From contig NZ_JAQTUH010000002.1 in assembly GCF_028710345.1 (NCBI RefSeq), positions 186,001-250,000 of the forward strand: a stretch of DNA of 64,000 bases. The letters are read 5' to 3'. The notes beneath the pieces were generated by a model. The model had not been told where the DNA came from. It saw only the letters and a list, made by a program, of their open reading frames with translations, and did not search any database. Source of the DNA: Sulfuricurvum sp. (GTDB lineage Bacteria > Campylobacterota > Campylobacteria > Campylobacterales > Sulfurimonadaceae). Below are positions 1 to 64,000 of the stretch, one piece after another; position 1 is the stretch's first letter, and the number at the start of each line of letters is the position of its first letter. Position numbers and translations under genes: made by a program.

Positions 1-248
1 AGCAAAAAAGCGGTCTGAAACTTGATCTTCATGGTCTGCGGGGCGAAGAGGCGTGCGAGCGGATGGATAAGTTCCTCTCCGATGCGCTCTTGCAGGGATT
101 CGATGAGGTGATTATCTATCACGGGATCGGAACGGGTAAACTCTCCTATGCGGTCAAAGAGTTTCTAAAAGCTCATCCGAGTGTCAAAAGCTTCACCGAT
201 GCCCCTCAGCATTTGGGGGGATTCGGGGCGAAGATCGTCCGTCTCTAA
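1..248 (+). CDS. mutS2: MutS2 family protein, C-terminal Smr domain (partial)
   Basis: The frame is open from base 3, so only the last 81 codons are present. They form a complete Smr domain: LDLHG near the start, then the HGIGTGKL motif and the closing GGFGAKIVRL, which is the classic end of MutS2. MutS2 proteins act on branched DNA and suppress recombination, or act on collided ribosomes; the Smr domain supplies nuclease activity. The N-terminal ATPase part lies upstream of the window, so the full-length assignment is inferred from this domain alone. Confidence 0.85.
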   Translation, partial: QKSGLKLDLHGLRGEEACERMDKFLSDALLQGFDEVIIYHGIGTGKLSYAVKEFLKAHPSVKSFTDAPQHLGGFGAKIVRL

Positions 249-256
249 GTATCCGC

Positions 257-317
257 CGTCATTCCCAACTCGATTGGGAATCCATTTCTCCGTCATCCCG
301 TGCTTGATACGGGATCT
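257..317. repeat. Dispersed palindromic repeat, family A (two units)
   Basis: Two adjacent short palindromes, at 257-284 and 291-317, each start with CGTCAT, carry inverted arms around a central CTCGAT or CTTGAT, and end in GGAATCCA or GGGATCT. The same pattern recurs at eight or more sites in the window. Confidence 0.85.
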
Positions 318-375
318 ATCCCCTTTCCCCTTGCAAACTTTCGCATTTCATAGTAGAATCTTTAAAAATATGTTA
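305..375 (+). repeat. Long direct repeat, copy 1 (partner at 2091-2161)
   Basis: About 70 bases starting in the family A palindrome and running through a pyrimidine tract and a promoter recur with few differences at 2091-2161. The duplicated unit is longer than the palindrome, so repeat and promoter were copied together. Confidence 0.8.
331..359 (+). promoter_or_regulatory. Sigma70-type promoter inside the direct repeat
   Basis: TTGCAA at 331-336 and TAGAAT at 354-359 are separated by exactly 17 bases. It points to the lipoprotein gene starting at 411. Confidence 0.65.
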
Positions 376-410
376 TCAATTGTTTATATAATCAAGTGAG
401 GAATTTTATA

Positions 411-728
411 TTGCGACACTATATATTTATAATCATTTTCGTATTTAACTTATCTGGTTGTTATACACTTAACCAAGAAAAGTTAGAAACATATGTAACC
501 AATAATGTTGCGTCTGGAATGAGTCTATCGAGCGTATCAATATATTTGGAAGAAGATGGTTTTACATGTGATAGCCAAAGTTTCAAGCCAATAATATCAT
601 GTACAAGATCATTTAATAATTTTTTGACTCTACAAAATTGTCAAGAGCGAATTAATCTTTATCCTGATCAAACTTATACAAATGTTGAAAAAGTTGAACC
701 CATGCAAATAATGTGTGTTGGTTTCTGA
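411..728 (+). CDS. Small lipoprotein, unknown function
   Basis: About 105 residues with a hydrophobic N-terminus (HYIFIIIFVF) and a lipobox LSGC that puts the lipidated cysteine at residue 17, so it is predicted to be membrane-anchored. Two further cysteines follow (FTCDS, ISCTR) and may form a disulfide. A TTG start at 411 is chosen because GAGG at 398-401 is well spaced; a GTG at 396 in the same frame lacks such a site. The gene is AT-rich compared with mutS2 and ligA, suggesting transfer. I recognise no family. Confidence 0.6.
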   Translation: MRHYIFIIIFVFNLSGCYTLNQEKLETYVTNNVASGMSLSSVSIYLEEDGFTCDSQSFKPIISCTRSFNNFLTLQNCQERINLYPDQTYTNVEKVEPMQIMCVGF

Positions 729-729
729 T

Positions 730-801
730 CCCTCATTCCCACTTTCGGAGTGGGAATACAGACTAATGCTACACATTGACACTTAGGAGAGTGGGCGCGA
801 G
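730..801. repeat. Dispersed repeat, family B, copy 1
   Basis: A 72-base element starting CCCTCATTCCCACTTT and ending GAGAGTGGGCGCGAG. A second copy lies at 1400-1471 in the same orientation, so the pair brackets the gene at 839-1381. Confidence 0.75.
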
Positions 802-838
802 TTACAAAAAAGTTATATTGGAGGGATGGATAAATTCT

Positions 839-1381
839 ATGTATAGATATTTTTTTATTATTGTGAGTATATTTATATATTTTACATCTATGCAAGCTTC
901 TCAAATTGTAGAGTCTACTGATATCGGAGGAAAAGTTGGTATTGTACGTGCCGAACTAATGGAGATTGAGAAAAATGAGTACGTAACGTATGCAGAAATA
1001 CGTTTATTTCATGATCAAGCTACTATCCCATTTCAAAGGATTGCAGTCGATGTTGAAATTGAAAGACCATATTTTGAATTCGTTGATCTTAATGGTGATA
1101 CTTATAAAGATTTAGTGTTTTATCGAACATGTGGTGCTGGATACCAATGTGTCGGCCCATTTCCATTCGCCGGCGATGTATATATATTTAATCCTGATAG
1201 AGAGAGATTCGAAGCACTTTCAGCTCTTTCTGAACGAGGTGAAGTTCAGTCAGCTAAGAGAAAAGGCTGTGCTACTGTCTATTACAAAAGTGGTCTTTCT
1301 GGGTATACAACAGAAACTTGGTGTATTGATAAACGTTCATGTAGTGGTTGGAAACTAAAGTCACTTGATGGTGGCGAATAA
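839..1381 (+). CDS. Secreted protein, possibly XAC2610-like
   Basis: The start at 839 is chosen because it opens directly into a signal peptide (MYRYFFIIVSIFIYF, cleavage probably after MQA); GGAGG at 820-824 lies upstream with a long spacing, and the longer in-frame start would bury the signal. The mature part has a DLNGDTYKDLV segment typical of calcium-binding FG-GAP or XAC2610-type repeats, and six cysteines. A periplasmic inhibitor-like or ligand-binding role is speculation. It is AT-rich and sits alone between two family B repeats, like an inserted cassette. Confidence 0.6.
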   Translation: MYRYFFIIVSIFIYFTSMQASQIVESTDIGGKVGIVRAELMEIEKNEYVTYAEIRLFHDQATIPFQRIAVDVEIERPYFEFVDLNGDTYKDLVFYRTCGAGYQCVGPFPFAGDVYIFNPDRERFEALSALSERGEVQSAKRKGCATVYYKSGLSGYTTETWCIDKRSCSGWKLKSLDGGE

Positions 1382-1399
1382 TAAAATAGAAAAATCTTG

Positions 1400-1471
1400 C
1401 CCTCGTTCCCACTTTACAAGTGAAAATGCAGGTGGTTGCTACACACTCACACTCGGGAGAGTGGGAGCGAG
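1400..1471. repeat. Dispersed repeat, family B, copy 2
   Basis: Direct repeat of 730-801: it starts CCCTCGTTCCCACTTTAC and ends GAGAGTGGGAGCGAG, with several substitutions in between. Confidence 0.75.
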
Positions 1472-1541
1472 AAACTTTAATACACCATGCTACCCATACA
1501 AAAGTATTGCTAATTTATAAAATAGATGATACACTTACTGC

Positions 1542-1820
1542 ATGAAAAAGACCAAATTCGATTGGGATGAAAATAAAAATACTCAAAACCAAGAAAAGCA
1601 TCATGTCTCGTTTGAACATGCTCAATATGCTTTTGCGGATGAGAAGAGAATAATCGCAGAGGATTTGGAACACAGCCAAGACGAAAAGCGGTATTTTTGT
1701 ATCGGTAAAGTAGATGGTGAAATACTCACTGTGCGATTTACCTACAGAGATAACGTCATTCGGATTTTTGGTGCAGGATATTGGAGAAAAGGAAAAAAAA
1801 CTTATGAAGAAAACCGTTAA
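1542..1820 (+). CDS. brnT: BrnT-family toxin (type II TA, ribonuclease)
   Basis: 92 residues matching the BrnT/DUF497 pattern from end to end: FDWDENK at the N-terminus, a conserved KHHVSFEHA segment, a D-x-x-H-S strand (DLEHSQDEKR), then VRFTYR and an arginine-containing tail. BrnT toxins are RelE-fold ribonucleases that inhibit translation and are neutralised by BrnA. The next gene, 1804-2046, overlaps by 17 bases and is the expected antitoxin, in the usual toxin-first order. Length is normal and no key segment is missing, so the module looks intact. Confidence 0.85.
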   Translation: MKKTKFDWDENKNTQNQEKHHVSFEHAQYAFADEKRIIAEDLEHSQDEKRYFCIGKVDGEILTVRFTYRDNVIRIFGAGYWRKGKKTYEENR

Positions 1821-2046
1821 ATATACAGATGAACCAATCGGAGATTTGAAAATTGTAGCCGATTTTTTGCCTCCACCAAAAGATTTGATTTTTAAAGATG
1901 ACACCGTCAAAATCACCATTTCATTGACCAAAGAGAGTGTTGAATTTTTTAAAAAAGAGGCAGAAAAACATCATACGCAGTATCAAAAAATGATACGAAA
2001 CTTATTGGATGTATATGCGAATAATCATCAGGTAAAAGCGGGGTAA
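1804..2046 (+). CDS. brnA: BrnA-like antitoxin (CopG-type DNA-binding)
   Basis: 80 residues from the ATG at 1804, which lies within the end of brnT; a longer frame is open upstream but has no other support. The C-terminal half (VKITISLTKESVEFF followed by a helix) is the ribbon-helix-helix pattern of CopG/BrnA antitoxins. In characterised systems BrnA binds BrnT and represses the operon. Overlap with the toxin suggests translational coupling. Confidence 0.8.
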   Translation: MKKTVKYTDEPIGDLKIVADFLPPPKDLIFKDDTVKITISLTKESVEFFKKEAEKHHTQYQKMIRNLLDVYANNHQVKAG

Positions 2047-2055
2047 TATTCTCTT

Positions 2056-2161
2056 CGTCATCCCGTATGACCGTAGGAAATCCTTTAGGGCTCGATACGG
2101 GATATATCCCCTTTCCCCTTGCAAACTTCCCCATTTCATAGTAAAATCTTTAAAAATATGT
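2056..2161. repeat. Family A repeat plus long direct repeat, copy 2
   Basis: A family A palindrome at 2056-2103 (CGTCATCCCG...GATACGGGAT, with an unusual insert) runs straight into a copy of the 305-375 sequence at 2091-2161. The two long copies are in the same orientation, about 1.8 kb apart, and bracket the lipoprotein, secreted protein and brnTA. Confidence 0.8.
2119..2147 (+). promoter_or_regulatory. Sigma70-type promoter inside the second repeat copy
   Basis: TTGCAA at 2119-2124 and TAAAAT at 2142-2147, spacer 17. It could drive the Sel1-type gene at 2281 with a leader of about 125 bases. Confidence 0.6.
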
Positions 2162-2280
2162 CATTTTGTTTAATTCTAATGGTTACGTTTTGATATTTTA
2201 AATATTGGATGTGCTGTTAGGGATTAAGTGAAAGGATAAATTACAAAAAAGGTGTTTAGGCACTTTTAAAGAGTTGAAAG

Positions 2281-2580
2281 ATGAAGACCATTTTACTAGT
2301 AGTTATACTGTTTACCAGTAATGTAAGTGCCGATGTTTTTAGTGATGCAAACCAAGCATATAAAAATGGAGATTATAAAAAAGCCAGTGAACTTATGGAA
2401 AAAGCGTGTAATACTGGACACATGAGGGCTTGTTGGGATTTAGGACTTTTTTATTCCAACGGTCGAGGTGTTAATCGTGATGAAAAAAAAGCACTAAGTT
2501 TGTATAAAAAAGCATGTGATGGCGGTTTTGAAAACGGATGTACCAGTTATGATATATATAAAGACCTTTATCATCAATAG
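2281..2580 (+). CDS. Secreted Sel1/Hcp-like repeat protein
   Basis: 99 residues: a signal peptide (MKTILLVVILFTSNVSA) then two Sel1-like helical repeats. Cysteines occur in pairs seven residues apart (ACNTGHMRAC, ACDGGFENGC), the arrangement seen in Helicobacter cysteine-rich (Hcp) proteins, where each repeat is locked by a disulfide. A periplasmic or secreted protein-binding role is likely. GAAAG lies just ahead of the ATG. It is short compared with Hcp proteins, which usually have four or more repeats, so it may be a trimmed family member. Confidence 0.75.
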   Translation: MKTILLVVILFTSNVSADVFSDANQAYKNGDYKKASELMEKACNTGHMRACWDLGLFYSNGRGVNRDEKKALSLYKKACDGGFENGCTSYDIYKDLYHQ

Positions 2581-2635
2581 TACTCTCTCGTTGTTTAATA
2601 GAGAAGAGTAATAAACTACTAAAGGAAGTTAAATT

Positions 2636-3226
2636 ATGTCAAGATATTTAAAAATAGTTATGTTGGTGCTGTTCTATACAACATTAGTGTCTGCTGATAC
2701 TTTAATATGGTCTCAACAATTTAAACCATCAACCGAGGATGGACAAAATATATTTAAAATTACTAATAAAGAGATTTACCCTAAAGATATTTTATCCCGT
2801 AAAGCCGGAATGCAGGATAAATGGATTGCATGGGCAGGGATTGTAAAAAAGGTAGAGTATTTTGAGAGTAGATATGGACCTACAGCTAAAGTAACGATTG
2901 AACACCATTTTTTTGATTGGATTGAAGATCATGGGGCACAAGAAGAGTTATTTTTCTTATCATCAAGAGGAGAAGGTGATTTTGATATTTTTGTCCCTGT
3001 CAATATGCAAAAACCTGAAAATGAGAGAATACCTCTAGGTATAATGGCTGTGGTTATTGGTAAACCGCAAGTCGTAATAGACAAAGATAATAAGTCCCAT
3101 CTAGTTGTACTAACGAAATATTATGACTTTATAAAGAAGAGTGCATTTCGAATGGATGTATTTGATTATGGGAGAAATGGCGAGCCGATTCATAAAGTGG
3201 AAAATAGCATTTTTTGGCAAAAGTAA
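2636..3226 (+). CDS. Exported protein, unknown function
   Basis: 196 residues with a clear signal peptide (MSRYLKIVMLVLFYTT, cleavage near VSA). The start is well placed behind AAAGGAAG. The middle segment (WIAWAGIVKKVEYFE, then LGIMAVVIGKP) is faintly reminiscent of the beta-rich core of Slp outer-membrane lipoproteins, but there is no lipobox and the likeness is weak. It lies 55 bases after the Sel1-like gene and may be co-transcribed with it. AT-rich composition again suggests an accessory gene. Confidence 0.6.
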   Translation: MSRYLKIVMLVLFYTTLVSADTLIWSQQFKPSTEDGQNIFKITNKEIYPKDILSRKAGMQDKWIAWAGIVKKVEYFESRYGPTAKVTIEHHFFDWIEDHGAQEELFFLSSRGEGDFDIFVPVNMQKPENERIPLGIMAVVIGKPQVVIDKDNKSHLVVLTKYYDFIKKSAFRMDVFDYGRNGEPIHKVENSIFWQK

Positions 3227-3308
3227 GATTCAAAAAAAATCTTTTATTCAAAAGTTCCTAAAAGGTTAATTTGATTTTGAATTTTGGGTGAAAATTATTC
3301 GTTTATAG

Positions 3309-3314
3309 TATAAT
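3309..3314 (+). promoter_or_regulatory. -10 box for the Sel1-repeat gene
   Basis: TATAAT preceded by an AT-rich stretch, 33 bases before the GTG start at 3347. No good -35 is visible, which is usual in Campylobacterota. Confidence 0.5.
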
Positions 3315-3346
3315 TTGCATTATTTTTTTTAGAAAAAGGTTTTTTA

Positions 3347-4291
3347 GTGTTTAAAACACTCTTTCGCCCGCTGATTCAAGCACATAATATCAATAAAATA
3401 AAGAAATTAGCGGTTAACGGTGATGCAGAGGCACAAAACAAATTTGCCAAAATGTACCATTTTGGATTATACGTAGAACAAAATTATACTCAAGCAGCAA
3501 TATGGTACACCAAAGCAGCCACTCAAGGTGTGATTCAGGCACAAAGTGCTTTGGGGGAGCTTTATGAATATGGACAAGGTGTCAAACAGAATGATGCAAA
3601 AGCGTTCGAGTGGTATCACAAAGCGGCAGCTCGTGGTGATGCGTATGCCCAAAATAGTATAGGGTGGATGTACGAAAAGGGAAAAGGGGCAGAACAAGAT
3701 TACAAAAAAGCGTTACAGTGGTATTCGAAAGCAGCTGAACAAGGTGAAATTGACGCTCAGTACAATTTAGGAGTCATGTATAACAACGGTTTGGGAATAG
3801 CTCAAAACTATAAAATGGCGTTTAGATGGTTGAAACAGGCAGCTGAAAAGGGGCACATTCAAGCTCAAGCAGTTGTTGCTGCTATGTTGTTTGAAGGGCT
3901 TGGAGTCACTAAAGATGAAAGTTTAGCATTGGATTTTTATCATCAATCAGCTAAGAGTGGGTTCGCTCCGGCACAAAGTCATTTAGGGGTGATTAAAGAG
4001 AGAAATCGTGAGTTTTCTGATGCAAGAGTATGGTATCGAAAAGCCGCAGAACAGGGAGAACCAAGTGCATTGAGTCATTTAGGTTTGATGTATGAATTTG
4101 GAGAAAGTGTTGCACGAAATAGAATTATCGCGTATGGATTGTTTGAAATGGCAGTGACACAAGGGGATAAAACTGCGCTGGATATACGGGATACTATTGC
4201 TAAATCATTGACACAAAGTCAACGTGAAGAGGCGATAGAACTTGCCCATAACCCTAAAAAATTATGGGAATTATTGGATAATACTCTTTGA
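3347..4291 (+). CDS. Sel1-repeat protein (cytoplasmic)
   Basis: 314 residues built almost wholly of Sel1-type 36-residue repeats, about seven, recognisable by recurring A-x-x-x-L-G-x-x-Y-x-x-G and W-Y-x-K-A-A motifs (WYTKAATQG, WYHKAAARG, WYSKAAEQG, WYRKAAEQG). No signal peptide is present, so it probably acts inside the cell as a protein-protein scaffold. The start is the GTG at 3347, behind AAAAAGG. Unlike the smaller gene at 2281 it lacks paired cysteines. The specific partner is unknown. Confidence 0.8.
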   Translation: MFKTLFRPLIQAHNINKIKKLAVNGDAEAQNKFAKMYHFGLYVEQNYTQAAIWYTKAATQGVIQAQSALGELYEYGQGVKQNDAKAFEWYHKAAARGDAYAQNSIGWMYEKGKGAEQDYKKALQWYSKAAEQGEIDAQYNLGVMYNNGLGIAQNYKMAFRWLKQAAEKGHIQAQAVVAAMLFEGLGVTKDESLALDFYHQSAKSGFAPAQSHLGVIKERNREFSDARVWYRKAAEQGEPSALSHLGLMYEFGESVARNRIIAYGLFEMAVTQGDKTALDIRDTIAKSLTQSQREEAIELAHNPKKLWELLDNTL

Positions 4292-4317
4292 ACTTTGCAA
4301 CTTCAATAATGATAAAA

Positions 4318-4323
4318 TATAAT
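4318..4323 (+). promoter_or_regulatory. Possible -10 box upstream of ligA
   Basis: TATAAT in an AT-rich intergenic stretch, 70 bases before the ligA start. A second possible -10 (TATAAA) lies closer to the gene. Confidence 0.35.
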
Positions 4324-4386
4324 AAAGAATGAGTTAAGATATAAAACATTCTCACTGATGATTAAAAAAGTAATAAAAATGGATAA

Positions 4387-7602
<3,216 letters not shown>

Positions 7603-7687
7603 ATAAATCCTTACCCTAAAACTTTGGCGCAATGGTATCCTAAACAAAGTTATGTCACCATAACGTATTACATTATGATGGAACAAT

Positions 7688-8398
7688 ATGCGACTTGACA
7701 GTTATTTAGTAGAGTGTGGATTGGTTGAGAGCCGAAATAAAGCGCAACAGTTGATCAAAGATCACGCCGTGAGCGTGGATGGAAAGATTATAGATAAAGT
7801 TTCATTTGAAGCCGATGAGACTATGAAAATCGAAATCGCTGATGTTGCGCAATACGTGAGCCGTGCGGCGATTAAACTCAAAGGTTTCCTCCCTTTTACC
7901 GAATGGGAGATAAAAGGGGTTGATGCCCTCGATATCGGTTCATCTACCGGAGGATTTACCCAGATACTTTTAGAAGAGGGGGTAAATAGTGTCACCTGTG
8001 TCGATGTGGGGAGTGATCAACTCCATCCGAGCTTACGCGGTGATGTGCGGGTGAGCGTTCATGAAAATACCGATATTCGCAACTTTGTATCTGAAAAACC
8101 TTATGAACTGGTGACGTGCGACGTGGCGTTTATCCCGCTGGAACTTATCCTCGAATCCATCGATACATTAGCCTCAAAAAACATTATCCTCCTTTTTAAA
8201 CCGCAGTTTCAAGTGGGGCGTGAAGTAAAACGGGACAAAAACGGTGTGGTTAAAGACAACAGTGCCATCGGAAAAGCGATGATCCGTTTTGAAGATACGT
8301 GTTCATTATTAGGCTGGAAAATAATTGCCAAAGAGGTTGCCCATATAGCGGGGAAAGAGGGAAATCAGGAGATATGTTATGGCTTTGTCAAAGGTTGA
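7688..8398 (+). CDS. tlyA: TlyA-family rRNA 2'-O-methyltransferase
   Basis: 236 residues. An S4 RNA-binding domain (RLDSYLVECGLVESR, about residues 1-60) is followed by an FtsJ-like methyltransferase with the SAM motif DIGSSTGGFT and the KPQFQVG strand. TlyA methylates 16S and 23S rRNA cytidines and affects capreomycin susceptibility. It is divergent from the dehydrogenase gene, with an 85-base gap that must hold both promoters, and overlaps ribF by 20 bases, so the two are likely co-translated. Confidence 0.92.
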   Translation: MRLDSYLVECGLVESRNKAQQLIKDHAVSVDGKIIDKVSFEADETMKIEIADVAQYVSRAAIKLKGFLPFTEWEIKGVDALDIGSSTGGFTQILLEEGVNSVTCVDVGSDQLHPSLRGDVRVSVHENTDIRNFVSEKPYELVTCDVAFIPLELILESIDTLASKNIILLFKPQFQVGREVKRDKNGVVKDNSAIGKAMIRFEDTCSLLGWKIIAKEVAHIAGKEGNQEICYGFVKG

Positions 8399-9206
8399 TG
8401 CTATCGCCATCGGAGGGTTTGATGGGATGCACTTCGGGCATCAAAAACTCTTTGATGAATTAGGAAATCACGGAGCTATCGTCGTTATCGAGACGGGATA
8501 TGCCAACCTCACACCGGGGCGTGAGCGTGAACACCATACCCATTATCCCATTTTCTATTATTCACTCGATGATATCCGCCATCTAGAGGGGGAGGCGTTT
8601 GTAGCAATGTTGCTCAAACAATTTCCTTCTTTGAAAAAAATTGTTGTCGGATACGATTTTCATTTCGGAAAAAATCGCCGTTATTCTCATGCCTCATTGA
8701 ATGAATTGTTCGGTGGTGAAGTAAAAGTGGTGGAAGAGGTGTGTTGTGATGGTGATTCTGTCCATTCCCATAAAATCCGTGCCAAAATTCAAATCGGTGA
8801 CATCAGCGGAGCAAACCGTTTTTTAGCTCACAACTATACTATTAAAGGTTCGGTGATAAAAGGTCAAGGGATCGGTAAAACCGACCTTGTCCCGACAATC
8901 AATCTCGAATGCAGTGGATTTTTACTCCCGTATGAAGGGGTTTATGCGGCACTAACACGGTTGGATCATGAAGAGCATTGGCACCCTTCGGTAGTATTTC
9001 TAGGTCATCGGGTCACAACGGATGGAAGTTATGCGATTGAGAGTCATATTTTAGGTGAAACAATTGAGAGCTGTTCGAGAGCATCGATTAGTTTTGTCAA
9101 ATTTTTACGCAAAAATCAGAAATTTGAGTCACTCGAATTGCTTAAAAAGGCGATAGATGATGATAAATTGAGCGCAAAACAGACACTGCGCCATTTGAGT
9201 TTATAG
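8379..9206 (+). CDS. ribF: Bifunctional riboflavin kinase/FAD synthetase
   Basis: 275 residues. The N-terminal FAD synthetase domain has the nucleotidyl-transferase motif [11 protein letters not shown]; the C-terminal riboflavin kinase domain has [16 protein letters not shown], a slightly divergent form of the usual G-R-x-L-G-F-P-T-A-N motif. It makes FMN and FAD from riboflavin, including FAD for the flavoprotein next door. The family is usually about 310 residues, so this is a compact version typical of Campylobacterota. Confidence 0.92.
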
Positions 9207-9267
9207 GAATTTAATCTCACTTGGGGTAAAATCCCCTCAATATTTTACTATGCAAAGGACGCTACCT

Positions 9268-9945
9268 ATGGGTGAGTTGTTTACTTTCTTCGGACTAATC
9301 AGTCACGAACATTCTTTTATCTTCCTCACACACATGCTTTTAACAGCGGCTATCGTATTGTTGATTGCTAAAATGGCAACGGCAAATATGCGTCTTGTTC
9401 CATCAGGATGTCAAAACGTTATGGAAGCGTATCTTGGCGGTGTACTTGCTATGGGTGCGGATGTTATGGGTCGTGCTGAAGCACGTCGTTACCTCCCGCT
9501 CGTTGCGACTATCGGTCTTTTCGTCGGTATCGCAAACGTTATCGGTGTTATCCCTGGTTTTGAAGCACCAAGTGCGTTTTTGGATTTTACCCTTGCTTTG
9601 GCATTGGTTGTTTTCACTTACTATAACTTCGAAGGTATTCGCCGTAACGGTCTTATCACTTACTTCAAGCACTTTATGGGTCCTGTATGGTGGTTGGCGT
9701 GGTTGATGTTCCCAATCGAAATTGTTTCTCACATCTCTCGTATTATCTCTTTGAGCTTCCGATTATTCGGTAACGTTAAAGGGGACGATATGTTCTTGAT
9801 GGTAATCTTGATGCTCGCTCCATGGGCATTGCCGATGATCCCTTTTGCATTATTGACCTTTATGGCATTTTTGCAAGCGTTTATTTTCATGATGCTTACC
9901 TATGTTTATCTTGGTGGTGCTGTTTTACTTAGCGACGAACACTAA
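9268..9945 (+). CDS. atpB: ATP synthase F0 subunit a
   Basis: 225 residues and 5-6 membrane helices. The essential arginine of the proton half-channel lies in SLSFRLFGN. The start at 9268 is preferred over the ATG at 9250 because AAAGGA (9255-9260) is 7 bases upstream of it. The gene stands apart from the rest of the ATP synthase genes, as is common in Campylobacterota. The next small membrane protein follows after 8 bases. Confidence 0.95.
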
Positions 9946-9953
9946 GAGGCTCT

Positions 9954-10241
9954 ATGAAAACTTCTACTCATGATGCTCTATTGAGCTTTCTCGGCGGTGC
10001 CTCTTGGGCATTTGCAATCATCGGGACATGGGTAACCTTCCAATCTTTCATTTTTCTAGGTCTTGTTACCGCCATTATGTTTACATTTCTCTTTATTTTT
10101 TTAGCCCTTTTTATTATTGCCGTTTTGCAAAACTTATCACTCTCTCGTGATCGTTACGAAGAGACGTTGAAACAAACGGTGCTCCTAAAAGAGATTCAAG
10201 AAAGCCTACAAGTCCCTTCTGAAAACTCTCACCAAGCGTAA
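9954..10241 (+). CDS. Small two-helix membrane protein downstream of atpB
   Basis: 95 residues with two hydrophobic segments (SWAFAIIGTWVTF and the long stretch around FIFLALFIIAVL) and a charged, coiled-coil-like tail. The 8-base spacing after atpB and its own AGAGG site imply co-transcription. By position it could assist F0 assembly in the way AtpI does, but no AtpI signature is visible; function unknown. Confidence 0.7.
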   Translation: MKTSTHDALLSFLGGASWAFAIIGTWVTFQSFIFLGLVTAIMFTFLFIFLALFIIAVLQNLSLSRDRYEETLKQTVLLKEIQESLQVPSENSHQA

Positions 10242-10290
10242 GCTATTTTTGGCTTCTTACTCTTATTTAATCCTCTGTTTCTTTTTTTGA

Positions 10291-10296
10291 TATAAT
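10291..10296 (+). promoter_or_regulatory. -10 box of the TA-thiE operon
   Basis: TATAAT 26 bases before the antitoxin start at 10322. Confidence 0.5.
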
Positions 10297-10321
10297 GTGT
10301 AAAAATGAATAAGGATGGAAA

Positions 10322-10546
10322 ATGCAAACATTAATGCTCGAAGTCAACGAGACTTTTCTATCAAAATTTTTAACCCTGTTAGATTCCCTTCCAAAAGATC
10401 AAGTTCGTGTCAAAGACGATAAACTATCAATAGAGATTAAGAATAGAATCTCCGCTATCGATGATGGCAATGAGGTACTTATACCTCATAATCAGTTTTG
10501 GGAAAGATTTGAAGATAGGGTAAAGCATTTTAAAAATGCGCATTGA
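10322..10546 (+). CDS. Putative antitoxin of a RelE/ParE-type pair
   Basis: 74 residues, acidic and basic in alternation, starting MQTLMLEVNETF with a beta strand and helix like many small RelB/ParD-type antitoxins. It precedes and overlaps a RelE/ParE-like toxin by 11 bases, which is the main support. No ribbon-helix-helix motif is obvious, so the DNA-binding mode is uncertain. AAGGATGG provides a ribosome site. Confidence 0.7.
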   Translation: MQTLMLEVNETFLSKFLTLLDSLPKDQVRVKDDKLSIEIKNRISAIDDGNEVLIPHNQFWERFEDRVKHFKNAH

Positions 10547-10820
10547 GTATTCGCCCCGTTTTAATGACGAACTTTTTAAAATTTATCTCTTTATCGCTAG
10601 TGATAGCATCACCCATGCTGACCTATTTGTCTCCAAACTCAAAACCACCATTGAAAAAATCCCTCCTATGCCGTATCGCCATAGACAATCATTAAAATCA
10701 GATGATAAAGAGGTTAGAGATTTGGTGTTTGAGGGGTATGTGGTTGTCTATCGTATAGTTAAAAGTGATAAGCGGATAGATATTATAGGACTTTTCAGTG
10801 AAAATGAGTGGGAGCTATGA
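10536..10820 (+). CDS. RelE/ParE superfamily toxin
   Basis: 94 residues with the family pattern: IEYSPRFNDELFKIYLFIA at the N-terminus, a middle YRHRQSLK turn, and the closing strands VRDLVFEGYVVVYRIV and IDIIGLF. Such toxins either cleave mRNA at the ribosome (RelE) or poison gyrase (ParE); the sequence does not decide which. The stop overlaps the thiE start as ATGA. Confidence 0.82.
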   Translation: MRIEYSPRFNDELFKIYLFIASDSITHADLFVSKLKTTIEKIPPMPYRHRQSLKSDDKEVRDLVFEGYVVVYRIVKSDKRIDIIGLFSENEWEL

Positions 10821-11410
10821 AACACTACCTAATCACCGATCCCACTTTTTACGGCATTACATCAGAGACCATCGAATCTGCGCTCGATGTTGTATATTCG
10901 CATACTCTCCCCGATTTTGCCCTCTTTCGAGATAAACAAACAACGCATTACCGTGATCTTGCTCAAACCTTTATCGCGGTGTCTCGGAGCTATCGTATCT
11001 CTCGTGTTCTCTTGCATGGCGATTATATACTAGCACATGAACTTAGAGCTGACGGGGTGCATCTCACCTCGACACAGTTTGACGATATTGCAGAGGCGAA
11101 AAAGTTGAGATTGTATGTTGTTATCAGTATTCACACTCATGAAGAAGCCTTCAAGGCACAGAAATTAGGTGCTGATGCGATCACTTACAGTCCGATATAT
11201 GTGTCGCCGAACAAGGGAGAACCCAAGGGTTTAGAGGATTTAAAAGAAATTGTGGATAAAATAGAGATACCTATTTTTGCACTCGGCGGAATTACCACCG
11301 AGGAGCAGATAAAAGCGGTGGAAGAGTGCGGTGTGTACGGTTTTGCCTCTATCCGCTACTTTATCGATTATCCCAGTCATACCGTACTTGATACGGTATC
11401 TATTTTCTAA
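10817..11410 (+). CDS. thiE: Thiamine phosphate synthase/TenI-like protein
   Basis: 197 residues. TIM-barrel landmarks: FALFRDK, GVHLTS, the pyrophosphate-binding segment YSPIYVSPNKGEPKGLEDL, and FALGGIT. ThiE joins HMP-pyrophosphate and thiazole phosphate; TenI, an aromatase, has the same fold and cannot be excluded. The ATG at 10817 overlaps the toxin stop by four bases, so translation is coupled to a TA module, which is odd for a biosynthetic gene. The last residues (SHTVLDTVSIF) come from a family A repeat, so the original C-terminus was replaced. Confidence 0.85.
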   Translation: MKHYLITDPTFYGITSETIESALDVVYSHTLPDFALFRDKQTTHYRDLAQTFIAVSRSYRISRVLLHGDYILAHELRADGVHLTSTQFDDIAEAKKLRLYVVISIHTHEEAFKAQKLGADAITYSPIYVSPNKGEPKGLEDLKEIVDKIEIPIFALGGITTEEQIKAVEECGVYGFASIRYFIDYPSHTVLDTVSIF

Positions 11411-11446
11411 AAAGAATTAGATTTCGTATTGCTGCTCGGAATGACG
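11376..11446. repeat. Family A repeat forming the 3' end of thiE
   Basis: Inverted half-units GTCATACCGTACTTGATACG at the 5' side and a degenerate CGGAATGACG at the 3' side. The thiE stop lies inside it. Confidence 0.75.
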
Positions 11447-11477
11447 AATAAAATTATGAATCAAGGAATAAATCAAT

Positions 11478-12905
11478 ATGTTTGAAACCATTATCGGTTT
11501 GGAAGTTCACGTCCAGCTCAATACTCAGTCTAAACTTTTTTGCTCATGCCCTACCAGTTTTAACCACGAACAAAACACTAATACCTGTCCGACGTGTTTG
11601 GCACTTCCAGGAGCTCTTCCTGTTTTGAACAAAGAGGCACTTCGCAAAGCGGGGATGTTCGGTACCGCGGTAGGGGCGACAATTAACCGCACGTCATTTT
11701 TCGACCGTAAAAGCTATTTTTACCCTGATAGCCCAAGTGCGTACCAAATCACCCAACTCTATACTCCTATCGTCGAACATGGAACGCTTGTTATCGATTT
11801 CGAAGATGGAAGCCATAAAACAATCCGTATCAACCGTGCTCATATCGAAGCTGATGCGGGGAAAAATATCCATGATGGGGCAATCTCCAAAGTTGATCTC
11901 AATCGTGCGGGGACACCGTTGCTCGAAATCGTCTCTGAACCCGATATGCGCTCAGCAGAAGAGGCGATTTTGTATCTCAAAAAGCTCCACTCAATCGTCC
12001 GTTATATCGATATAAGCGATGCGAACATGCAAGAGGGATCATTTCGTGTTGATGTTAACGTCTCTATCCGCCCCAAAGGGGATGAGAAGCTCTATACCCG
12101 AGTCGAAATCAAAAACATCAATAGTTTCCGCTTTATCCAACGTGCTATTGAACTCGAAGTAACGCGTCAGCGTGAAGCATGGGAAGATGGTGTGTATGAG
12201 AGCGAGATTGTCCAAGAGACACGATTGTTTGACCAAGCCAAACAAGAGACCCGCTCTATGCGCGGTAAAGAGGAAGCGGCTGATTATCGCTATTTTCCTG
12301 AGCCCGATTTGCTCAAAGTAATTGTTGATGATGGTATGTACTCTGATATGTGTAACATCCCTGAGCTTCCCGATGCGAAAAAAGAGCGGTTTGTAAGTGA
12401 GTTTGGAATCAATGAGTACAATGCATCGGTTATCACTGCAGAGCTTGAAACAGCGCATTATTTTGAGACGATGCTAGAACAGGGAATTAGTGCAAAAAAT
12501 GCTGTAACATGGCTCACAGTTGAGCTTCAAGGTCGTTTGAGAGGGGGTATAATCCCATCAACTTCACCAATTAATGCAGTCACACTTGGAACACTTGTTA
12601 AACGGATCGAAGAGTCTGTAATTAGTGGTAAAGCGGCGAAAGAGGTTCTCGATTATCTCTTGGATAAGGGTGGGGATATAGATGAAGTAATCGAAAAGCT
12701 TGGGCTCAAGCAAGTAAGTGATACAGGAGCATTAGAAGCACTTATTGATGAGATATTAAATGCAAACGCTGATAAAGTTGCGGAGTATAAATCGGGAAAA
12801 GATAAACTGTTCGGATTTTTCGTCGGTCAAGCGATGAAGGCCTCTAAAGGTTCAGCAAATCCGAATACGCTCAATGAAATTCTTCAAGCTAAATTAGCAC
12901 AATAG
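11478..12905 (+). CDS. gatB: Asp-tRNA(Asn)/Glu-tRNA(Gln) amidotransferase subunit B
   Basis: 475 residues, normal length. It opens with [20 protein letters not shown], carries the zinc-binding CSCPTSF...CPTC set and the GAGKNIHDG kinase-domain region, and has the C-terminal tail-body domain. GatB phosphorylates and transamidates mischarged Glu-tRNA(Gln), so this organism makes Gln-tRNA indirectly. AAGGAATAA lies upstream. gatA and gatC are elsewhere. Confidence 0.97.
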
Positions 12906-12912
12906 AGCTGTT

Positions 12913-14472
12913 GTGATTTCAAAGTATGTAGTTAATATCGCCTATTTTCTCCATACGTGCCACCCCTATCAACACTCTAAAATCTTTTTTTATAATCTAC
13001 TCGAAAATCAAAACTATCGCTATAAAAAATATTTCGATTATTTTATGATAGGGCTCATCTTTTTGAGTGTCTATATTCTAATCCGCTCAGTTAAACATGA
13101 AATTTCGCACGATTGGCTCATTTTCAATAACTATATTATTTCTCTCATCTTTTTGACTGAGTATCTTATCCGTTTTTGGATATACAGTAACAACTCAAAA
13201 ATCATTATTGATCAGTATGAACACGATCTCTTTTTGCATCGAGAATTTTCTTTCACAACAGCATTGAAAAAAATGGGGAAAGAGAAGTTTAAATACATCT
13301 CTTCTCCGATGGCGGTCATCGATATTTTAGCGATTATGCCGTTTTTCCATGAATTACGAATTTTTAGGATCTTTGTCCTTTTCCGAGTTTTGAAGTTTTT
13401 TAGATATGCAAAAAGCTTGCGACGGCTGATTTCGATTTTAGCGAGCAAAAAATTTGAGATTATGACGCTGGTGATTTTTGCTTTAATTATGATTATGGTC
13501 TCCTCCGTTTTGATTTATGTGATGGAGGCTAATCATCCCGATTCAAAAATTATGACACTTGCAGATGCCCTCTATTGGTCTGTGGTCACCATCTTTACGG
13601 TCGGGTATGGAGATATTGTCCCTGTTACCTCTGAAGGTCGTAGTGTTGCAATGCTCATTATCGTTGCGGGTATTGCGGTGATTTCTGTGGCAACATCGAT
13701 TGTTGTTTCTGCTTTTTCGGAAAAGATTGATGAGATTAAAGAGGAAAAACTTCTTGAAGAGGTCTCTCGATTAGAGCGTTTTTATCTTATTTGCGGTTAT
13801 TCTCCACTGACTCACGAGGTGATACGAAAACTGCATAAACGCCATTTGCCTATGGTTGTTTTGGAAAAAGATTCCCATAAAGTAGCACAAGCACGAACTC
13901 AAGGATTGTTAGCTATCGGACACGATTCAGCTTCATTGCATACGTATCATCTTTTGAAAGTGAATTTTGAAAAACAAGTAGAAGCGGTAATTCTCCTCCA
14001 TGAAAGTGATGTTACTAACATTTATGCCGCATTAACCATACGTGAATTAACTAAACATACTTCGCTTTTTTCGATTTTGCATCATCCTGAGAATCGTCGT
14101 AAGCTCTCACTTGCCGGAATTGAATCGATAATTAATCCACATGAGTTGATTGGTATGATGAGCAAGATTGTCTCAACACAGCCTATCGCTTTTGAGGTTA
14201 TTCATGCGTTACGTTCGGAAGAGACATCGACTGTCGTGGAAGAGATTTGGCTCGATTCTGGGATGGGGGAACGATTTTTTAAATTACTCCATGACCCGTT
14301 GTTTTATCAACGCTTTAGTGTGTTAGGCATTTATAAATATGAAACTGAAAAGTTCTTATTTAACCCGAGTCCTGATATTGAGATTCAAATGGGTGATGTT
14401 GCTATTGTAATCGCCAATAGATCATTAGTGGATGAGTTTAGAACCAAACTTCACCGAAAGCAGAAAAGATGA
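12913..14472 (+). CDS. Kv-like potassium channel with RCK/TrkA-N domain
   Basis: 519 residues. Six membrane segments, with a voltage-sensor-like S4 (FRIFVLFRVLKFFRYAKSLR) rich in arginine, and a canonical selectivity filter TVGYGD at residues 229-234. A cytoplasmic RCK (TrkA-N) domain follows from about residue 290 (LICGYSPLTHEVIRKL) and a TrkA-C-like domain ends it. GTG start 7 bases after gatB. Probably a voltage- or ligand-gated K+ channel. It overlaps the next RCK gene by four bases (ATGA), suggesting that the products form a mixed gating ring. Confidence 0.88.
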   Translation: MISKYVVNIAYFLHTCHPYQHSKIFFYNLLENQNYRYKKYFDYFMIGLIFLSVYILIRSVKHEISHDWLIFNNYIISLIFLTEYLIRFWIYSNNSKIIIDQYEHDLFLHREFSFTTALKKMGKEKFKYISSPMAVIDILAIMPFFHELRIFRIFVLFRVLKFFRYAKSLRRLISILASKKFEIMTLVIFALIMIMVSSVLIYVMEANHPDSKIMTLADALYWSVVTIFTVGYGDIVPVTSEGRSVAMLIIVAGIAVISVATSIVVSAFSEKIDEIKEEKLLEEVSRLERFYLICGYSPLTHEVIRKLHKRHLPMVVLEKDSHKVAQARTQGLLAIGHDSASLHTYHLLKVNFEKQVEAVILLHESDVTNIYAALTIRELTKHTSLFSILHHPENRRKLSLAGIESIINPHELIGMMSKIVSTQPIAFEVIHALRSEETSTVVEEIWLDSGMGERFFKLLHDPLFYQRFSVLGIYKYETEKFLFNPSPDIEIQMGDVAIVIANRSLVDEFRTKLHRKQKR

Positions 14473-15173
14473 ATCAATCGTGTGCAGCAATCTTCGGTTA
14501 TAACGAGTATTCCAAACAAATTATACAAAAGATTAAAGGGTTGTATCATAATGTAGGGGTATTCGTTCTTAACGATGAAGAGTTGATTGCGGCTCAAAAT
14601 CATGGTGTTTTTGCCGAAAAATTTGATTTAAGTGATAATTGGCAAGCTATTGAAGATCGGTTTAATGTTGACGCCCTTGTCGTATTTTGTGCGCTGCGTG
14701 ATGATGCGGAAAATGTCTTTTTAACGATTTCTCTTCGTGCAACGTATGAACATCTTTCGATTATCGCACTGGCAAAAGACAATGAGAGTATGATGAAAAT
14801 GAAAAGTGCCGGTGCAAATAAGGTAATGCCGATTTTGCAAATCGCGGCAAGTGTTATCAGCGATATATTGGCTAAACCCATCGTAACCGAAGTGCTTCAT
14901 GATGTCCTCTATGAAGACAGTGATTTAAGTATTATGGAGATAGAAGTAACAAATACATCACCGTTATGTGGAACGTATTTACACGATACCCATTTTAAGC
15001 AAGATTTTGATGTTATTTTACTCGCGGTAGTAGATCATGAAATGGGGACGACCTTTAGTTTTGCTTCTCATGGACATAACCATCACATCGATGGAGGAGA
15101 TGTGTTGGTAGCTATAGGGTATAAAGAGAAACTTACCCGTTTAAAGCGTTGGGTGAGAGGGGAAGCATCATGA
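14469..15173 (+). CDS. RCK/TrkA-like regulatory protein
   Basis: 234 residues with no membrane segments. An N-terminal Rossmann-like RCK domain (AAIFGYNEYSKQIIQKI; the usual glycine-rich NAD motif is weak) and a C-terminal TrkA-C domain (SLIME-like IMEIEVTNTSPLCG...GDVLVAIG). It overlaps the channel gene upstream and gpsA downstream, both as ATGA. Likely role: cytosolic partner gating the adjacent channel. Confidence 0.8.
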   Translation: MNQSCAAIFGYNEYSKQIIQKIKGLYHNVGVFVLNDEELIAAQNHGVFAEKFDLSDNWQAIEDRFNVDALVVFCALRDDAENVFLTISLRATYEHLSIIALAKDNESMMKMKSAGANKVMPILQIAASVISDILAKPIVTEVLHDVLYEDSDLSIMEIEVTNTSPLCGTYLHDTHFKQDFDVILLAVVDHEMGTTFSFASHGHNHHIDGGDVLVAIGYKEKLTRLKRWVRGEAS

Positions 15174-16057
15174 GAGTAGGGGTGATTGGAGCAGGTAAGT
15201 GGGGTGAAGCACTAGCCTTTGCCATGAGTGAAAAAAATGAGGTGATTATCACCTCTCGTACTCCGAGAGATTGGGAAAACTTCAAATCCCTTTCCGAAGT
15301 TTTGGAGTGTAAATATCTCATTATCACCGTGCCTGCACAACAAGTCTCTGAGTGGTTACGAGAAAATTTTATCTTTAAAGGGCAAAAGGTTCTTGTCGCG
15401 GCTAAAGGGATAGAAGCCTCTAGCGGGCGGTTTCTCAACGAGATTTATTCCCAGTATGTACCCGAAGAGAATTTGGCATTCCTATCGGGTCCATCGTTTG
15501 CGAGTGAAGTAATCCAAAAGCTCCCTACGGCATTGGTGATTAACTCTGCTTCTCGTACAACAGCATCAGAATTTTCTGCTTTGTTTCCGAAATTTATCCG
15601 TACCTATGTGAGTGAAGATGTAATCGGTGCGGAAGTTGCAGGTGCTTATAAAAATGTTATCGCCATCGCTGCTGGAATCTGTGAGGGGCTTCAATTGGGA
15701 CACAATGCTGCTGCTAGTTTGATTGCACGTGGGCTTGTCGAGATGCAACGTTTCGGTAAAGCCTATGGTGCAAGTGATGAGAGCTTTTTGGGTCTCAGTG
15801 GAGCAGGGGATCTCTTTTTAACTGCGAGTTCATCCATGTCACGTAACTATCGTGTCGGATTAGGATTGGCTCAAGGAAAGAGTAAAGAGGTTGTGTGTGA
15901 AGAGATCGGTGAGGTGAGCGAGGGGATCGGAACGGCGTATGCGCTCCATGAGATAGCCTTGGCGCGTGGTATCTATCTCCCTATTGCCGCAGAGGTGTAT
16001 GCGATACTGGAGGGAAAATCTCCGCAACAAAGTTTGAAAGATTTAATAGAGAGGTAG
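15170..16057 (+). CDS. gpsA: Glycerol-3-phosphate dehydrogenase [NAD(P)+]
   Basis: 295 residues. Start at 15170, where GAGGGGAA precedes MRVGVIGAGKWGEAL, the dinucleotide-binding motif; an earlier in-frame ATG would add seven residues. Conserved GPSFASEV, the catalytic-lysine region AGAYKNVIAIAAG and GAGDLFLT are all present. It makes sn-glycerol-3-phosphate for phospholipids. Confidence 0.95.
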   Translation: MRVGVIGAGKWGEALAFAMSEKNEVIITSRTPRDWENFKSLSEVLECKYLIITVPAQQVSEWLRENFIFKGQKVLVAAKGIEASSGRFLNEIYSQYVPEENLAFLSGPSFASEVIQKLPTALVINSASRTTASEFSALFPKFIRTYVSEDVIGAEVAGAYKNVIAIAAGICEGLQLGHNAAASLIARGLVEMQRFGKAYGASDESFLGLSGAGDLFLTASSSMSRNYRVGLGLAQGKSKEVVCEEIGEVSEGIGTAYALHEIALARGIYLPIAAEVYAILEGKSPQQSLKDLIER

Positions 16058-16061
16058 TTTG

Positions 16062-16116
16062 GTCATCCCCGCGAATGCGGGGATCCAGCTAGATTCCCGC
16101 ATTCGCGGGAATGACG
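16062..16116. repeat. Family A repeat, nearly perfect palindrome
   Basis: GTCATCCCCGCGAATGCGGG and its mirrored partner (CCCGCATTCGCGGGAATGAC) meet around ATCCAGCTAGAT. It lies just after gpsA and could act as an mRNA 3' stabiliser or terminator. Confidence 0.85.
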
Positions 16117-16142
16117 AATATAATATTTAGTAAGGGGCTTAT

Positions 16143-16433
16143 ATGCTAATTCACATTGTCATGTTTCAATTTAAAGAAGAGAATAAGTCAGAAAATTTAG
16201 TTCGTGTTAAAGCAATGCTAGAAGCACTTCCACAGAAGATAGAGACTCTTAAAAGTATGGAGGTGGGGATTGATATCAGTAAAAGCGAACGTTCATTTGA
16301 TTTGGTATTGGTCTCAACGTTTGAGGATCAAGAGGGATTGGATTTTTATGTTCCTCATAGTGCTCATCAAGAGGTGGTGAGTGTCATCAAAGAGGTGACG
16401 AGCCTCTCTAAAGTGGTTGATTACATACAATAG
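16143..16433 (+). CDS. Dabb-family (stress responsive A/B barrel) protein
   Basis: 96 residues: the Dabb signature begins with IHIVMFQFKEE and continues with a mid-protein YDL/FDLVLVSTF strand and YVPHSAHQEV, the conserved P-x-H segment. Dabb proteins are dimeric ferredoxin-like barrels; bacterial roles are poorly defined. It follows the repeat at 16062-16116 and precedes a small cysteine protein by 11 bases. Confidence 0.85.
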   Translation: MLIHIVMFQFKEENKSENLVRVKAMLEALPQKIETLKSMEVGIDISKSERSFDLVLVSTFEDQEGLDFYVPHSAHQEVVSVIKEVTSLSKVVDYIQ

Positions 16434-16444
16434 GACGTTAGGTT

Positions 16445-16642
16445 ATGGGATGGACATGTCAGCACGATGAAAAGGGGTTTTGCAAGCTTTTAAAAGTACC
16501 TTGTCAGCCTGGAATAAAAGGGTGCACCATCAACAAAGGGGCTGAGGTTGTTTTTACAACCGGTAGCTATGAAGAGGATAAAAAAAGGTTGGATGGCTCA
16601 CAAGAAGAGATTGATTTTGCTGCATTGGCACGGAGCAATTAA
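16445..16642 (+). CDS. Small cysteine-containing protein, unknown
   Basis: 65 residues with four cysteines (TCQHD, FCKLL, PCQPG, GCTIN) in the first 27 positions, spaced as in a small metal-binding knot, then an acidic tail. Its last four bases overlap the convergent ABC-F gene. Zinc or iron binding is a guess from the cysteines. Confidence 0.65.
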   Translation: MGWTCQHDEKGFCKLLKVPCQPGIKGCTINKGAEVVFTTGSYEEDKKRLDGSQEEIDFAALARSN

Positions 16643-18597
16643 CTTTTTTTGAGTGCTTCTATCTCTTCGGCTTTTTCTTCTATCGTTAGAAGTTCATCCA
16701 CTTTTTCTTCATAAAGGGCTTTGGTTTTCTCCAACTCTTCGGCTAAAACACTGATTCCGATTTTTTCGTATTTTTTCGGATCGGCTAATGAGCTGTTTAA
16801 CTCATCAATCTTGGCTTCGAGAGCTTCGATTTCTATGGGGAGTTTTTCCAATGCACGCTGTTCGTTAAAGGTGAGTTTGAGAACTTTTGGTTTTTCGGTT
16901 TGTGCGGTTACAGCAGTGGTTGCAGATTTGGAAAATTCCGCTTCCATAGCATCTATCTCTAAAAACTCTTTTTCATCTTCGAGGTATTCGCTGTAAGGTT
17001 TGTAGCTCTCCTCGATAGTACCGTCCCCTTTGAATATGAAGAGCTTTTTAGCGATTTTATCGACGAAATATCTATCATGGCTGACGAGGATAACCGCTCC
17101 GGGGAAGCTTTGGAGTTTCTCTTCGAGGATATTGATAGTGGGGATATCGAGATCGTTAGTCGGCTCATCGAGGATGAGGCAGTCCACTTTTTTGGTAAAG
17201 AGGAGGGCAAGGGCGACACGGTTTTTCTCTCCTCCGCTGAGGACTCCGATTTTTTTGTCTAAAAATTCTCTCGGAAAGAGGAAGTTTTTGAGATAGCCGT
17301 AGACATGGTAATCTTGCCCCATCACATCAACTCGGTCACCGCCATGGGGACAGAAGGTTTCGATGAGGTTAAGATTATCATCGAGCATCTCGCGGTGCTG
17401 ATCGAAATAACCGATAGTGAGTTCTCCCATTTTAATAATGCCGTTGGTGGGTTTGAGCCGTCCTAAAAGGGCTTTAAGAAGGGTTGATTTACCGCTGCCG
17501 TTAGGTCCGACGACGGCGATAACGTCTTTTTGGAGGATTCGGGTCGAGAAGTTACGGAGTAGCTCTTTATCCCCCAGTTTGAGTCCCAGATTTTCCACTT
17601 CAAAGAGCATCTTTTGGCGATTGACCCCTTCTCCACGATTGAAGTGTTTCGCTTCGCGCTCCAACTCCAGTTTCATTTTACGGATTTTGGACGGGTTGTT
17701 TTTGGCATCTTCTCGTAGTTGTAAGACCCTCTGTTTTCGTCCTTCGTTTCGCTTTAGTCGTGCTTTGACCCCACGGCGAAGCCATTCGTTTTCGGTTTTG
17801 AGGAGTTTGAGGAGGTTGTCATGCTGTTGCGCCATGGTGCGTAGTAGCTCTTGTTTTTGCTCCAGATAAGTGCTGTAGCCACCGTTGAACTCACGCAGAG
17901 CACAATCCTCGACTTCGATAGTTTTGGTAGCGATTTGGTCGATGAAATAACGGTCATGGGAGATAAAAAGGAGGGTAAATTTCTCTTTGAGAATCAGCTC
18001 TTCGAGAAACTCTACCATGTAGACGTCGAGATGGTTGGTCGGCTCATCGAGAAGGAGAATATCGGGTTTGAGTAGAAGCAGTGAGGCGAGGGCGACACGA
18101 CGTTGCTCCCCACCGCTGAGGAGATTTACTTTTTTCTCCTCATACTCTTTGAGCATAAAATGGTGCATCACCCGCTCGATTTTATCATCGAGATTCCACG
18201 CGTTATGGTGATCGAGAAACGTAGTGAGGTGGGATTGCTCTTGTAAAAGCATTTCGTTGTCAAATTGTTCGGCAAGTAATACTGAAATCTCATCAAAACG
18301 GACTTTTGCCGTCCGTAATTCCCCTAGACCCGCTTCGATTGCCTCGCGGACGTTATGGGAGGGGTTAAAAGAGGGGACTTGAGAGAGCATTTTAATCTCG
18401 ATTCCCTGACGGTTGATTCGCTCCCCTTCATCGGTTTCGAGTGAACCGTGGACGATTTTCATCAGTGTCGATTTACCACTACCGTTTTTACCGACGATAA
18501 CGACCCTCTCCCCTTCGTCGATATGGAAGTTGATATTTTCTAAAATTTTTTGGGCTTCGTAGTGTTTGGATACATTGAGTAGATCGACTAGTGCCAT
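16639..18597 (-). CDS. ABC-F family ATPase (Uup/YheS-like)
   Basis: 652 residues with two ABC ATPase domains and no membrane segments. Walker A motifs VGKNGSGKST and VGPNGSGKST, signatures LLSGGEQRR and LSGGEKNR, and Walker B ILLLDEPTNHLD and LILDEPTNDLD are intact. The linker between domains is charged and helical, and a C-terminal coiled coil (about residues 570-650) is present, as in Uup. ABC-F proteins act on stalled ribosomes or, for Uup, on branched DNA. AGGA sits ahead of the ATG. Confidence 0.92.
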   Translation of the reverse strand: MALVDLLNVSKHYEAQKILENINFHIDEGERVVIVGKNGSGKSTLMKIVHGSLETDEGERINRQGIEIKMLSQVPSFNPSHNVREAIEAGLGELRTAKVRFDEISVLLAEQFDNEMLLQEQSHLTTFLDHHNAWNLDDKIERVMHHFMLKEYEEKKVNLLSGGEQRRVALASLLLLKPDILLLDEPTNHLDVYMVEFLEELILKEKFTLLFISHDRYFIDQIATKTIEVEDCALREFNGGYSTYLEQKQELLRTMAQQHDNLLKLLKTENEWLRRGVKARLKRNEGRKQRVLQLREDAKNNPSKIRKMKLELEREAKHFNRGEGVNRQKMLFEVENLGLKLGDKELLRNFSTRILQKDVIAVVGPNGSGKSTLLKALLGRLKPTNGIIKMGELTIGYFDQHREMLDDNLNLIETFCPHGGDRVDVMGQDYHVYGYLKNFLFPREFLDKKIGVLSGGEKNRVALALLFTKKVDCLILDEPTNDLDIPTINILEEKLQSFPGAVILVSHDRYFVDKIAKKLFIFKGDGTIEESYKPYSEYLEDEKEFLEIDAMEAEFSKSATTAVTAQTEKPKVLKLTFNEQRALEKLPIEIEALEAKIDELNSSLADPKKYEKIGISVLAEELEKTKALYEEKVDELLTIEEKAEEIEALKKS

Positions 18598-18770
18598 ATA
18601 GGTGTATTCCTAAAAGAGGATATGTGGTCGAATTATAGCTGAGTGGAGCTTAGAGGGTTAATGTCATCAAGCTATACTGTGCAACGTTTAGTTTACTATC
18701 GTTAACATTTGCATGACTATAATATGACTGTTTTATTGATAAAATAGTCAAAACACAATAAGGAAAATGT

Positions 18771-19118
18771 ATGACAACAAAACTAACTTTAATTTTATCC
18801 GTTATAGTAGCGGCTTCTGTAAATGTAAGTGCCGGTCAAATAGATGGAAGTGCGGTAGTAGGGAGTATGGTAGGTGCGGGAGTAGGTTCTGCCGTTGGTT
18901 CAGCAACAGGCGGTAAAAATGGTGCGATCATAGGTGGCGGAGTCGGAGGAGCACTGGGGGCTGCAATTGGGAGCAAGAAGACATCACGAACAACCACTCA
19001 AGTGGTTACACAAGAAAGAGTTGTTTATGTAGATCGAGGAGATGAACGACAATATAAAAGACATCATCACCATGATAACGGTCGGCATGAAGGGGAATAC
19101 AAACATCATCGTGATTGA
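18771..19118 (+). CDS. Glycine-zipper membrane/periplasmic protein
   Basis: 115 residues: signal peptide (MTTKLTLILSVIVAASVNVSA), then an extended glycine-zipper (VGSMVGAGVGSAVGSATGG, GGGVGGALGAAIGS) of the 2TM type that inserts in outer membranes, and a histidine-rich tail (HHHHD, HHRD). The tail could bind metal. AAGGAAA precedes the ATG. Function unknown. Confidence 0.75.
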   Translation: MTTKLTLILSVIVAASVNVSAGQIDGSAVVGSMVGAGVGSAVGSATGGKNGAIIGGGVGGALGAAIGSKKTSRTTTQVVTQERVVYVDRGDERQYKRHHHHDNGRHEGEYKHHRD

Positions 19119-19130
19119 TGTTTGTTATTT

Positions 19131-19439
19131 CTAAAAAATAAAACAGTGATTCCGTGATAGATACCACGTGGCAATCGCATAATCATTATAGGGAGTTTCG
19201 CGTTGAGCAGGGGGGATAGAGTCGTTGCGGAGTTTACTTCGGATGATTCCAAAAACGATAAAACCGAGCAATAGCGTTCCGATAGCGATAAACCAATCAC
19301 TCTGCCACCATACCAATAGCGCAACGATATAATTTCCATAACTTAATGCCCAACCTAGTAAACGTGCCAGTAATCGACATTGACGTGTCGGCAGGGTTGG
19401 TGTGGGGTCGATATTAAAGGTAAAAGAATCATTTTCCAT
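19131..19439 (-). CDS. Small membrane protein, unknown
   Basis: 102 residues with two hydrophobic segments ([12 protein letters not shown] and [17 protein letters not shown]). It lies between, and opposite to, the glycine-zipper gene and msrB. Tryptophan-rich hydrophobic stretches and a fitting intergenic slot argue that it is real; no family is recognised. Confidence 0.6.
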
Positions 19440-19539
19440 GGTGTTAATTATAGCGGAAAGGGTTGAAATAATTTTAACTTGTGGCGTTAATCCAAAGAAA
19501 AAGAACTCTTCGATACTCTACACCAAAAAAAGGGTTTAC

Positions 19540-19983
19540 ATGCTCAACTGGAAAGAGGTCATTAAGCTTGCAAAAGAGGGGAATCTTCCCCCTGATAAAC
19601 GGGTAGAAAAAAGTGAAAGTGAGTGGCGTGAGATACTTAGTGATGAGGAGTATCGAGTGACCCGTACCGCAGGGACAGAACGACCGTTTAGTTCACAAAT
19701 GTGCACATTGTTTGAACCGGGAATCTATGAATGTGTCTGTTGTGGCACTTTGTTGTTTGATGCTAGTGAAAAATTTGATTCAGGGACGGGATGGCCCTCG
19801 TTTACTCAGCCTATCAAAGAGAATGCGATATCCTATAATGCCGACACATCCCATGGGATGGTGCGTGTGGAGACGCTATGCAGTACATGTGATGCACATC
19901 TAGGGCATGTATTTCCCGATGGACCAGCTCCTAGCGGGTTGCGATATTGTATCAACGCGGTTTCGCTAAAAAAGGTGCATTAA
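19540..19983 (+). CDS. msrB: Peptide-methionine (R)-S-oxide reductase
   Basis: 147 residues. Start at 19540 behind AGGG; an upstream in-frame ATG would add 46 residues of no recognisable character. Two zinc CxxC pairs (CVCC, CSTC), the [10 protein letters not shown] motif and the catalytic cysteine in RYCINAVSL identify MsrB, which repairs oxidised methionine. The N-terminal 30 residues are a short family-typical extension. No signal peptide, so cytoplasmic. Confidence 0.95.
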
Positions 19984-20849
19984 TTTTCAAGCGTTTTAGG
20001 TTCGCTTTTGCGCACTAAATAGATAAAGATCGCAAACACGAGGAGCAAAAATGCCAATGCCGCAATGAGGGTTGATGCATAGGGCAAATCTTTGTAGTTG
20101 TGAATCGAGATTTTAAAAACAACAAGCAACGCTTCAATCAGTAATGCGATGATGATGGAGACCGAAAAGTTGAGCAATGTTTTGGCATTAAAGGCATCGC
20201 TGACATGTTGTGTTCGCGGTAATACCTCTTGCTCGAAAATCGTTTTACCCAAATCATATACTGCAAGTCCCAAAGTAAGGGCTATAATCGGTTTGAACAC
20301 CACATCGAGGGTAAGATCTTCATGCCCTACAAGACCACTGATGAAGGTGTAAAAGCCATACAGAACCACAAAAACACCAAAAAATAAGAGTCCTCCACCG
20401 ATGATAGAGTAAGAGGATCGGTTGAGCTGTTTAAAAAAGTCATTTTTTTCGATTAAATCAAACCGCTCCAAGAGTTTGCGAAGTCTAAAATCCAAAAAGA
20501 GATAGCCATCACCTACTTGATAGACTACGGTGATACAAAGATACCCTGTTGCGGTAGAGATGTAGGGCTCACTGATAAAATACCCTTTTTGAATCTCAAC
20601 GTCATTGATGAGGTAGCTACGATCGACACCGATATGGTGGTGTTCTTCACGGTTGAGGTAAATATTCGGTGAGTTTTGGACGAATCCTTCATCGGTTTTA
20701 TAGAGTAATTCTAAACTAGGGAATGTTTTATAGAGGCGTTCGATGAGATGGACATTGAGTGTTTTAAGACTCACATTGCCCAGTGTTGAAAGGATAAATT
20801 TTTGGATGAGTGGAGCGTTTGCGCCATAGCTTCGTACTAAATCTTGCAT
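19980..20849 (-). CDS. PDC-sensor membrane protein
   Basis: 289 residues. The N-terminal half resembles a PDC/Cache-like sensor ([22 protein letters not shown]), normally extracytoplasmic, but no leading membrane helix is seen. The C-terminal half has four hydrophobic segments ([61 protein letters not shown]). AAGGAGA precedes the start. Possibly a redox- or small-molecule-sensing membrane protein; output unknown. Its 3' end overlaps msrB by four bases. Confidence 0.7.
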
Positions 20850-20932
20850 AGACTTTCTCCTTCAATGAATGAATGGGAAATTATAGTCTAAATAGAGATA
20901 TGTACCTGATTATAAAATAATCACTTTGTGTT

Positions 20933-21964
20933 TTAAGGGATGCAATACGCCCCCTCTTTATAAATCACCTCTTCCCCTAAACTAAAGGTTTGGGTGTCGG
21001 CAAATACATCGACGTGATAGAGTCCATCGCGTCGTTTAAATCCCGGTTTGCCGTAGATTCCGTGTTTTGCACCAAGTGAGAGGTGAACACCGCATAACCG
21101 CTCATACGTCCCCGTATCACTCACAACGCGTGTTTTACTAAAGGCTCGGTTGAGTCCAAATCCCAGTTCGCGTACCCAAACGACTCCCCCCTCATCTCTG
21201 CGAATATTTGAGAGGATGAGATCAAACGCCGGGGTGGAATTTTCACACGCGACCACTTGCCCCTCTTCGATAATCATGGTTATCGGGGTTTGAGGATAGT
21301 TGACCTTGTAGGTGACATCTCCAAAACAAAAAATCTTAACCCGTCCATGGAGTGCACGTAAATCTTGAGCTTCAGTAAACACTTCACCCAGTGGAAACTG
21401 CCCACCCATGTTGGGCATATCGGTGTAATCTCCGATATTAACTCGTGCAGGCTCAAAAGGGCAATCGTAGCGTAAAATTTCACCGCCACTGTCGAGAACT
21501 CCATAGGATGCCGCATCGATTTTGGCTTTGAGGGTTCGACCGAGTGGACGGTAGTACGATGCGTCGTATTCGAGTGAATCGACATAAGCGGGTGCTTCCT
21601 CTTCGCTCATACGGCTTAGGTGAGGATGTTCGATTACTTTAAGCTTTTTTTTGAAAAGTTCAACCCGCATCCGAAACGCATCGAGTCGAAAACTGGTCGA
21701 TTGAACCAGTGCTACAAGATCGTAGGGGTGCAATGACTCTAATATACCCCGTACTTCTTGCGGAGAATGGAGATTAAAATCGATCATTTCGGCATTGGGA
21801 AGTGCGCGTTTGTATCCCTCTGCTACCAGTGTAGAGATAAAGCAATCGGTATCGTAGACAACAACAGCTTTATGAGAATCGTTATGGAGAAAAGCAAGTT
21901 CTACAAGTGTCCCTAGATGATGTTGTGTAAGTTCTATTAATGTTTCAGAGGGTGCGTATATCAT
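20933..21964 (-). CDS. M29-type aminopeptidase-like protein
   Basis: 343 residues resembling thermophilic (M29) aminopeptidases and related metalloenzymes: NMGGQFPLGEVFTEA matches the P-x-G-E-V-F-T metal-ligand motif, GFGLNRAF and GVHLSLGAKHGIYG give the central region, and HVDVFADTQT matches the late H-x-D motif. It probably trims peptides or acts on a related substrate using two metal ions. It follows a receiver-like gene by three bases and is likely in the same operon. Confidence 0.75.
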   Translation of the reverse strand: MIYAPSETLIELTQHHLGTLVELAFLHNDSHKAVVVYDTDCFISTLVAEGYKRALPNAEMIDFNLHSPQEVRGILESLHPYDLVALVQSTSFRLDAFRMRVELFKKKLKVIEHPHLSRMSEEEAPAYVDSLEYDASYYRPLGRTLKAKIDAASYGVLDSGGEILRYDCPFEPARVNIGDYTDMPNMGGQFPLGEVFTEAQDLRALHGRVKIFCFGDVTYKVNYPQTPITMIIEEGQVVACENSTPAFDLILSNIRRDEGGVVWVRELGFGLNRAFSKTRVVSDTGTYERLCGVHLSLGAKHGIYGKPGFKRRDGLYHVDVFADTQTFSLGEEVIYKEGAYCIP

Positions 21965-21967
21965 AGG

Positions 21968-22357
21968 TTATTTAGAAGATGCCTTATAATGATCGCAATG
22001 GTAACCTTCGAATCCTTTAATCATTCGGATGATATTATTGATTGACGTTGGATTACTGAGTCTTCGGATGTTATGATTTGCAAGACAATCTTCACATTTA
22101 GGGATAACACATTTAGGTGCATCACTCACCACAAGGATTGATTGCTGTGGATTGATAGAGAGGATGTAATCAATACAGTTTTGGCACGAGGGTGTCGTAT
22201 GGTCGATAATAACCAAAGAGTGGCTTGTAGGGAAAAGAACCGTTTGAATCTCTTGTGAGGTAAAAGCCAGATCTATTGTGCACGCAAGCTCTTCTTCGAT
22301 AAACATTTTACGTGTTTGGACTTGCAAGCTATTATTATCAATCATTAATATTTTCAT
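21968..22357 (-). CDS. Receiver-like protein (atypical response regulator)
   Basis: 129 residues with a CheY-like outline: ILMIDNN at the first strand, LVIIDHTTPS at the phosphorylation-site strand (D in the expected place), SILVVSDA, then a conserved lysine position replaced in an unusual CVIPKCEDC segment. No output domain. The cysteine-rich insertion suggests metal binding or redox control instead of, or on top of, phosphorylation. Confidence 0.65.
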   Translation of the reverse strand: MKILMIDNNSLQVQTRKMFIEEELACTIDLAFTSQEIQTVLFPTSHSLVIIDHTTPSCQNCIDYILSINPQQSILVVSDAPKCVIPKCEDCLANHNIRRLSNPTSINNIIRMIKGFEGYHCDHYKASSK

Positions 22358-22462
22358 AAAATAATTATAAACTATTTGAGATTAAAAGTGAATAATATAA
22401 CGATTTAAAAACATTTTAAAGATAGAATATCTTCTATTAAATCATAGTTAAGGGAGTCTGAC

Positions 22463-22897
22463 ATGTTGTCTGAATTCAAAAAATTTCTTATTACGGGTAA
22501 CGTTGTCGATATGGCAGTCGGTTTTATTTTCGGTGCTGCGTTTGCTACGGTCGTAAAATCGCTTGTGACAAACATTATCATGCCTCCGATCGGATTGATT
22601 ATGGGTGGAGTTGATTTTTCATCTCTTTTTATTGCTCTGGATGGTAAAGAGTATACATCTTTGGCAGATTTGGATAAAGCGGGTGCCCCTGCAATTAAAT
22701 TAGGGGTATTTTTTAACGACACAATTTCGTTTATCATTTTGGGTTTTGTCATGTTTATGATCGTCAAAGCTTACAATAAAATGAAAAAAGAGGATGCTGC
22801 TATCGTGGTTTCACCAACCACAAAAGGGTGCCCTGAATGTGCAATGGATATTCCTCTTGCTGCTAAAGTATGCCCTCATTGCCGATCGGCACAATAA
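22463..22897 (+). CDS. mscL: Large-conductance mechanosensitive channel with zinc ribbon
   Basis: 144 residues. MscL core: FKKFLITGNVVDMAVGFIFGAAF (TM1), the periplasmic loop, and TM2 (ISFIILGFVMFMIVKAYNKM). The channel releases solutes on hypo-osmotic shock. The C-terminal bundle is replaced by a zinc ribbon (CPEC...CPHC) at about residues 122-140. GGGAGT precedes the ATG. The last 35 bases overlap the 3' end of the convergent GGDEF-EAL gene. Confidence 0.93.
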   Translation: MLSEFKKFLITGNVVDMAVGFIFGAAFATVVKSLVTNIIMPPIGLIMGGVDFSSLFIALDGKEYTSLADLDKAGAPAIKLGVFFNDTISFIILGFVMFMIVKAYNKMKKEDAAIVVSPTTKGCPECAMDIPLAAKVCPHCRSAQ

Positions 22898-25800
22898 TAT
22901 TATTATCTTTTCTAAATGCTTCAAATCCTTTTATGTCAAGAGGTTTGGAGTAAAAATAGCCTTGTATCTCATCACACCCTTCTGCTTTAAGATAGTCGAG
23001 CTGACCTATCGTTTCAACCCCTTCGGCAATTGTTTGTAATCCTAATGCTTTTGCCATATTAATAATTGCACTGACAATCGCTTTATCTTCGTGATCGGTA
23101 TTAATATCACGAATAAACGATTGATCAATTTTGAGTTTATATATCTTGAATTTTTTAAGATAATTCAAAGATGAATAGCCGGTTCCAAAATCATCGATTG
23201 ACATACGAACACCGCGCGAATGAAGATCATGGATAATGTTAATCGCATGTTGCGGATCGTGCATTGCGGTGCTTTCGGTAAGTTCGAGTTCAAGATATTC
23301 CGCAGGGATAGAGATTTCATCCAGTATAGATGAGACCATATCGACGAGATGGATATGTTTAAACTGTACGGCTGAGAGATTTACCGCCATGATAATCGGC
23401 TCTTCTCCTTGATCCATCCATTTTTTTGCTTGTTGCAATGCTGTGCGAAGTACCCACTCTCCGATAGGGATAATAAGACCATTATCTTCTGCAATAGGGA
23501 TAAATTCAGTAGGAGAGATAGCTCCAAGCTGAGGATGATTCCATCTCAATAGTGCTTCTGCCCCAATAATTTTTTCTGTTTTGGCTGAGATTTGAGGCTG
23601 ATAATGAAGTGTGAATTGGTTTTCACTGAGTGCATGGTGTAGCGCATTACTGAGTTCCAAATTACGTATGGAATTGCGTTGCATATCTTCGGTAAAAAAA
23701 CAATATCCATTTCGTCCATCTTGTTTTACACGATACATCGCGGTATCAGCATTTTTGTAAAGTGATTCAAAATCCTCTCCATCGTTAGGATAGAGGGCAA
23801 TACCGATAGAGGTTGTAAGAGAGAGTTCATGGGAATTGATATAGAAAGGATTTTTCATAATATCAAGAAGTTTTTTAGCTACTCGTTCAGCTCCATACAT
23901 CTCTATTTTAGGGAGAAGAATGATAAATTCATCTCCTCCCAGTCTTGAAACCATATCCTCTTCACGTAAAACGGATTTCAATCTGGATGCGGATTCAATC
24001 AGCAAAAGATCTCCAATATGATGACCCAGTGTATCGTTGATATCTTTAAAATGATCGATATCTAAAAATATAACGGTAAAGCTGGTTTCATGGCGTTTAG
24101 CGAGGCTCAGAATAGATAGGAGATAGTCATTAAGATAATTGCGATTTGGTAATCCTGTTAAAGTATCAAATGATGCCAAATAACTGATACGTTCTTCGTT
24201 GTGTTTACGCTCAGTAGTATCTCGGGTAATACCGAGTAGCATCGTGACATTTCCTTCTGAATCACGTAATGGTGTTGCATGGGTTTCGAGCCAGCGTCGG
24301 GTTCCTTTGAGCCCTTGTATTTCGAATTCTAAAATATCATTTTCACCGTTCATTACTTTTTTATGAAGATCAGTAAAGGGTGCACGCCATTGAGGGAGAA
24401 TATAATCAATGAGGGTATGGCGTTGTGCTTCCTCTAAACTATCAGCTTCTAGCATTGCTAGTCCTGCTGGATTCATCTCTATAAGTTGTCCATTTGCATT
24501 AACGAGTTTTACACATTCAGGTTCATTCTCAATAATGCTTGAGAGATGTTCTTGGCTTTTTCGTAAAGCCACTTCCATCTTTTTGCGCTCAAAATTATGC
24601 TCATAGCTCTCCAATGCATAGCTAATATCCATTGCCATCTCTTCGAGGAGTTTTTGAGCTGCTTCATCAAATGCATTTACCTCTTGTGCGTATAGGGTGA
24701 ATACTCCAACAACATTGCCGTTACGTCGAAGTGGAAGGGCAGCTGATGCACCCCAGCCGTATCGTTTTCCCCTCTCATGCCACTGTTCGGTTATCGGTGA
24801 ATGTAGAAAATCTTGGCACCAAAACGGTTTATTTTGTAGAAAAGCACTTCCTGTAGGTCCATGTGAGCTTGGATCATTTGGATCGGTTGAAATGATAAGA
24901 TCGTTCAGATAATCAGTTCCGTCTCCGTAATAATTAACCGCTCTGAGGCTCTGAGATGCCTCATCGATCATCCCAATCCACGCCATTTTCATCCCTCCGA
25001 ATTGGATTGCGTCACGACATATGATTGGAAAGAGCTCTTCTTGACTACTGGCACGGACGATGGCTTGATTACATTGACTTAGAGCTGCATAGAGATTTTT
25101 TAACCGTTCATTGTTAAAGATAAGCTCTTTGAGGGTGGATTGTGTTTGCGCGAGCCAATCAATGAGACTCTCTTTTTTTGTTGAATCAACTACGATAGGA
25201 ATAGAAAAGTCTCCTTGCCCGATTCGTCTAATATGACCATGTAAATCGTCGACTGTTCCTCCTAGTATTGTTTGTAATGTTTGACCAAGACGCCATAACA
25301 TAAAGATGAGATACAGACCTATAAAAATCAGCATAAAACGCATATACAGTGCTCTTTTCTCAGCAGTATGAACGGCATTGTTGGTCCGATTTTCCATCAT
25401 AATATAAAACTGTTCAATAGGTTTCATGATAGATGCTTTTGCATTGTGATAGTGCTCATCATGTAAAATTTTGAGTGCTTTGTTCTGTTGTATGTTTTTA
25501 TCTATAAGAGTGCTATTGGATTCGATCATTTTCATAGCAGTAAATTCAGTGTGTGTTAGATCATCAGAATTCTTTTTAGCTTCAGAGAGTTTGCTAAATT
25601 CATTAGGAGTGAAATGTGCTAGCTTCATCATCTCGATTAGTGGAATAGATTGGTTACTGTAGGGAGTTGGGCGAATATTGTCTAATCCTACTAAATCCCA
25701 GTAAATACTTTGATAATTTATAGGTCGAAGTTTTCTCCCATCTCGGATATCGAGTATCTCTTGATAATGATTTTTATAAATAGGATTTCCGGTTGCTATA

Positions 25801-26000
25801 TAGGTCCGAACCATACGGGTGAGATCATCAGAGGAGTGACGCAATTCATCGGCTAATATGAATGACATTAGTCGTACTTCATTCTCACGATCAATCTGTT
25901 TTTCTGAATAAACATATATATTAAACGTGATGATAAAAAGAATTAATACAAAAACGCTATACCATAGCTGTCGAACGAAAGAGGTACGTTTTTGTTGCAT
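22863..26000 (-). CDS. Membrane GGDEF-EAL protein with GAF and PAS domains
   Basis: 1045 residues. TM1 at about 12-28, an extracytoplasmic helical sensor, TM2 at about 218-240 and a HAMP-like linker; then GAF (FLHSPITEQWHERG), PAS (LSSIIENEPECVKLVNANG) with its PAC segment, GGDEF at 688-692 with an intact RLGGDEF active site, and EAL at about 815 (EALLRW) with DDFGTGYSS and KIDQSFI. It may make and/or degrade cyclic di-GMP in response to external and internal signals; which activity dominates cannot be told. Confidence 0.93.
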   Translation of the reverse strand: MQQKRTSFVRQLWYSVFVLILFIITFNIYVYSEKQIDRENEVRLMSFILADELRHSSDDLTRMVRTYIATGNPIYKNHYQEILDIRDGRKLRPINYQSIYWDLVGLDNIRPTPYSNQSIPLIEMMKLAHFTPNEFSKLSEAKKNSDDLTHTEFTAMKMIESNSTLIDKNIQQNKALKILHDEHYHNAKASIMKPIEQFYIMMENRTNNAVHTAEKRALYMRFMLIFIGLYLIFMLWRLGQTLQTILGGTVDDLHGHIRRIGQGDFSIPIVVDSTKKESLIDWLAQTQSTLKELIFNNERLKNLYAALSQCNQAIVRASSQEELFPIICRDAIQFGGMKMAWIGMIDEASQSLRAVNYYGDGTDYLNDLIISTDPNDPSSHGPTGSAFLQNKPFWCQDFLHSPITEQWHERGKRYGWGASAALPLRRNGNVVGVFTLYAQEVNAFDEAAQKLLEEMAMDISYALESYEHNFERKKMEVALRKSQEHLSSIIENEPECVKLVNANGQLIEMNPAGLAMLEADSLEEAQRHTLIDYILPQWRAPFTDLHKKVMNGENDILEFEIQGLKGTRRWLETHATPLRDSEGNVTMLLGITRDTTERKHNEERISYLASFDTLTGLPNRNYLNDYLLSILSLAKRHETSFTVIFLDIDHFKDINDTLGHHIGDLLLIESASRLKSVLREEDMVSRLGGDEFIILLPKIEMYGAERVAKKLLDIMKNPFYINSHELSLTTSIGIALYPNDGEDFESLYKNADTAMYRVKQDGRNGYCFFTEDMQRNSIRNLELSNALHHALSENQFTLHYQPQISAKTEKIIGAEALLRWNHPQLGAISPTEFIPIAEDNGLIIPIGEWVLRTALQQAKKWMDQGEEPIIMAVNLSAVQFKHIHLVDMVSSILDEISIPAEYLELELTESTAMHDPQHAINIIHDLHSRGVRMSIDDFGTGYSSLNYLKKFKIYKLKIDQSFIRDINTDHEDKAIVSAIINMAKALGLQTIAEGVETIGQLDYLKAEGCDEIQGYFYSKPLDIKGFEAFRKDNNIIVPIGNEGIL

Positions 26001-26074
26001 TATTAGCTATTCCTAAAAGTTATATTTCTTTAATACTGATAATAGCACAATTGATACGTAATAGAACTGATGGA

Positions 26075-26638
26075 TTACGCCGTAGTATCTAGGAGACTAC
26101 CACCTAAAGAACTAATTTTTTCATCAATTTTTGCTAATGTTTTAGTGAGCGTATCATAGGAGATATCGGGGAGTTTTCCGCCCCACATTTTTTCCGCTTG
26201 ATTAAAGCCACTGATGATTCCCTCACGGCCTGCTTTTAATGTGTCCAGATTGTCTCCGCCGCCGTTTAGGACAAAATCTGCTAGGCGATTTGAGGTTTGG
26301 GTAACGCCGAAAAATCCCTCTTCACTTACGAGCTGTTTAGCTTCAGCAAGGTTCATATCGGTAATCGCTTTACCGGTATAACCGATGGACTGGAAATCAA
26401 TCGATTTTAATAAGTCCGTGACTTTGGTAATATCAAACGGAGCACTTTGGGCTTGGAGATTAGTGGAAGAGTAGTTTTCAATTTTGAGAGAGTATTCGAC
26501 AAGGTATGCTTGAGAGAGGGCTTTACCGGAAATATCTCCATTTTTGATTTTATCATTAAAATCTTGGGTCTCTGTTTGACTCTGCGGTACACCACTTTGG
26601 GTATAAGGGTTGATTGTTGTTCCTGTTCCGATTTGCAT
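26075..26638 (-). CDS. 'Hydrogenase-4 component G'-type protein, unknown
   Basis: 187 residues from the ATG at 26638, which is directly behind AAGGAG; an upstream in-frame start has no such site. The C-terminal part (FFGVTQTSNRLADFVL, KAGREGIISGFNQAEKMWGG) matches a family common in Campylobacterota and often labelled hydrogenase-4 component G. Nothing in it looks like a hydrogenase subunit: no cysteines and no membrane segments. It is soluble, glycine/serine/threonine-rich at the N-terminus, perhaps flagellum- or surface-related. Function unknown. Confidence 0.7.
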   Translation of the reverse strand: MQIGTGTTINPYTQSGVPQSQTETQDFNDKIKNGDISGKALSQAYLVEYSLKIENYSSTNLQAQSAPFDITKVTDLLKSIDFQSIGYTGKAITDMNLAEAKQLVSEEGFFGVTQTSNRLADFVLNGGGDNLDTLKAGREGIISGFNQAEKMWGGKLPDISYDTLTKTLAKIDEKISSLGGSLLDTTA

Positions 26639-26696
26639 AAATACTCCTTCTAACCTCTTTATAGCAGTATCGTCTAAATCCTCTTTTACTGTAATC

Positions 26697-27908
26697 TTAT
26701 TCGTGTCTGAGGGCATCGATAGGATTGAGATGTGCCGCTTTTCGAGCAGGAAAGTAGCCGAAAACTACCCCTACTAGTGTGGAAAATAAAAAGGCGATGA
26801 GGACAATCGAGGTGTTAAAAACCAGTGGCAGATCAAATGCTATACTGATTCCGATACCAAATCCCAGACCGAGTACAACGCCGATAACCCCTCCTAGAGA
26901 GGAGAGGACAATCGCTTCAACCAAAAACTGCAATAATACTTCGTTCTCCAGCGCACCAATGGCGAGGCGAATACCGATTTCTCGTGTCCGCTCTGTCACC
27001 GATACCAACATGATATTCATAATACCGATTCCTCCGACTAGGAGGCTGATGGTAGCAACGGCACCGAGGAGGAGGGTGAGCATTTTGGTGGTCGAGGTGA
27101 GGGTTTGTACCATCTCCCGCATATCTCGAACGCTAAAATCGTTCTCTTCTCCTGTCTTGATACGGCGGCGTTCTTCGAAAAGGGCAGTGAGGGAAGATTT
27201 GACATTTTCGATCACGGCAGGTGAGGAGGCGGAGACGAGAATCATGGAGATATCTTGATTACCGCTCACACGCCGTTGCAAGAGACGCAATGGGACGACG
27301 ATAATGTCATCTTGATCCATCCCGAACATTGAAGCACCTTTGGATTCGAGTAATCCGATTACTTGACACGAAAAAGTCCCTAAACGAACAGATGCCCCCA
27401 GTGGATCTTGATCTCCAAAAAGCTCTTTATGAACTGTTTCTCCGATAATACAGACCGCTTTTCCCCCTTGGAGTTCTGCGGGTGCAAACATCCGACCAGA
27501 AGCAAATACCCAATCTTTGACGGTAAAATAGTCGTTATCGCTTCCATCGATACTGGTGGAGTAGTTTTTGTTCCCGTAAACTGCTTGAACCCCTTTGGAG
27601 CCTATCGGAGCAGCTCCTCGTATATCTGAAATTTCACGGTGGATTGCTTGGAGGTCTTCATGGCTGAAACGTTTCGCGGTAGTATCTTCACTGCGCGGTC
27701 CTTTGCGATCTTGCCCTGGGCGGAGGATCAGCATGTTGGTTCCCAGTTTGGAGATACTGTTGGAAACATAGGCTGTGGTAGCATCGCCGAGCATCACCAT
27801 CGCAATAACTGAAGCAACGCCGATAACAATCCCAAGCGTCGTGAGAATAGAGCGCATGGCACTGCGTCGAATCTCCCGAAGTGCTAAAAGAAAAGCATTC
27901 CAAATCAT
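26697..27908 (-). CDS. MacB-type ABC transporter permease
   Basis: 403 residues: TM1 near the N-terminus (SILTTLGIVIGVASVIAMV), a large periplasmic MacB-core domain (about 50-280), then three TM helices with the FtsX signature around GGIGIMNIMLVSVTERTREI and the closing FGYFPARKAA. In MacB the ATPase and permease are fused; here they are separate genes overlapping as ATGA. It is the third of four genes in an efflux operon reading outer-membrane channel, fusion protein, ATPase, permease. Confidence 0.92.
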   Translation of the reverse strand: MIWNAFLLALREIRRSAMRSILTTLGIVIGVASVIAMVMLGDATTAYVSNSISKLGTNMLILRPGQDRKGPRSEDTTAKRFSHEDLQAIHREISDIRGAAPIGSKGVQAVYGNKNYSTSIDGSDNDYFTVKDWVFASGRMFAPAELQGGKAVCIIGETVHKELFGDQDPLGASVRLGTFSCQVIGLLESKGASMFGMDQDDIIVVPLRLLQRRVSGNQDISMILVSASSPAVIENVKSSLTALFEERRRIKTGEENDFSVRDMREMVQTLTSTTKMLTLLLGAVATISLLVGGIGIMNIMLVSVTERTREIGIRLAIGALENEVLLQFLVEAIVLSSLGGVIGVVLGLGFGIGISIAFDLPLVFNTSIVLIAFLFSTLVGVVFGYFPARKAAHLNPIDALRHE

Positions 27909-28591
27909 AGGTGAGCCTTATCAATCACTCCATCACGAAAGTGGATAGTTCGGGAAGTAAAGGATGCCATATCATCCTCGTGGGTGACCATGATGATGGT
28001 TATCCCTTTGTCACGATTAAACGATTGGAGTAATTCCATCACTTCGACACTTTTGGCACTGTCGAGATTACCGGTCGGCTCATCAGCGACTAGGAGAAGC
28101 GGATCGGTGACAATGGCGCGAGCGATAGCGACCCGTTGTTGCTGTCCACCTGAAAGTTCTGAGGGGGTATGGTCGGCAACATCCTCAAGCCCGACACTTT
28201 TGAGTGCTTCGAGTGCTTTTAATCGGCGAATATCGGCAGGAACTCCCCGATAGAGGAGGGGGAGTTCGACATTTTCGATGGCTGTCGTTTTCCCCAGTAG
28301 ATTGAACCCTTGAAAAACGAATCCGATGTAGTTGCGTCGGAGGAGTGCCCGTTGGTCACGGCTGAGTGTTCCTACATCGACCCCCTCGAAGATATACTCC
28401 CCGCCGCTTGGGATATCCAAACACCCGATGATATTCATAGCCGTCGATTTACCCGATCCGCTGGGACCCATAATGGCGACAAATTCACCGGTATATATCT
28501 CAAAATCAACTCCTCGCAGGGCATACGCGGTTGCCTCTCCCATACCGTAGGATTTGCTGACATTGTGAAATTGGATGAGCGGTTTCATCAT
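27905..28591 (-). CDS. MacB/LolD-type ABC transporter ATPase
   Basis: 228 residues. Walker A GPSGSGKST, signature LSGGQQQR, Walker B LLVADEPTGNLD and the H-loop VTHE are complete. It powers the permease encoded next. Two adjacent ATG codons (28591, 28588) overlap the stop of the fusion-protein gene. Confidence 0.95.
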   Translation of the reverse strand: MMKPLIQFHNVSKSYGMGEATAYALRGVDFEIYTGEFVAIMGPSGSGKSTAMNIIGCLDIPSGGEYIFEGVDVGTLSRDQRALLRRNYIGFVFQGFNLLGKTTAIENVELPLLYRGVPADIRRLKALEALKSVGLEDVADHTPSELSGGQQQRVAIARAIVTDPLLLVADEPTGNLDSAKSVEVMELLQSFNRDKGITIIMVTHEDDMASFTSRTIHFRDGVIDKAHL

Positions 28592-29802
28592 AAGTGCTCT
28601 TCTACACCGATGATGATTTTATCGTTTTGTTGAAGTAATGGGCTTGTAATGGCGGTTGATATCCCATCGCTTTTTCCGGCAATAACGTCGATTTTTTGAG
28701 GTTTATTGTTACGTAAAACCCATACGGATGCTCCAGATTTCTTCTTATCTTGATCTGCTTTTTCGGGTGTTTTTTTATCTTTTGGAGGGGTGAAACGGAG
28801 GGCGGCATTTGAGACGGTGAGGACGTTTGGTAAAACACCGGTGATGATTTGGGCAGTTGCCGTCATTCCAGGACGGAGGCGTAAATCATCATTTGGGACT
28901 TCGACGAGTGCATTGTAGGTCACTACACCATTGACGATTTGAGAGTTGAGACGGAGTTGAGTAATCACACCATAAAACGTTTGGTTGGGATAGGCATCGA
29001 CAGTAAAGGTCACTTTTTGCTTTTCTCGTACCTCTCCGATATCGGCTTCATCGACGCTGACAATCACTTGCATGGTATTTAGGCTCTTAGCCATTTTGAA
29101 CAAGATAGGGGTTTGCATCGCGGCAACTACCGTCTGTCCCGGTTCGATTTTACGCTCCAATACTATCCCATCGATGGGGGAGACGACGATAGCTTTTCGG
29201 AGATTATCTTCATCTGCTTGGAGTTCCGCGTGCGATTGTGCTGATTGTGCGGTAGCGGCATCGAGAGACGCTTTTGCTGAGAGTAGGGCATTGTCTGCCT
29301 CATCGAGCACTTGTTTTGCAGGGTAGTTTCCTCCTGTAGAGGTGTACATTTTATGGACCCTTTCCCATTCGTTGTGAGCATTGGAGAGAGAGGCTTTTGC
29401 CGAGGCAATGTTAGCAGTATATCGTGCGAGTGCCGCTTTGGAACTGGTCACTTTTGAACTCAGTTTGGTGGTATCCAAACGTGCCATCAGCTGACCCGCT
29501 TTGACATGGTCGTTATAATCGACGAGAACATCAGTGATAGTACCTGATACTTCAATCCCCACGTCGATAGTGTTGGTCGGCTCTAAATTCCCTGTTGCCG
29601 ATACGGTAGTGGTGAGTGTTTTAACCTGTGCAGAGGTTGTTTGGTAGCGGATAGTTTGTGTATCGGAGTGAGTTTTCCACCACCATAATGCTAGGGCGAT
29701 AAGTGCTATAACTATGCCGATAAAGAGATACTTTTTTATGCGGGATTGTTTGGGTGTCCCCAGTCCGAGGGTTTGCTCTATGGTGTTTGGGGATGGATTC
29801 AT
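28588..29802 (-). CDS. MacA-like membrane fusion protein (HlyD family)
   Basis: 404 residues. One N-terminal TM helix (YLFIGIVIALIALALWWW), a lipoyl/barrel-sandwich half-motif (TTVSATGNLEPTNTIDVG), a long alpha-hairpin (about 110-215), the second lipoyl half (VVSPIDGIVLERKIEPGQ), and beta-barrel domains. It bridges the inner-membrane MacB-like transporter and the outer-membrane channel. Near the end there is a lysine-rich insert (PPKDKKTPEKADQDKKK) not usual for MacA. Confidence 0.92.
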   Translation of the reverse strand: MNPSPNTIEQTLGLGTPKQSRIKKYLFIGIVIALIALALWWWKTHSDTQTIRYQTTSAQVKTLTTTVSATGNLEPTNTIDVGIEVSGTITDVLVDYNDHVKAGQLMARLDTTKLSSKVTSSKAALARYTANIASAKASLSNAHNEWERVHKMYTSTGGNYPAKQVLDEADNALLSAKASLDAATAQSAQSHAELQADEDNLRKAIVVSPIDGIVLERKIEPGQTVVAAMQTPILFKMAKSLNTMQVIVSVDEADIGEVREKQKVTFTVDAYPNQTFYGVITQLRLNSQIVNGVVTYNALVEVPNDDLRLRPGMTATAQIITGVLPNVLTVSNAALRFTPPKDKKTPEKADQDKKKSGASVWVLRNNKPQKIDVIAGKSDGISTAITSPLLQQNDKIIIGVEEHL

Positions 29803-30998
29803 TTGGATTCCTTGTTCATAGAAAAATGGAGTTTAGAAAGTTCGATTTGGATATTAATCTCATTTATTTTAATCTCAATCTCTTCAATCGATTTTGTATT
29901 TTTGAGTGTTTGGAAATCATAGCCTGTTTTGACTCCGGCATCAACACCTGCTTTGGTTGCCCCGATTAACTCATCGTAGAGGGTAAGATTTTTAGAAATA
30001 ATCTCGATATAGGAGCGGTAATTTTTGAGTCTCTCCAGCGTTTGGTTGTAGGAGGCATCCAGTTCCCGACGTTTGTCTTGGATGAGGGCAGTTTGCTCCA
30101 TCGCGGTTGCTTTGGATTGTTGAATGGTTGCGGAACGATTATAGGTAATGGGAATACTCATGCTGATTCCCCCGCTGTAAAAGTTTCCGGAATACCCACC
30201 TGAAAGCTCTCGCGGATTATAGTCTCGATACCCAGCATCGGCATTGAGCGAGATTTTGGGGAGATAGTTGCTTTTGGTCACTTCATAGAGGTTCTCTAAC
30301 GTTTCGTTTTGTGCGTAGGCGGCTTGAATATTCCACTCAGATTTCAAATAATCCTCTTTATCGATGAGTTTAAATATCGGGAGGGGAAACGTATCGGGAT
30401 TTATATCACTGATTTTAGCTATTTCATATCGGTAATCGGCGAGGGTATAGGTGAGGAGAACGTAGTTTTTCTGCTCGTTACTTTTATCCATAAGGGCATT
30501 GTTGAGTTCGGTAATATCCGATTTACCCGCTTCATAAAGTTGGCGTTTGATAAAGATTTCAATCTCTTTATTGGCAAGTCGTGCTTTGCTTTGCTCGCAT
30601 TGTAGGGCAGTTTTTTTATACGATAACAACGAACTGAAAATCTGGGCATTTAAAGAGGCTATTTGTTGGTTGAGGAGGATAGAATCTCCCCTCTTTTTTG
30701 CATCTGCATACTCTATTTGATAGGTGATTCCACCGGAGCGAAAAATATCTTGAGAGAGCGAAGCGGAAAAATTTTCCGTATCCGAGTGATAACTTCCGCT
30801 AGCACTTTTATCATACGTATAACTTCCCATAAGATTGATAGGAGATATCCAGTTGGTACGGAGTTTTTCGTTTTCAGCATCGATAATCTCTTGCTGATGT
30901 TGAATCAAGGAGCGTTTTTGAGGCGAAAGTGTATCTTCTTGACCCCAAAGATTTGCAAGTAAAAATAGTGATATTACTGTTAAGTATTGTGGTTTCAT
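29799..30998 (-). CDS. TolC-family outer-membrane efflux protein
   Basis: 399 residues from the ATG at 30998, where a signal peptide starts (MKPQYLTVISLFLLANLWG). Long coiled-coil helices and the paired repeat structure (SLSQDIFRSGGITYQ; GISMSIPITYNRSATIQQ) are those of TolC-type channels. First gene of the four-gene efflux operon; each junction overlaps by four bases, implying tight co-translation. Confidence 0.88.
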   Translation of the reverse strand: MKPQYLTVISLFLLANLWGQEDTLSPQKRSLIQHQQEIIDAENEKLRTNWISPINLMGSYTYDKSASGSYHSDTENFSASLSQDIFRSGGITYQIEYADAKKRGDSILLNQQIASLNAQIFSSLLSYKKTALQCEQSKARLANKEIEIFIKRQLYEAGKSDITELNNALMDKSNEQKNYVLLTYTLADYRYEIAKISDINPDTFPLPIFKLIDKEDYLKSEWNIQAAYAQNETLENLYEVTKSNYLPKISLNADAGYRDYNPRELSGGYSGNFYSGGISMSIPITYNRSATIQQSKATAMEQTALIQDKRRELDASYNQTLERLKNYRSYIEIISKNLTLYDELIGATKAGVDAGVKTGYDFQTLKNTKSIEEIEIKINEINIQIELSKLHFSMNKESK

Positions 30999-31103
30999 AT
31001 CATTAGTGTATTCTTTTTTTGGTAACAATTAAGTAAATTATGTAAATAGAATATTAATGTTATTTGTAAAACTAATTTAACAAAAAAATAACTTTTCCTT
31101 TTC

Positions 31104-31128
31104 CGTTCATCCTGAGCTTGTCGAAAGG
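31104..31128. repeat. Dispersed repeat, family C
   Basis: Contains GTTCATCCTGAGCTTGTCGA, a motif widespread in proteobacterial intergenic repeats. A longer relative lies at 50203-50268. Confidence 0.65.
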
Positions 31129-31145
31129 AAGCAGAATTATCTTTC

Positions 31146-31176
31146 CGTCATTCCGTACTTGATACGGAATCTAGCT
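31146..31176. repeat. Family A repeat
   Basis: CGTCATTCCGTACTTGATAC followed by GGAATCTAGCT. Confidence 0.85.
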
Positions 31177-31248
31177 CTCTTTCAATTTTTAGCCGATTTT
31201 GCTTATTAGAGTAGTACAATATTGCATTAAATTATCAAGAGGGATGTA

Positions 31249-31460
31249 ATGATAATTACGATCAACGACAGTTTCACCGATCAAGTCATCGCCTAACCCT
31301 CCCAAAAGAAGCAGTCCAAATCGAAGAAGCCACAACACCGTGGTATGCCGATGAAGTCCAAAAACGGATTGAAGAATACAAATCGGGAAATATGAAAACG
31401 GCTCCACTTGATCAAGCTTTTTGGGATGAGATGGACGATTTTATCGATATGGTTGCGTAA
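31249..31460 (+). pseudogene. Frameshifted addiction-module antitoxin remnant
   Basis: An ATG at 31249 behind GAGGG reads MIITINDSFTDQVIA and stops at 31294. One base out of frame, from about 31293, the reading continues as LTLPKEAVQIEEATTPWY and ends with ...FWDEMDDFIDMVA at 31460. The joined product of about 70 residues has the shape of a small addiction-module antitoxin (EEYKSGNMKTAP is the recognisable part). A single indel near 31290-31297 explains the break. No toxin gene follows; repeats start right after. Confidence 0.5.
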
Positions 31461-31508
31461 ATATCGTAATTTTAGGAATTTTCAATCAGAACGAATGGAA
31501 GCAGAGAA

Positions 31509-31536
31509 AAAAGTGAAGATTGAATACATGACCCCT
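31509..31536 (+). repeat. Inverted repeat, outer left copy
   Basis: AAAAGTGAAGATTGAATACA followed by TGACCCCT. It is the perfect 28-base reverse complement of 33716-33743. Confidence 0.9.
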
Positions 31537-31548
31537 TTATTTTTTTTC

Positions 31549-31638
31549 CGTCATTGCGGACTCGATCCGCAATCTGAGATCCTGAATCAAGTTCAGGATG
31601 ACAAAACTCCGTCATTCCGTACTTGATACGGAATCCAG
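31549..31638. repeat. Family A repeats (two units)
   Basis: A full two-armed unit at 31549-31602 (CGTCATTGCGGACTCGATCC...GTTCAGGATGACA) and a half unit at 31610-31638 (CGTCATTCCGTACTTGATAC then GGAATCCAG). Confidence 0.85.
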
Positions 31639-31661
31639 TCCCATTTTTGTAATTTAATCTT

Positions 31662-31686
31662 AAAAAAGTGAAGATTTAATACATAA
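31662..31686 (+). repeat. Inverted repeat, inner left copy (degenerate)
   Basis: AAAAAAGTGAAGATTTAATA then CATAA: a diverged copy of 31509-31536 in the same orientation. Confidence 0.7.
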
Positions 31687-31695
31687 TTACTTTCT

Positions 31696-32460
31696 TTAAA
31701 ATCCCTTTGGGGCAGTATAATAATTCCCATTTTTACTCCAAAATTGGAGATCGCCATTAGAGGCAATAATATAATATTCACCTCTTTCTTTTCCGCCTTC
31801 ATCATAGTATCGAATTTGACCGTTGATTTCATTGCTTGACAGCTTAACATCTCCGCCACTACCATCAGAAAATAAAGTTTTCATCATAACTTGATTACCT
31901 TTCTTGTAAATGGTAGCTTTGTACTCATATCCCCAGTTTACTAACCATTTACCTATAAGTTCACCATCCACTTGAAGTTCGGTTTTTTTTAAGTCGTTAT
32001 GAGCCGCTTTTTCTGAACCTAAAAATGAAATTTCTAAATCAGGATCGTAATTGCTAGTTGCCCAATAAGCACCATGCTCTTCTCCTTTAATCCTATATCC
32101 AATAAAGGTTCGCTCAAATCCGTCTTTATAAATTTTTTCAGCTAAAACCTTTAGCGTGGACTCATCAACACGCTCTGGAAGAAGAACTTCAACAGTGCGT
32201 TTAATATCCCGTTTAGATTCATCCTCAATAATTTTATAATCGATGCTATCAGGTATATTCTGATTGTCGATATTGGCAGGAGTGTTCTTGGGTGCCATAA
32301 TTCCAATTGCAATGAAAATTACAAAAGCAGGAATAATATAAGTGAGAAATACTTTAGTTCGTGTTTGTTGCTTTACTAGACTGGGCTTGATAAGCCCAAG
32401 GACACCTACAACCATCAAAAGAACAAAACCTATACTAAGACCAATTAATAATACTTCCAC
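31696..32460 (-). CDS. Membrane-anchored protein, unknown
   Basis: 254 residues from a GTG at 32460, chosen because GAGGAG sits 7 bases ahead; a TTG further upstream would include that site. Two N-terminal membrane helices (IGLSIGFVLLMVVGVLGLI, LTYIIPAFVIFIAIGIM) are followed by a polar region of about 190 residues ending in beta-rich, tryptophan-containing segments (DLQFWSKNGNYYTAPKGF). I recognise no family. It is the most downstream of three minus-strand genes inside the inverted-repeat unit. Confidence 0.6.
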   Translation of the reverse strand: MEVLLIGLSIGFVLLMVVGVLGLIKPSLVKQQTRTKVFLTYIIPAFVIFIAIGIMAPKNTPANIDNQNIPDSIDYKIIEDESKRDIKRTVEVLLPERVDESTLKVLAEKIYKDGFERTFIGYRIKGEEHGAYWATSNYDPDLEISFLGSEKAAHNDLKKTELQVDGELIGKWLVNWGYEYKATIYKKGNQVMMKTLFSDGSGGDVKLSSNEINGQIRYYDEGGKERGEYYIIASNGDLQFWSKNGNYYTAPKGF

Positions 32461-32560
32461 TATATATCTCCTCAATTTCCATAACTATTTTGAAGAAAAT
32501 TTTAGCGTAAATAACTAAAAAATCACAAAAGTAGAGGAATACACTTCTATAAAAGCTTAA

Positions 32561-32824
32561 TTACTTATAGTAAGCATTTACGGCTTCAATAACAGAATCA
32601 TCCCTGCTATTATCCTTTTCCCAAGCTTTTGCTGTGCATTGATAACTTGATTTTGTATCTTTAAATGTATCAATAGCTGCAATATAAAAAACACCTGTAC
32701 AAGAGTTATCTTTTAAAGATTTATTTTCAATGATTTGCCCAATAAAAGGCATGAACTCGACTTCATCACTAGTTACTAATGCACCGCCATGTTCATAATA
32801 TTCTATAGTTGTTGTTACTTTCAT
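32561..32824 (-). CDS. Small protein, unknown
   Basis: 87 residues, no signal peptide or membrane segment; two cysteines (NSCTGVF and SYQCTAK). It follows the BRCT gene by only 9 bases, so the two are likely one transcript. AAGGAAAA lies ahead of the ATG. No family recognised. Confidence 0.55.
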   Translation of the reverse strand: MKVTTTIEYYEHGGALVTSDEVEFMPFIGQIIENKSLKDNSCTGVFYIAAIDTFKDTKSSYQCTAKAWEKDNSRDDSVIEAVNAYYK

Positions 32825-32833
32825 TATTTTTCC

Positions 32834-33481
32834 TTAAATAAATTTAATCCAATGCTCTTCCGAAATAATACGGATAGAAACATCACTTGTATTCCTTAAC
32901 TCCATCGCCATCTCAATTTTTCTGCCGTGTGTTGAGTGTATCCAATCTCTACTACCGATAATGCCTATGATAAGATAGTCCGTTTTTTGGGTAGGAGCTT
33001 TTACACATTTTCCCCCTTTACTCTCGATAAGTTTGGTTACATTGTCACGTGAACCTACGGTAAATGTCCCAGTAAGACAAAAAATGCGGTTTTCGAATTC
33101 AATATCAGGTGGAGGGGTATCTAGTGGCAGATTAGATGCCATACTTTGAACCGTATCGGCTACATTTTCACCGCCTGTAATCTGTTTTAAAAGTGTAAAA
33201 AGTTCTTCTTTTTCTGTTTCATCTAAAACACCATCGGCAAGATATTCCTTAACGCGTGAGTATAAAATATTTGCCGGCCATTGATGTGCCGCGTTTTGGT
33301 TTGCTTCCATCCAATGAAGTAAAAAATCTGCCTCTGCCTGGACAATAGAACCATCAGCAATCATACCTTTACATAAACCTATTAATTCATCTATATTCCG
33401 TTCTGCAATTCTTGCCGAGCTGATAGTAGCGACGATAGGTTGACCAGTTTCCTTATGGGGAATAATCTTTTTATCATTCAA
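32834..33481 (-). CDS. BRCT-domain protein with TerB-like N-terminus
   Basis: 215 residues from a TTG at 33481, fixed by GGAGG 7 bases upstream. The C-terminal BRCT domain (about 128-213: FENRIFCLTGTFTVGSR, LIESKGGKC, KTDYLIIG) is close to the LigA BRCT type. The N-terminal 115 residues are helical and acidic (IDELIGLCKGMIADGSI, LADGVLDETEKEEL), like TerB-type modules. Such stand-alone BRCT proteins are usually linked to DNA-end or nick recognition in accessory loci. Confidence 0.75.
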   Translation of the reverse strand: MNDKKIIPHKETGQPIVATISSARIAERNIDELIGLCKGMIADGSIVQAEADFLLHWMEANQNAAHQWPANILYSRVKEYLADGVLDETEKEELFTLLKQITGGENVADTVQSMASNLPLDTPPPDIEFENRIFCLTGTFTVGSRDNVTKLIESKGGKCVKAPTQKTDYLIIGIIGSRDWIHSTHGRKIEMAMELRNTSDVSIRIISEEHWIKFI

Positions 33482-33597
33482 GCAAATACCTCCAAATTAA
33501 TAGTAAATTTACATAAATTCTAACATATAGTATACATCTCATCCTTTAAATAACATTTACAATATGCTTGATATTTTGGAATGGAAATAGCGAAATA

Positions 33598-33625
33598 GAG
33601 GTCAGCTATTCAATCTTCACTTTTG
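33598..33625 (-). repeat. Inverted repeat, inner right copy (degenerate)
   Basis: AGAGGTCAGCTATTCAATCT followed by TCACTTTT: mirror of the left copies with a few changes. Confidence 0.75.
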
Positions 33626-33715
33626 AATAGTAAGACAAACTTCTTCCGTGTTGTAACACTCTTTATAGATTTTGGGATATAATTTACTCAATTACAAAGT
33701 GGAGGGATCAAAAAT

Positions 33716-33743
33716 AGGGGTCATGTATTCAATCTTCACTTTT
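33716..33743 (-). repeat. Inverted repeat, outer right copy
   Basis: AGGGGTCATGTATTCAATCT then TCACTTTT: perfect reverse complement of 31509-31536, closing a unit of about 2.2 kb. Confidence 0.9.
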
Positions 33744-33910
33744 AAAAATAACAATATCTGGAAAAACTAGGACAGGCTGAATTAAGGGGTAAAATTTGGA
33801 AGTGAGGCTTTAGCCTCGCCACATTGCGGGACTAATACACAAGGGGGCAGACCCAGTCCTACTTCTGATATTTAAAACGGTGTTCGAGCAGAGAGAGAAC
33901 GAGGAAATAG

Positions 33911-34354
33911 TTAACTAGCTTGTTGGATAGACAACTCTTCACACATTTCAGAATGAAGCATTTGTTGATATTTTTCTTGTACTTCTGCTAATGATACTTT
34001 TGCAGGTGGTTTTCGTACTGCGATATATCCACAGAGGGTACCGTTAGTATCGTATTTCGGTGTAACGGTTACAACAACCCAATAAAATGCACCGTCTTTA
34101 CGAAGATTTTTGACGTAACCTTCCCACGGAAACCCTTGTTGGATGCAATTCCACATACTGTCAAAACAACGTTTTGGCATATCCGGATGACGTATGATAG
34201 AGTGTGGTTTTCCTATTAATTCTTCTTTTGTATAGCCTGTCATTTGGATAAATAAACGGTTAACATAGGTAATTCTTCCATGCAGATCCGTTTCGGTAAT
34301 CATGTTACCGCCTTCGAATTTTACTTCTCCATTGTGAGGGATAGGTTTAGACAT
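33911..34354 (-). CDS. Single PAS-domain signalling protein (Aer-like)
   Basis: 147 residues, essentially one PAS domain: ITYVNRLFIQMTGYTKEELI, the HPDMPK segment typical of Aer-type redox PAS domains, WEGYVKNLRKDGAFYWV and the PAC strand. There is no transmembrane or methyl-accepting domain, so it must act through a partner, probably in energy taxis as in Campylobacter CetB-type proteins. AGGGTCGCTA lies ahead of the start. Confidence 0.88.
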   Translation of the reverse strand: MSKPIPHNGEVKFEGGNMITETDLHGRITYVNRLFIQMTGYTKEELIGKPHSIIRHPDMPKRCFDSMWNCIQQGFPWEGYVKNLRKDGAFYWVVVTVTPKYDTNGTLCGYIAVRKPPAKVSLAEVQEKYQQMLHSEMCEELSIQQAS

Positions 34355-34520
34355 TAGCGACCCTTTGAATGTGTAAAATTAAATAATAAATAGAATTTTA
34401 TATTATTATTTATTACCATTTGGTATCACAAATAGAAAAATTAAGTAATGATTGCAATAAAACTGTCATTATTAACGCTGTATAATAACGATAATATATT
34501 TCACATCTCCAAGGAAAATT

Positions 34521-36551
34521 GTGCCTTACCGTCCCCTTATATTACTCTCGTGTACCCTTTCTCTTGCGTGTGCAGAGGAGATACTCTCTCTCGATAAAAT
34601 ATCGGTAGAAGAGAGTTATAGTGTCATTGAAGAACGCAAAGAGAACTCAATAGCAAAGCGTATTATCAAAGGTGAAGAATTGAGCCAATACGGCGATATG
34701 AATGCGCTGGAGATGCTCAAACGGACTCCTGGCGTGACGATCAGTGATGGTAAGGGAAAAAAAGGTGCTCCGGGCAAAGGGTATACGACGGTATTAATCG
34801 ACGGTGAAGAGGTATCTTCGACGAAGCGAGGTAATCCACTGGAACAGATCAGTCCTGATATGATTGAACGTGTCGAAGTGATGACCAATGGTTCAGCTGA
34901 ATACACCGCCGAATCGATGGGAGGAATCGTAAATATCGTCCTGAAAAAACCCGCATCAGAAGGAAAAACGGTTGCAAAACTCACTGCCGGAGCTTATAGC
35001 GGTGAGCCGATGGCTTCAATGTTTGCGCAGCGAGAGGGAAAAAGTGGCAAACTCTCCTATCTTTTTAATACAACTGTAGCGGATAATTCCCAAGAAGATA
35101 CTTCCTCAACCCATACCAACACGTATGATGAAAATAGCGATACCGATGGACGATTTCGTTCTCTCAGTGTGAATACGAAACTCATCTATACCCCCTCATC
35201 GAGCGATAAATATATGTTTGACGGCGCCTTCAATCGAAGTGATTACACTAAAAATAGTCTTAAAAACCGATACGGTGGTGTAAATCAGAGAGTTGAGCAA
35301 AACGATGAAGGAGATGCCCTGATGCTTTGGACGAAGCTTTCAGGTTCCCATAATCTCTCCGGTACTGAGCTTGTCGAATGGAAGATCAAATACCATCAAA
35401 ACGATTCAGACGGGATTACTCACAGTGATAATGGGATAACAAAACGTCAACAAAATGATGAAGGGTTATTTCGTGTCCTCGGAGCCGAGGGGAGTTACTC
35501 GTTAGCGTTGAATGAGCATTTTATCAAAACGGGAGCTGAAGTGAAGCAACTTCATCAGCGTGATGATGTCGTGAATTATACAGCCGGTAGTGTGAGTTCG
35601 GACAATCATCAGCGTCTGCGTGAAGATAAAGGTGCGTGGTACGTTCAAGATGAAATAACACTCGGAGATAAAACGATTATTACTCCGGGAATTCGTTTTG
35701 AACGATCAGTTCGACAATTTGATCAAACGGTCAATGTCGGCTATGTTGCTCCTTCTCTTCACGTCCTGTATAAACTGAGTGAAAACGATAATTTGCGTGC
35801 AAGTATAGCAAAAACAGTGAAATTACCTCGGTTGGATGAACTTTCCGGCTCATTCGACAATTCACTCGATCAAAATGACCTAAACCATCCCGATATTACT
35901 GGAAATCCAAACCTCAAAGAGGAGAGGGCACTTAGTTACGAGGTCCGTTATGAACACTTTTTTGACGACAAAGGGATTATGAGTATCGGAGGTTTTTATC
36001 GTAATATTAGTGACAAGATCGAAAAAATGACAACCTATGAATTTAATACCAATACAGGAACCAATCGATATATTCAACGCCCTTATAACTCAGGTGAGGG
36101 AAAACTGTGGAGTTTGGAATTGGAACTCAAAAAATCGCTTGATCGTTATGTAAGCGGTTTGGGAATTTTTGGAAATGCGACGGTTCAAGACTCATCACTG
36201 GTGAGCAATGGGGTGAAACGTACTATCAAAGGGACAAACGATTACCTCTACAATGTCGGGATCGATCACACCCTCAAAGAGTACCGTTTGACCTACGGTA
36301 CGGCGTATCGCTATGTCAGCGGATACGATGATCCTACTGATGAAAACGGTGTGTCTACATCACAGGCGGGGTACGGAACACTTGATCTGTATGCGACAAA
36401 ACGGCTTAGTCCTACTTATAAATTGGGGTTAAACCTCAAAAACATTACCCAAGAATCGATTGTAACTACGACAAAAGGGTACAGTGATACCCAAATTGAT
36501 TCTGAAAATTCTCGGTTTCATTTTCTTGTCACCCTTGATGGACGCTGGTAA
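34521..36551 (+). CDS. TonB-dependent outer-membrane receptor
   Basis: 676 residues from a GTG at 34521 behind AAGGA. Signal peptide (ILLSCTLSLACA), then a plug domain (EMLKRTPGVTISDG, DMIERVEVMTNGSAEYTAESMGGIVNIVLKK) and a C-terminal beta-barrel ending in the aromatic W expected of outer-membrane proteins. Transports an iron chelate or other large substrate with TonB energy; ligand not predictable. AT-rich upstream bases around 34482-34499 resemble half of a Fur box, too weak to call. Confidence 0.9.
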   Translation: MPYRPLILLSCTLSLACAEEILSLDKISVEESYSVIEERKENSIAKRIIKGEELSQYGDMNALEMLKRTPGVTISDGKGKKGAPGKGYTTVLIDGEEVSSTKRGNPLEQISPDMIERVEVMTNGSAEYTAESMGGIVNIVLKKPASEGKTVAKLTAGAYSGEPMASMFAQREGKSGKLSYLFNTTVADNSQEDTSSTHTNTYDENSDTDGRFRSLSVNTKLIYTPSSSDKYMFDGAFNRSDYTKNSLKNRYGGVNQRVEQNDEGDALMLWTKLSGSHNLSGTELVEWKIKYHQNDSDGITHSDNGITKRQQNDEGLFRVLGAEGSYSLALNEHFIKTGAEVKQLHQRDDVVNYTAGSVSSDNHQRLREDKGAWYVQDEITLGDKTIITPGIRFERSVRQFDQTVNVGYVAPSLHVLYKLSENDNLRASIAKTVKLPRLDELSGSFDNSLDQNDLNHPDITGNPNLKEERALSYEVRYEHFFDDKGIMSIGGFYRNISDKIEKMTTYEFNTNTGTNRYIQRPYNSGEGKLWSLELELKKSLDRYVSGLGIFGNATVQDSSLVSNGVKRTIKGTNDYLYNVGIDHTLKEYRLTYGTAYRYVSGYDDPTDENGVSTSQAGYGTLDLYATKRLSPTYKLGLNLKNITQESIVTTTKGYSDTQIDSENSRFHFLVTLDGRW

Positions 36552-36670
36552 TTGACGTTTAAATAAAATAATATTCAAACTTAAAACGTCAATATAGCTT
36601 TTATCTATTAACCGTATGTAGGATATGATAGCTACTATACATCATTTAAAACATTATGAGGAGTTGAATT

Positions 36671-36868
36671 ATGAAAGATAATGAACCGACATTGAGTTCT
36701 ATCGAAGACTACGATACCTTAAAGGGATCAAAAAAACGGATTGTTTGGAGTGTAATCATCATTGGATTATTCATCGGAGCACTGTTGGCAGGGGCAAAAC
36801 TTTATTTCGGTGATGCCCACGACGCTCTTCCTACTGCTGACGCTATCAATAAAGTACCGATGAAATAA
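36671..36868 (+). CDS. Small single-TM protein preceding an M48 protease
   Basis: 65 residues: acidic N-terminus, one TM helix (IVWSVIIIGLFIGALLAGA), short periplasmic tail. GAGGAG is ideally placed. Its stop and the protease start share a base (TAATG), so they are co-translated. Possibly a small partner of the protease; unknown. Confidence 0.65.
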   Translation: MKDNEPTLSSIEDYDTLKGSKKRIVWSVIIIGLFIGALLAGAKLYFGDAHDALPTADAINKVPMK

Positions 36869-38115
36869 TGGTAGTTGCAACACTGATAGGGCTCTATACC
36901 CTCTATAGTATTATTAGGGCGTATGTAAGTATTATGCAGATTGGTTATATTAATCAAATAAAGCTCAAAGGTGCGGTATTAATGGATGAGGGTGCGTATC
37001 GTGATGCCGCCAATTATGCCGTTGCCAAAGAGAAGCTTGGGATGCTAGAGGGGATAGTCGAATATCTCCTCTTTTTAGTATGGATGATGGGGCTAATCTA
37101 TTGGGTTAATTCGGCTTTGATAGAGCAAAGTACGACTGTTCAATCGATTGCGGCAGTATTAGGTATGTTATTGATTAATTCTCTTGTTATGCTCCCTTTT
37201 GGATGGATCTCTAAATTTAAAATTGATGCAAAATACGGATTTAACCGCTCAACTACGAAACAATTTATCAAAGATACCCTCATTAGTACGGTATTGACAG
37301 TAATCATTGGTGGATTGATTATTTGGGGTGTATCGATGATTATCACTTCGAGTGTATTGTGGTGGTTATGGAGTTTTGGTTTTATTTTTGCTATTGTAAT
37401 TGTATTAAACATGTTTTTCCCCACCATCCGAGCCCTCTTCTTTGATAAAGTAACCCCTTTGGAAAACGGTGAATTACGTGAGAAAATCGAAGAGTTAATG
37501 GCTAAAACAGGGTTCGTGAGCAGTGGAGTATTTGTGAGTGATGCGAGTAAACGGGATGCCCGACTCAATGCTTATTTCGGTGGATTAGGAAAATCTAAAC
37601 GGGTCGTTTTGTTTGATACGTTAATCGAAAAACTCTCCCCCTCTGAACTGATTGCCGTATTAGGGCATGAATTGGGTCATTTCGCTCACGGTGATTTGTA
37701 TAAAAATATCGTGATGGTAGGGGCAATGCTCTTTGGGATGTTTGCACTGTTTGGAAATCTCCCCTCATCTCTTTACCTCGAATTGGGAGTTTCCCAATCG
37801 CCTCAGGTGATTATGATGGTGTTTATTTTGTTGCTGCCGATGGTGAGTTTTGCCATTATGCCGCTTATGGGGATGATGAGCCGTCATAATGAATACGAAG
37901 CAGACCGTATGGGCTCAGAACTCGGCGGTGCGGAACATTTGGTGAATGCGCTCAAAAAATTGGTGAGCGAAAACAAAAGCTTTCCTCTCTCTCATCCGCT
38001 CTATCGCTTTTTCCATACCACCCATCCTCCGGTGATTGACCGCCTTCGTGCATTGGGTGCCGATATTCGTGTCGATATGGCAGAGGGATATGCCGACCCA
38101 TGTCCGTTAGACTAA
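36868..38115 (+). CDS. M48 family membrane metalloprotease (Ste24-like)
   Basis: 415 residues with several membrane helices. Zinc site H267-E-L-G-H271 and the downstream glutamate ligand in NEYEADRMG identify an M48A CAAX-protease-type enzyme. FHTTHPPVIDRLRAL is the closing signature. In bacteria such enzymes take part in membrane-protein quality control. The gene overlaps prmC by 16 bases. Confidence 0.93.
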   Translation: MVVATLIGLYTLYSIIRAYVSIMQIGYINQIKLKGAVLMDEGAYRDAANYAVAKEKLGMLEGIVEYLLFLVWMMGLIYWVNSALIEQSTTVQSIAAVLGMLLINSLVMLPFGWISKFKIDAKYGFNRSTTKQFIKDTLISTVLTVIIGGLIIWGVSMIITSSVLWWLWSFGFIFAIVIVLNMFFPTIRALFFDKVTPLENGELREKIEELMAKTGFVSSGVFVSDASKRDARLNAYFGGLGKSKRVVLFDTLIEKLSPSELIAVLGHELGHFAHGDLYKNIVMVGAMLFGMFALFGNLPSSLYLELGVSQSPQVIMMVFILLLPMVSFAIMPLMGMMSRHNEYEADRMGSELGGAEHLVNALKKLVSENKSFPLSHPLYRFFHTTHPPVIDRLRALGADIRVDMAEGYADPCPLD

Positions 38116-38924
38116 ACGAGCTTCACAACGCTATTACTGAGGCGTTGAGGGATGTTGTTGAATCTCCCCGTCGTGAAGCGGAACTTCTCCTGATGGCGTA
38201 TTTGGGAAAAGATCAGCTCTATTTTATCACTCATGGTGATGAGCTGATCGATGAGAATGAACCCAGACTTCTCGAATGGATAGCGAAACGCTCTGAAAAT
38301 GTCCCCCTCGAATATTTGAGTAATTGTGTTAGTTTTTACTCCCGTGAATTTTACATCGACGAGGGGGCATTGATTCCACGTCCTGAGACCGAACATTTGA
38401 TTGATGAAGTGTTAGCGCGTGTCTCTAAAGAGAGTTCACAAACTATTGTAGAAGTAGGAGTCGGTAGCGGTATTATCTCGATACTCTTAGCCCTTCACCT
38501 CCCAAATGCCCGTTTTATCGCCGTTGATATCTCCCCTCGCGCTTTATCAGTAGCACGACGTAATATAGAGATGTTTGAGCTTGCACATCGGATAGAGCTT
38601 CGTGAGGGGGATTTACTCTCATGTGTCGATGACCCTATCGATATTTTAGTCTCTAACCCCCCTTATATCGCCGATGATGTAGTATTGGAGTCTAACCTCT
38701 CATATGAGCCACAAAATGCCCTTTTCGGAGGAAGTGTCGGTGATGAAATTATCCAAAGATTATTGGATGAGGTTTATGAACGTCAAATTCCCCTTTTCGT
38801 GTGTGAGATGGGATATGATCAACGGTTAAAAGTGCAAGAGTATCTTAAAAATTTTGCGGTACAATCTTTGGAATTTTATACCGATTACGCCTCGTTGGAT
38901 CGAGGATTTATTTTAAGAGTATGA
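38100..38924 (+). CDS. prmC: Release factor glutamine methyltransferase
   Basis: 274 residues. SAM motif EVGVGSGIISILLA and the catalytic NPPYI motif (ILVSNPPYI) are intact; PRPETE, which shapes the active site, is present. PrmC methylates the GGQ glutamine of RF1 and RF2 to speed termination. Confidence 0.95.
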   Translation: MSVRLNELHNAITEALRDVVESPRREAELLLMAYLGKDQLYFITHGDELIDENEPRLLEWIAKRSENVPLEYLSNCVSFYSREFYIDEGALIPRPETEHLIDEVLARVSKESSQTIVEVGVGSGIISILLALHLPNARFIAVDISPRALSVARRNIEMFELAHRIELREGDLLSCVDDPIDILVSNPPYIADDVVLESNLSYEPQNALFGGSVGDEIIQRLLDEVYERQIPLFVCEMGYDQRLKVQEYLKNFAVQSLEFYTDYASLDRGFILRV

Positions 38925-38980
38925 TTATAAAAGCACAATGTTCGTGGGCTCTCTGCCGAAGATAACACAGTGTTAACGTA

Positions 38981-39005
38981 GCTAAGGGGATTTTATTCCC
39001 TTAGC
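38981..39005 (+). other. Hairpin downstream of prmC
   Basis: GCTAAGGG and CCCTTAGC form a perfect 8-bp stem with a 9-base loop. No T-run follows, so it may be an attenuator or mRNA-end structure. A smaller palindrome (TAACACAGTGTTA) lies 18 bases upstream. Confidence 0.45.
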
Positions 39006-39021
39006 GTATGAAAGGAAAATA

Positions 39022-39501
39022 ATGCAAAAAAAATCACTTATTGATGTTGCCTATCTTTTATTAATCGCTATGACCGCAGGGGCTGTTCTCGTGCTTGGAG
39101 TATTTGTTGCCGCCGTTGTCTTTCACTCAGAGTTATTTTTGAGTGTCCCGTTACTCTCTCGCTATGAAGAGGGGAAAATTATGGGGGAAATTTTTCGACG
39201 CTTCAGTTATTGGGCGTACTTTATGGCAGCGGTTATTGTGGTATATGAAGTGAGCCGATACAAAGTGATGCAGATTGATAAAGTTTCTATTTTAAGTGCC
39301 ATGGGTGCAATCTCTACGTTGCTCCTTTTTAGTGGTGTGTATGTCCCGAAAATACTAGAGTATCAATCACGAGGAGAGGCAGCAATTGATGAGAGCTTCG
39401 AAGCGTTGCACAAAGCGAGTGAAATCGATTTTAAAATTCTCTTATTAATGTTGGTACTTCTGTTTGGAAGAAGAGCTTATCTGTTGGCGGTGAAGAGATG
39501 A
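39022..39501 (+). CDS. DUF4149-type membrane protein
   Basis: 159 residues with four membrane helices (AYLLLIAMTAGAVLVLGVFV; SYWAYFMAAVIVVYEV; ILSAMGAISTLLLFSGVYV; DFKILLLMLVLLFG). AAAGGAAA precedes the ATG. The gene overlaps the Mla-type ATPase by four bases (ATGA). Family function unknown. Confidence 0.75.
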   Translation: MQKKSLIDVAYLLLIAMTAGAVLVLGVFVAAVVFHSELFLSVPLLSRYEEGKIMGEIFRRFSYWAYFMAAVIVVYEVSRYKVMQIDKVSILSAMGAISTLLLFSGVYVPKILEYQSRGEAAIDESFEALHKASEIDFKILLLMLVLLFGRRAYLLAVKR

Positions 39502-40250
39502 TTCGTTTTGAAGGGGTAACAAAAACATTTGGAAAACGGCAAATTCTTCGTGGGGTAAACCTAGAGATTGAAAAAGGGAAAACGACGGTTATTTTTGGGG
39601 TATCCGGCGGGGGAAAATCGACGATTATTAAACACATGGTAGGATTACTCAAACCCGATAGTGGAACGATTACCTATAACGGAACACGTCTTGATAATGC
39701 GGATGAAGTGACGTTACGGGAGTTCCGTAAAAAAATCGGTTTTTTGTTCCAAAGCGGGGCGCTCTTTGATAGTATGAATATTCGCGATAACGTTGCGTTT
39801 CCGATGGTTGAACACCAAAAACTGACCCCAAAAGAGTTAGATTACAGAATTGATGAAAAACTCTCCATGGTTGGATTGGAACCTAAAATTGTTAAGTCTC
39901 TCTATCCTGAAGAGTTGAGTGGGGGGATGCGTAAACGGGTAGGGCTAGCTCGTACGCTTGCACTTGAACCTGAAGTGATTTTGTACGATGAACCCACCTC
40001 AGGGCTTGATCCTGTGACGAGTGATTTTATCACCCAAATGATTTGCCGACTTCGCGATGAGATCGGTATGACCTCCGTACTGATTAGTCATGATATTGCT
40101 GAGAGTTTCAAAGCAGGGGACAACTACGCGATGCTTTTTGAGGGAGTTATCGTCGAAGCGGGTAATAAACACGATTTTAAAAACTCACCGAATGAAGTGG
40201 TACAGCAATTTATCCACGCACGATCCAATGGACCGATAGCGTTTCATTAG
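39498..40250 (+). CDS. MlaF-type phospholipid transport ATPase
   Basis: 250 residues. Walker A GVSGGGKST, signature LSGGMRKRVGLAR (the M-R-K-R-V-G-L-A form typical of MlaF/Ttg2A), Walker B VILYDEPTSGLDP. Such ATPases drive retrograde lipid transport at the outer membrane. The usual MlaE permease and MCE protein are not in the window. Confidence 0.9.
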   Translation: MIRFEGVTKTFGKRQILRGVNLEIEKGKTTVIFGVSGGGKSTIIKHMVGLLKPDSGTITYNGTRLDNADEVTLREFRKKIGFLFQSGALFDSMNIRDNVAFPMVEHQKLTPKELDYRIDEKLSMVGLEPKIVKSLYPEELSGGMRKRVGLARTLALEPEVILYDEPTSGLDPVTSDFITQMICRLRDEIGMTSVLISHDIAESFKAGDNYAMLFEGVIVEAGNKHDFKNSPNEVVQQFIHARSNGPIAFH

Positions 40251-40260
40251 TCGCGGAAAT

Positions 40261-40587
40261 TTATGCTGCTAATGCGATAGAGATACGCTCTAGGATAGTA
40301 TTAACATGTTCTGAAAACTCTGATAACTGAGATTTATATTTTACTTCCGTTGAGCTATCTTCCTCCAACTCACCTAACACATCCATCATGGAACGGATAA
40401 AATTACGATGGTCTAAACAGTTTTCAAATACATCTGCATGCATGCACATTTCAGAATTCATTGTAAAATAGGCTTCTTCCGTTGCGATGCTGAGATTGGT
40501 ATAGTATTCCTGTGAAGATTGAGGTAGATTGAGTAAAACTTGTATGTCACGAAACTGCTCTTGAGCTTTATGAAGCATATTTTTCAT
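40261..40587 (-). CDS. Tandem paralogue 1, unknown helical protein
   Basis: 108 residues, all helix-like. It shares with the next gene the segments AQEQFR, LSIATEEAYFTMNS, MC, HRNFIRSMMDVLGELE and ILERI. Methionine and cysteine content is high. Both genes read leftward with a 63-base gap. No family recognised; cytoplasmic. Confidence 0.65.
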   Translation of the reverse strand: MKNMLHKAQEQFRDIQVLLNLPQSSQEYYTNLSIATEEAYFTMNSEMCMHADVFENCLDHRNFIRSMMDVLGELEEDSSTEVKYKSQLSEFSEHVNTILERISIALAA

Positions 40588-40650
40588 TGTAAATCCTAAT
40601 TAAATTGTTTTTTCCCACAGCCTTATAGACCGATAGGATTTTATTGGTCG

Positions 40651-40971
40651 TTATGATAAAAATATTGCGATACGTTCCAAAATCAAATTAACACGCGCTG
40701 CATACTCTTTTAAGATAGTCGTATACTTCTCTGCTTTAGCACTATCGATTTCGAGTTCACCCAAAACATCCATCACCGAACGGATAAAATCTCGATGTTG
40801 CATGCAGTGTTCACACTCTGCTGTATTACACATCCCTGAGTTCATGACAAAATAAGCCTCTTCCGTAGCGATACTGAGCTGAGTAAAATAATCGTTATTG
40901 GCGCTTGGCTGAATTAAGAGGGATTGAACCTCACGAAACTGTTCTTGAGCACTCTTTAATATATTGTCCAT
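40651..40971 (-). CDS. Tandem paralogue 2, unknown helical protein
   Basis: 106 residues, about half identical to the neighbour at 40261-40587 by eye. It has a three-cysteine cluster (MCNTAECEHC) where the neighbour has MCMHADVFENC, a possible metal site. HRDFIRSVMDVLGELE is the best-conserved core. Confidence 0.65.
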   Translation of the reverse strand: MDNILKSAQEQFREVQSLLIQPSANNDYFTQLSIATEEAYFVMNSGMCNTAECEHCMQHRDFIRSVMDVLGELEIDSAKAEKYTTILKEYAARVNLILERIAIFLS

Positions 40972-41116
40972 TGTTGTATCCTATTGAAAATTATGCCATT
41001 ATTATAGTACAAAAATTCCTAAAATAGATATAAAATATTATATATTATTTTTTTTAATAATTGATCTTATTTGATCCTGTATTGCATACAGAATCTAGGA
41101 GGTAAATTGTGAAGTA

Positions 41117-41794
41117 TTATTGACAGATGTAGGTAACAGTTGCTTCGAGTTTGTTCTCTTCATCATTTTCGATAGGACTCTCTGTTGGAGCGGATGCCAT
41201 TTCCATCAGCATCATACTTTTATTAACTCGCATGGGGATAGGTTGTACATAACCTCCAAAGTTAATTGTATTAACTTCACATTTCATGCCCGTTGATTTG
41301 GAAAAATCGGTTGCTTGAGTTATTGTTTTTGAAATCATCGCTGAGCGAAGATTTTGTTGTGTTTGTTCGTGAATTTTATCACTGACGCCCCAAGAAAGTG
41401 CTCCTAAAGAGCGTTTACTTTGAGATGCAAGTACTTTGTCTAATGCACTATTTAATGTATTGTACTGCTCTATGGTTTCAAATTCGCAAGTAAAATTGAG
41501 ATAGGCGTTATAGCCACCAAACTCTTGTTTTTGATCTTTATAGTTGTAATAAGGGGAGAGATTATATCCACCACCACGACACATTTTCCCTTTAGAATCA
41601 AATTTTTTGACTTCGGAGACGATACTATTGAGATGGTATTTTATCTCATCACTTTTTTTAGAGTGTTCTTCAAAGCTCAGTTGAGCTCTTAGTACATCTG
41701 GTTTGAGTGTTTGAGATACTGATTCTTGGGCAGTAATTTGCATTTGTGCACTAACGAGGATTGGTAATAGTGTAAACAGATAAACTTTATTCAT
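41117..41794 (-). CDS. SIMPL-domain (DUF541) periplasmic protein
   Basis: 225 residues. Of two adjacent ATG codons, the second (41794) is better spaced behind GGAGGT; it opens a signal peptide (MNKVYLFTLLPILVSA). The SIMPL pattern is clear: VSQTLKPDVLRAQLSFEE near the N-terminus, and LRSAMISKTITQATDFSK and the final ATVTYIC. Its role in the envelope is unknown. It overlaps the J-domain gene as ATGATGA. Confidence 0.8.
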   Translation of the reverse strand: MNKVYLFTLLPILVSAQMQITAQESVSQTLKPDVLRAQLSFEEHSKKSDEIKYHLNSIVSEVKKFDSKGKMCRGGGYNLSPYYNYKDQKQEFGGYNAYLNFTCEFETIEQYNTLNSALDKVLASQSKRSLGALSWGVSDKIHEQTQQNLRSAMISKTITQATDFSKSTGMKCEVNTINFGGYVQPIPMRVNKSMMLMEMASAPTESPIENDEENKLEATVTYICQ

Positions 41795-42084
41795 CATCGA
41801 CCTCCAAATTTTTTTGTCCACCACTCTTGTGGAGTGAGAGTTTTGGTTTGCAAAAACTCTTCTTCGAAATTATACTCATAGGATGAGCAATATTCGAGGA
41901 TTATGGCATAGGCTTCATTGATTTGTGTACTCATAGCATGTGCAGTATCAGGGTCTTCTAGGTGCTTATCGGGATGCCATTGCTGCATCATAGATTTATA
42001 GCGGGTTTTAATTTCGGAGAGGGTAGCTTTATCACTCAGGCCAAGGAGCGTTTTGGCCTTTATGAGCTTATCAAATGAGAGCAT
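41794..42084 (-). CDS. Small J-domain protein
   Basis: 96 residues with a J-domain (LLGLSDKATLSEIKTRYKSM, WHPDKH, INEAYAIILEY); the HPD motif needed to stimulate DnaK is intact. No G/F or zinc region, so it is a type III co-chaperone. The C-terminal tail ends EWWTKKFGGR. Located between ftsZ and a SIMPL protein, all reading leftward. Confidence 0.85.
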   Translation of the reverse strand: MLSFDKLIKAKTLLGLSDKATLSEIKTRYKSMMQQWHPDKHLEDPDTAHAMSTQINEAYAIILEYCSSYEYNFEEEFLQTKTLTPQEWWTKKFGGR

Positions 42085-42095
42085 TTATAGGGGGA

Positions 42096-43223
42096 TTAAT
42101 CTTTTTGTTGACGCATAAATGTTGGGACATCAAGAAAATCTTCACTGTAGTCACCATTGGCGACCATTGCAGGACGTACAACAACACGAGGTTTAACTGC
42201 TATCTCTTTGTTTTCAAACTCACTGTTATTGATCCCTTGAGTCGCTTTTTTCTCAAACCCTGTTGCTACTAAAGTGATACGGATAAAATCAAGTGGAAGA
42301 TCTTTATCGGTAGTTGTTCCAAAAATAACTTCAGCACTGTCATCAACACTTTTTTGTACTACATCCATTGCTGAACTGATCTCCATAAATGGGAATTCAG
42401 GGTGCATATTGAAGTGAACCAAAACTCCTAATGCACCATTAATAGACATATTGTCGAGCAACGGAGATTCGATTGCATTTTTAATCGCTTCATAAGCTGC
42501 ATTATCACCTTGGTATTCGCCCACACCCATAAGCGCCAAACCACGATGACTCATAACAGTTTGTAAGTCGGCAAAGTCAAGGTTAATATCATCTTCACCG
42601 CTTGCTAAAATCACACCCGATGTACCGCTAACAGCGCGAGCAAGTACGCTATCAACGATTTTAAAGCTCTCTTTGATTCCGAGTTTTGGATCAATAATAG
42701 AGAGGAGTTTGTCGTTAGGGATAACAACAATAGAATCGGATTCGTTTTTAAGTTCTTCGAGCCCCTCTTCAGCGAGCTTAAGACGCTTACGACCTTCAAA
42801 AGCAAACGGTTTAGTAACTACAGCGATGGTTAATGCACCTATCTCTTTTGCAATTTTTGCAATAATCGGCGCTGCACCTGTACCGGTTCCCCCACCAAGT
42901 CCTGCAGCTACGAAAACGATATCGGCACCTTCAAGAACACGACGTAAATCTTCATAACTCTCTAATGCAGACTCTTTACCCACTTCAGGTTTCATCCCTG
43001 CACCCAACCCTTTGGTGAGTTTAGCACCCAATTGGATTTTGATTGCAGCAGAACCTTGTTCAAGTACTTGAGCATCCGTATTGGCAATGATAAGTTCGAT
43101 TCCAGGGATTTGCTCTTTGAGCATATAACCGATCATGTTACCGCCGCCGCCGCCGACACCGACTGCAACGATCCGTGCTCCTGTTAATGATGATGATTCG
43201 TTAATTGAAAATAATGGTTCCAT
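42096..43223 (-). CDS. ftsZ: Cell division GTPase FtsZ
   Basis: 375 residues. Tubulin signature GGGTGTGAAP, T7-loop NLDFADLQT, and the conserved C-terminal peptide DVPTFMRQQ that binds FtsA. It polymerises into the division ring. It follows ftsA by 18 bases. GAGCAA, a moderate ribosome site, lies before the ATG. Confidence 0.98.
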   Translation of the reverse strand: MEPLFSINESSSLTGARIVAVGVGGGGGNMIGYMLKEQIPGIELIIANTDAQVLEQGSAAIKIQLGAKLTKGLGAGMKPEVGKESALESYEDLRRVLEGADIVFVAAGLGGGTGTGAAPIIAKIAKEIGALTIAVVTKPFAFEGRKRLKLAEEGLEELKNESDSIVVIPNDKLLSIIDPKLGIKESFKIVDSVLARAVSGTSGVILASGEDDINLDFADLQTVMSHRGLALMGVGEYQGDNAAYEAIKNAIESPLLDNMSINGALGVLVHFNMHPEFPFMEISSAMDVVQKSVDDSAEVIFGTTTDKDLPLDFIRITLVATGFEKKATQGINNSEFENKEIAVKPRVVVRPAMVANGDYSEDFLDVPTFMRQQKD

Positions 43224-43241
43224 ATTTGCTCCTTGGTGTGA

Positions 43242-44672
43242 TTAAAATAATTGAGTTGCCCAATTCCAAAACTTGGCGATAGGATTGGGCTCTTCGTTTT
43301 GACGATTGGTACTGTTTCCGATATTGACCATTGTGGATGGTTCAGCTTTTACTTTACTCTCCTCTTTTGGTGCACTTTTATGTGTTGGATCTGGTGTGAC
43401 ATTTTTAGGTGGTGGTGTCGGTGCCGCATAAGAGGGGATCGAATACTCTATTTCCTCTTCAATTTGTGGGGCATTATACGGTAATGGCTCTTCTCCGGAA
43501 TAACGCATACGTTTGTTGACATCAATCTCATAGCGTGTATAGTGACCTGCTGCATATTTAATTAATCCTACAGCACCGGAATAGGAAGGATCACGTAGAG
43601 TATCAAATAATCCACCCATGTCAGATGGCCGCGCTAAACGAACCGGCATATTATCAAGAATAGCCACTGCTAGCTCTCGTAATCCTTCGATTTTTGTAAA
43701 TCCTCCGGTTAAAACAACTCCTGCACCCATATGCTCTTTTAAGCCGCTTTTTTCGATGGACTGAGCGATAATCATCAAGGTCTCTTCGACACGGGCATAA
43801 ATAACGTTATGTACTACTTCTAAGGAGACTTCATGGGTGGCATTTTCATCACCGATAACCGGAAGCTCAATAAGATCGTTACTCGGTGTATAGAGAGAAC
43901 CGTAGTTCATTTTAACATTATCAGCGGTTTGCAATGGTGTATGTAATGCCATCGAGAGATCATTGGTGATGTGGTTAGAACCGACACCGAGGAAATCATT
44001 ATAACGGAGTGCATGTCCTGCGTGGATAACGATATTGCTCGTGTTACCACCCATATCGACTACAGCCGCACCAAGTTCTCTTTCATCTTGATTCAAAACG
44101 GCGATAGCAGAAGCATAACCACTAAGTACAACTCCATCTACTTCAACTCCGGCAGCTTTTACCGCTTTGCGCAAGTTATGTAGATTACTTTTGACGGTAG
44201 TGATAATGTGGGTTTCAACTTCCAGTCGTGCGGCATTCATCCCCAATGGATCTTCGATAAAATCTTGATCGTCCACTTTAAAGTTGTAAGGGAGGGCATG
44301 TAAGACTTCAAACTCATTAGGGATATTTGCGTTGTATAAAGAGGTATGCATAACGCGACTAATCTCTTTAATGGTAATCTCTTTTTCAGGGATATTGACA
44401 ATACCGCTAGAATTTAAACTTTTTGTATAGGCACCAGAGATAGAGACAATAGCACTTTTGAGATCGGTTCCGGCAACACGTTTAGCATCTTCGAGGGCAT
44501 TTTTAATTGATTTGGATGCCAACTCAATATTGGTGATACTCCCTTTGCGAAGACCTTGTGCTTTGGCAATACCAGCTCCGATGATGTGAGCGTTATTATC
44601 TTTATCTATTTCGGCGATGATGGCACAGACTTTCGTCGAACCGATGTCGATGGCTAAAACCGTTCGTTTCAA
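43242..44672 (-). CDS. ftsA: Cell division protein FtsA
   Basis: 476 residues. Actin-like ATPase: phosphate 1 motif AIDIGSTKVCAI, the SHS2 (1C) region, GGNTSNIVIHAG and GVVLTGGFTKIEG. A proline-rich linker precedes the C-terminal amphipathic membrane-targeting helix (PIAKFWNWATQLF). FtsA tethers FtsZ to the membrane. Confidence 0.97.
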   Translation of the reverse strand: MKRTVLAIDIGSTKVCAIIAEIDKDNNAHIIGAGIAKAQGLRKGSITNIELASKSIKNALEDAKRVAGTDLKSAIVSISGAYTKSLNSSGIVNIPEKEITIKEISRVMHTSLYNANIPNEFEVLHALPYNFKVDDQDFIEDPLGMNAARLEVETHIITTVKSNLHNLRKAVKAAGVEVDGVVLSGYASAIAVLNQDERELGAAVVDMGGNTSNIVIHAGHALRYNDFLGVGSNHITNDLSMALHTPLQTADNVKMNYGSLYTPSNDLIELPVIGDENATHEVSLEVVHNVIYARVEETLMIIAQSIEKSGLKEHMGAGVVLTGGFTKIEGLRELAVAILDNMPVRLARPSDMGGLFDTLRDPSYSGAVGLIKYAAGHYTRYEIDVNKRMRYSGEEPLPYNAPQIEEEIEYSIPSYAAPTPPPKNVTPDPTHKSAPKEESKVKAEPSTMVNIGNSTNRQNEEPNPIAKFWNWATQLF

Positions 44673-44674
44673 AA

Positions 44675-46027
44675 TCAGATCCCCTCTACATAGATTTTAA
44701 CTGGATATTTACTCTCAAGTGATTTGAGCAGTTTTTGATTAAGTAAATTTCCTTTTAGCTTCATAACGGCGTTATCATCAGCTACTGTTCCATCTTGAAG
44801 CAACTTTTGTTCCAAAACGTTATAAAGTATAACATTTCCACTCTTAAGCGTTGAAAACCCTTGTTTTTGTTTGGACTCAAACAATTTGTTAATAAATTCA
44901 GAGGATTCTTCCGCTGACAATCCCGATAGTGGGGCAGTTTGCTTACGGGTGATAAAGTCACTAACCGTTCCACTAAATGTTTTATAACTGTTTTGCGCTA
45001 ACTCTTGTAACTTCCCTTTTTTCATCTCTGCACTATAGGCTATGTTAGCTTCGTTTTTAGCTTCTTCATATGTTTTTGGAGAAGAAGGATTTTTCTTTTC
45101 AAGTTTAATAATCACGTATTGATTGTTCACTTTACGAGGTTTCAGATATGGTTTGTCGTTATTTAACCCTTCTATCTCTTTGAGCAGTTCAGGAGAGAAG
45201 AGTGTTGAATCAGAAGCGATTTTCATTTTTTCAACTGTTACAGAAGGATCTAATGAACCTTTTTTAAAATCGATATAACGGCGCAGAGCCTCTTTTTCCG
45301 CATCTTCATCTTTGAGGGTTGGATCAATTTTCGGATGGGCTACCGAGAGCTCAAAATTAGCAGGATTTTTGAAGTTGTTTTTGTTTTTTTCCCAATATGC
45401 TTTGAGTGCCGCTTCGTCGGCTGTAACGATTACAGAATTAGGGGTGAGAAGTTTGTATTCTACTTTATCAGAAACTCCCATAGCATACCCAAGTGACTCT
45501 TTTTCTAATGGTGCTGTTGCAGGGGCAAAAAGATAGAGGGTTTTTTGGATGAGCAGTTCGCGACGCATAGCAATTTCATACTCTTTAATACTCATATGAT
45601 TTTGTTTTAGAACCTCTTCATAGCTCTGTTTATTAAATTGCCCGTTTTTGGTAAAAACGTTTTGTGATTTTATGAGTTTGAGTAGTTCTTCATCATTGAT
45701 TTGAACGTTATAGCTTTGTGCGAGATTTAAAATGAGTGCTTGATCAACCAAATTTTTAAGTGCTTGTCGTTGAAGCCCAAATTGTTTTGCTTTAGCTTCG
45801 TCAAGTTTTCCTTGAAAAAGTTGATTGTACTGATTAAAGAGATTGGTGTAACTTTTTTGAAGCTCTTGTTGAGTGATAGAGATGTTTCCTACTTTAGCAA
45901 CTGCTCCTGCTTTATCGCCGTAATCGTATTGTCCCCATCCTACAAAACCGGCACCGATAAAGGCAATGGTTGAAATCCAAATTGTTATGACGAGATATTT
46001 TCGGTGGCGTTGCATCCAAGTAATCAT
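44675..46027 (-). CDS. SurA/PpiD-like periplasmic foldase
   Basis: 450 residues from the ATG at 46027; a TTG six codons upstream is possible. One N-terminal TM helix (YLVITIWISTIAFIGAGFVG), then a SurA-N-type domain (AKVGNISITQQELQKSYTNL) and PpiC-like segments (YLKPRKVNNQYVIIKLEKK). It anchors in the inner membrane and helps fold exported proteins. It ends two bases before ftsA, so it probably shares that operon. Confidence 0.85.
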   Translation of the reverse strand: MITWMQRHRKYLVITIWISTIAFIGAGFVGWGQYDYGDKAGAVAKVGNISITQQELQKSYTNLFNQYNQLFQGKLDEAKAKQFGLQRQALKNLVDQALILNLAQSYNVQINDEELLKLIKSQNVFTKNGQFNKQSYEEVLKQNHMSIKEYEIAMRRELLIQKTLYLFAPATAPLEKESLGYAMGVSDKVEYKLLTPNSVIVTADEAALKAYWEKNKNNFKNPANFELSVAHPKIDPTLKDEDAEKEALRRYIDFKKGSLDPSVTVEKMKIASDSTLFSPELLKEIEGLNNDKPYLKPRKVNNQYVIIKLEKKNPSSPKTYEEAKNEANIAYSAEMKKGKLQELAQNSYKTFSGTVSDFITRKQTAPLSGLSAEESSEFINKLFESKQKQGFSTLKSGNVILYNVLEQKLLQDGTVADDNAVMKLKGNLLNQKLLKSLESKYPVKIYVEGI

Positions 46028-46171
46028 ATGTGTGTGAACCTTCAATATGTAAATTATGGTGTAAAATTAGGATATTCTAGTGCGTTTAGCATTAAACTTC
46101 TATGAAAATAATAGAAGAATAACAGATGTTAGTCGATTTATGGTAAAAAATGATAAAGATTAGGAAGAAAA

Positions 46172-47473
46172 ATGGACAATAGTATCATTTCACAACGCGA
46201 TATGGATGTGTTGTGGCATCCGTGTACCCAAATGAAAGATCACGAGTCATTTCCGATTATACCGATTTCACGGGGATATGGGGTGATATTAGAGGATTTT
46301 GAGGGGAACCAATATATTGATGCAATCAGCAGTTGGTGGGTTAATCTTTTCGGTCATCGAAACGAGTACATTAACACCAAAATGAAAGAGCAGTTAGAGT
46401 CGTTAGAACACGTCATTTTAGCAGGATTTACTCATGAGCCTATTGTTCGTCTCTCAGAGCGTTTAGTGACACTGGCACCTGTAGGTTTGAGTCGATGTTT
46501 TTATGCAGATAATGGCTCTAGTGCGATAGAAGTAGCACTAAAAATGTCTTATCATAGCCATCGAAATAGGGGAACTAACAAGGCGTTATTCGTCTCTCTC
46601 TCCAACAGCTATCACGGTGAAACGTTGGGGGCACTTTCGGTCGGGGATGTTGCCCTTTATAAAGAGACCTATGAGCCGTTATTAATCCGCTCTATCCAAA
46701 CTCCCGTCCCTAAAAATCAATCCCAAGAGGCGGCATTAGAGGCGATTGAAGCTTTTGAAGCTCTTTTGCAAAAGAGAGCAGATGAGATAGCCGCTCTCAT
46801 TGTCGAGCCGTTGGTGCAGGGGGCAGGGGGGATGGTGATGTATCATCCTCACTTTTTGAGTCGTGCAAAAGAGTTATGCAAAGCCTACGGTGTCCATTTT
46901 ATTGCCGATGAAATTATGGTGGGATTTGGACGGACGGGGACACTGTTCGCGTGCGAACAAGCAAACATAACCCCCGATTTTTTAATCCTCTCCAAAGGGC
47001 TTACAGGTGGATATCTCCCTTTATCTGTTGTCCTTACTACGGAGGATATTTATCAACAGTTTTATTGTGAATATGACCCTTATCGTACCTTTTTGCACTC
47101 ACACAGTTATACCGGAAATGCACTCGCTTGTGCCGCTGCCAACGCAACACTCGATATTTTTGAACAGAACAACGTTATTGAATCAAACCGTCATTTATCT
47201 GCGGTTATGGGGCGAGAACTTGGTCGGTTTGAAAATTTCTCCGGCGTCAAAGAGATCCGCCAATGCGGTATGATTGCGGCTATCGAATTGGGTGGTATTG
47301 ATCCGAGTGAACGGATTGGTGTAAAAATCCATCGCCATTGTTTAGCATTAGGGGTATTGATACGACCTTTGGGAAATGTGATTTATGTGATGCCGCCGTA
47401 TGTAATCAGCGAGAGTGAATTGGTAACCGTTTTTGACGCGATTGAGTCGGCTTTAAACACCTACATTGTATAA
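46172..47473 (+). CDS. bioA: Adenosylmethionine-8-amino-7-oxononanoate transaminase
   Basis: 433 residues. PLP-lysine in LILSKGLTGGYLPL, YADNGSSAIEVALKM, YHGETLGALSVG and DEIMVGFGRTG are all typical. HPCTQMKDHE is a BioA-specific N-terminal motif. It makes DAPA in biotin synthesis using SAM as amino donor. Divergent from the foldase gene across a 144-base gap. Confidence 0.96.
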   Translation: MDNSIISQRDMDVLWHPCTQMKDHESFPIIPISRGYGVILEDFEGNQYIDAISSWWVNLFGHRNEYINTKMKEQLESLEHVILAGFTHEPIVRLSERLVTLAPVGLSRCFYADNGSSAIEVALKMSYHSHRNRGTNKALFVSLSNSYHGETLGALSVGDVALYKETYEPLLIRSIQTPVPKNQSQEAALEAIEAFEALLQKRADEIAALIVEPLVQGAGGMVMYHPHFLSRAKELCKAYGVHFIADEIMVGFGRTGTLFACEQANITPDFLILSKGLTGGYLPLSVVLTTEDIYQQFYCEYDPYRTFLHSHSYTGNALACAAANATLDIFEQNNVIESNRHLSAVMGRELGRFENFSGVKEIRQCGMIAAIELGGIDPSERIGVKIHRHCLALGVLIRPLGNVIYVMPPYVISESELVTVFDAIESALNTYIV

Positions 47474-47501
47474 TAATCTCAAGTAAAAATATAAAGGCTT
47501 T

Positions 47502-48425
47502 TTGTTGGAAAATACCCCCCATATCCCCGTCTTGTATCGTGAAGTCGTCGAAGCGTATAAATCTTGTGAAAAAGGGATTGTAATCGATTGTACTTTGGGG
47601 TATGGAGGGCATACCTCTCTTTTACTCGAAGCTTCTTCTCAACGCAACGTTATCGGGATTGATCAAGACCCAACAGCTATTGCATTTTCGACTCGACGGT
47701 TAGAATCGTATGGGGAGCGTATCGAGATACGTCAAGGGCGTTTTTCTGCCGTTGCCAAAACTATTTTGAGTGAAAAAAACGGTCAAGTTTGCGGAATTTT
47801 AGCCGATATAGGGGTATCCTCTTTGCAATTAGACATTCGAGAACGGGGGTTTTCGTATGAGAGTGATTGTTTGGATATGCGGATGGACCCCAATGCAACT
47901 CTTAGTGCTCATGAGGTAGTGAACACCTATTCTCAGAGTGAATTAGAGAAAATATTACGTGATTATGGTGAAGTGACTAACGCACGTGCGGTTGCTGAGA
48001 CGATGGTGAAAAAACGCCCCTTTGAGTCAGCAAAAGAGCTCTCTAATGCGATTTTTCATCTCATGCCCAAGGGAAAAAAAATCCATCCAAGCACGTTAGT
48101 GATGCAAGCGATTCGGATAGAGGTCAATGATGAGTTGGGGGAACTAACACGGTTATTGGATGCGATTGAGCAATCATCCCTCAAACAGTTGCGTGTCGGG
48201 ATTATTACGTTTCACTCTTTGGAAGATAGAATCGTCAAACAGCGTTTTACTCAATGGGCAAAAAATTGTATTTGTCCTGATGATGCGATGCGGTGTACGT
48301 GCGGAAACAATCACTCTATCGGTAAAGTGATTACCAAAAAACCGCTAACAGCCCAAGAGGATGAACTCCGTGCGAACTCACGCAGTCGAAGTGCAAAATT
48401 GAGAGTTTTTGAGATAAATAGATAG
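47502..48425 (+). CDS. rsmH: 16S rRNA m4C1402 methyltransferase RsmH
   Basis: 307 residues. HIPVLYREVVE, the SAM motif DCTLGYGGHT, LDMRMDP and the C-terminal SRSRSAKLRV are diagnostic. The start is one of two adjacent TTG codons (47502 or 47505); the second is better spaced behind AAAGG. It is followed by an FtsL-like gene as in dcw clusters, though the rest of the cluster is not here. Confidence 0.96.
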   Translation: MLENTPHIPVLYREVVEAYKSCEKGIVIDCTLGYGGHTSLLLEASSQRNVIGIDQDPTAIAFSTRRLESYGERIEIRQGRFSAVAKTILSEKNGQVCGILADIGVSSLQLDIRERGFSYESDCLDMRMDPNATLSAHEVVNTYSQSELEKILRDYGEVTNARAVAETMVKKRPFESAKELSNAIFHLMPKGKKIHPSTLVMQAIRIEVNDELGELTRLLDAIEQSSLKQLRVGIITFHSLEDRIVKQRFTQWAKNCICPDDAMRCTCGNNHSIGKVITKKPLTAQEDELRANSRSRSAKLRVFEINR

Positions 48426-48432
48426 GTTTGTA

Positions 48433-48711
48433 ATGAGTGATAAACACGATATCTTAGCAGAGACACAATCGATTATCGTCCCTGATGAATCAATGGGATT
48501 ACGATTTTTGATAAATGTGGGGATGGGAATATTTTTAATCTTGATGGTGGCATTCCCCAAAATTTTTATCCAGACACAAATCTATTTTAAAAGCCGCGAA
48601 ATTTCAACACTCAGCCGTGAACATGATGCTCTAAAAGAAGAGAATCGTATTATCCGCGCCAAAGTAGAACAGATGGTCTACAAAAATAAAATACTTGATA
48701 CGTTGTTTTAA
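48433..48711 (+). CDS. FtsL-like division protein
   Basis: 92 residues: cytoplasmic N-terminus, one TM helix (FLINVGMGIFLILMVAF), then a coiled coil (about 55-85, EISTLSREHDALKEEN). Topology, size and position 7 bases after rsmH match FtsL, which joins FtsB and FtsQ in the divisome. FtsL is poorly conserved, so the call rests on context. Confidence 0.65.
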   Translation: MSDKHDILAETQSIIVPDESMGLRFLINVGMGIFLILMVAFPKIFIQTQIYFKSREISTLSREHDALKEENRIIRAKVEQMVYKNKILDTLF

Positions 48712-48724
48712 GTAGGAAAAAAAA

Positions 48725-48751
48725 GGTCGAGGGGTAATTAATCCCTCGACC
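48725..48751 (-). terminator. Hairpin with T-run on the minus strand
   Basis: GGTCGAGGG and CCCTCGACC, a perfect 9-bp stem with a 9-base loop. Read leftward it is followed by eight T residues, so it would stop minus-strand transcription entering the FtsL-like gene. Confidence 0.65.
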
Positions 48752-48929
48752 ACTGCCACTCCATCAAATCAATAGAAAAGCTGTACTTGCAAAAGAAATT
48801 ATAACACAATCGATATGAAATTTATCTCTTTTTGGAACTTATTTTTCTCATTTGCACTAAGCTCAAGGAAATATCGCTTCACGAGGAAAAAGAGGATAGA
48901 AGGATATTAAACGCTTAGAAAAAAGGTAA

Positions 48930-48948
48930 AAAAGTGTCCGGCACTTTT
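48930..48948. repeat. Family D palindrome
   Basis: AAAAGTG-TCCGG-CACTTTT. A partial copy (TTCGGCACTTTTATGCTT) lies at 49392-49411. Both look like debris of small insertion elements. Confidence 0.55.
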
Positions 48949-49057
48949 ATGTTTATGCTTTTGTAAATTGTATTTTAGTACGGGACAAGCAAGAATACTA
49001 GAACGAATCAGCCGTGAGATGAAAATCGGCATATTTTGTGGTTACTAAAATTTACGG

Positions 49058-49063
49058 TATAAT
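49058..49063 (+). promoter_or_regulatory. -10 box of the 49070-49149 RNA
   Basis: TATAAT; a TTGTGG 16 bases upstream is a weak -35. Transcription would begin near 49070. Confidence 0.55.
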
Positions 49064-49069
49064 TTCTTG

Positions 49070-49149
49070 TACAGCAATGATAGTCCTCTTTCCGTCTGAT
49101 TAACGGATAGAAAAATGTGGCGAGGTAGAAATACCTCGCCTTTTTTTTT
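49070..49149 (+). ncRNA. Candidate small RNA with its own promoter and terminator
   Basis: Between a clean -10 box (49058-49063) and a strong intrinsic terminator (49119-49149) lie about 50 bases with no reading frame. They contain a small hairpin (TCCGT...ACGGA at 49091-49107). Total predicted length about 80 nt. It matches no RNA family I know, such as 4.5S, 6S or tmRNA. Ends are estimates. Confidence 0.55.
49119..49149 (+). terminator. Intrinsic terminator
   Basis: GGCGAGGTA-GAAA-TACCTCGCC, a perfect 9-bp stem with a GAAA tetraloop, followed by nine T residues. Confidence 0.9.
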
Positions 49150-49465
49150 GCCAATTTTTTGGCAGGTAGGGTGGATGTGGGTAGCATTTCTCAAACGGAG
49201 GGCTATTTAATTGTTGTTACGCCTATGGATAGTATTTTTGGTGTTGATGGTGCTTGCACCTGCTCTGCATTAATCAAAAACGAGGGATTAATCACCCCTC
49301 GGACTATCCTCTTCTCTTTTTTACTCTCGCGGGATTGTCCCTAACTGTTTTTCTCCTTTGACCTCGTGACAGTAGCCCAATGGATTGAAGGTATTCGGCA
49401 CTTTTATGCTTCATATATCCAAAAAAACTGGGACGAATTAACATTTTACGCCAGACCCCTATGAC

Positions 49466-49584
49466 TTGTCGAAGGGTAACGGAATATCTTACGTCATTCC
49501 CGATTTGATCGGGAATCCAGCTCTTTCTTCCCTCCCTCTTTTCCGCTATAATCTAAAAAAACAAAAAATCAATGTATAAGTTTT
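49466..49584 (+). repeat. Promoter-bearing direct repeat, copy 1
   Basis: About 119 bases: TTGTCGAAGGGTAACGG, a family A palindrome (49492-49522), a pyrimidine tract, TATAAT at 49547-49552 and AT-rich leader. It repeats at 50254-50372 with a constant offset of 788 bases and about five mismatches. Confidence 0.9.
49547..49552 (+). promoter_or_regulatory. -10 box in direct repeat copy 1
   Basis: TATAAT 60 bases before the gene at 49612; -35 region weak (TTTCTT at 17-base spacing). Confidence 0.6.
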
Positions 49585-49611
49585 GATATTGAGCCATAAA
49601 ATCGTGAATCG

Positions 49612-50028
49612 ATGAATACAGAAATCATCCATTTTTTTCATACATTGCCAAAAGATGATGACGGTCATTTTATTATCGGTATGATTGATAAAATCATTAT
49701 CGATACCATCAATGCCAAAGTCTCCTATGCGGTGGTTAGCGAAGTTAGTTTGATCAAAAATCTAAACCATCACGGAGATTTGGATATTGTTGATTACAAG
49801 AAGCTCTCAAACATTGTAATGAATCATCATGTTGTTGTCCAAGACGGCGAAAAAACGGTAGGTGTTGTCCATATCGAAGAGGAAAAATACTATTTTGCTC
49901 TCAAAGCAACGGCATCAGGAGAGACGGTTTTTTTAACGTCGTTTAGAAAAACAAGCGATTTGGATTTGAAACGGTTGAAGAAAAAAGTGGAAAAGAAAAA
50001 AGCTATTTTGATTTTTGGAAGTTTGTGA
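49612..50028 (+). CDS. Small protein, unknown (possible nuclease-like fold)
   Basis: 138 residues, no signal or membrane segment. The N-terminal half has IIGMIDKIIIDTIN and a histidine pair (NLNHHGDLDIVD); the C-terminal half (HVVVQDGEKTVGVVHIEEE, YYFALKATASGETVFLTSF, then a lysine-rich end) has the beta-hairpin plus S-F-R-K outline of BECR-type (RelE/barnase-like) nucleases found in phage and toxin contexts. This is a weak resemblance only. The gene sits alone between promoter-bearing direct repeats, and a structured RNA starts two bases after its stop. Confidence 0.6.
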   Translation: MNTEIIHFFHTLPKDDDGHFIIGMIDKIIIDTINAKVSYAVVSEVSLIKNLNHHGDLDIVDYKKLSNIVMNHHVVVQDGEKTVGVVHIEEEKYYFALKATASGETVFLTSFRKTSDLDLKRLKKKVEKKKAILIFGSL

Positions 50029-50030
50029 AG

Positions 50031-50123
50031 CCAAAAGGCGAAGGACTCTCATCCCCTTCTAAGACCCGTTCCTAATTAAAGGCGGTACGGCCGAGAGATT
50101 CACCGCGTCTTCCTTTTGGTATC
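50031..50123 (-). ncRNA. Candidate structured small RNA, unassigned family
   Basis: The outer ends pair: CCAAAAG at 50031-50037 with CTTTTGG at 50113-50119, extended by GAAG with CTTC. Inside, CTCTC (50046-50050) pairs with GAGAG (50093-50097), and GGCGGT (50081-50086) with ACCGC (50101-50105 region read as its complement), so a pseudoknot-like fold is possible. On the minus strand an extended -10 (TGCTATAAT, 50138-50130) lies 7 bases before the 5' end. No reading frame. It does not match riboswitch or housekeeping RNA consensus sequences that I could recall. Strand is inferred from the promoter. Confidence 0.5.
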
Positions 50124-50129
50124 GGTAAA

Positions 50130-50138
50130 ATTATAGCA
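50130..50138 (-). promoter_or_regulatory. Extended -10 promoter for the minus-strand RNA
   Basis: TGCTATAAT read leftward, with TTGTAA about 19 bases upstream as a possible -35. Confidence 0.5.
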
Positions 50139-50202
50139 TATTAGTAATAAAACGTTACAAAAATATAGACAGAGTCCGCAGATGTTTCATTTTTCGATTC
50201 AC

Positions 50203-50268
50203 CGTTCGCCCTGAGCTCAAGGAAACATCGCTCCGCGAGCGGTACCCTTGTTTTGTCGAAGGGTAACG
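50203..50268. repeat. Family C repeat
   Basis: GTTCGCCCTGAGCTCAAGG at the 5' end and TTGTCGAAGGGTAACGG at the 3' end, with a CGCTCCGCGAGCGG hairpin in the middle. Confidence 0.65.
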
Positions 50269-50372
50269 GAATATCTTTCGTCATTCCCGACTTAATCGGG
50301 AATCCAGCTCTTTCCTCCCTCCCTCTTTTCCGCTATAATCTAAAAAAACAAAAAATCAATGTATAGGTTTTA
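50254..50372 (+). repeat. Promoter-bearing direct repeat, copy 2
   Basis: Copy of 49466-49584, including the family A palindrome (50280-50310) and TATAAT at 50335-50340. It lies immediately before the ATPase operon. Confidence 0.9.
50335..50340 (+). promoter_or_regulatory. -10 box in direct repeat copy 2
   Basis: TATAAT 37 bases before the leader ATG (50377) and 87 before the ATPase start. Confidence 0.6.
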
Positions 50373-50376
50373 GATA

Positions 50377-50427
50377 ATGAAACAGTATGATGCTTTTGAT
50401 TTGAAGAATAGTGGAAAGGGTAAATAA
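50377..50427 (+). CDS. 16-residue leader peptide overlapping the ATPase start
   Basis: ATG at 50377 opens MKQYDAFDLKNSGKGK; its TAA shares one base with the ATPase ATG (TAATG). The ATPase ribosome site (GGAAAGGG) lies inside it. It may be a coupling leader, or the fused start and end of an internally deleted gene. Confidence 0.4.
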   Translation: MKQYDAFDLKNSGKGK

Positions 50428-52592
50428 TGCAAAAAGTAAAGATTCACTTTGAAAATTGCTATGGTATTAAAAAATTATTATATGACTTTGATTTTTCAAG
50501 TAAAAAAATATATTCCATCTATGCTCCCAATGGAACAATGAAAACATCATTTGCAAAAACAATGTTTGACTTTTCAGAAAGTAAAGATTCAAAAGACTTG
50601 ATTTTTCCAGAACGATTGCCTATTAGAACAATTCAAGATGAAAATGGTACGGATTTATTATCTCAGAATATTTTTGTAATCGAACCATACAATCCTAATT
50701 ACAGTTCAGATAAATTATCAACATTGGTAGTGAAAAAAGAATTAAAAGATAGATATGATGCGATATATAAAGATTTAGAAACTGCTCAGAAAGAGTTTAT
50801 CAAAAAATTAAAAACTGTATCGCAAAGCTCAGATTGTGAATCAGAATTTATTGATACTTTTCAAGAAAATCATAAAGAAACTTTTTTTGACTTACTAATC
50901 AAAATCAAGCCAAAACTTGCAGAAGATATGACAATAGATTATGAATTTAAATATAACGATGTATTCGATAAAAAGGGGAATGTCAAAAAGTTTTTAGATA
51001 ACAATATTGATTCTCTTGATGAGTATATAAAACAATATGAAAGTTTATTGTCCGAGTCAACGTTCTTCAAAAAATCTACAAATACATTTGGAACATACCA
51101 AGCAAATGAAATCATTAATTCGGTAAAAGACAATTCATTCTTTGATGCTGGACATTCAATAGAACTTAACGATGCAACAAAGATAAGTTCAGTAAATGAG
51201 TTTGAAAAACTTGTAAATGATGAAATACAAAAAATTTTGAATGATTCAAAGCTAAAAAAAGCATTTGAAAAAATCGATCAAGCAATAGGAAAAAATACTG
51301 AATTAAGAAATTTCAAAATAGCTTTGGAAAAAAACAATGCATTGATTATCGAATTAAAAAATTATGATGCTTTTAAACAAAAAGTTTGGCTGACATATTT
51401 TTCAAATTTATACAACGATGTTGCAACTTTATGGGACTTGTACAATACAAGAAAAGAAGAATTGGAAATGATAATTCGAGAGGCAGTGAGTACAAAAACT
51501 GACTGGGAAAAAGCAACAAAAGAGTTCAATGAGCGGTTTAGAGGAGTACCATTTAGATTAGAAATAGAAAATCAAGATGATGTTATTTTAAAAACAAGTG
51601 CACCGTCTTTAAAATTCGTATTTACAGATTCAGGTGATGAAAAGCATATTGAAAAAGATGAGTTGCTAAAAGTCTTAAGTCAAGGAGAAAAAAGAGCTTT
51701 ATATCTTTTAAATATTGTTTTTGAAATACAAGCACGGAAAAAACTAACTCAAGAGACAGTCTTTGTAATAGATGATATTGCAGACTCCTTTGATTATAAA
51801 AACAAGTACGCAATCATTGAGTATTTAAAAGATATAGCTCAAGAGCCAAATTTTTATCAGATTATTTTGACGCATAATTTTGATTTTTTCAGAACTATCG
51901 GAAGTAGATTGAGTATTGATAGACAGCATAGACTTTATACTATCAAATCAGATGTAGAAGTCAATTTGGTACAAGAAAAATATCAAAAGAATCCTTTTGA
52001 ATATTGGATCAAAAACATTAATAGCGATACTAACTTTTTGATTGCGCTAATTCCTTTTGTAAGAAATCTAACAGAATATACAAATGGGGTGTCATCAAAT
52101 ACAGATTATGATACATTGACTGAGCTTTTACATATCAAAGGGAACACCTTAAATATTACTAATCAAGATTTAACATCAATTTTTGGTAGAGTTGTACCAT
52201 CAATCACATCAAATATAGATTCAACAAAAGTTATTGATACGGTTTTTAATTGTGCAGAGACAATTTCTGCGGAAACAACACATACAGAAGTAAATCTGGA
52301 GAAAAAAATAGTTTTATCCATTGCAACAAGATTGAAAGCTGAACAATTTATGATTGATAAGATCAATAATCCAAGTATGGTAAATAGCATTAGTGGTAAT
52401 CAAACATTCGAGCTTTTTAATATTTACAAAAATAATTTCTCGACAGAACAAAATAATATTGAATCATTGGATAAAGTGAATTTGATGACTGCTGAGAATA
52501 TTCATTTAAACTCATTTATGTATGAACCATTGTTGGATATGTCAGATAGTCATTTAAAAGCTTTGTATTTAGAAATAAAAAATTTGGTATAG
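50427..52592 (+). CDS. AAA/ABC-type ATPase, RloC/PrrC-related class, putative defence
   Basis: 721 residues, no membrane segment. SMC/ABC-like ATPase split by a coiled region: P-loop APNGTMKTS at 33-41 (a nonstandard form with methionine before K39), ABC signature LSQGEKRAL from residue 417, Walker B VFVIDDIADS at about 445-454 with aspartate in place of the usual glutamate, and H-loop ILTHNFDF. The C-terminal 190 residues are helical with no recognised nuclease motif. Similar single ATPases occur in abortive-infection loci. The gene is markedly AT-rich compared with its neighbour, a sign of transfer. The DUF2130 gene follows after 7 bases with AGGA. Confidence 0.75.
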   Translation: MQKVKIHFENCYGIKKLLYDFDFSSKKIYSIYAPNGTMKTSFAKTMFDFSESKDSKDLIFPERLPIRTIQDENGTDLLSQNIFVIEPYNPNYSSDKLSTLVVKKELKDRYDAIYKDLETAQKEFIKKLKTVSQSSDCESEFIDTFQENHKETFFDLLIKIKPKLAEDMTIDYEFKYNDVFDKKGNVKKFLDNNIDSLDEYIKQYESLLSESTFFKKSTNTFGTYQANEIINSVKDNSFFDAGHSIELNDATKISSVNEFEKLVNDEIQKILNDSKLKKAFEKIDQAIGKNTELRNFKIALEKNNALIIELKNYDAFKQKVWLTYFSNLYNDVATLWDLYNTRKEELEMIIREAVSTKTDWEKATKEFNERFRGVPFRLEIENQDDVILKTSAPSLKFVFTDSGDEKHIEKDELLKVLSQGEKRALYLLNIVFEIQARKKLTQETVFVIDDIADSFDYKNKYAIIEYLKDIAQEPNFYQIILTHNFDFFRTIGSRLSIDRQHRLYTIKSDVEVNLVQEKYQKNPFEYWIKNINSDTNFLIALIPFVRNLTEYTNGVSSNTDYDTLTELLHIKGNTLNITNQDLTSIFGRVVPSITSNIDSTKVIDTVFNCAETISAETTHTEVNLEKKIVLSIATRLKAEQFMIDKINNPSMVNSISGNQTFELFNIYKNNFSTEQNNIESLDKVNLMTAENIHLNSFMYEPLLDMSDSHLKALYLEIKNLV

Positions 52593-52599
52593 GAAAAAT

Positions 52600-53865
52600 A
52601 TGTCATCACAAACCACTATTCAATGTCCAAAATGCGGCACACAAATCGATGTAAACGAAATCCTCTATCATCAACTCGAAGCTCAGATGAAGAGCAAGTT
52701 TGATAGTGAAGTTGACGAACATCGTAAAAAGTACAAAGCGGCTATGGATGAGTTCAAAGCCAAAGAAGAAGCGTTCAAAGATCAGCAAGAAAAGTTCGAT
52801 GAAAAGCTCCGAGATGGCGTATCAACTCAGCTCAAAGTAGAACGCCAAAAACTATCCGACACCCTCAAAAAACAGATTCTCGATGAACAAAGCGAATCAA
52901 TGGCGCTACTCCAAAAAGAGTTAGCCGAAAAATCCGAGCAGGTCAAAGAGCTGAACCGCTCAAAAGCCGAAATCGAACAGCTCAAACGCGCAATAACCGA
53001 AGCCGAAGAGGTGGCAAAGCTCAAAGCCGAACAGGTGTTAACTGAACGCCTCAAAGAGGAAAAAGAGAAGATTCACAAACTGGTCGATGAACAAAACGAA
53101 CTCAAACTCAAAGAGAAAGACAAACAGCTCGAAGATCAAAAAAAGCTCATCGAAGAGATGAAGCGCAAAGCCGAGCAGGGCAGTATGCAGATGCAAGGAG
53201 AGGTGCAAGAACTCGCCATCGAAGAGTGGTTGATGGCACAGTATCCGTTTGATTCAATCGAAGAGATCAAGAAAGGTCAGCGAGGCGGTGACTGTATCCA
53301 GAGTGTTCATACACGCGAGATGCAAAATTGCGGAACGATCTATTACGAGAGCAAGCGGACAAAAGATTTTCAATCTACATGGATCGAAAAGTTTAAAGCC
53401 GATATGCGTGATCGTGGAGCAGACATCGGGGTATTGGTCACTAGCACGATGCCAAAAGATATGAGTCGCATGGGATTGCTCGATGGGGTATGGGTGTGTA
53501 CTTACGAGGAGTTCAAAGGGTTGTCGATGGTGTTGCGTGAAAATGTCATACGTATGGCAAGGGCATTACTCTCCGAAGAGAACAAAACCGACAAGATGAC
53601 AATGCTATACAGTTTCCTGACCAGTAATGAGTTCAAGATGCAGATCGAAGCAATCGTTGAAGGGTTCAGCCAAATGCAGGCGGATTTGGACTCTGAGCGA
53701 CGGGCAATGCAACGGATTTGGAAACAGCGGGAAAAACAGATCAATAAAGTTCTCGAAAACACAACGGGGATGTATGGATCGATTCAGGGGATTGCGGGGA
53801 ATGCTATTGGGAGTATTAAGGCGCTTGAATTACCCTATAGTGGGGAAGATGAAGAGGAAAATTGA
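52600..53865 (+). CDS. DUF2130 protein, PD-(D/E)XK nuclease-like
   Basis: 421 residues. N-terminal zinc-ribbon half (C9-PK-C12), a long charged coiled coil (about 25-200), then the DUF2130 core: GEVQELAIEEWL, GGDCIQ with D231, and YYESKRTKDF with E250-S-K252, spaced as in a PD-(D/E)XK active site. The C-terminus is helical. The family is thought to belong to the restriction-endonuclease-like fold; substrate unknown. Composition is closer to the chromosome than the ATPase gene, so the pair may have been assembled from different sources. Confidence 0.8.
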   Translation: MSSQTTIQCPKCGTQIDVNEILYHQLEAQMKSKFDSEVDEHRKKYKAAMDEFKAKEEAFKDQQEKFDEKLRDGVSTQLKVERQKLSDTLKKQILDEQSESMALLQKELAEKSEQVKELNRSKAEIEQLKRAITEAEEVAKLKAEQVLTERLKEEKEKIHKLVDEQNELKLKEKDKQLEDQKKLIEEMKRKAEQGSMQMQGEVQELAIEEWLMAQYPFDSIEEIKKGQRGGDCIQSVHTREMQNCGTIYYESKRTKDFQSTWIEKFKADMRDRGADIGVLVTSTMPKDMSRMGLLDGVWVCTYEEFKGLSMVLRENVIRMARALLSEENKTDKMTMLYSFLTSNEFKMQIEAIVEGFSQMQADLDSERRAMQRIWKQREKQINKVLENTTGMYGSIQGIAGNAIGSIKALELPYSGEDEEEN

Positions 53866-53910
53866 ATGAATACTAAAAACGAATCAGCCGTGTCTCTCAT
53901 CATTTCAACC

Positions 53911-53939
53911 TTGACTTTTATATGCTATTAAACTAAAAT
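53911..53939 (+). promoter_or_regulatory. Sigma70-type promoter
   Basis: TTGACT at 53911-53916, 17-base spacer, TAAAAT at 53934-53939. It leads to the gene at 54017. Confidence 0.7.
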
Positions 53940-54016
53940 CACCAGATATTAATGTAATCAATGCAAATGGTGGTATTTAAATAAATGAATCTATTAAAGA
54001 CTTTGAAAATATCCAA

Positions 54017-54667
54017 ATGACTAAATTATCTGATGCTAGTAAACTATTTATTATAACAGCTGTGGTTTTTGTTTCCGTATACATTTACAGAAACTACTTC
54101 TCTAATGAAGATTATTCAGTACCGAAATATATCACATTTAAAAAATCAATCATAGAAAATGCGACTTTTAAAAACAATACTGACGATAGTGGCAAGCTAA
54201 AGCAATTAGCCCAAGAGATTACTGCTCCTTGTAATCATGTTGAAAATTGTGAGATAGAAAGCATTTATAAATACGTTACAAAAATACCTTATTACGCTGG
54301 TGATACTACCGTAAAAACACCTGTTGAAGTGCTCTCAACCAATAGTGGAGATTGTGATGAAAAATCATTTTTGATGGCAACATTGCTAAAAGAAAAAAAG
54401 CATACCTCAGTATTAATATTTACGAAACAAAATGAAACTTATCACACATTTTTAGGGGTAGCAATAAAAAATGATCAGTCACTAAATCACAATAGTACCT
54501 TTTTAAAAGTTGGTGACCAAAAGTATTATTATGCAGAAACAACGCAGAGTGTATGGGAAATAGGGGATTTTAATGGGGTTGAACAAAAAGATATTGTAGG
54601 AATCTATGATGTAGAGAACAATAAAAATATATCACTAAAAAAAGTGGAATTAGTAAAAAACTCTTAG
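54017..54667 (+). CDS. Transglutaminase-like cysteine protease, membrane-anchored
   Basis: 216 residues. One N-terminal TM helix (LFIITAVVFVSVYIY) places the rest outside the cytoplasm. The catalytic cysteine is C113 in NSGDCDEKSFLMATLL, with a histidine about 28 residues later (TYHTFLGV) and an acidic residue in YYYAETTQ: the transglutaminase-like fold. No clear ribosome site. AT-rich and preceded by its own promoter, so probably an accessory gene separate from the DUF2130 operon. Confidence 0.75.
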   Translation: MTKLSDASKLFIITAVVFVSVYIYRNYFSNEDYSVPKYITFKKSIIENATFKNNTDDSGKLKQLAQEITAPCNHVENCEIESIYKYVTKIPYYAGDTTVKTPVEVLSTNSGDCDEKSFLMATLLKEKKHTSVLIFTKQNETYHTFLGVAIKNDQSLNHNSTFLKVGDQKYYYAETTQSVWEIGDFNGVEQKDIVGIYDVENNKNISLKKVELVKNS

Positions 54668-54729
54668 CTGGATTTTGTGTCAAGCATGGAATGAACGAAT
54701 ATGCTAATTCCCCTTTATTTTCATTATGC

Positions 54730-54735
54730 TATAAT
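54730..54735 (+). promoter_or_regulatory. -10 box of the isoprenoid-haem operon
   Basis: TATAAT 24 bases before the first gene (54759), with TG one base upstream of it in the ATGCTATAAT context. Confidence 0.6.
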
Positions 54736-54758
54736 CGCCCTTTTAATCTTGGAGTCTA

Positions 54759-55178
54759 ATGACAAGAGTTTTACTTCTTATTATTAGTATGGTTTTTTCC
54801 CTCTATGGAGCTCCATGGCGAGAGATGAAAAGTTTTCATCTCAAAAAAGATGAAATAGGAAAAGTTCTCATCAAAACATCGTCACCTAAGATGGAACGCG
54901 TTTTACAATGGCGGTGGACGCTTTATACCGATAAAGCGTTGATCGTTCATGAAAAATATGATCGTATTGTGGGTCAGCATGTTTTATCCCTTGGGCGTAA
55001 CGATAGTTTTCGTAAGCGTCTTTTGAATGCGAATCGAAATGAGAACGATGTCCCCTATGCGGTGGTTGTTTTTAAAAAGTTTGATGATATCAATAAAAGT
55101 GCACAGTTTGATTTGCTGATTATTGATAAAGAGACAAGAATTTTAGTGGATTATTTGGGCAAGGAAGAGAAAAAATAA
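54759..55178 (+). CDS. Exported protein, unknown, first gene of the operon
   Basis: 139 residues with a signal peptide (MTRVLLLIISMVFSLYG). The mature part is beta-rich with a basic core (MERVLQWRWTLYTDKALIV). GGAG is close to the ATG. Its stop overlaps the polyprenyl synthase start (TAATG). No family recognised. Confidence 0.7.
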   Translation: MTRVLLLIISMVFSLYGAPWREMKSFHLKKDEIGKVLIKTSSPKMERVLQWRWTLYTDKALIVHEKYDRIVGQHVLSLGRNDSFRKRLLNANRNENDVPYAVVVFKKFDDINKSAQFDLLIIDKETRILVDYLGKEEKK

Positions 55179-56068
55179 TGTTAGAACGTGTAGAAGCTAT
55201 CATCCAACAATTGGTTAATGAGGTCGATTTTCCTCAAGCCAGTGAACTATTTGCTACCCTCTCCGGCGGAAAACGTCTTCGTGCCAGATTGATTCTCACT
55301 ATCGCACCGAATGATTCGCGTGCACCACTGCTCGGAGCAATCGTCGAGCTGATTCATGCGGCGAGTCTGCTCCATGATGATGTTATCGATGAGGCTATGA
55401 TGCGTCGGGGAACCCCTTCGGTCAATGCCACGCACGGCTCAAAGCTCGCGATTATGTTGGGAGATATTTTATACTCCAAAGCGTTTAGCGAACTAACGTC
55501 GTTTGATCCTGAAATCTCTTTTTCTATTTCCCAATCGGTTATGAAGCTCTCTGTGGGTGAGATGATGGATGTGGCGATGGCGGAATCGTTTAATGTCAAT
55601 CGTGAAGAGTATCTCAAAATGCTCTATCTCAAAACAGCAACGTTAATCGAATCGTGTGCCTATTGCGCGGCGATACTCGAAAACAAAGAAGCGGCACGAT
55701 ATGGGCTGTATGGGAAAAATTTAGGGTTGGCATTTCAAATCGTCGATGATATTCTCGATATTACCTCTGATGATGAAACGTTAGGAAAACCGGCTTTAAA
55801 TGATTTCGTAGAGGGGAAAGCGACGCTTCCGTATATCGATTTATACGATGCATTGGATGGGGATGAGCGTGACAAACTGGTGGGATGTCACGGTCGGGAA
55901 CTTAGCAAAGCTGAAAAAGTGTGGATACGTGATCGGATGGAGCATTTTGGGGTGATTGAACGCTCATATCACTATGCACAAGAGCTATGCGATGAAGCAA
56001 TCCGTTGTGTCCCTGAAGAGGCGGCATTACGGGCTATTATCGCTTCTGTAATCCAAAGAAGCTATTAA
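55178..56068 (+). CDS. Polyprenyl diphosphate synthase
   Basis: 296 residues. Both aspartate-rich motifs are present (LLHDDVIDEA and QIVDDILDI), with GGKRLRARL near the N-terminus. It extends FPP to the side chain of menaquinone; chain length (octa- or hepta-) cannot be read from sequence. Located with UbiD downstream, which fits quinone synthesis. Confidence 0.93.
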   Translation: MLERVEAIIQQLVNEVDFPQASELFATLSGGKRLRARLILTIAPNDSRAPLLGAIVELIHAASLLHDDVIDEAMMRRGTPSVNATHGSKLAIMLGDILYSKAFSELTSFDPEISFSISQSVMKLSVGEMMDVAMAESFNVNREEYLKMLYLKTATLIESCAYCAAILENKEAARYGLYGKNLGLAFQIVDDILDITSDDETLGKPALNDFVEGKATLPYIDLYDALDGDERDKLVGCHGRELSKAEKVWIRDRMEHFGVIERSYHYAQELCDEAIRCVPEEAALRAIIASVIQRSY

Positions 56069-57318
56069 TGCACTATCTAATCATCAGTTTTTCTCATAAA
56101 AACTCAACCTTAGCGCAACGTGAAAAACTTGCTTTTGCCGATGATAATGCGAAGCTAAAAATGCTTGAAGTTATTAATGCTCATACCAATATTAATGAGT
56201 CGATGATTCTCTCTACGTGTAATCGGATGGAGATATATTGCAGTTGTTCCCATGTGGAAGAGGCGAGTGAACATTTGTTATCATTACTTTCACAACACTC
56301 AAATACCCCATCGGATGAGCTCAAAGCACGTGCCGATATGCTTGATAATTATGGGGCAATTCACCATTTTTTTAGTGTTGCCAGTTCTTTGGATTCTATG
56401 ATTGTCGGTGAGACCCAAATTGCAGGTCAGCTCAAAGATGCCTTTAAGCTCTCTAATGAAAACGGCTATTGTGGAGTTAAGCTTGCCCGTGCATTGCAGT
56501 CGGCACAAAAATGTGCTGCTGAAATTCGTAATGCAACCGATATCTCATCACGTCCTGTTTCGATTGCGAGTGTTGCGGTAAGCAAAGCCCGTGAATGTGT
56601 AGGAGGATTTGCGGGTAAGCGGGCATTAGTTATCGGGTCGGGTGAGATGTCGGTGATTACCTGTAAACATCTGAGTGCCGGAGGTGCTGATGTAACGGTG
56701 ATGAACCGCACGTTTAGCAAAGCTGAAGCGATTGCTGCGGAGTGCGGAGCGAAAGTGCGCTCTTACGAAGAGATTGCTTATGCGATTAACGAATATCCGA
56801 TTCTTTTTACCTCTACAGGCTCGCTTTCACCCATTATCACCGATGCTATGATCGAGGGGTGCTCGTATGATCGGTATTGGTTTGATATGGCAGTACCTCG
56901 CGATATCGAGTGTCATACCCAAGAGTGGGGAATCCATCTCTATGTTATCGATGATCTTAAAGATATTGTGAGTGCTAATATCGCGATGCGTGAAGATGAA
57001 GCGCGTGCTTCGTTTGTCCTTATCAGCCGTCATACCGCCGCTTTTTTTGAGTGGCTCAAAGCCCTCTCTATCGAGCCGTTAATCAAAAATGTTTATCAGC
57101 GTGCCTATACGTCGGCTCATGCAGAGAGTGTGCGGGTTATCGAGAACGGATATTTACCGAAAGAGTATGAACACGTACTTCATAAAGCGACGACACAAGC
57201 GTTAAAACGTTTTTTACACCCAATAACAGAACAGATGCGTTCACACAGTGATCCGATGCGAACCGATGCACTAATCGAAGCGTTAAGCTTTTTGATGAAT
57301 GACGATCAAAATTTTTAA
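56068..57318 (+). CDS. hemA: Glutamyl-tRNA reductase
   Basis: 416 residues. Catalytic cysteine C51 in LSTCNRME, SSLDSMIVGETQI, and the NADPH domain (ALVIGSGEMS). First committed step of tetrapyrrole synthesis. It starts at the last base of the preceding gene's stop (TAATG). Confidence 0.97.
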   Translation: MHYLIISFSHKNSTLAQREKLAFADDNAKLKMLEVINAHTNINESMILSTCNRMEIYCSCSHVEEASEHLLSLLSQHSNTPSDELKARADMLDNYGAIHHFFSVASSLDSMIVGETQIAGQLKDAFKLSNENGYCGVKLARALQSAQKCAAEIRNATDISSRPVSIASVAVSKARECVGGFAGKRALVIGSGEMSVITCKHLSAGGADVTVMNRTFSKAEAIAAECGAKVRSYEEIAYAINEYPILFTSTGSLSPIITDAMIEGCSYDRYWFDMAVPRDIECHTQEWGIHLYVIDDLKDIVSANIAMREDEARASFVLISRHTAAFFEWLKALSIEPLIKNVYQRAYTSAHAESVRVIENGYLPKEYEHVLHKATTQALKRFLHPITEQMRSHSDPMRTDALIEALSFLMNDDQNF

Positions 57319-57338
57319 AATCTTAATAAAGGAAATGA

Positions 57339-59042
57339 ATGCGTTTTAGTAAAGCCTATATCCCAACGACCAAAGAATCTCCAAAAGATGCACAACTACC
57401 GAGCCATATCTATCTCTCCCGTGCCGGATTTGTGACACAAGTAGCCGCAGGTTTGTATAATTTCCTCCCATTAGGCAAACGTGTTCTTCGAAAAATCGAA
57501 AATATCATCAATGAAGAGATGGCACTTTGCGGTGCTCAAGAGGTTGATTTGAGTTTTGTTACTCCGGCGGAGTTGTGGCAAGAGAGTGGACGAATCGAGA
57601 AGTTCGGCAAAGAGTTACTTCGCTTCCGTGACCGTAAAGAGAACCTTTTCGTCTTAGGGCCGACCCATGAAGAGATGATGGTGAGTATCGTCCGTAATCG
57701 TGTGACGAGTTACAAACAACTTCCGTTAAATCTTTATCAAATCAAAACCAAATTTCGTGATGAAGCACGTCCGAGATTCGGTCTTATGCGCGGGCGTGAG
57801 TTTGTGATGAAAGATGGGTACAGTTTCCACTCATCAACTGAAGATTTGGATCGTGAGTTCGATGCGATGGAAGGTGCATATAAACGTATTTTAGAACGTT
57901 TAGGTCTGGAGTTTCGTATTGTCGAAGCCGATAGCGGTGCTATTGGAGGGACGGGATCAAAAGAGTTGATGGTTCTCGCGGGGAGTGGTGAAGATACTCT
58001 CGCCGTATGTGATTCATGTGAATACGGTGCCAATGTCGAAGCGGCGCGTCGTGCCTCTCGTACAGTGATTCCCGAAGCCCCTAAAGCCGATTTTATCCGA
58101 TTTAAAACGCCAAATATCAAATCGATTGATGATTTGAGCGCTTTTTTCCATGTCGATTCGTACTACACCCTCAAAGCGGTCGTCAAACGGGCGGTTTATA
58201 CTGAGGGGAGTGAGCTGGTTTGTTTCTTTATGCGCGGATGTGATGAACTCCAAGAGGTCAAGGGACGTAACAGTATCGGAGCAATCGATTTGGTGGATGC
58301 TAGCGAAGAGGAGCTTATTGAAATCGGTTTAGTTCCCGGCTTTGTCGGACCGCTCGATCAAGATAAAATCCGTGTGATTATGGATAACGATACCCGTGAT
58401 GCCACCTCGATGATTTGCGGTGCGAATGAGATGGATTACCATTTCGCCGGTGTTAATCTGTGTGTAATGGCAGAAGCTCATTTTGCTGATCTCGCAAGTG
58501 TACAAGAGGGGGATGGTTGTCCTCACTGTTCTGGTAAACTCACCTATACCAAAGGGATTGAAGTAGGGCATATCTTTAAACTTGGGACAGTTTACTCAGC
58601 CCCTCTAGGAGCTAATTACCTCGATGAGAACGGTCGTTCTACCCCGTTTATTATGGGGACATACGGGATGGGTGTTAGCCGTCTTGTTGCGGCAGTAATT
58701 GAACAACATCATGATGAAAAAGGGTGTATCTGGACTCATGCAACAGCGCCGTATCTTGTCAACGTGATGGTCTCAAATGTCAAAGAAGAGGCTCATGTTG
58801 CGTATGCTGAGGAGCTTTATAAAGCGTTGCAAAACAAAGGGATTGAAGTAATATTTGATGATCGTAAAGAGCGTTTTGGATTTAAAATGTCTGATGCTGA
58901 GTTGATTGGATTCCCGTTTACGATTATCGTCGGAAAAGAGTTGGATAATGGCTCAGTTCAAATTTTAATCCGTAAAACATCTGAAATTATCACCGTGAAT
59001 GCTGATGAGGTGATGGCGAAGATTATGGAGCTTGTGGGATGA
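57339..59042 (+). CDS. proS: Prolyl-tRNA synthetase
   Basis: 567 residues, bacterial type. Class II motifs (motif 2 [17 protein letters not shown], motif 3 [13 protein letters not shown]) flank a YbaK-like editing insertion (about 235-380), and a C-terminal anticodon-binding domain follows. AAAGGAA precedes the ATG. Confidence 0.97.
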
Positions 59043-59455
59043 TCTATTTTTTGCTCTACTTTGTTAGTGAAGTTTTTATAACCACTGAGGTGGCTTCACG
59101 ACTTGGTGGATTGATGATGTTGGCTGAAATCGTTTTTAGCGCATTTATCGGAATGGTTATTTTATTTAATTTTCGTACGACGCTTATCGTCAATATTATG
59201 GAATTACGAGAGCGTCGTCTTGACGCAAACAGTTTTTATCAACGCAATCTTTTAGGGTTGCTTTCCGCAATTCTTTTGATTTTACCGGGGATTTTAACCG
59301 ATTTTATGGGTGTTTTGATACAATTCTCTCTTTTAAGTACACTAATCGTTAACCGTTTTAAGCCAAAATATCCCGAATACAATTCACAAACTCAACCAAA
59401 GGATGACAATGTTATTGATGCCGAAATTATCAGCGACTCTCCTGCTTTGCGCTAG
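59039..59455 (+). CDS. fxsA: FxsA family membrane protein
   Basis: 138 residues. Hydrophobic helices ([42 protein letters not shown], where the P-G-x-x-T-D segment is diagnostic). FxsA affects phage exclusion in E. coli. It overlaps proS by four bases and the next gene by 47. Confidence 0.85.
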
Positions 59456-60245
59456 CCTCTATGCTGCAACCGATGCAGAGGTAGTTTCATTTTTAAAAAA
59501 AGGGATTGGAGGCAATCCCAGTATTAGTAATTTACAAGTTGATATTAATGGTAAGCAGAATGTTTCCGGCATGAATGGATGGCAGGCTTATTTCGTCTCT
59601 ATTGAAGCCGATTTGAAGCAAGGAGGAGATAACCGTCATATCAACCAAAACGGTACCTATTTCGTCAGCGGTGATGTTATTGCGCCGGAATTGGTAAATC
59701 TTAAAACAGGCGAACGCTATAATGATATTATGGCACCGGGATTTAACAATGCATTTTATACTAAAGCCAATTTGATCAGCGGTAATGCCAATGCTGAACA
59801 CAAAGTAGCTGTTTTTTCTGATCCATTGTGTCCGTTTTGTCGCCGTTTTGCTCCTGAAGCACTCGCTTATATGGCAAAATATCCTAAAACATTTGCGGTC
59901 TATTATTATCATTTCCCCCTTGCACAGCTCCATCCTGCGTCTGTGAGCCTCTGTAAAGCGGCAATTGCGGCAGAACAAAATGGTATCGATGACGTTACCT
60001 TAAAGATGTACCAAGTAGATGTTAATGCCAATGAAAAAGATGATCAAAAAATTCTTGATGCTTTTAATAAGACATTTAAAACAAAACTCACTCTTGTTGA
60101 TTTGAAACGTCCATCGGTACTTAAACAGTTTGAATTGGATCAAAAAACTGTGACTACGATGATGGTGAATGGCACACCTACCGTTTTCTTTGATGGACAA
60201 AAAGATCCTAAAAAAACAAAATATAAAGATGTAAAGGTACAATAA
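59409..60245 (+). CDS. Periplasmic DsbC/DsbG-like thioredoxin-fold protein
   Basis: 278 residues. Of three clustered ATG codons, 59409 is best spaced behind AAAGG. Signal peptide ([16 protein letters not shown]), an N-terminal dimerisation-like region, then a thioredoxin domain with C141-P-F-C144 and a cis-proline loop (NGTPTVFF). The CPFC site differs from DsbC (CGYC). Probably isomerises or oxidises disulfides of exported proteins. Confidence 0.85.
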   Translation: MLLMPKLSATLLLCASLYAATDAEVVSFLKKGIGGNPSISNLQVDINGKQNVSGMNGWQAYFVSIEADLKQGGDNRHINQNGTYFVSGDVIAPELVNLKTGERYNDIMAPGFNNAFYTKANLISGNANAEHKVAVFSDPLCPFCRRFAPEALAYMAKYPKTFAVYYYHFPLAQLHPASVSLCKAAIAAEQNGIDDVTLKMYQVDVNANEKDDQKILDAFNKTFKTKLTLVDLKRPSVLKQFELDQKTVTTMMVNGTPTVFFDGQKDPKKTKYKDVKVQ

Positions 60246-60248
60246 TTG

Positions 60249-61196
60249 ATGAAAAAACTCACCATCGCAACACGCGGAAGCAAACTCGCCCTTTGGCAAT
60301 CGAACCATATAAAATCGGTTATTGAATCAGCACGAAGCGATATCGAGGTTGAACTCAAAATTATCATCACATCCGGAGATAAAATTCTTGATGTCCCTTT
60401 GGCAAAAATCGGAGGGAAAGGGTTGTTTCTTAAAGAGATCGAAGAAGCACTGCTCGCAGGAGAAGCACAAATGGCGGTTCATTCGCTCAAAGATGTCCCA
60501 ACCGTGATGCCAGAGGGGTTACTACTTTCAGCTATTACGACACGTGAAGATGTCCGTGATGCGATGCTCTCTCAAAAATATCCTAATATCGCTTCATTAC
60601 CTCAGGGTGCGGTTGTGGGGACTTCATCACTGCGTCGCCGTATGCAACTCATCAAAGAGCGTCCTGATTTGGTAATCAAAGATTTACGCGGTAACGTTGA
60701 TACCCGTATCCGTAAACTCAAAGAGGGGGAATTTGATGCGATCATCCTTGCCTCTGCGGGGATTAACCGTCTTGGATTCGCCAATTTGGTAGAATATTTT
60801 TATCCTATTTCTCTCTCTGAAATGATTCCCGCGATGGGGCAGGGTGCATTAGGGATTGAGACGATTAATGAGCCGTGGGTGTTAGAGATTGCTCAGATGC
60901 TCGAAGATCATGACAGCCGTTTAGAGACGACGATTGAGCGTGAATTTGTCGATACTCTCCAAGGTGGGTGTCAAGTTCCTATCGGTGTGAGTGCACGTGT
61001 TTTAGACGATGGCAATGTTAGTGTCCGCTCAACCCTTGGGATGCCGGATGGGTCTGAAGTGATGGGAGAAGAGATCGTTGTTGCTCGCGATAACGTTAGC
61101 GGTGTGGGTGAGGCGATGGCGCGTCGTCTAATAGAAGAAGGTGCGATGGAGTTGTTAGCACGTGCCGAAGTTATGGCAGATGGGCATAAAGCATGA
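60249..61196 (+). CDS. hemC: Porphobilinogen deaminase
   Basis: 315 residues. GTRGS-like ATRGSKLALWQ, GTSSLRRR, and the dipyrromethane-bearing cysteine C241 in GGCQVPIG. It assembles hydroxymethylbilane. The ATG at 60249 is chosen over the TTG before it. It overlaps UbiD by four bases. Confidence 0.96.
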   Translation: MKKLTIATRGSKLALWQSNHIKSVIESARSDIEVELKIIITSGDKILDVPLAKIGGKGLFLKEIEEALLAGEAQMAVHSLKDVPTVMPEGLLLSAITTREDVRDAMLSQKYPNIASLPQGAVVGTSSLRRRMQLIKERPDLVIKDLRGNVDTRIRKLKEGEFDAIILASAGINRLGFANLVEYFYPISLSEMIPAMGQGALGIETINEPWVLEIAQMLEDHDSRLETTIEREFVDTLQGGCQVPIGVSARVLDDGNVSVRSTLGMPDGSEVMGEEIVVARDNVSGVGEAMARRLIEEGAMELLARAEVMADGHKA

Positions 61197-63013
61197 CCCT
61201 CGCAAAAACGTTAGAGCTTTTAAAATCGCATAATGAATTGCGTGTTATTGATACGCCATTGGATATCCATTTGGAAATTCCCCATTTAGCGTATGCAGAA
61301 GTAAAAAAAACAGATGGGGGAAAAGCATTACTCTTTACCCACCCAATCGATAGCAAAAATGGAAAAAGTTTTACCGCTCCTGTCATTATGAATCTTTTTG
61401 GCTCGTATAAACGGACGGAACTTTTGTTTGGCCGTGATGTGGAGGGGGTTGCAACTGAGATTGAAAAACTGCTCCACATGAAACCGCCTCAAGGCTTTAA
61501 AGAAAAAATGGGGATGTTGAGCGATCTTTTCGCAATGAAAGAGATTTTCCCAAAAAAACTCAAAACTCGCGGGGCATGTCAAGAGGTAATCATTCAAGGA
61601 GATGATATTAATCTCTATGATTTACCGATTTTGACGACGTGGGAAGAGGACGGTGGTCCTTTTATTACGATGGGGCAGGTCTATACCCAAAGTTTGGATG
61701 GGAATATCGTTAATCTCGGGATGTATCGTCTCCAAGTCTATGATAAAAACCATTTGGGGATGCACTGGCAGATTCATAAAGACTCTTCTCACTTTTTTGA
61801 TCAGTATCAACGTGCCGGTAAAAAAATGCCGGTCTCTATCGGTATCGGCGGTGATCCTCTCTATACATGGTGTGCGACGGCTCCATTGCCGTATGGGGTA
61901 AATGAGCTTCTTTTGTACGGTTTGATTAAAAAAGAGACGGTCAAATTGGTGCAATCAATCACAACACCGCTCTACATTCCGCACGATGTTGATTATGTGA
62001 TTGAGGGGTGGGTTGATCCGGAAAAAATGGTTTTAGAAGGCCCTTTTGGAGATCATACCGGTTACTATACGCTGGCAGAACACTATCCAGCACTAGAAGT
62101 AAGTGCCATTACCCATACAAAAAAACCTCATTATTTGGCAACCGTTGTGGGGAAACCCCCGTTGGAAGACAAATACATGGGTTGGGCGACGGAACGGATT
62201 TTCTTACCACTTTTGAAAACCAATGCAGCCGATCTTATAGATTATCATATGCCGGAAAACGGTGTTTTTCATAATCTTATTTTGGCAAAAATGAAACCGT
62301 TGTACAAAGGGCACAGTAAACAATTTATGCACCTTTTTTGGGGTTCAGGGCAGATGAGTTTTGTCAAACACGCCCTTTTCTTTGGAGAAGATGCTCCAAA
62401 GCTCACCAATTACGAAGCATTAGCAACGTTTGCACTTAATCGCTTTATCCCAAAATGTCTCTTTATCTCCGAGGGGATTAGTGATGCATTGGATCATTCG
62501 AGCCCTGAGAGTTTGGTAGGGGGAAAATTGGGTGTTGATTTTACCGCTTCGTATGTTCTTAAAAAGCCTGAGATGATTGATAGTGAAGAGTTATTAAATC
62601 GAATTCGACCATTGATTCCTGAAATTCAAGGGGTGACTCAGTATATGCGTCATACCGCTAATCCGATTACGGTAATTAGTGTAAAGAAAAATCGTTCGTT
62701 TGGAAAAACAGCAATGATGTTGACTCCATTAGAATCTCTTTTGCGTATTGTTGTTATTGTTGATGAAGAGGATAATGATATCAACAACCCCTATATGCTG
62801 TTGTGGCGGGTAGCCAACAACATTGATGCACTTAGAGATATCTGTATTCAAGGATCATTAGTTTCTATTGATGGGACAACTAAGGGTTCCGTTGATGGTT
62901 TTGAGCGTGAATGGCCTGGAGATGTTTTATGTACTCAAACGGTTGTGCAAAAATTAAAAGAGTTGTCTCTTTGGGATTTAGAGTTAAGTTTTGAGAAAAA
63001 ATATCAACTTTAA
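61193..63013 (+). CDS. UbiD-family prenylated-FMN decarboxylase
   Basis: 606 residues. The UbiD core is clear: TWEEDGGPFITMGQV, HKDSSHFFDQY, GGDPLYTWCATAPLPYG, EGPFGDHTGYYT (with the catalytic glutamate). In organisms with the futalosine route a UbiD homologue performs a late decarboxylation of menaquinone synthesis; together with the polyprenyl synthase in this operon, that is the likely role here. Confidence 0.92.
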   Translation: MTLAKTLELLKSHNELRVIDTPLDIHLEIPHLAYAEVKKTDGGKALLFTHPIDSKNGKSFTAPVIMNLFGSYKRTELLFGRDVEGVATEIEKLLHMKPPQGFKEKMGMLSDLFAMKEIFPKKLKTRGACQEVIIQGDDINLYDLPILTTWEEDGGPFITMGQVYTQSLDGNIVNLGMYRLQVYDKNHLGMHWQIHKDSSHFFDQYQRAGKKMPVSIGIGGDPLYTWCATAPLPYGVNELLLYGLIKKETVKLVQSITTPLYIPHDVDYVIEGWVDPEKMVLEGPFGDHTGYYTLAEHYPALEVSAITHTKKPHYLATVVGKPPLEDKYMGWATERIFLPLLKTNAADLIDYHMPENGVFHNLILAKMKPLYKGHSKQFMHLFWGSGQMSFVKHALFFGEDAPKLTNYEALATFALNRFIPKCLFISEGISDALDHSSPESLVGGKLGVDFTASYVLKKPEMIDSEELLNRIRPLIPEIQGVTQYMRHTANPITVISVKKNRSFGKTAMMLTPLESLLRIVVIVDEEDNDINNPYMLLWRVANNIDALRDICIQGSLVSIDGTTKGSVDGFEREWPGDVLCTQTVVQKLKELSLWDLELSFEKKYQL

Positions 63014-63029
63014 AGCTCTTTTTAGAGCT
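63014..63029 (+). terminator. Possible weak terminator after the operon
   Basis: AGCTCT-TTTT-AGAGCT, a 6-bp stem with a 4-base loop just after the UbiD stop; only a short T-rich stretch follows. Confidence 0.4.
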
Positions 63030-63115
63030 CATTTGGATAGATATTAAGCTATATATTATATTTACTAATGTAATATCAATGATTAGATTTCAATAGTATA
63101 AGGGAAATTGTATTG

Positions 63116-63451
63116 ATGATAAAAATAAATATTTTTACAGTAGCGTTGCTGATTTCAGCATTCTCAACGTTGAATGCTGCAACCTATAAAGGGCAAAAAG
63201 TTTATATCGACTCATGTAAAGATTGTCACGGCGGTGGTCAAGCCATGGCAGGAGGTAAAAATACTCGCACATGGGAAAAAATTATGGATAAAAAAGGGGA
63301 ACAGCTTGCCTCTATCCATTTGAATTCCAAAAAAGCGCAACCTTCTTGGGAATATTTTCAAGACAAGAAATTTACTAAAGATGCTAAACATCTTGAAGAT
63401 TTTTTGACTGAGTATTCAAGAGATAGCGGTAATGTACCTGCTTGTAATTAG
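63116..63451 (+). CDS. Small c-type cytochrome
   Basis: 111 residues from the ATG at 63116 behind AGGGA. Signal peptide (INIFTVALLISAFSTLNA), one haem site CKDCH, and a distal part without an obvious conserved methionine ligand (QAMAG is the nearest). Periplasmic electron carrier. A single gene between two hairpins. Confidence 0.85.
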   Translation: MIKINIFTVALLISAFSTLNAATYKGQKVYIDSCKDCHGGGQAMAGGKNTRTWEKIMDKKGEQLASIHLNSKKAQPSWEYFQDKKFTKDAKHLEDFLTEYSRDSGNVPACN

Positions 63452-63463
63452 TATATCCTCTTT

Positions 63464-63482
63464 GTTACCGACTATCGGTAAC
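63464..63482 (+). terminator. Intrinsic terminator-like hairpin
   Basis: GTTACCGA-CTA-TCGGTAAC, a perfect 8-bp stem with a 3-base loop, between the cytochrome gene and argH. Confidence 0.6.
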
Positions 63483-63538
63483 ACTTTCTAAACCAAACTT
63501 CGCTAAAATCCCCTAAATAATTTATATTCGGAGATACC

Positions 63539-64000
63539 ATGGAAAAAATGTGGTCCGGACGTTTCACCCAAGATGCGTCAACACTTTTGGAAAAATTTAA
63601 TGCCTCGATCATGTTTGATCAAAAATTATATCGTGAGGATATCGAAGGTTCAATCGCTCATGCACAGATGTTGACTCATCAAGGTATTTTGAATCATGAA
63701 GAACTTTCACTGATCGAGTCAGGTATGGCTCAGGTATTAAACGAAATCGAATCGGGTATTTTTGAATGGAAAATCGGGGATGAAGATCTCCACATGGCGA
63801 TTGAAAAACGTCTTACCCATATCATCGGTGATGCAGGGAAAAAACTCCATACGGCGCGTAGCCGTAACGATCAGGTTGCTCTCGATTTCCGTCGCTATGT
63901 GCTTCGTAAAAACCGTGAAATTGTTGAGCAAATCAAAGCATTGATGACGGTAGTTGTGGATATTGCACGTGATCATACGACGACATTGCTTCCGGGGATG
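63539..64000 (+). CDS. argH: Argininosuccinate lyase (partial)
   Basis: Starts at 63539 behind CGGAGA and stays open to the window end, giving 154 codons. MWSGRF at residue 4 is the ArgH hallmark; [25 protein letters not shown] and the [10 protein letters not shown] motif follow. It releases arginine and fumarate from argininosuccinate. The rest of the gene lies outside the window. Confidence 0.97.

What the first reader, a model, noticed from the sequence alone, without database searches (positions are those of the whole stretch)
50427..53865. Two-gene ATPase plus DUF2130 nuclease-like module, possible undescribed defence system
A 721-residue RloC/PrrC-class ATPase with nonstandard P-loop (APNGTMKTS) and Walker B is separated by 7 bases from a DUF2130 protein with a PD-(D/E)XK-like D231...E250-S-K252 pattern and zinc ribbon. 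The ATPase gene is AT-rich while its partner is not. The pair is transcribed from a promoter carried by a duplicated repeat, in a region of mobile debris. An ATPase sensor plus nuclease effector is a common architecture of anti-phage systems, but I know of none with this pair.
Basis: partly seen in the sequence, partly recalled or inferred. Interest (0 to 1): 0.7.

Follow-up and report, generated by a model that had tools for sequence, protein, structure and literature searches.

The report
DUF2130 nuclease with swappable ATPase partners
A little-studied bacterial protein that looks like a DNA-cutting enzyme sits here next to a suspected anti-virus ATPase, and in related bacteria close copies of it sit next to quite different anti-virus genes, which suggests a shared, plug-in part of several defence systems that has not been described.

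Summary
The two genes are real, intact and 7 nt apart. The ATPase is not new: it matches PADLOC's single-gene candidate PDC-S46 end to end and occurs alone in all 30 sampled loci outside Campylobacterota. It has a Rad50/SMC-type head plus a conserved, unmatched helical C-terminal domain. DUF2130 is a long coiled coil with a conserved PD-(D/E)XK nuclease core; structure prediction supports this. The pair recurs in the same order in a Sulfurimonas-type genome (11 nt) and in reverse order in another genus (0 nt, ATPase frameshifted), so it is not a one-off. But it is not an obligate two-gene system either. The window's DUF2130 is 94% identical to one partnered by a TrlF-like ATPase. Others adjoin RloC, GHKL+PemK, Gabija, DUF4297-HerA or type IIG R-M. 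In one genus, all 16 genomes examined at one site carry DUF2130 followed by either RloC or TrlF. On a DUF2130 tree, partner types PDC-S46, RloC and TrlF require at least 3, 4 and 5 changes. Best reading: DUF2130 is a constant nuclease-like accessory with exchangeable, probably translation-poisoning ATPase partners. The coupling mechanism is inferred; nothing has been tested biologically.

The parts
48712..54758 (.). Insertion (about 6.05 kb) carrying the pair, between ftsL-like gene (48433-48711) and the 139-aa gene (54759-55178)
   Evidence: In most of 12 same-genus genomes the two flanking genes are about 50-400 bp apart or separated by one small gene; L113 holds a different insert at the same place
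49466..49584 (+). Direct repeat, copy 1, upstream of the 138-aa ORF
   Evidence: 119-nt family, reference copy
50253..50371 (+). Direct repeat, copy 2, 55 nt upstream of the ATPase start codon
   Evidence: 96% identical to copy 1; no other long copy in the genome; promoter not established
50427..52592 (+). PDC-S46 family ABC-type ATPase, 721 aa
   Evidence: PADLOC PDLC05023, E=8.9e-264, residues 1-720 of 721
50523..50549 (+). Nonstandard Walker A, A33-P-N-G-T-M-K-T-S41
   Evidence: Conserved across the family
51675..51692 (+). ABC signature LSQGEK (residues 417-422)
   Evidence: L417, S418, G420, E421 invariant in 25 sequences
51759..51797 (+). Walker B and D-loop region around VIDDIADSFDY (residues 445-457)
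   Evidence: D449, D450, D453-Y457 invariant in 25 sequences
51999..52589 (+). C-terminal all-helical domain (residues 525-721), candidate effector; invariant R546, E550, H569, K627, R635, E639, N691, H693
   Evidence: Predicted structure; invariant residues; aligned regions of most structural matches end near residue 520
52600..53865 (+). DUF2130 protein, 421 aa: N-terminal CxxC, long coiled coil (helix 18-214), PD-(D/E)XK core (about 194-318), helical C-terminus
   Evidence: PF09903 E=3.3e-82; predicted structure; VIA Z 10.9 and 10.4 to nuclease folds
53290..53355 (+). Active-site motif D231 ... E250-S-K252
   Evidence: D231, E250, K252 invariant in 26 sequences
49612..50028 (+). 138-aa ORF in the same insertion, no Pfam match
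54017..54667 (+). 216-aa ORF in the same insertion, weak transglutaminase-like match
   Evidence: PF01841 E=9.4e-05, at its cut-off

Best explanation
The locus is one instance of a modular defence arrangement. A constant DUF2130 protein (CxxC tip, long coiled coil, PD-(D/E)XK nuclease core) is probably co-transcribed with an exchangeable ATPase that is itself the cell-disabling effector. Here the ATPase is PDC-S46; elsewhere it is RloC, a TrlF-like ATPase, or GHKL ATPase plus PemK toxin. Most likely mechanism (inferred): DUF2130 engages foreign or broken DNA, and the Rad50-like ATPase monitors that event or DUF2130's integrity. Its helical C-terminal domain then acts as a toxin, probably an RNase that stops translation, in the way PrrC guards the restriction enzyme EcoprrI. 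Shown: the gene pair, its recurrence, DUF2130's predicted fold and conserved active site, and the partner swapping. Inferred: physical coupling, the guard logic, RNase activity, anti-phage effect.
For: Recurrence with tight spacing: window 7 nt, G402 11 nt same order, G179 DUF2130-TAA|ATG-ATPase 0 nt reverse order. PDC-S46 carriers have DUF2130 in 7 of 8 genomes versus 88 of 290 others (p=0.0017); PDC-S46, RloC or TrlF together 24 of 39 versus 71 of 259 (p=4e-5). Swapping: window DUF2130 is 94% identical to L152, whose partner is TrlF-like at 3 nt; G402 and G389 share the same site and near-identical DUF2130 but carry PDC-S46 versus GHKL+PemK. At the fmt site of genus g18, all 16 genomes examined carry DUF2130 plus either RloC (9) or TrlF (7). 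Tree: starred branches force at least 3 (PDC-S46), 4 (RloC), 5 (TrlF) changes. Other partners: GajA/GajB, DUF4297-HerA, type IIG R-M. Fold.
Against: PDC-S46 occurs without DUF2130 in 20 plasmid/phage-record loci, one Saccharibacteria locus and 9 viral contigs, and away from it or without it in 6 of 10 Campylobacterota genomes. Most DUF2130 genes have no recognised defence neighbour. Several partner ATPases are broken while DUF2130 stays intact (G179, G068, G427, G428, G045, G136). The PDC-S46 C-terminal domain shows no detectable relation to the RloC nuclease domain (hhalign probability 0.3). Shared insertion hotspots could produce part of the adjacency. The adjacency null ignores clustering of defence genes.
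Confidence: 0.5

Rival explanations
1. PDC-S46 is a self-sufficient single-gene defence toxin and DUF2130 is an unrelated neighbour. The two meet because defence genes pile up at the same sites and because DUF2130 marks a convenient insertion or recombination point.
For: Solitary in 30 of 30 non-Campylobacterota loci; catalogued as a single-gene candidate (PMC12988326); AT-rich ATPase beside a more GC-rich DUF2130 in every pair measured; DUF2130 next to many unrelated defence genes.
Against: Gaps of 0-11 nt, same strand, in both orders; exactly one of two alternative ATPases next to DUF2130 in all 16 genomes read at one site; independent gains on the tree; co-occurrence.
Confidence: 0.33
2. 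One reading: the ATPase is the sensor and DUF2130 the nuclease effector, as in Septu/retron PtuA-PtuB or SbcC-SbcD.
For: PtuA and Rad50 heads are among the best structural matches of the ATPase (Z about 14-15); DUF2130 has a conserved nuclease active site.
Against: The ATPase keeps its own invariant helical C-terminal domain and usually lives without DUF2130; many DUF2130 genes live without any such ATPase; RloC partners already carry a known nuclease domain.
Confidence: 0.12
3. DUF2130 is a general host factor of DNA metabolism (for example end processing or junction cleavage), unrelated to defence.
For: Present in 33 of 34 genomes of one genus; many copies with no defence neighbour; Holliday-junction resolvases among structural matches.
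Against: Patchy elsewhere (20 of 151 family genomes), plasmid- and prophage-borne, repeated defence linkage.
Confidence: 0.05

Closest known systems
PADLOC PDC-S46 (single-gene phage defence candidate)
   Same: The window ATPase matches the model over its whole length, E=8.9e-264
   Different: Catalogued as one gene without partner; I found no paper naming PDC-S46
RloC / PrrC anticodon nucleases (RloC: PADLOC PDC-S06-like, Pfam AAA_13)
   Same: Rad50-like ABC head, Walker B DD, C-terminal domain with conserved R-x3-E, R-M or DUF2130 linkage; RloC itself is a DUF2130 partner in Campylobacterota
   Different: PDC-S46 lacks a conserved zinc-hook CxxC; its C-terminal domain is not detectably homologous
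EcoprrI-PrrC (R-M enzyme guarded by a linked ATPase-tRNase)
   Same: A DNA-acting enzyme linked to an ATPase toxin (PMC2610378)
   Different: No methyltransferase or specificity subunit in the window pair; guard logic not tested
PtuAB (Septu, retron-Eco7/Ec78/Ec83)
   Same: ABC ATPase head plus separate nuclease gene; head fold matches
   Different: PtuB is an HNH nuclease (own knowledge; HNH named in PDB titles of related retrons); DUF2130 is PD-(D/E)XK with a coiled coil, and the ATPase here has its own C-terminal domain
DUF2130 (Pfam PF09903)
   Same: Full membership
   Different: Pfam gives no function; three papers in the library mention the name, none as defence by title and abstract

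Membership tests
PDC-S46 (PDLC05023) | Full-length profile match | tested here: met
   E=8.9e-264, residues 1-720, profile 1-718 of 719
PDC-S46 (PDLC05023) | Anti-phage activity | not testable with these tools
   Candidate status only; PDCs mostly lack experimental validation (PMC12988326)
RloC/PrrC | Rad50-like ABC ATPase head | tested here: met
   hhalign to the RloC cluster prob 96.4, E=1e-9; VIA Z 15.2 to Rad50
RloC/PrrC | Zinc-hook CxxC in coiled-coil insert (RloC) | tested here: not met
   No conserved CxxC in PDC-S46 alignment; present in the RloC cluster
RloC/PrrC | C-terminal ACNase domain with Arg-X3-Glu-X(36-52)-His (RloC) or R320-E324-H356 (PrrC) | tested here: inconclusive
   Two invariant candidates, R546-X3-E550-X18-H569 and R635-X3-E639-X53-H693, neither inside the published spacing (PMC2610378); no profile relation
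PD-(D/E)XK nuclease superfamily (DUF2130) | Conserved D...(D/E)xK residues | tested here: met
   D231, E250, K252 invariant in 26 sequences
PD-(D/E)XK nuclease superfamily (DUF2130) | Restriction-endonuclease-like core fold | tested here: met
   Residues 194-318 of the predicted model: Z 10.9 VC1899, 10.4 McrC, 9.5 Can2, 8.8 Hjc, 8.0 FokI; Foldseek E-values alone are weak
PD-(D/E)XK nuclease superfamily (DUF2130) | DNA cleavage | not testable with these tools
   Needs biochemistry
Septu / PtuAB | HNH nuclease partner (PtuB) | tested here: not met
   Partner is DUF2130, PD-(D/E)XK
Obligate two-gene ATPase-DUF2130 system | The two genes occur together wherever either occurs | tested here: not met
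   PDC-S46 without DUF2130 nearby in 30 loci; DUF2130 without it in most genomes

The most novel reading that the evidence does not exclude
DUF2130 is a general, transferable partner of ATPase-type abortive-infection systems: one nuclease-like adaptor used by several unrelated toxins (PDC-S46, RloC, TrlF-like, GHKL-PemK and perhaps Gabija or HerA), which can be swapped beside it like cartridges.
Probability: 0.4. Interest if true: 0.8.

Novelty: new variant of a known kind. Interest (0 to 1): 0.6.

Why it matters
If true, a protein family without assigned function is a common accessory of several anti-phage systems. RloC has been described as an R-M-free or R-M-linked anticodon nuclease whose trigger is thought to be DNA damage; a standing nuclease-like partner would offer a concrete candidate for how such ATPase toxins sense DNA or are kept silent. 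It also shows that 'single-gene' candidate systems can have lineage-specific partners, which matters when they are tested out of context.

Tried and rejected
(1) Obligate two-gene system: rejected, see membership test. (2) PDC-S46 as an RloC-type anticodon nuclease by homology: head homology found, C-terminal domain comparison gave probability 0.3, and the motif spacings fall outside the published ones, so left as inference. (3) Solved-structure sequence search with the PDC-S46 profile: no match at E<=1. (4) The genome-contig scan with the single ATPase sequence gave only one relative, because exact peptide patterns are poor for this family; the PADLOC model and plasmid tblastn worked better. 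(5) Viral-contig DUF2130 relatives: no PDC-S46, RloC or TrlF neighbours; one sits 14 nt from a type IIG R-M gene. (6) Literature on PDC-S46, and on TrlF with phage: none in the library. (7) Promoter in the repeat: pattern scan not clearly above shuffles. (8) In L043/G192 PDC-S46 and DUF2130 lie 1.3 kb apart with an opposite-strand gene between them, and DUF2130 sits at its usual genus position, so I did not count it as a pair.

Full report
What is there. The window carries an intact 721-aa ORF (50427-52592) and, 7 nt downstream, an intact 421-aa ORF (52600-53865). They lie in a roughly 6.05-kb insertion between an ftsL-like gene and a 139-aa gene. In most of 12 same-genus genomes that I read, these two genes are adjacent or separated by one small gene, in an otherwise conserved rsmH-ftsL-139aa-ispB-hemA-proS order; one relative (L113) has a different insert at the same place (gene names are from my own reading of the sequences). 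A 119-nt repeat occurs twice (96%), 27 nt before a 138-aa ORF and 55 nt before the ATPase. It has no other long copy in the genome, and the promoter scan of the region is not clearly above shuffles.

The ATPase. PADLOC's PDC-S46 model matches it end to end with E=8.9e-264, so the family is already listed as a single-gene phage-defence candidate. PDCs come from a guilt-by-embedding screen and most are untested (PMC12988326). The predicted structure (mean pLDDT 82) has a Rad50/SMC/RecF/PtuA-type ABC head over residues 1-520 (VIA Z 15.8 to an SMC head, 15.2 to Rad50, 14.7 to the retron-Eco7 ATPase). Its P-loop lacks the usual second glycine throughout the family. Residues 525-721 form an all-helical domain with invariant R546, E550, H569, K627, R635, E639, N691 and H693. 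Profile comparison links its head to the RloC cluster (prob 96, E=1e-9) but not its C-terminal domain. The RloC motif is Arg-X3-Glu-X36-52-His and PrrC's triad is R320-E324-H356 (PMC2610378). PDC-S46 offers R-X3-E-X18-H and R-X3-E-X53-H, so a catalytic role is plausible but not shown.

The partner. DUF2130 (PF09903, E=3e-82) has a CxxC at the N-terminus, a coiled-coil helix from about 18 to 214, and a core at 194-318. That core aligns with VC1899, McrC, Can2, Hjc and FokI at Z 8-11. D231, E250 and K252 are invariant in 26 diverse sequences. This meets the sequence and fold tests for a PD-(D/E)XK nuclease. Activity is untested.

Is the pair more than chance? In 298 genomes of the window's class PDC-S46 is in 8 and DUF2130 in 95. 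Seven of the eight PDC-S46 genomes also have DUF2130, against 88 of 290 others (p=0.0017). A family scan added G402 and G421. The pair is adjacent in the window (7 nt), in G402 (11 nt, same order) and in G179 (DUF2130 first, stop and start codons abutting, though that ATPase has a 1-nt frameshift). A random-placement estimate gives about 2e-4 per genome, but defence genes cluster, so this null is too generous. Outside Campylobacterota, 20 plasmid or phage-record loci, one Saccharibacteria locus and 9 viral contigs carry PDC-S46 without DUF2130 in the stretch held (the hosts of the viral contigs are not known to me). Several PDC-S46 genes lie beside restriction or methyltransferase genes (for example L041, L059, L060, L064).

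Partner swapping. The key finding came from reading DUF2130's neighbours. The window's DUF2130 is 94% identical to that of G309 (same genus), which follows a TrlF/Ppl-like ATPase by 3 nt. G402 and G389 share one chromosomal site and near-identical DUF2130 genes, but the upstream gene is PDC-S46 in one and a GHKL ATPase plus PemK/MazF-type gene in the other. G421's close relative has RloC overlapping its start. In genus g18 (DUF2130 in 33 of 34 genomes), all 16 genomes examined at the fmt site have DUF2130 followed by either RloC (9) or TrlF (7); G042 has small genes in between, and several of the ATPases are truncated or split. A plasmid DUF2130 (68% identical to the window's by tblastn) abuts GajA-GajB, another overlaps DUF4297-HerA, and one on a viral contig precedes a type IIG R-M gene. 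On a 95-sequence DUF2130 tree the well-supported branches force at least 3 changes for PDC-S46, 4 for RloC and 5 for TrlF. Rows labelled 'none' there include neighbours I did not annotate. The ATPases are AT-rich beside a more GC-rich DUF2130 in each pair measured.

Interpretation. The data favour DUF2130 as a constant element with exchangeable ATPase-toxin partners. Since PrrC is silenced by a linked restriction enzyme and released when that enzyme is disabled (PMC2610378), the simplest working model is that DUF2130 acts on or senses DNA and the ATPase toxin responds. Broken ATPases next to intact DUF2130 fit a toxin that is lost first, but equally fit an independent DUF2130. The strongest rival is that PDC-S46 works alone and the neighbourhood reflects a shared insertion point. 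The ATPase is a known candidate and nucleases beside ATPase toxins are a known theme, so I rate this a new variant of a known kind. The recurrent, swappable DUF2130 linkage appears undescribed in the library searched, though newer or subscription literature could not be checked.

Noticed in passing
window 48712-54758; L113: The gap between ftsL and the 139-aa gene upstream of ispB is an insertion-prone site: the window holds about 6 kb there and G316 (L113) holds two other genes on the opposite strand.
   Followed up: partly
window 54017-54667: 216-aa ORF with a borderline transglutaminase-like match and low GC, in the same insertion directly downstream of DUF2130.
   Followed up: no
L063 (MT836015.1) and L058 (NZ_OP918264.1): A fecal 'Bacteriophage sp.' record shares the IS21 genes, PDC-S46 and restriction endonuclease block with a Pseudomonas fluorescens conjugative plasmid, so it is probably plasmid DNA rather than phage.
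   Followed up: no
L041, L042 (G045, G153): PDC-S46 sits between a type III-like Res helicase and an Eco57I-type methyltransferase, in the manner of restriction-linked RloC; the G153 copy has an internal stop.
   Followed up: partly
L073-L076: In one genus DUF2130 is followed about 115-132 nt downstream by an AAA ATPase with IetA-type PADLOC matches.
   Followed up: no
L077-L079, L089, L200, L205, L206, L213, L215, L217, L223: A 496-503-aa protein (N-terminus looks membrane-spanning) lies directly upstream of DUF2130 (gaps -14 to 15 nt) in eleven genomes; no PADLOC match, not identified.
   Followed up: no
L155:8669-12843: DUF4297-HerA defence genes run into DUF2130 with overlapping stop and start codons (TGATG).
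   Followed up: partly
   Followed up: no
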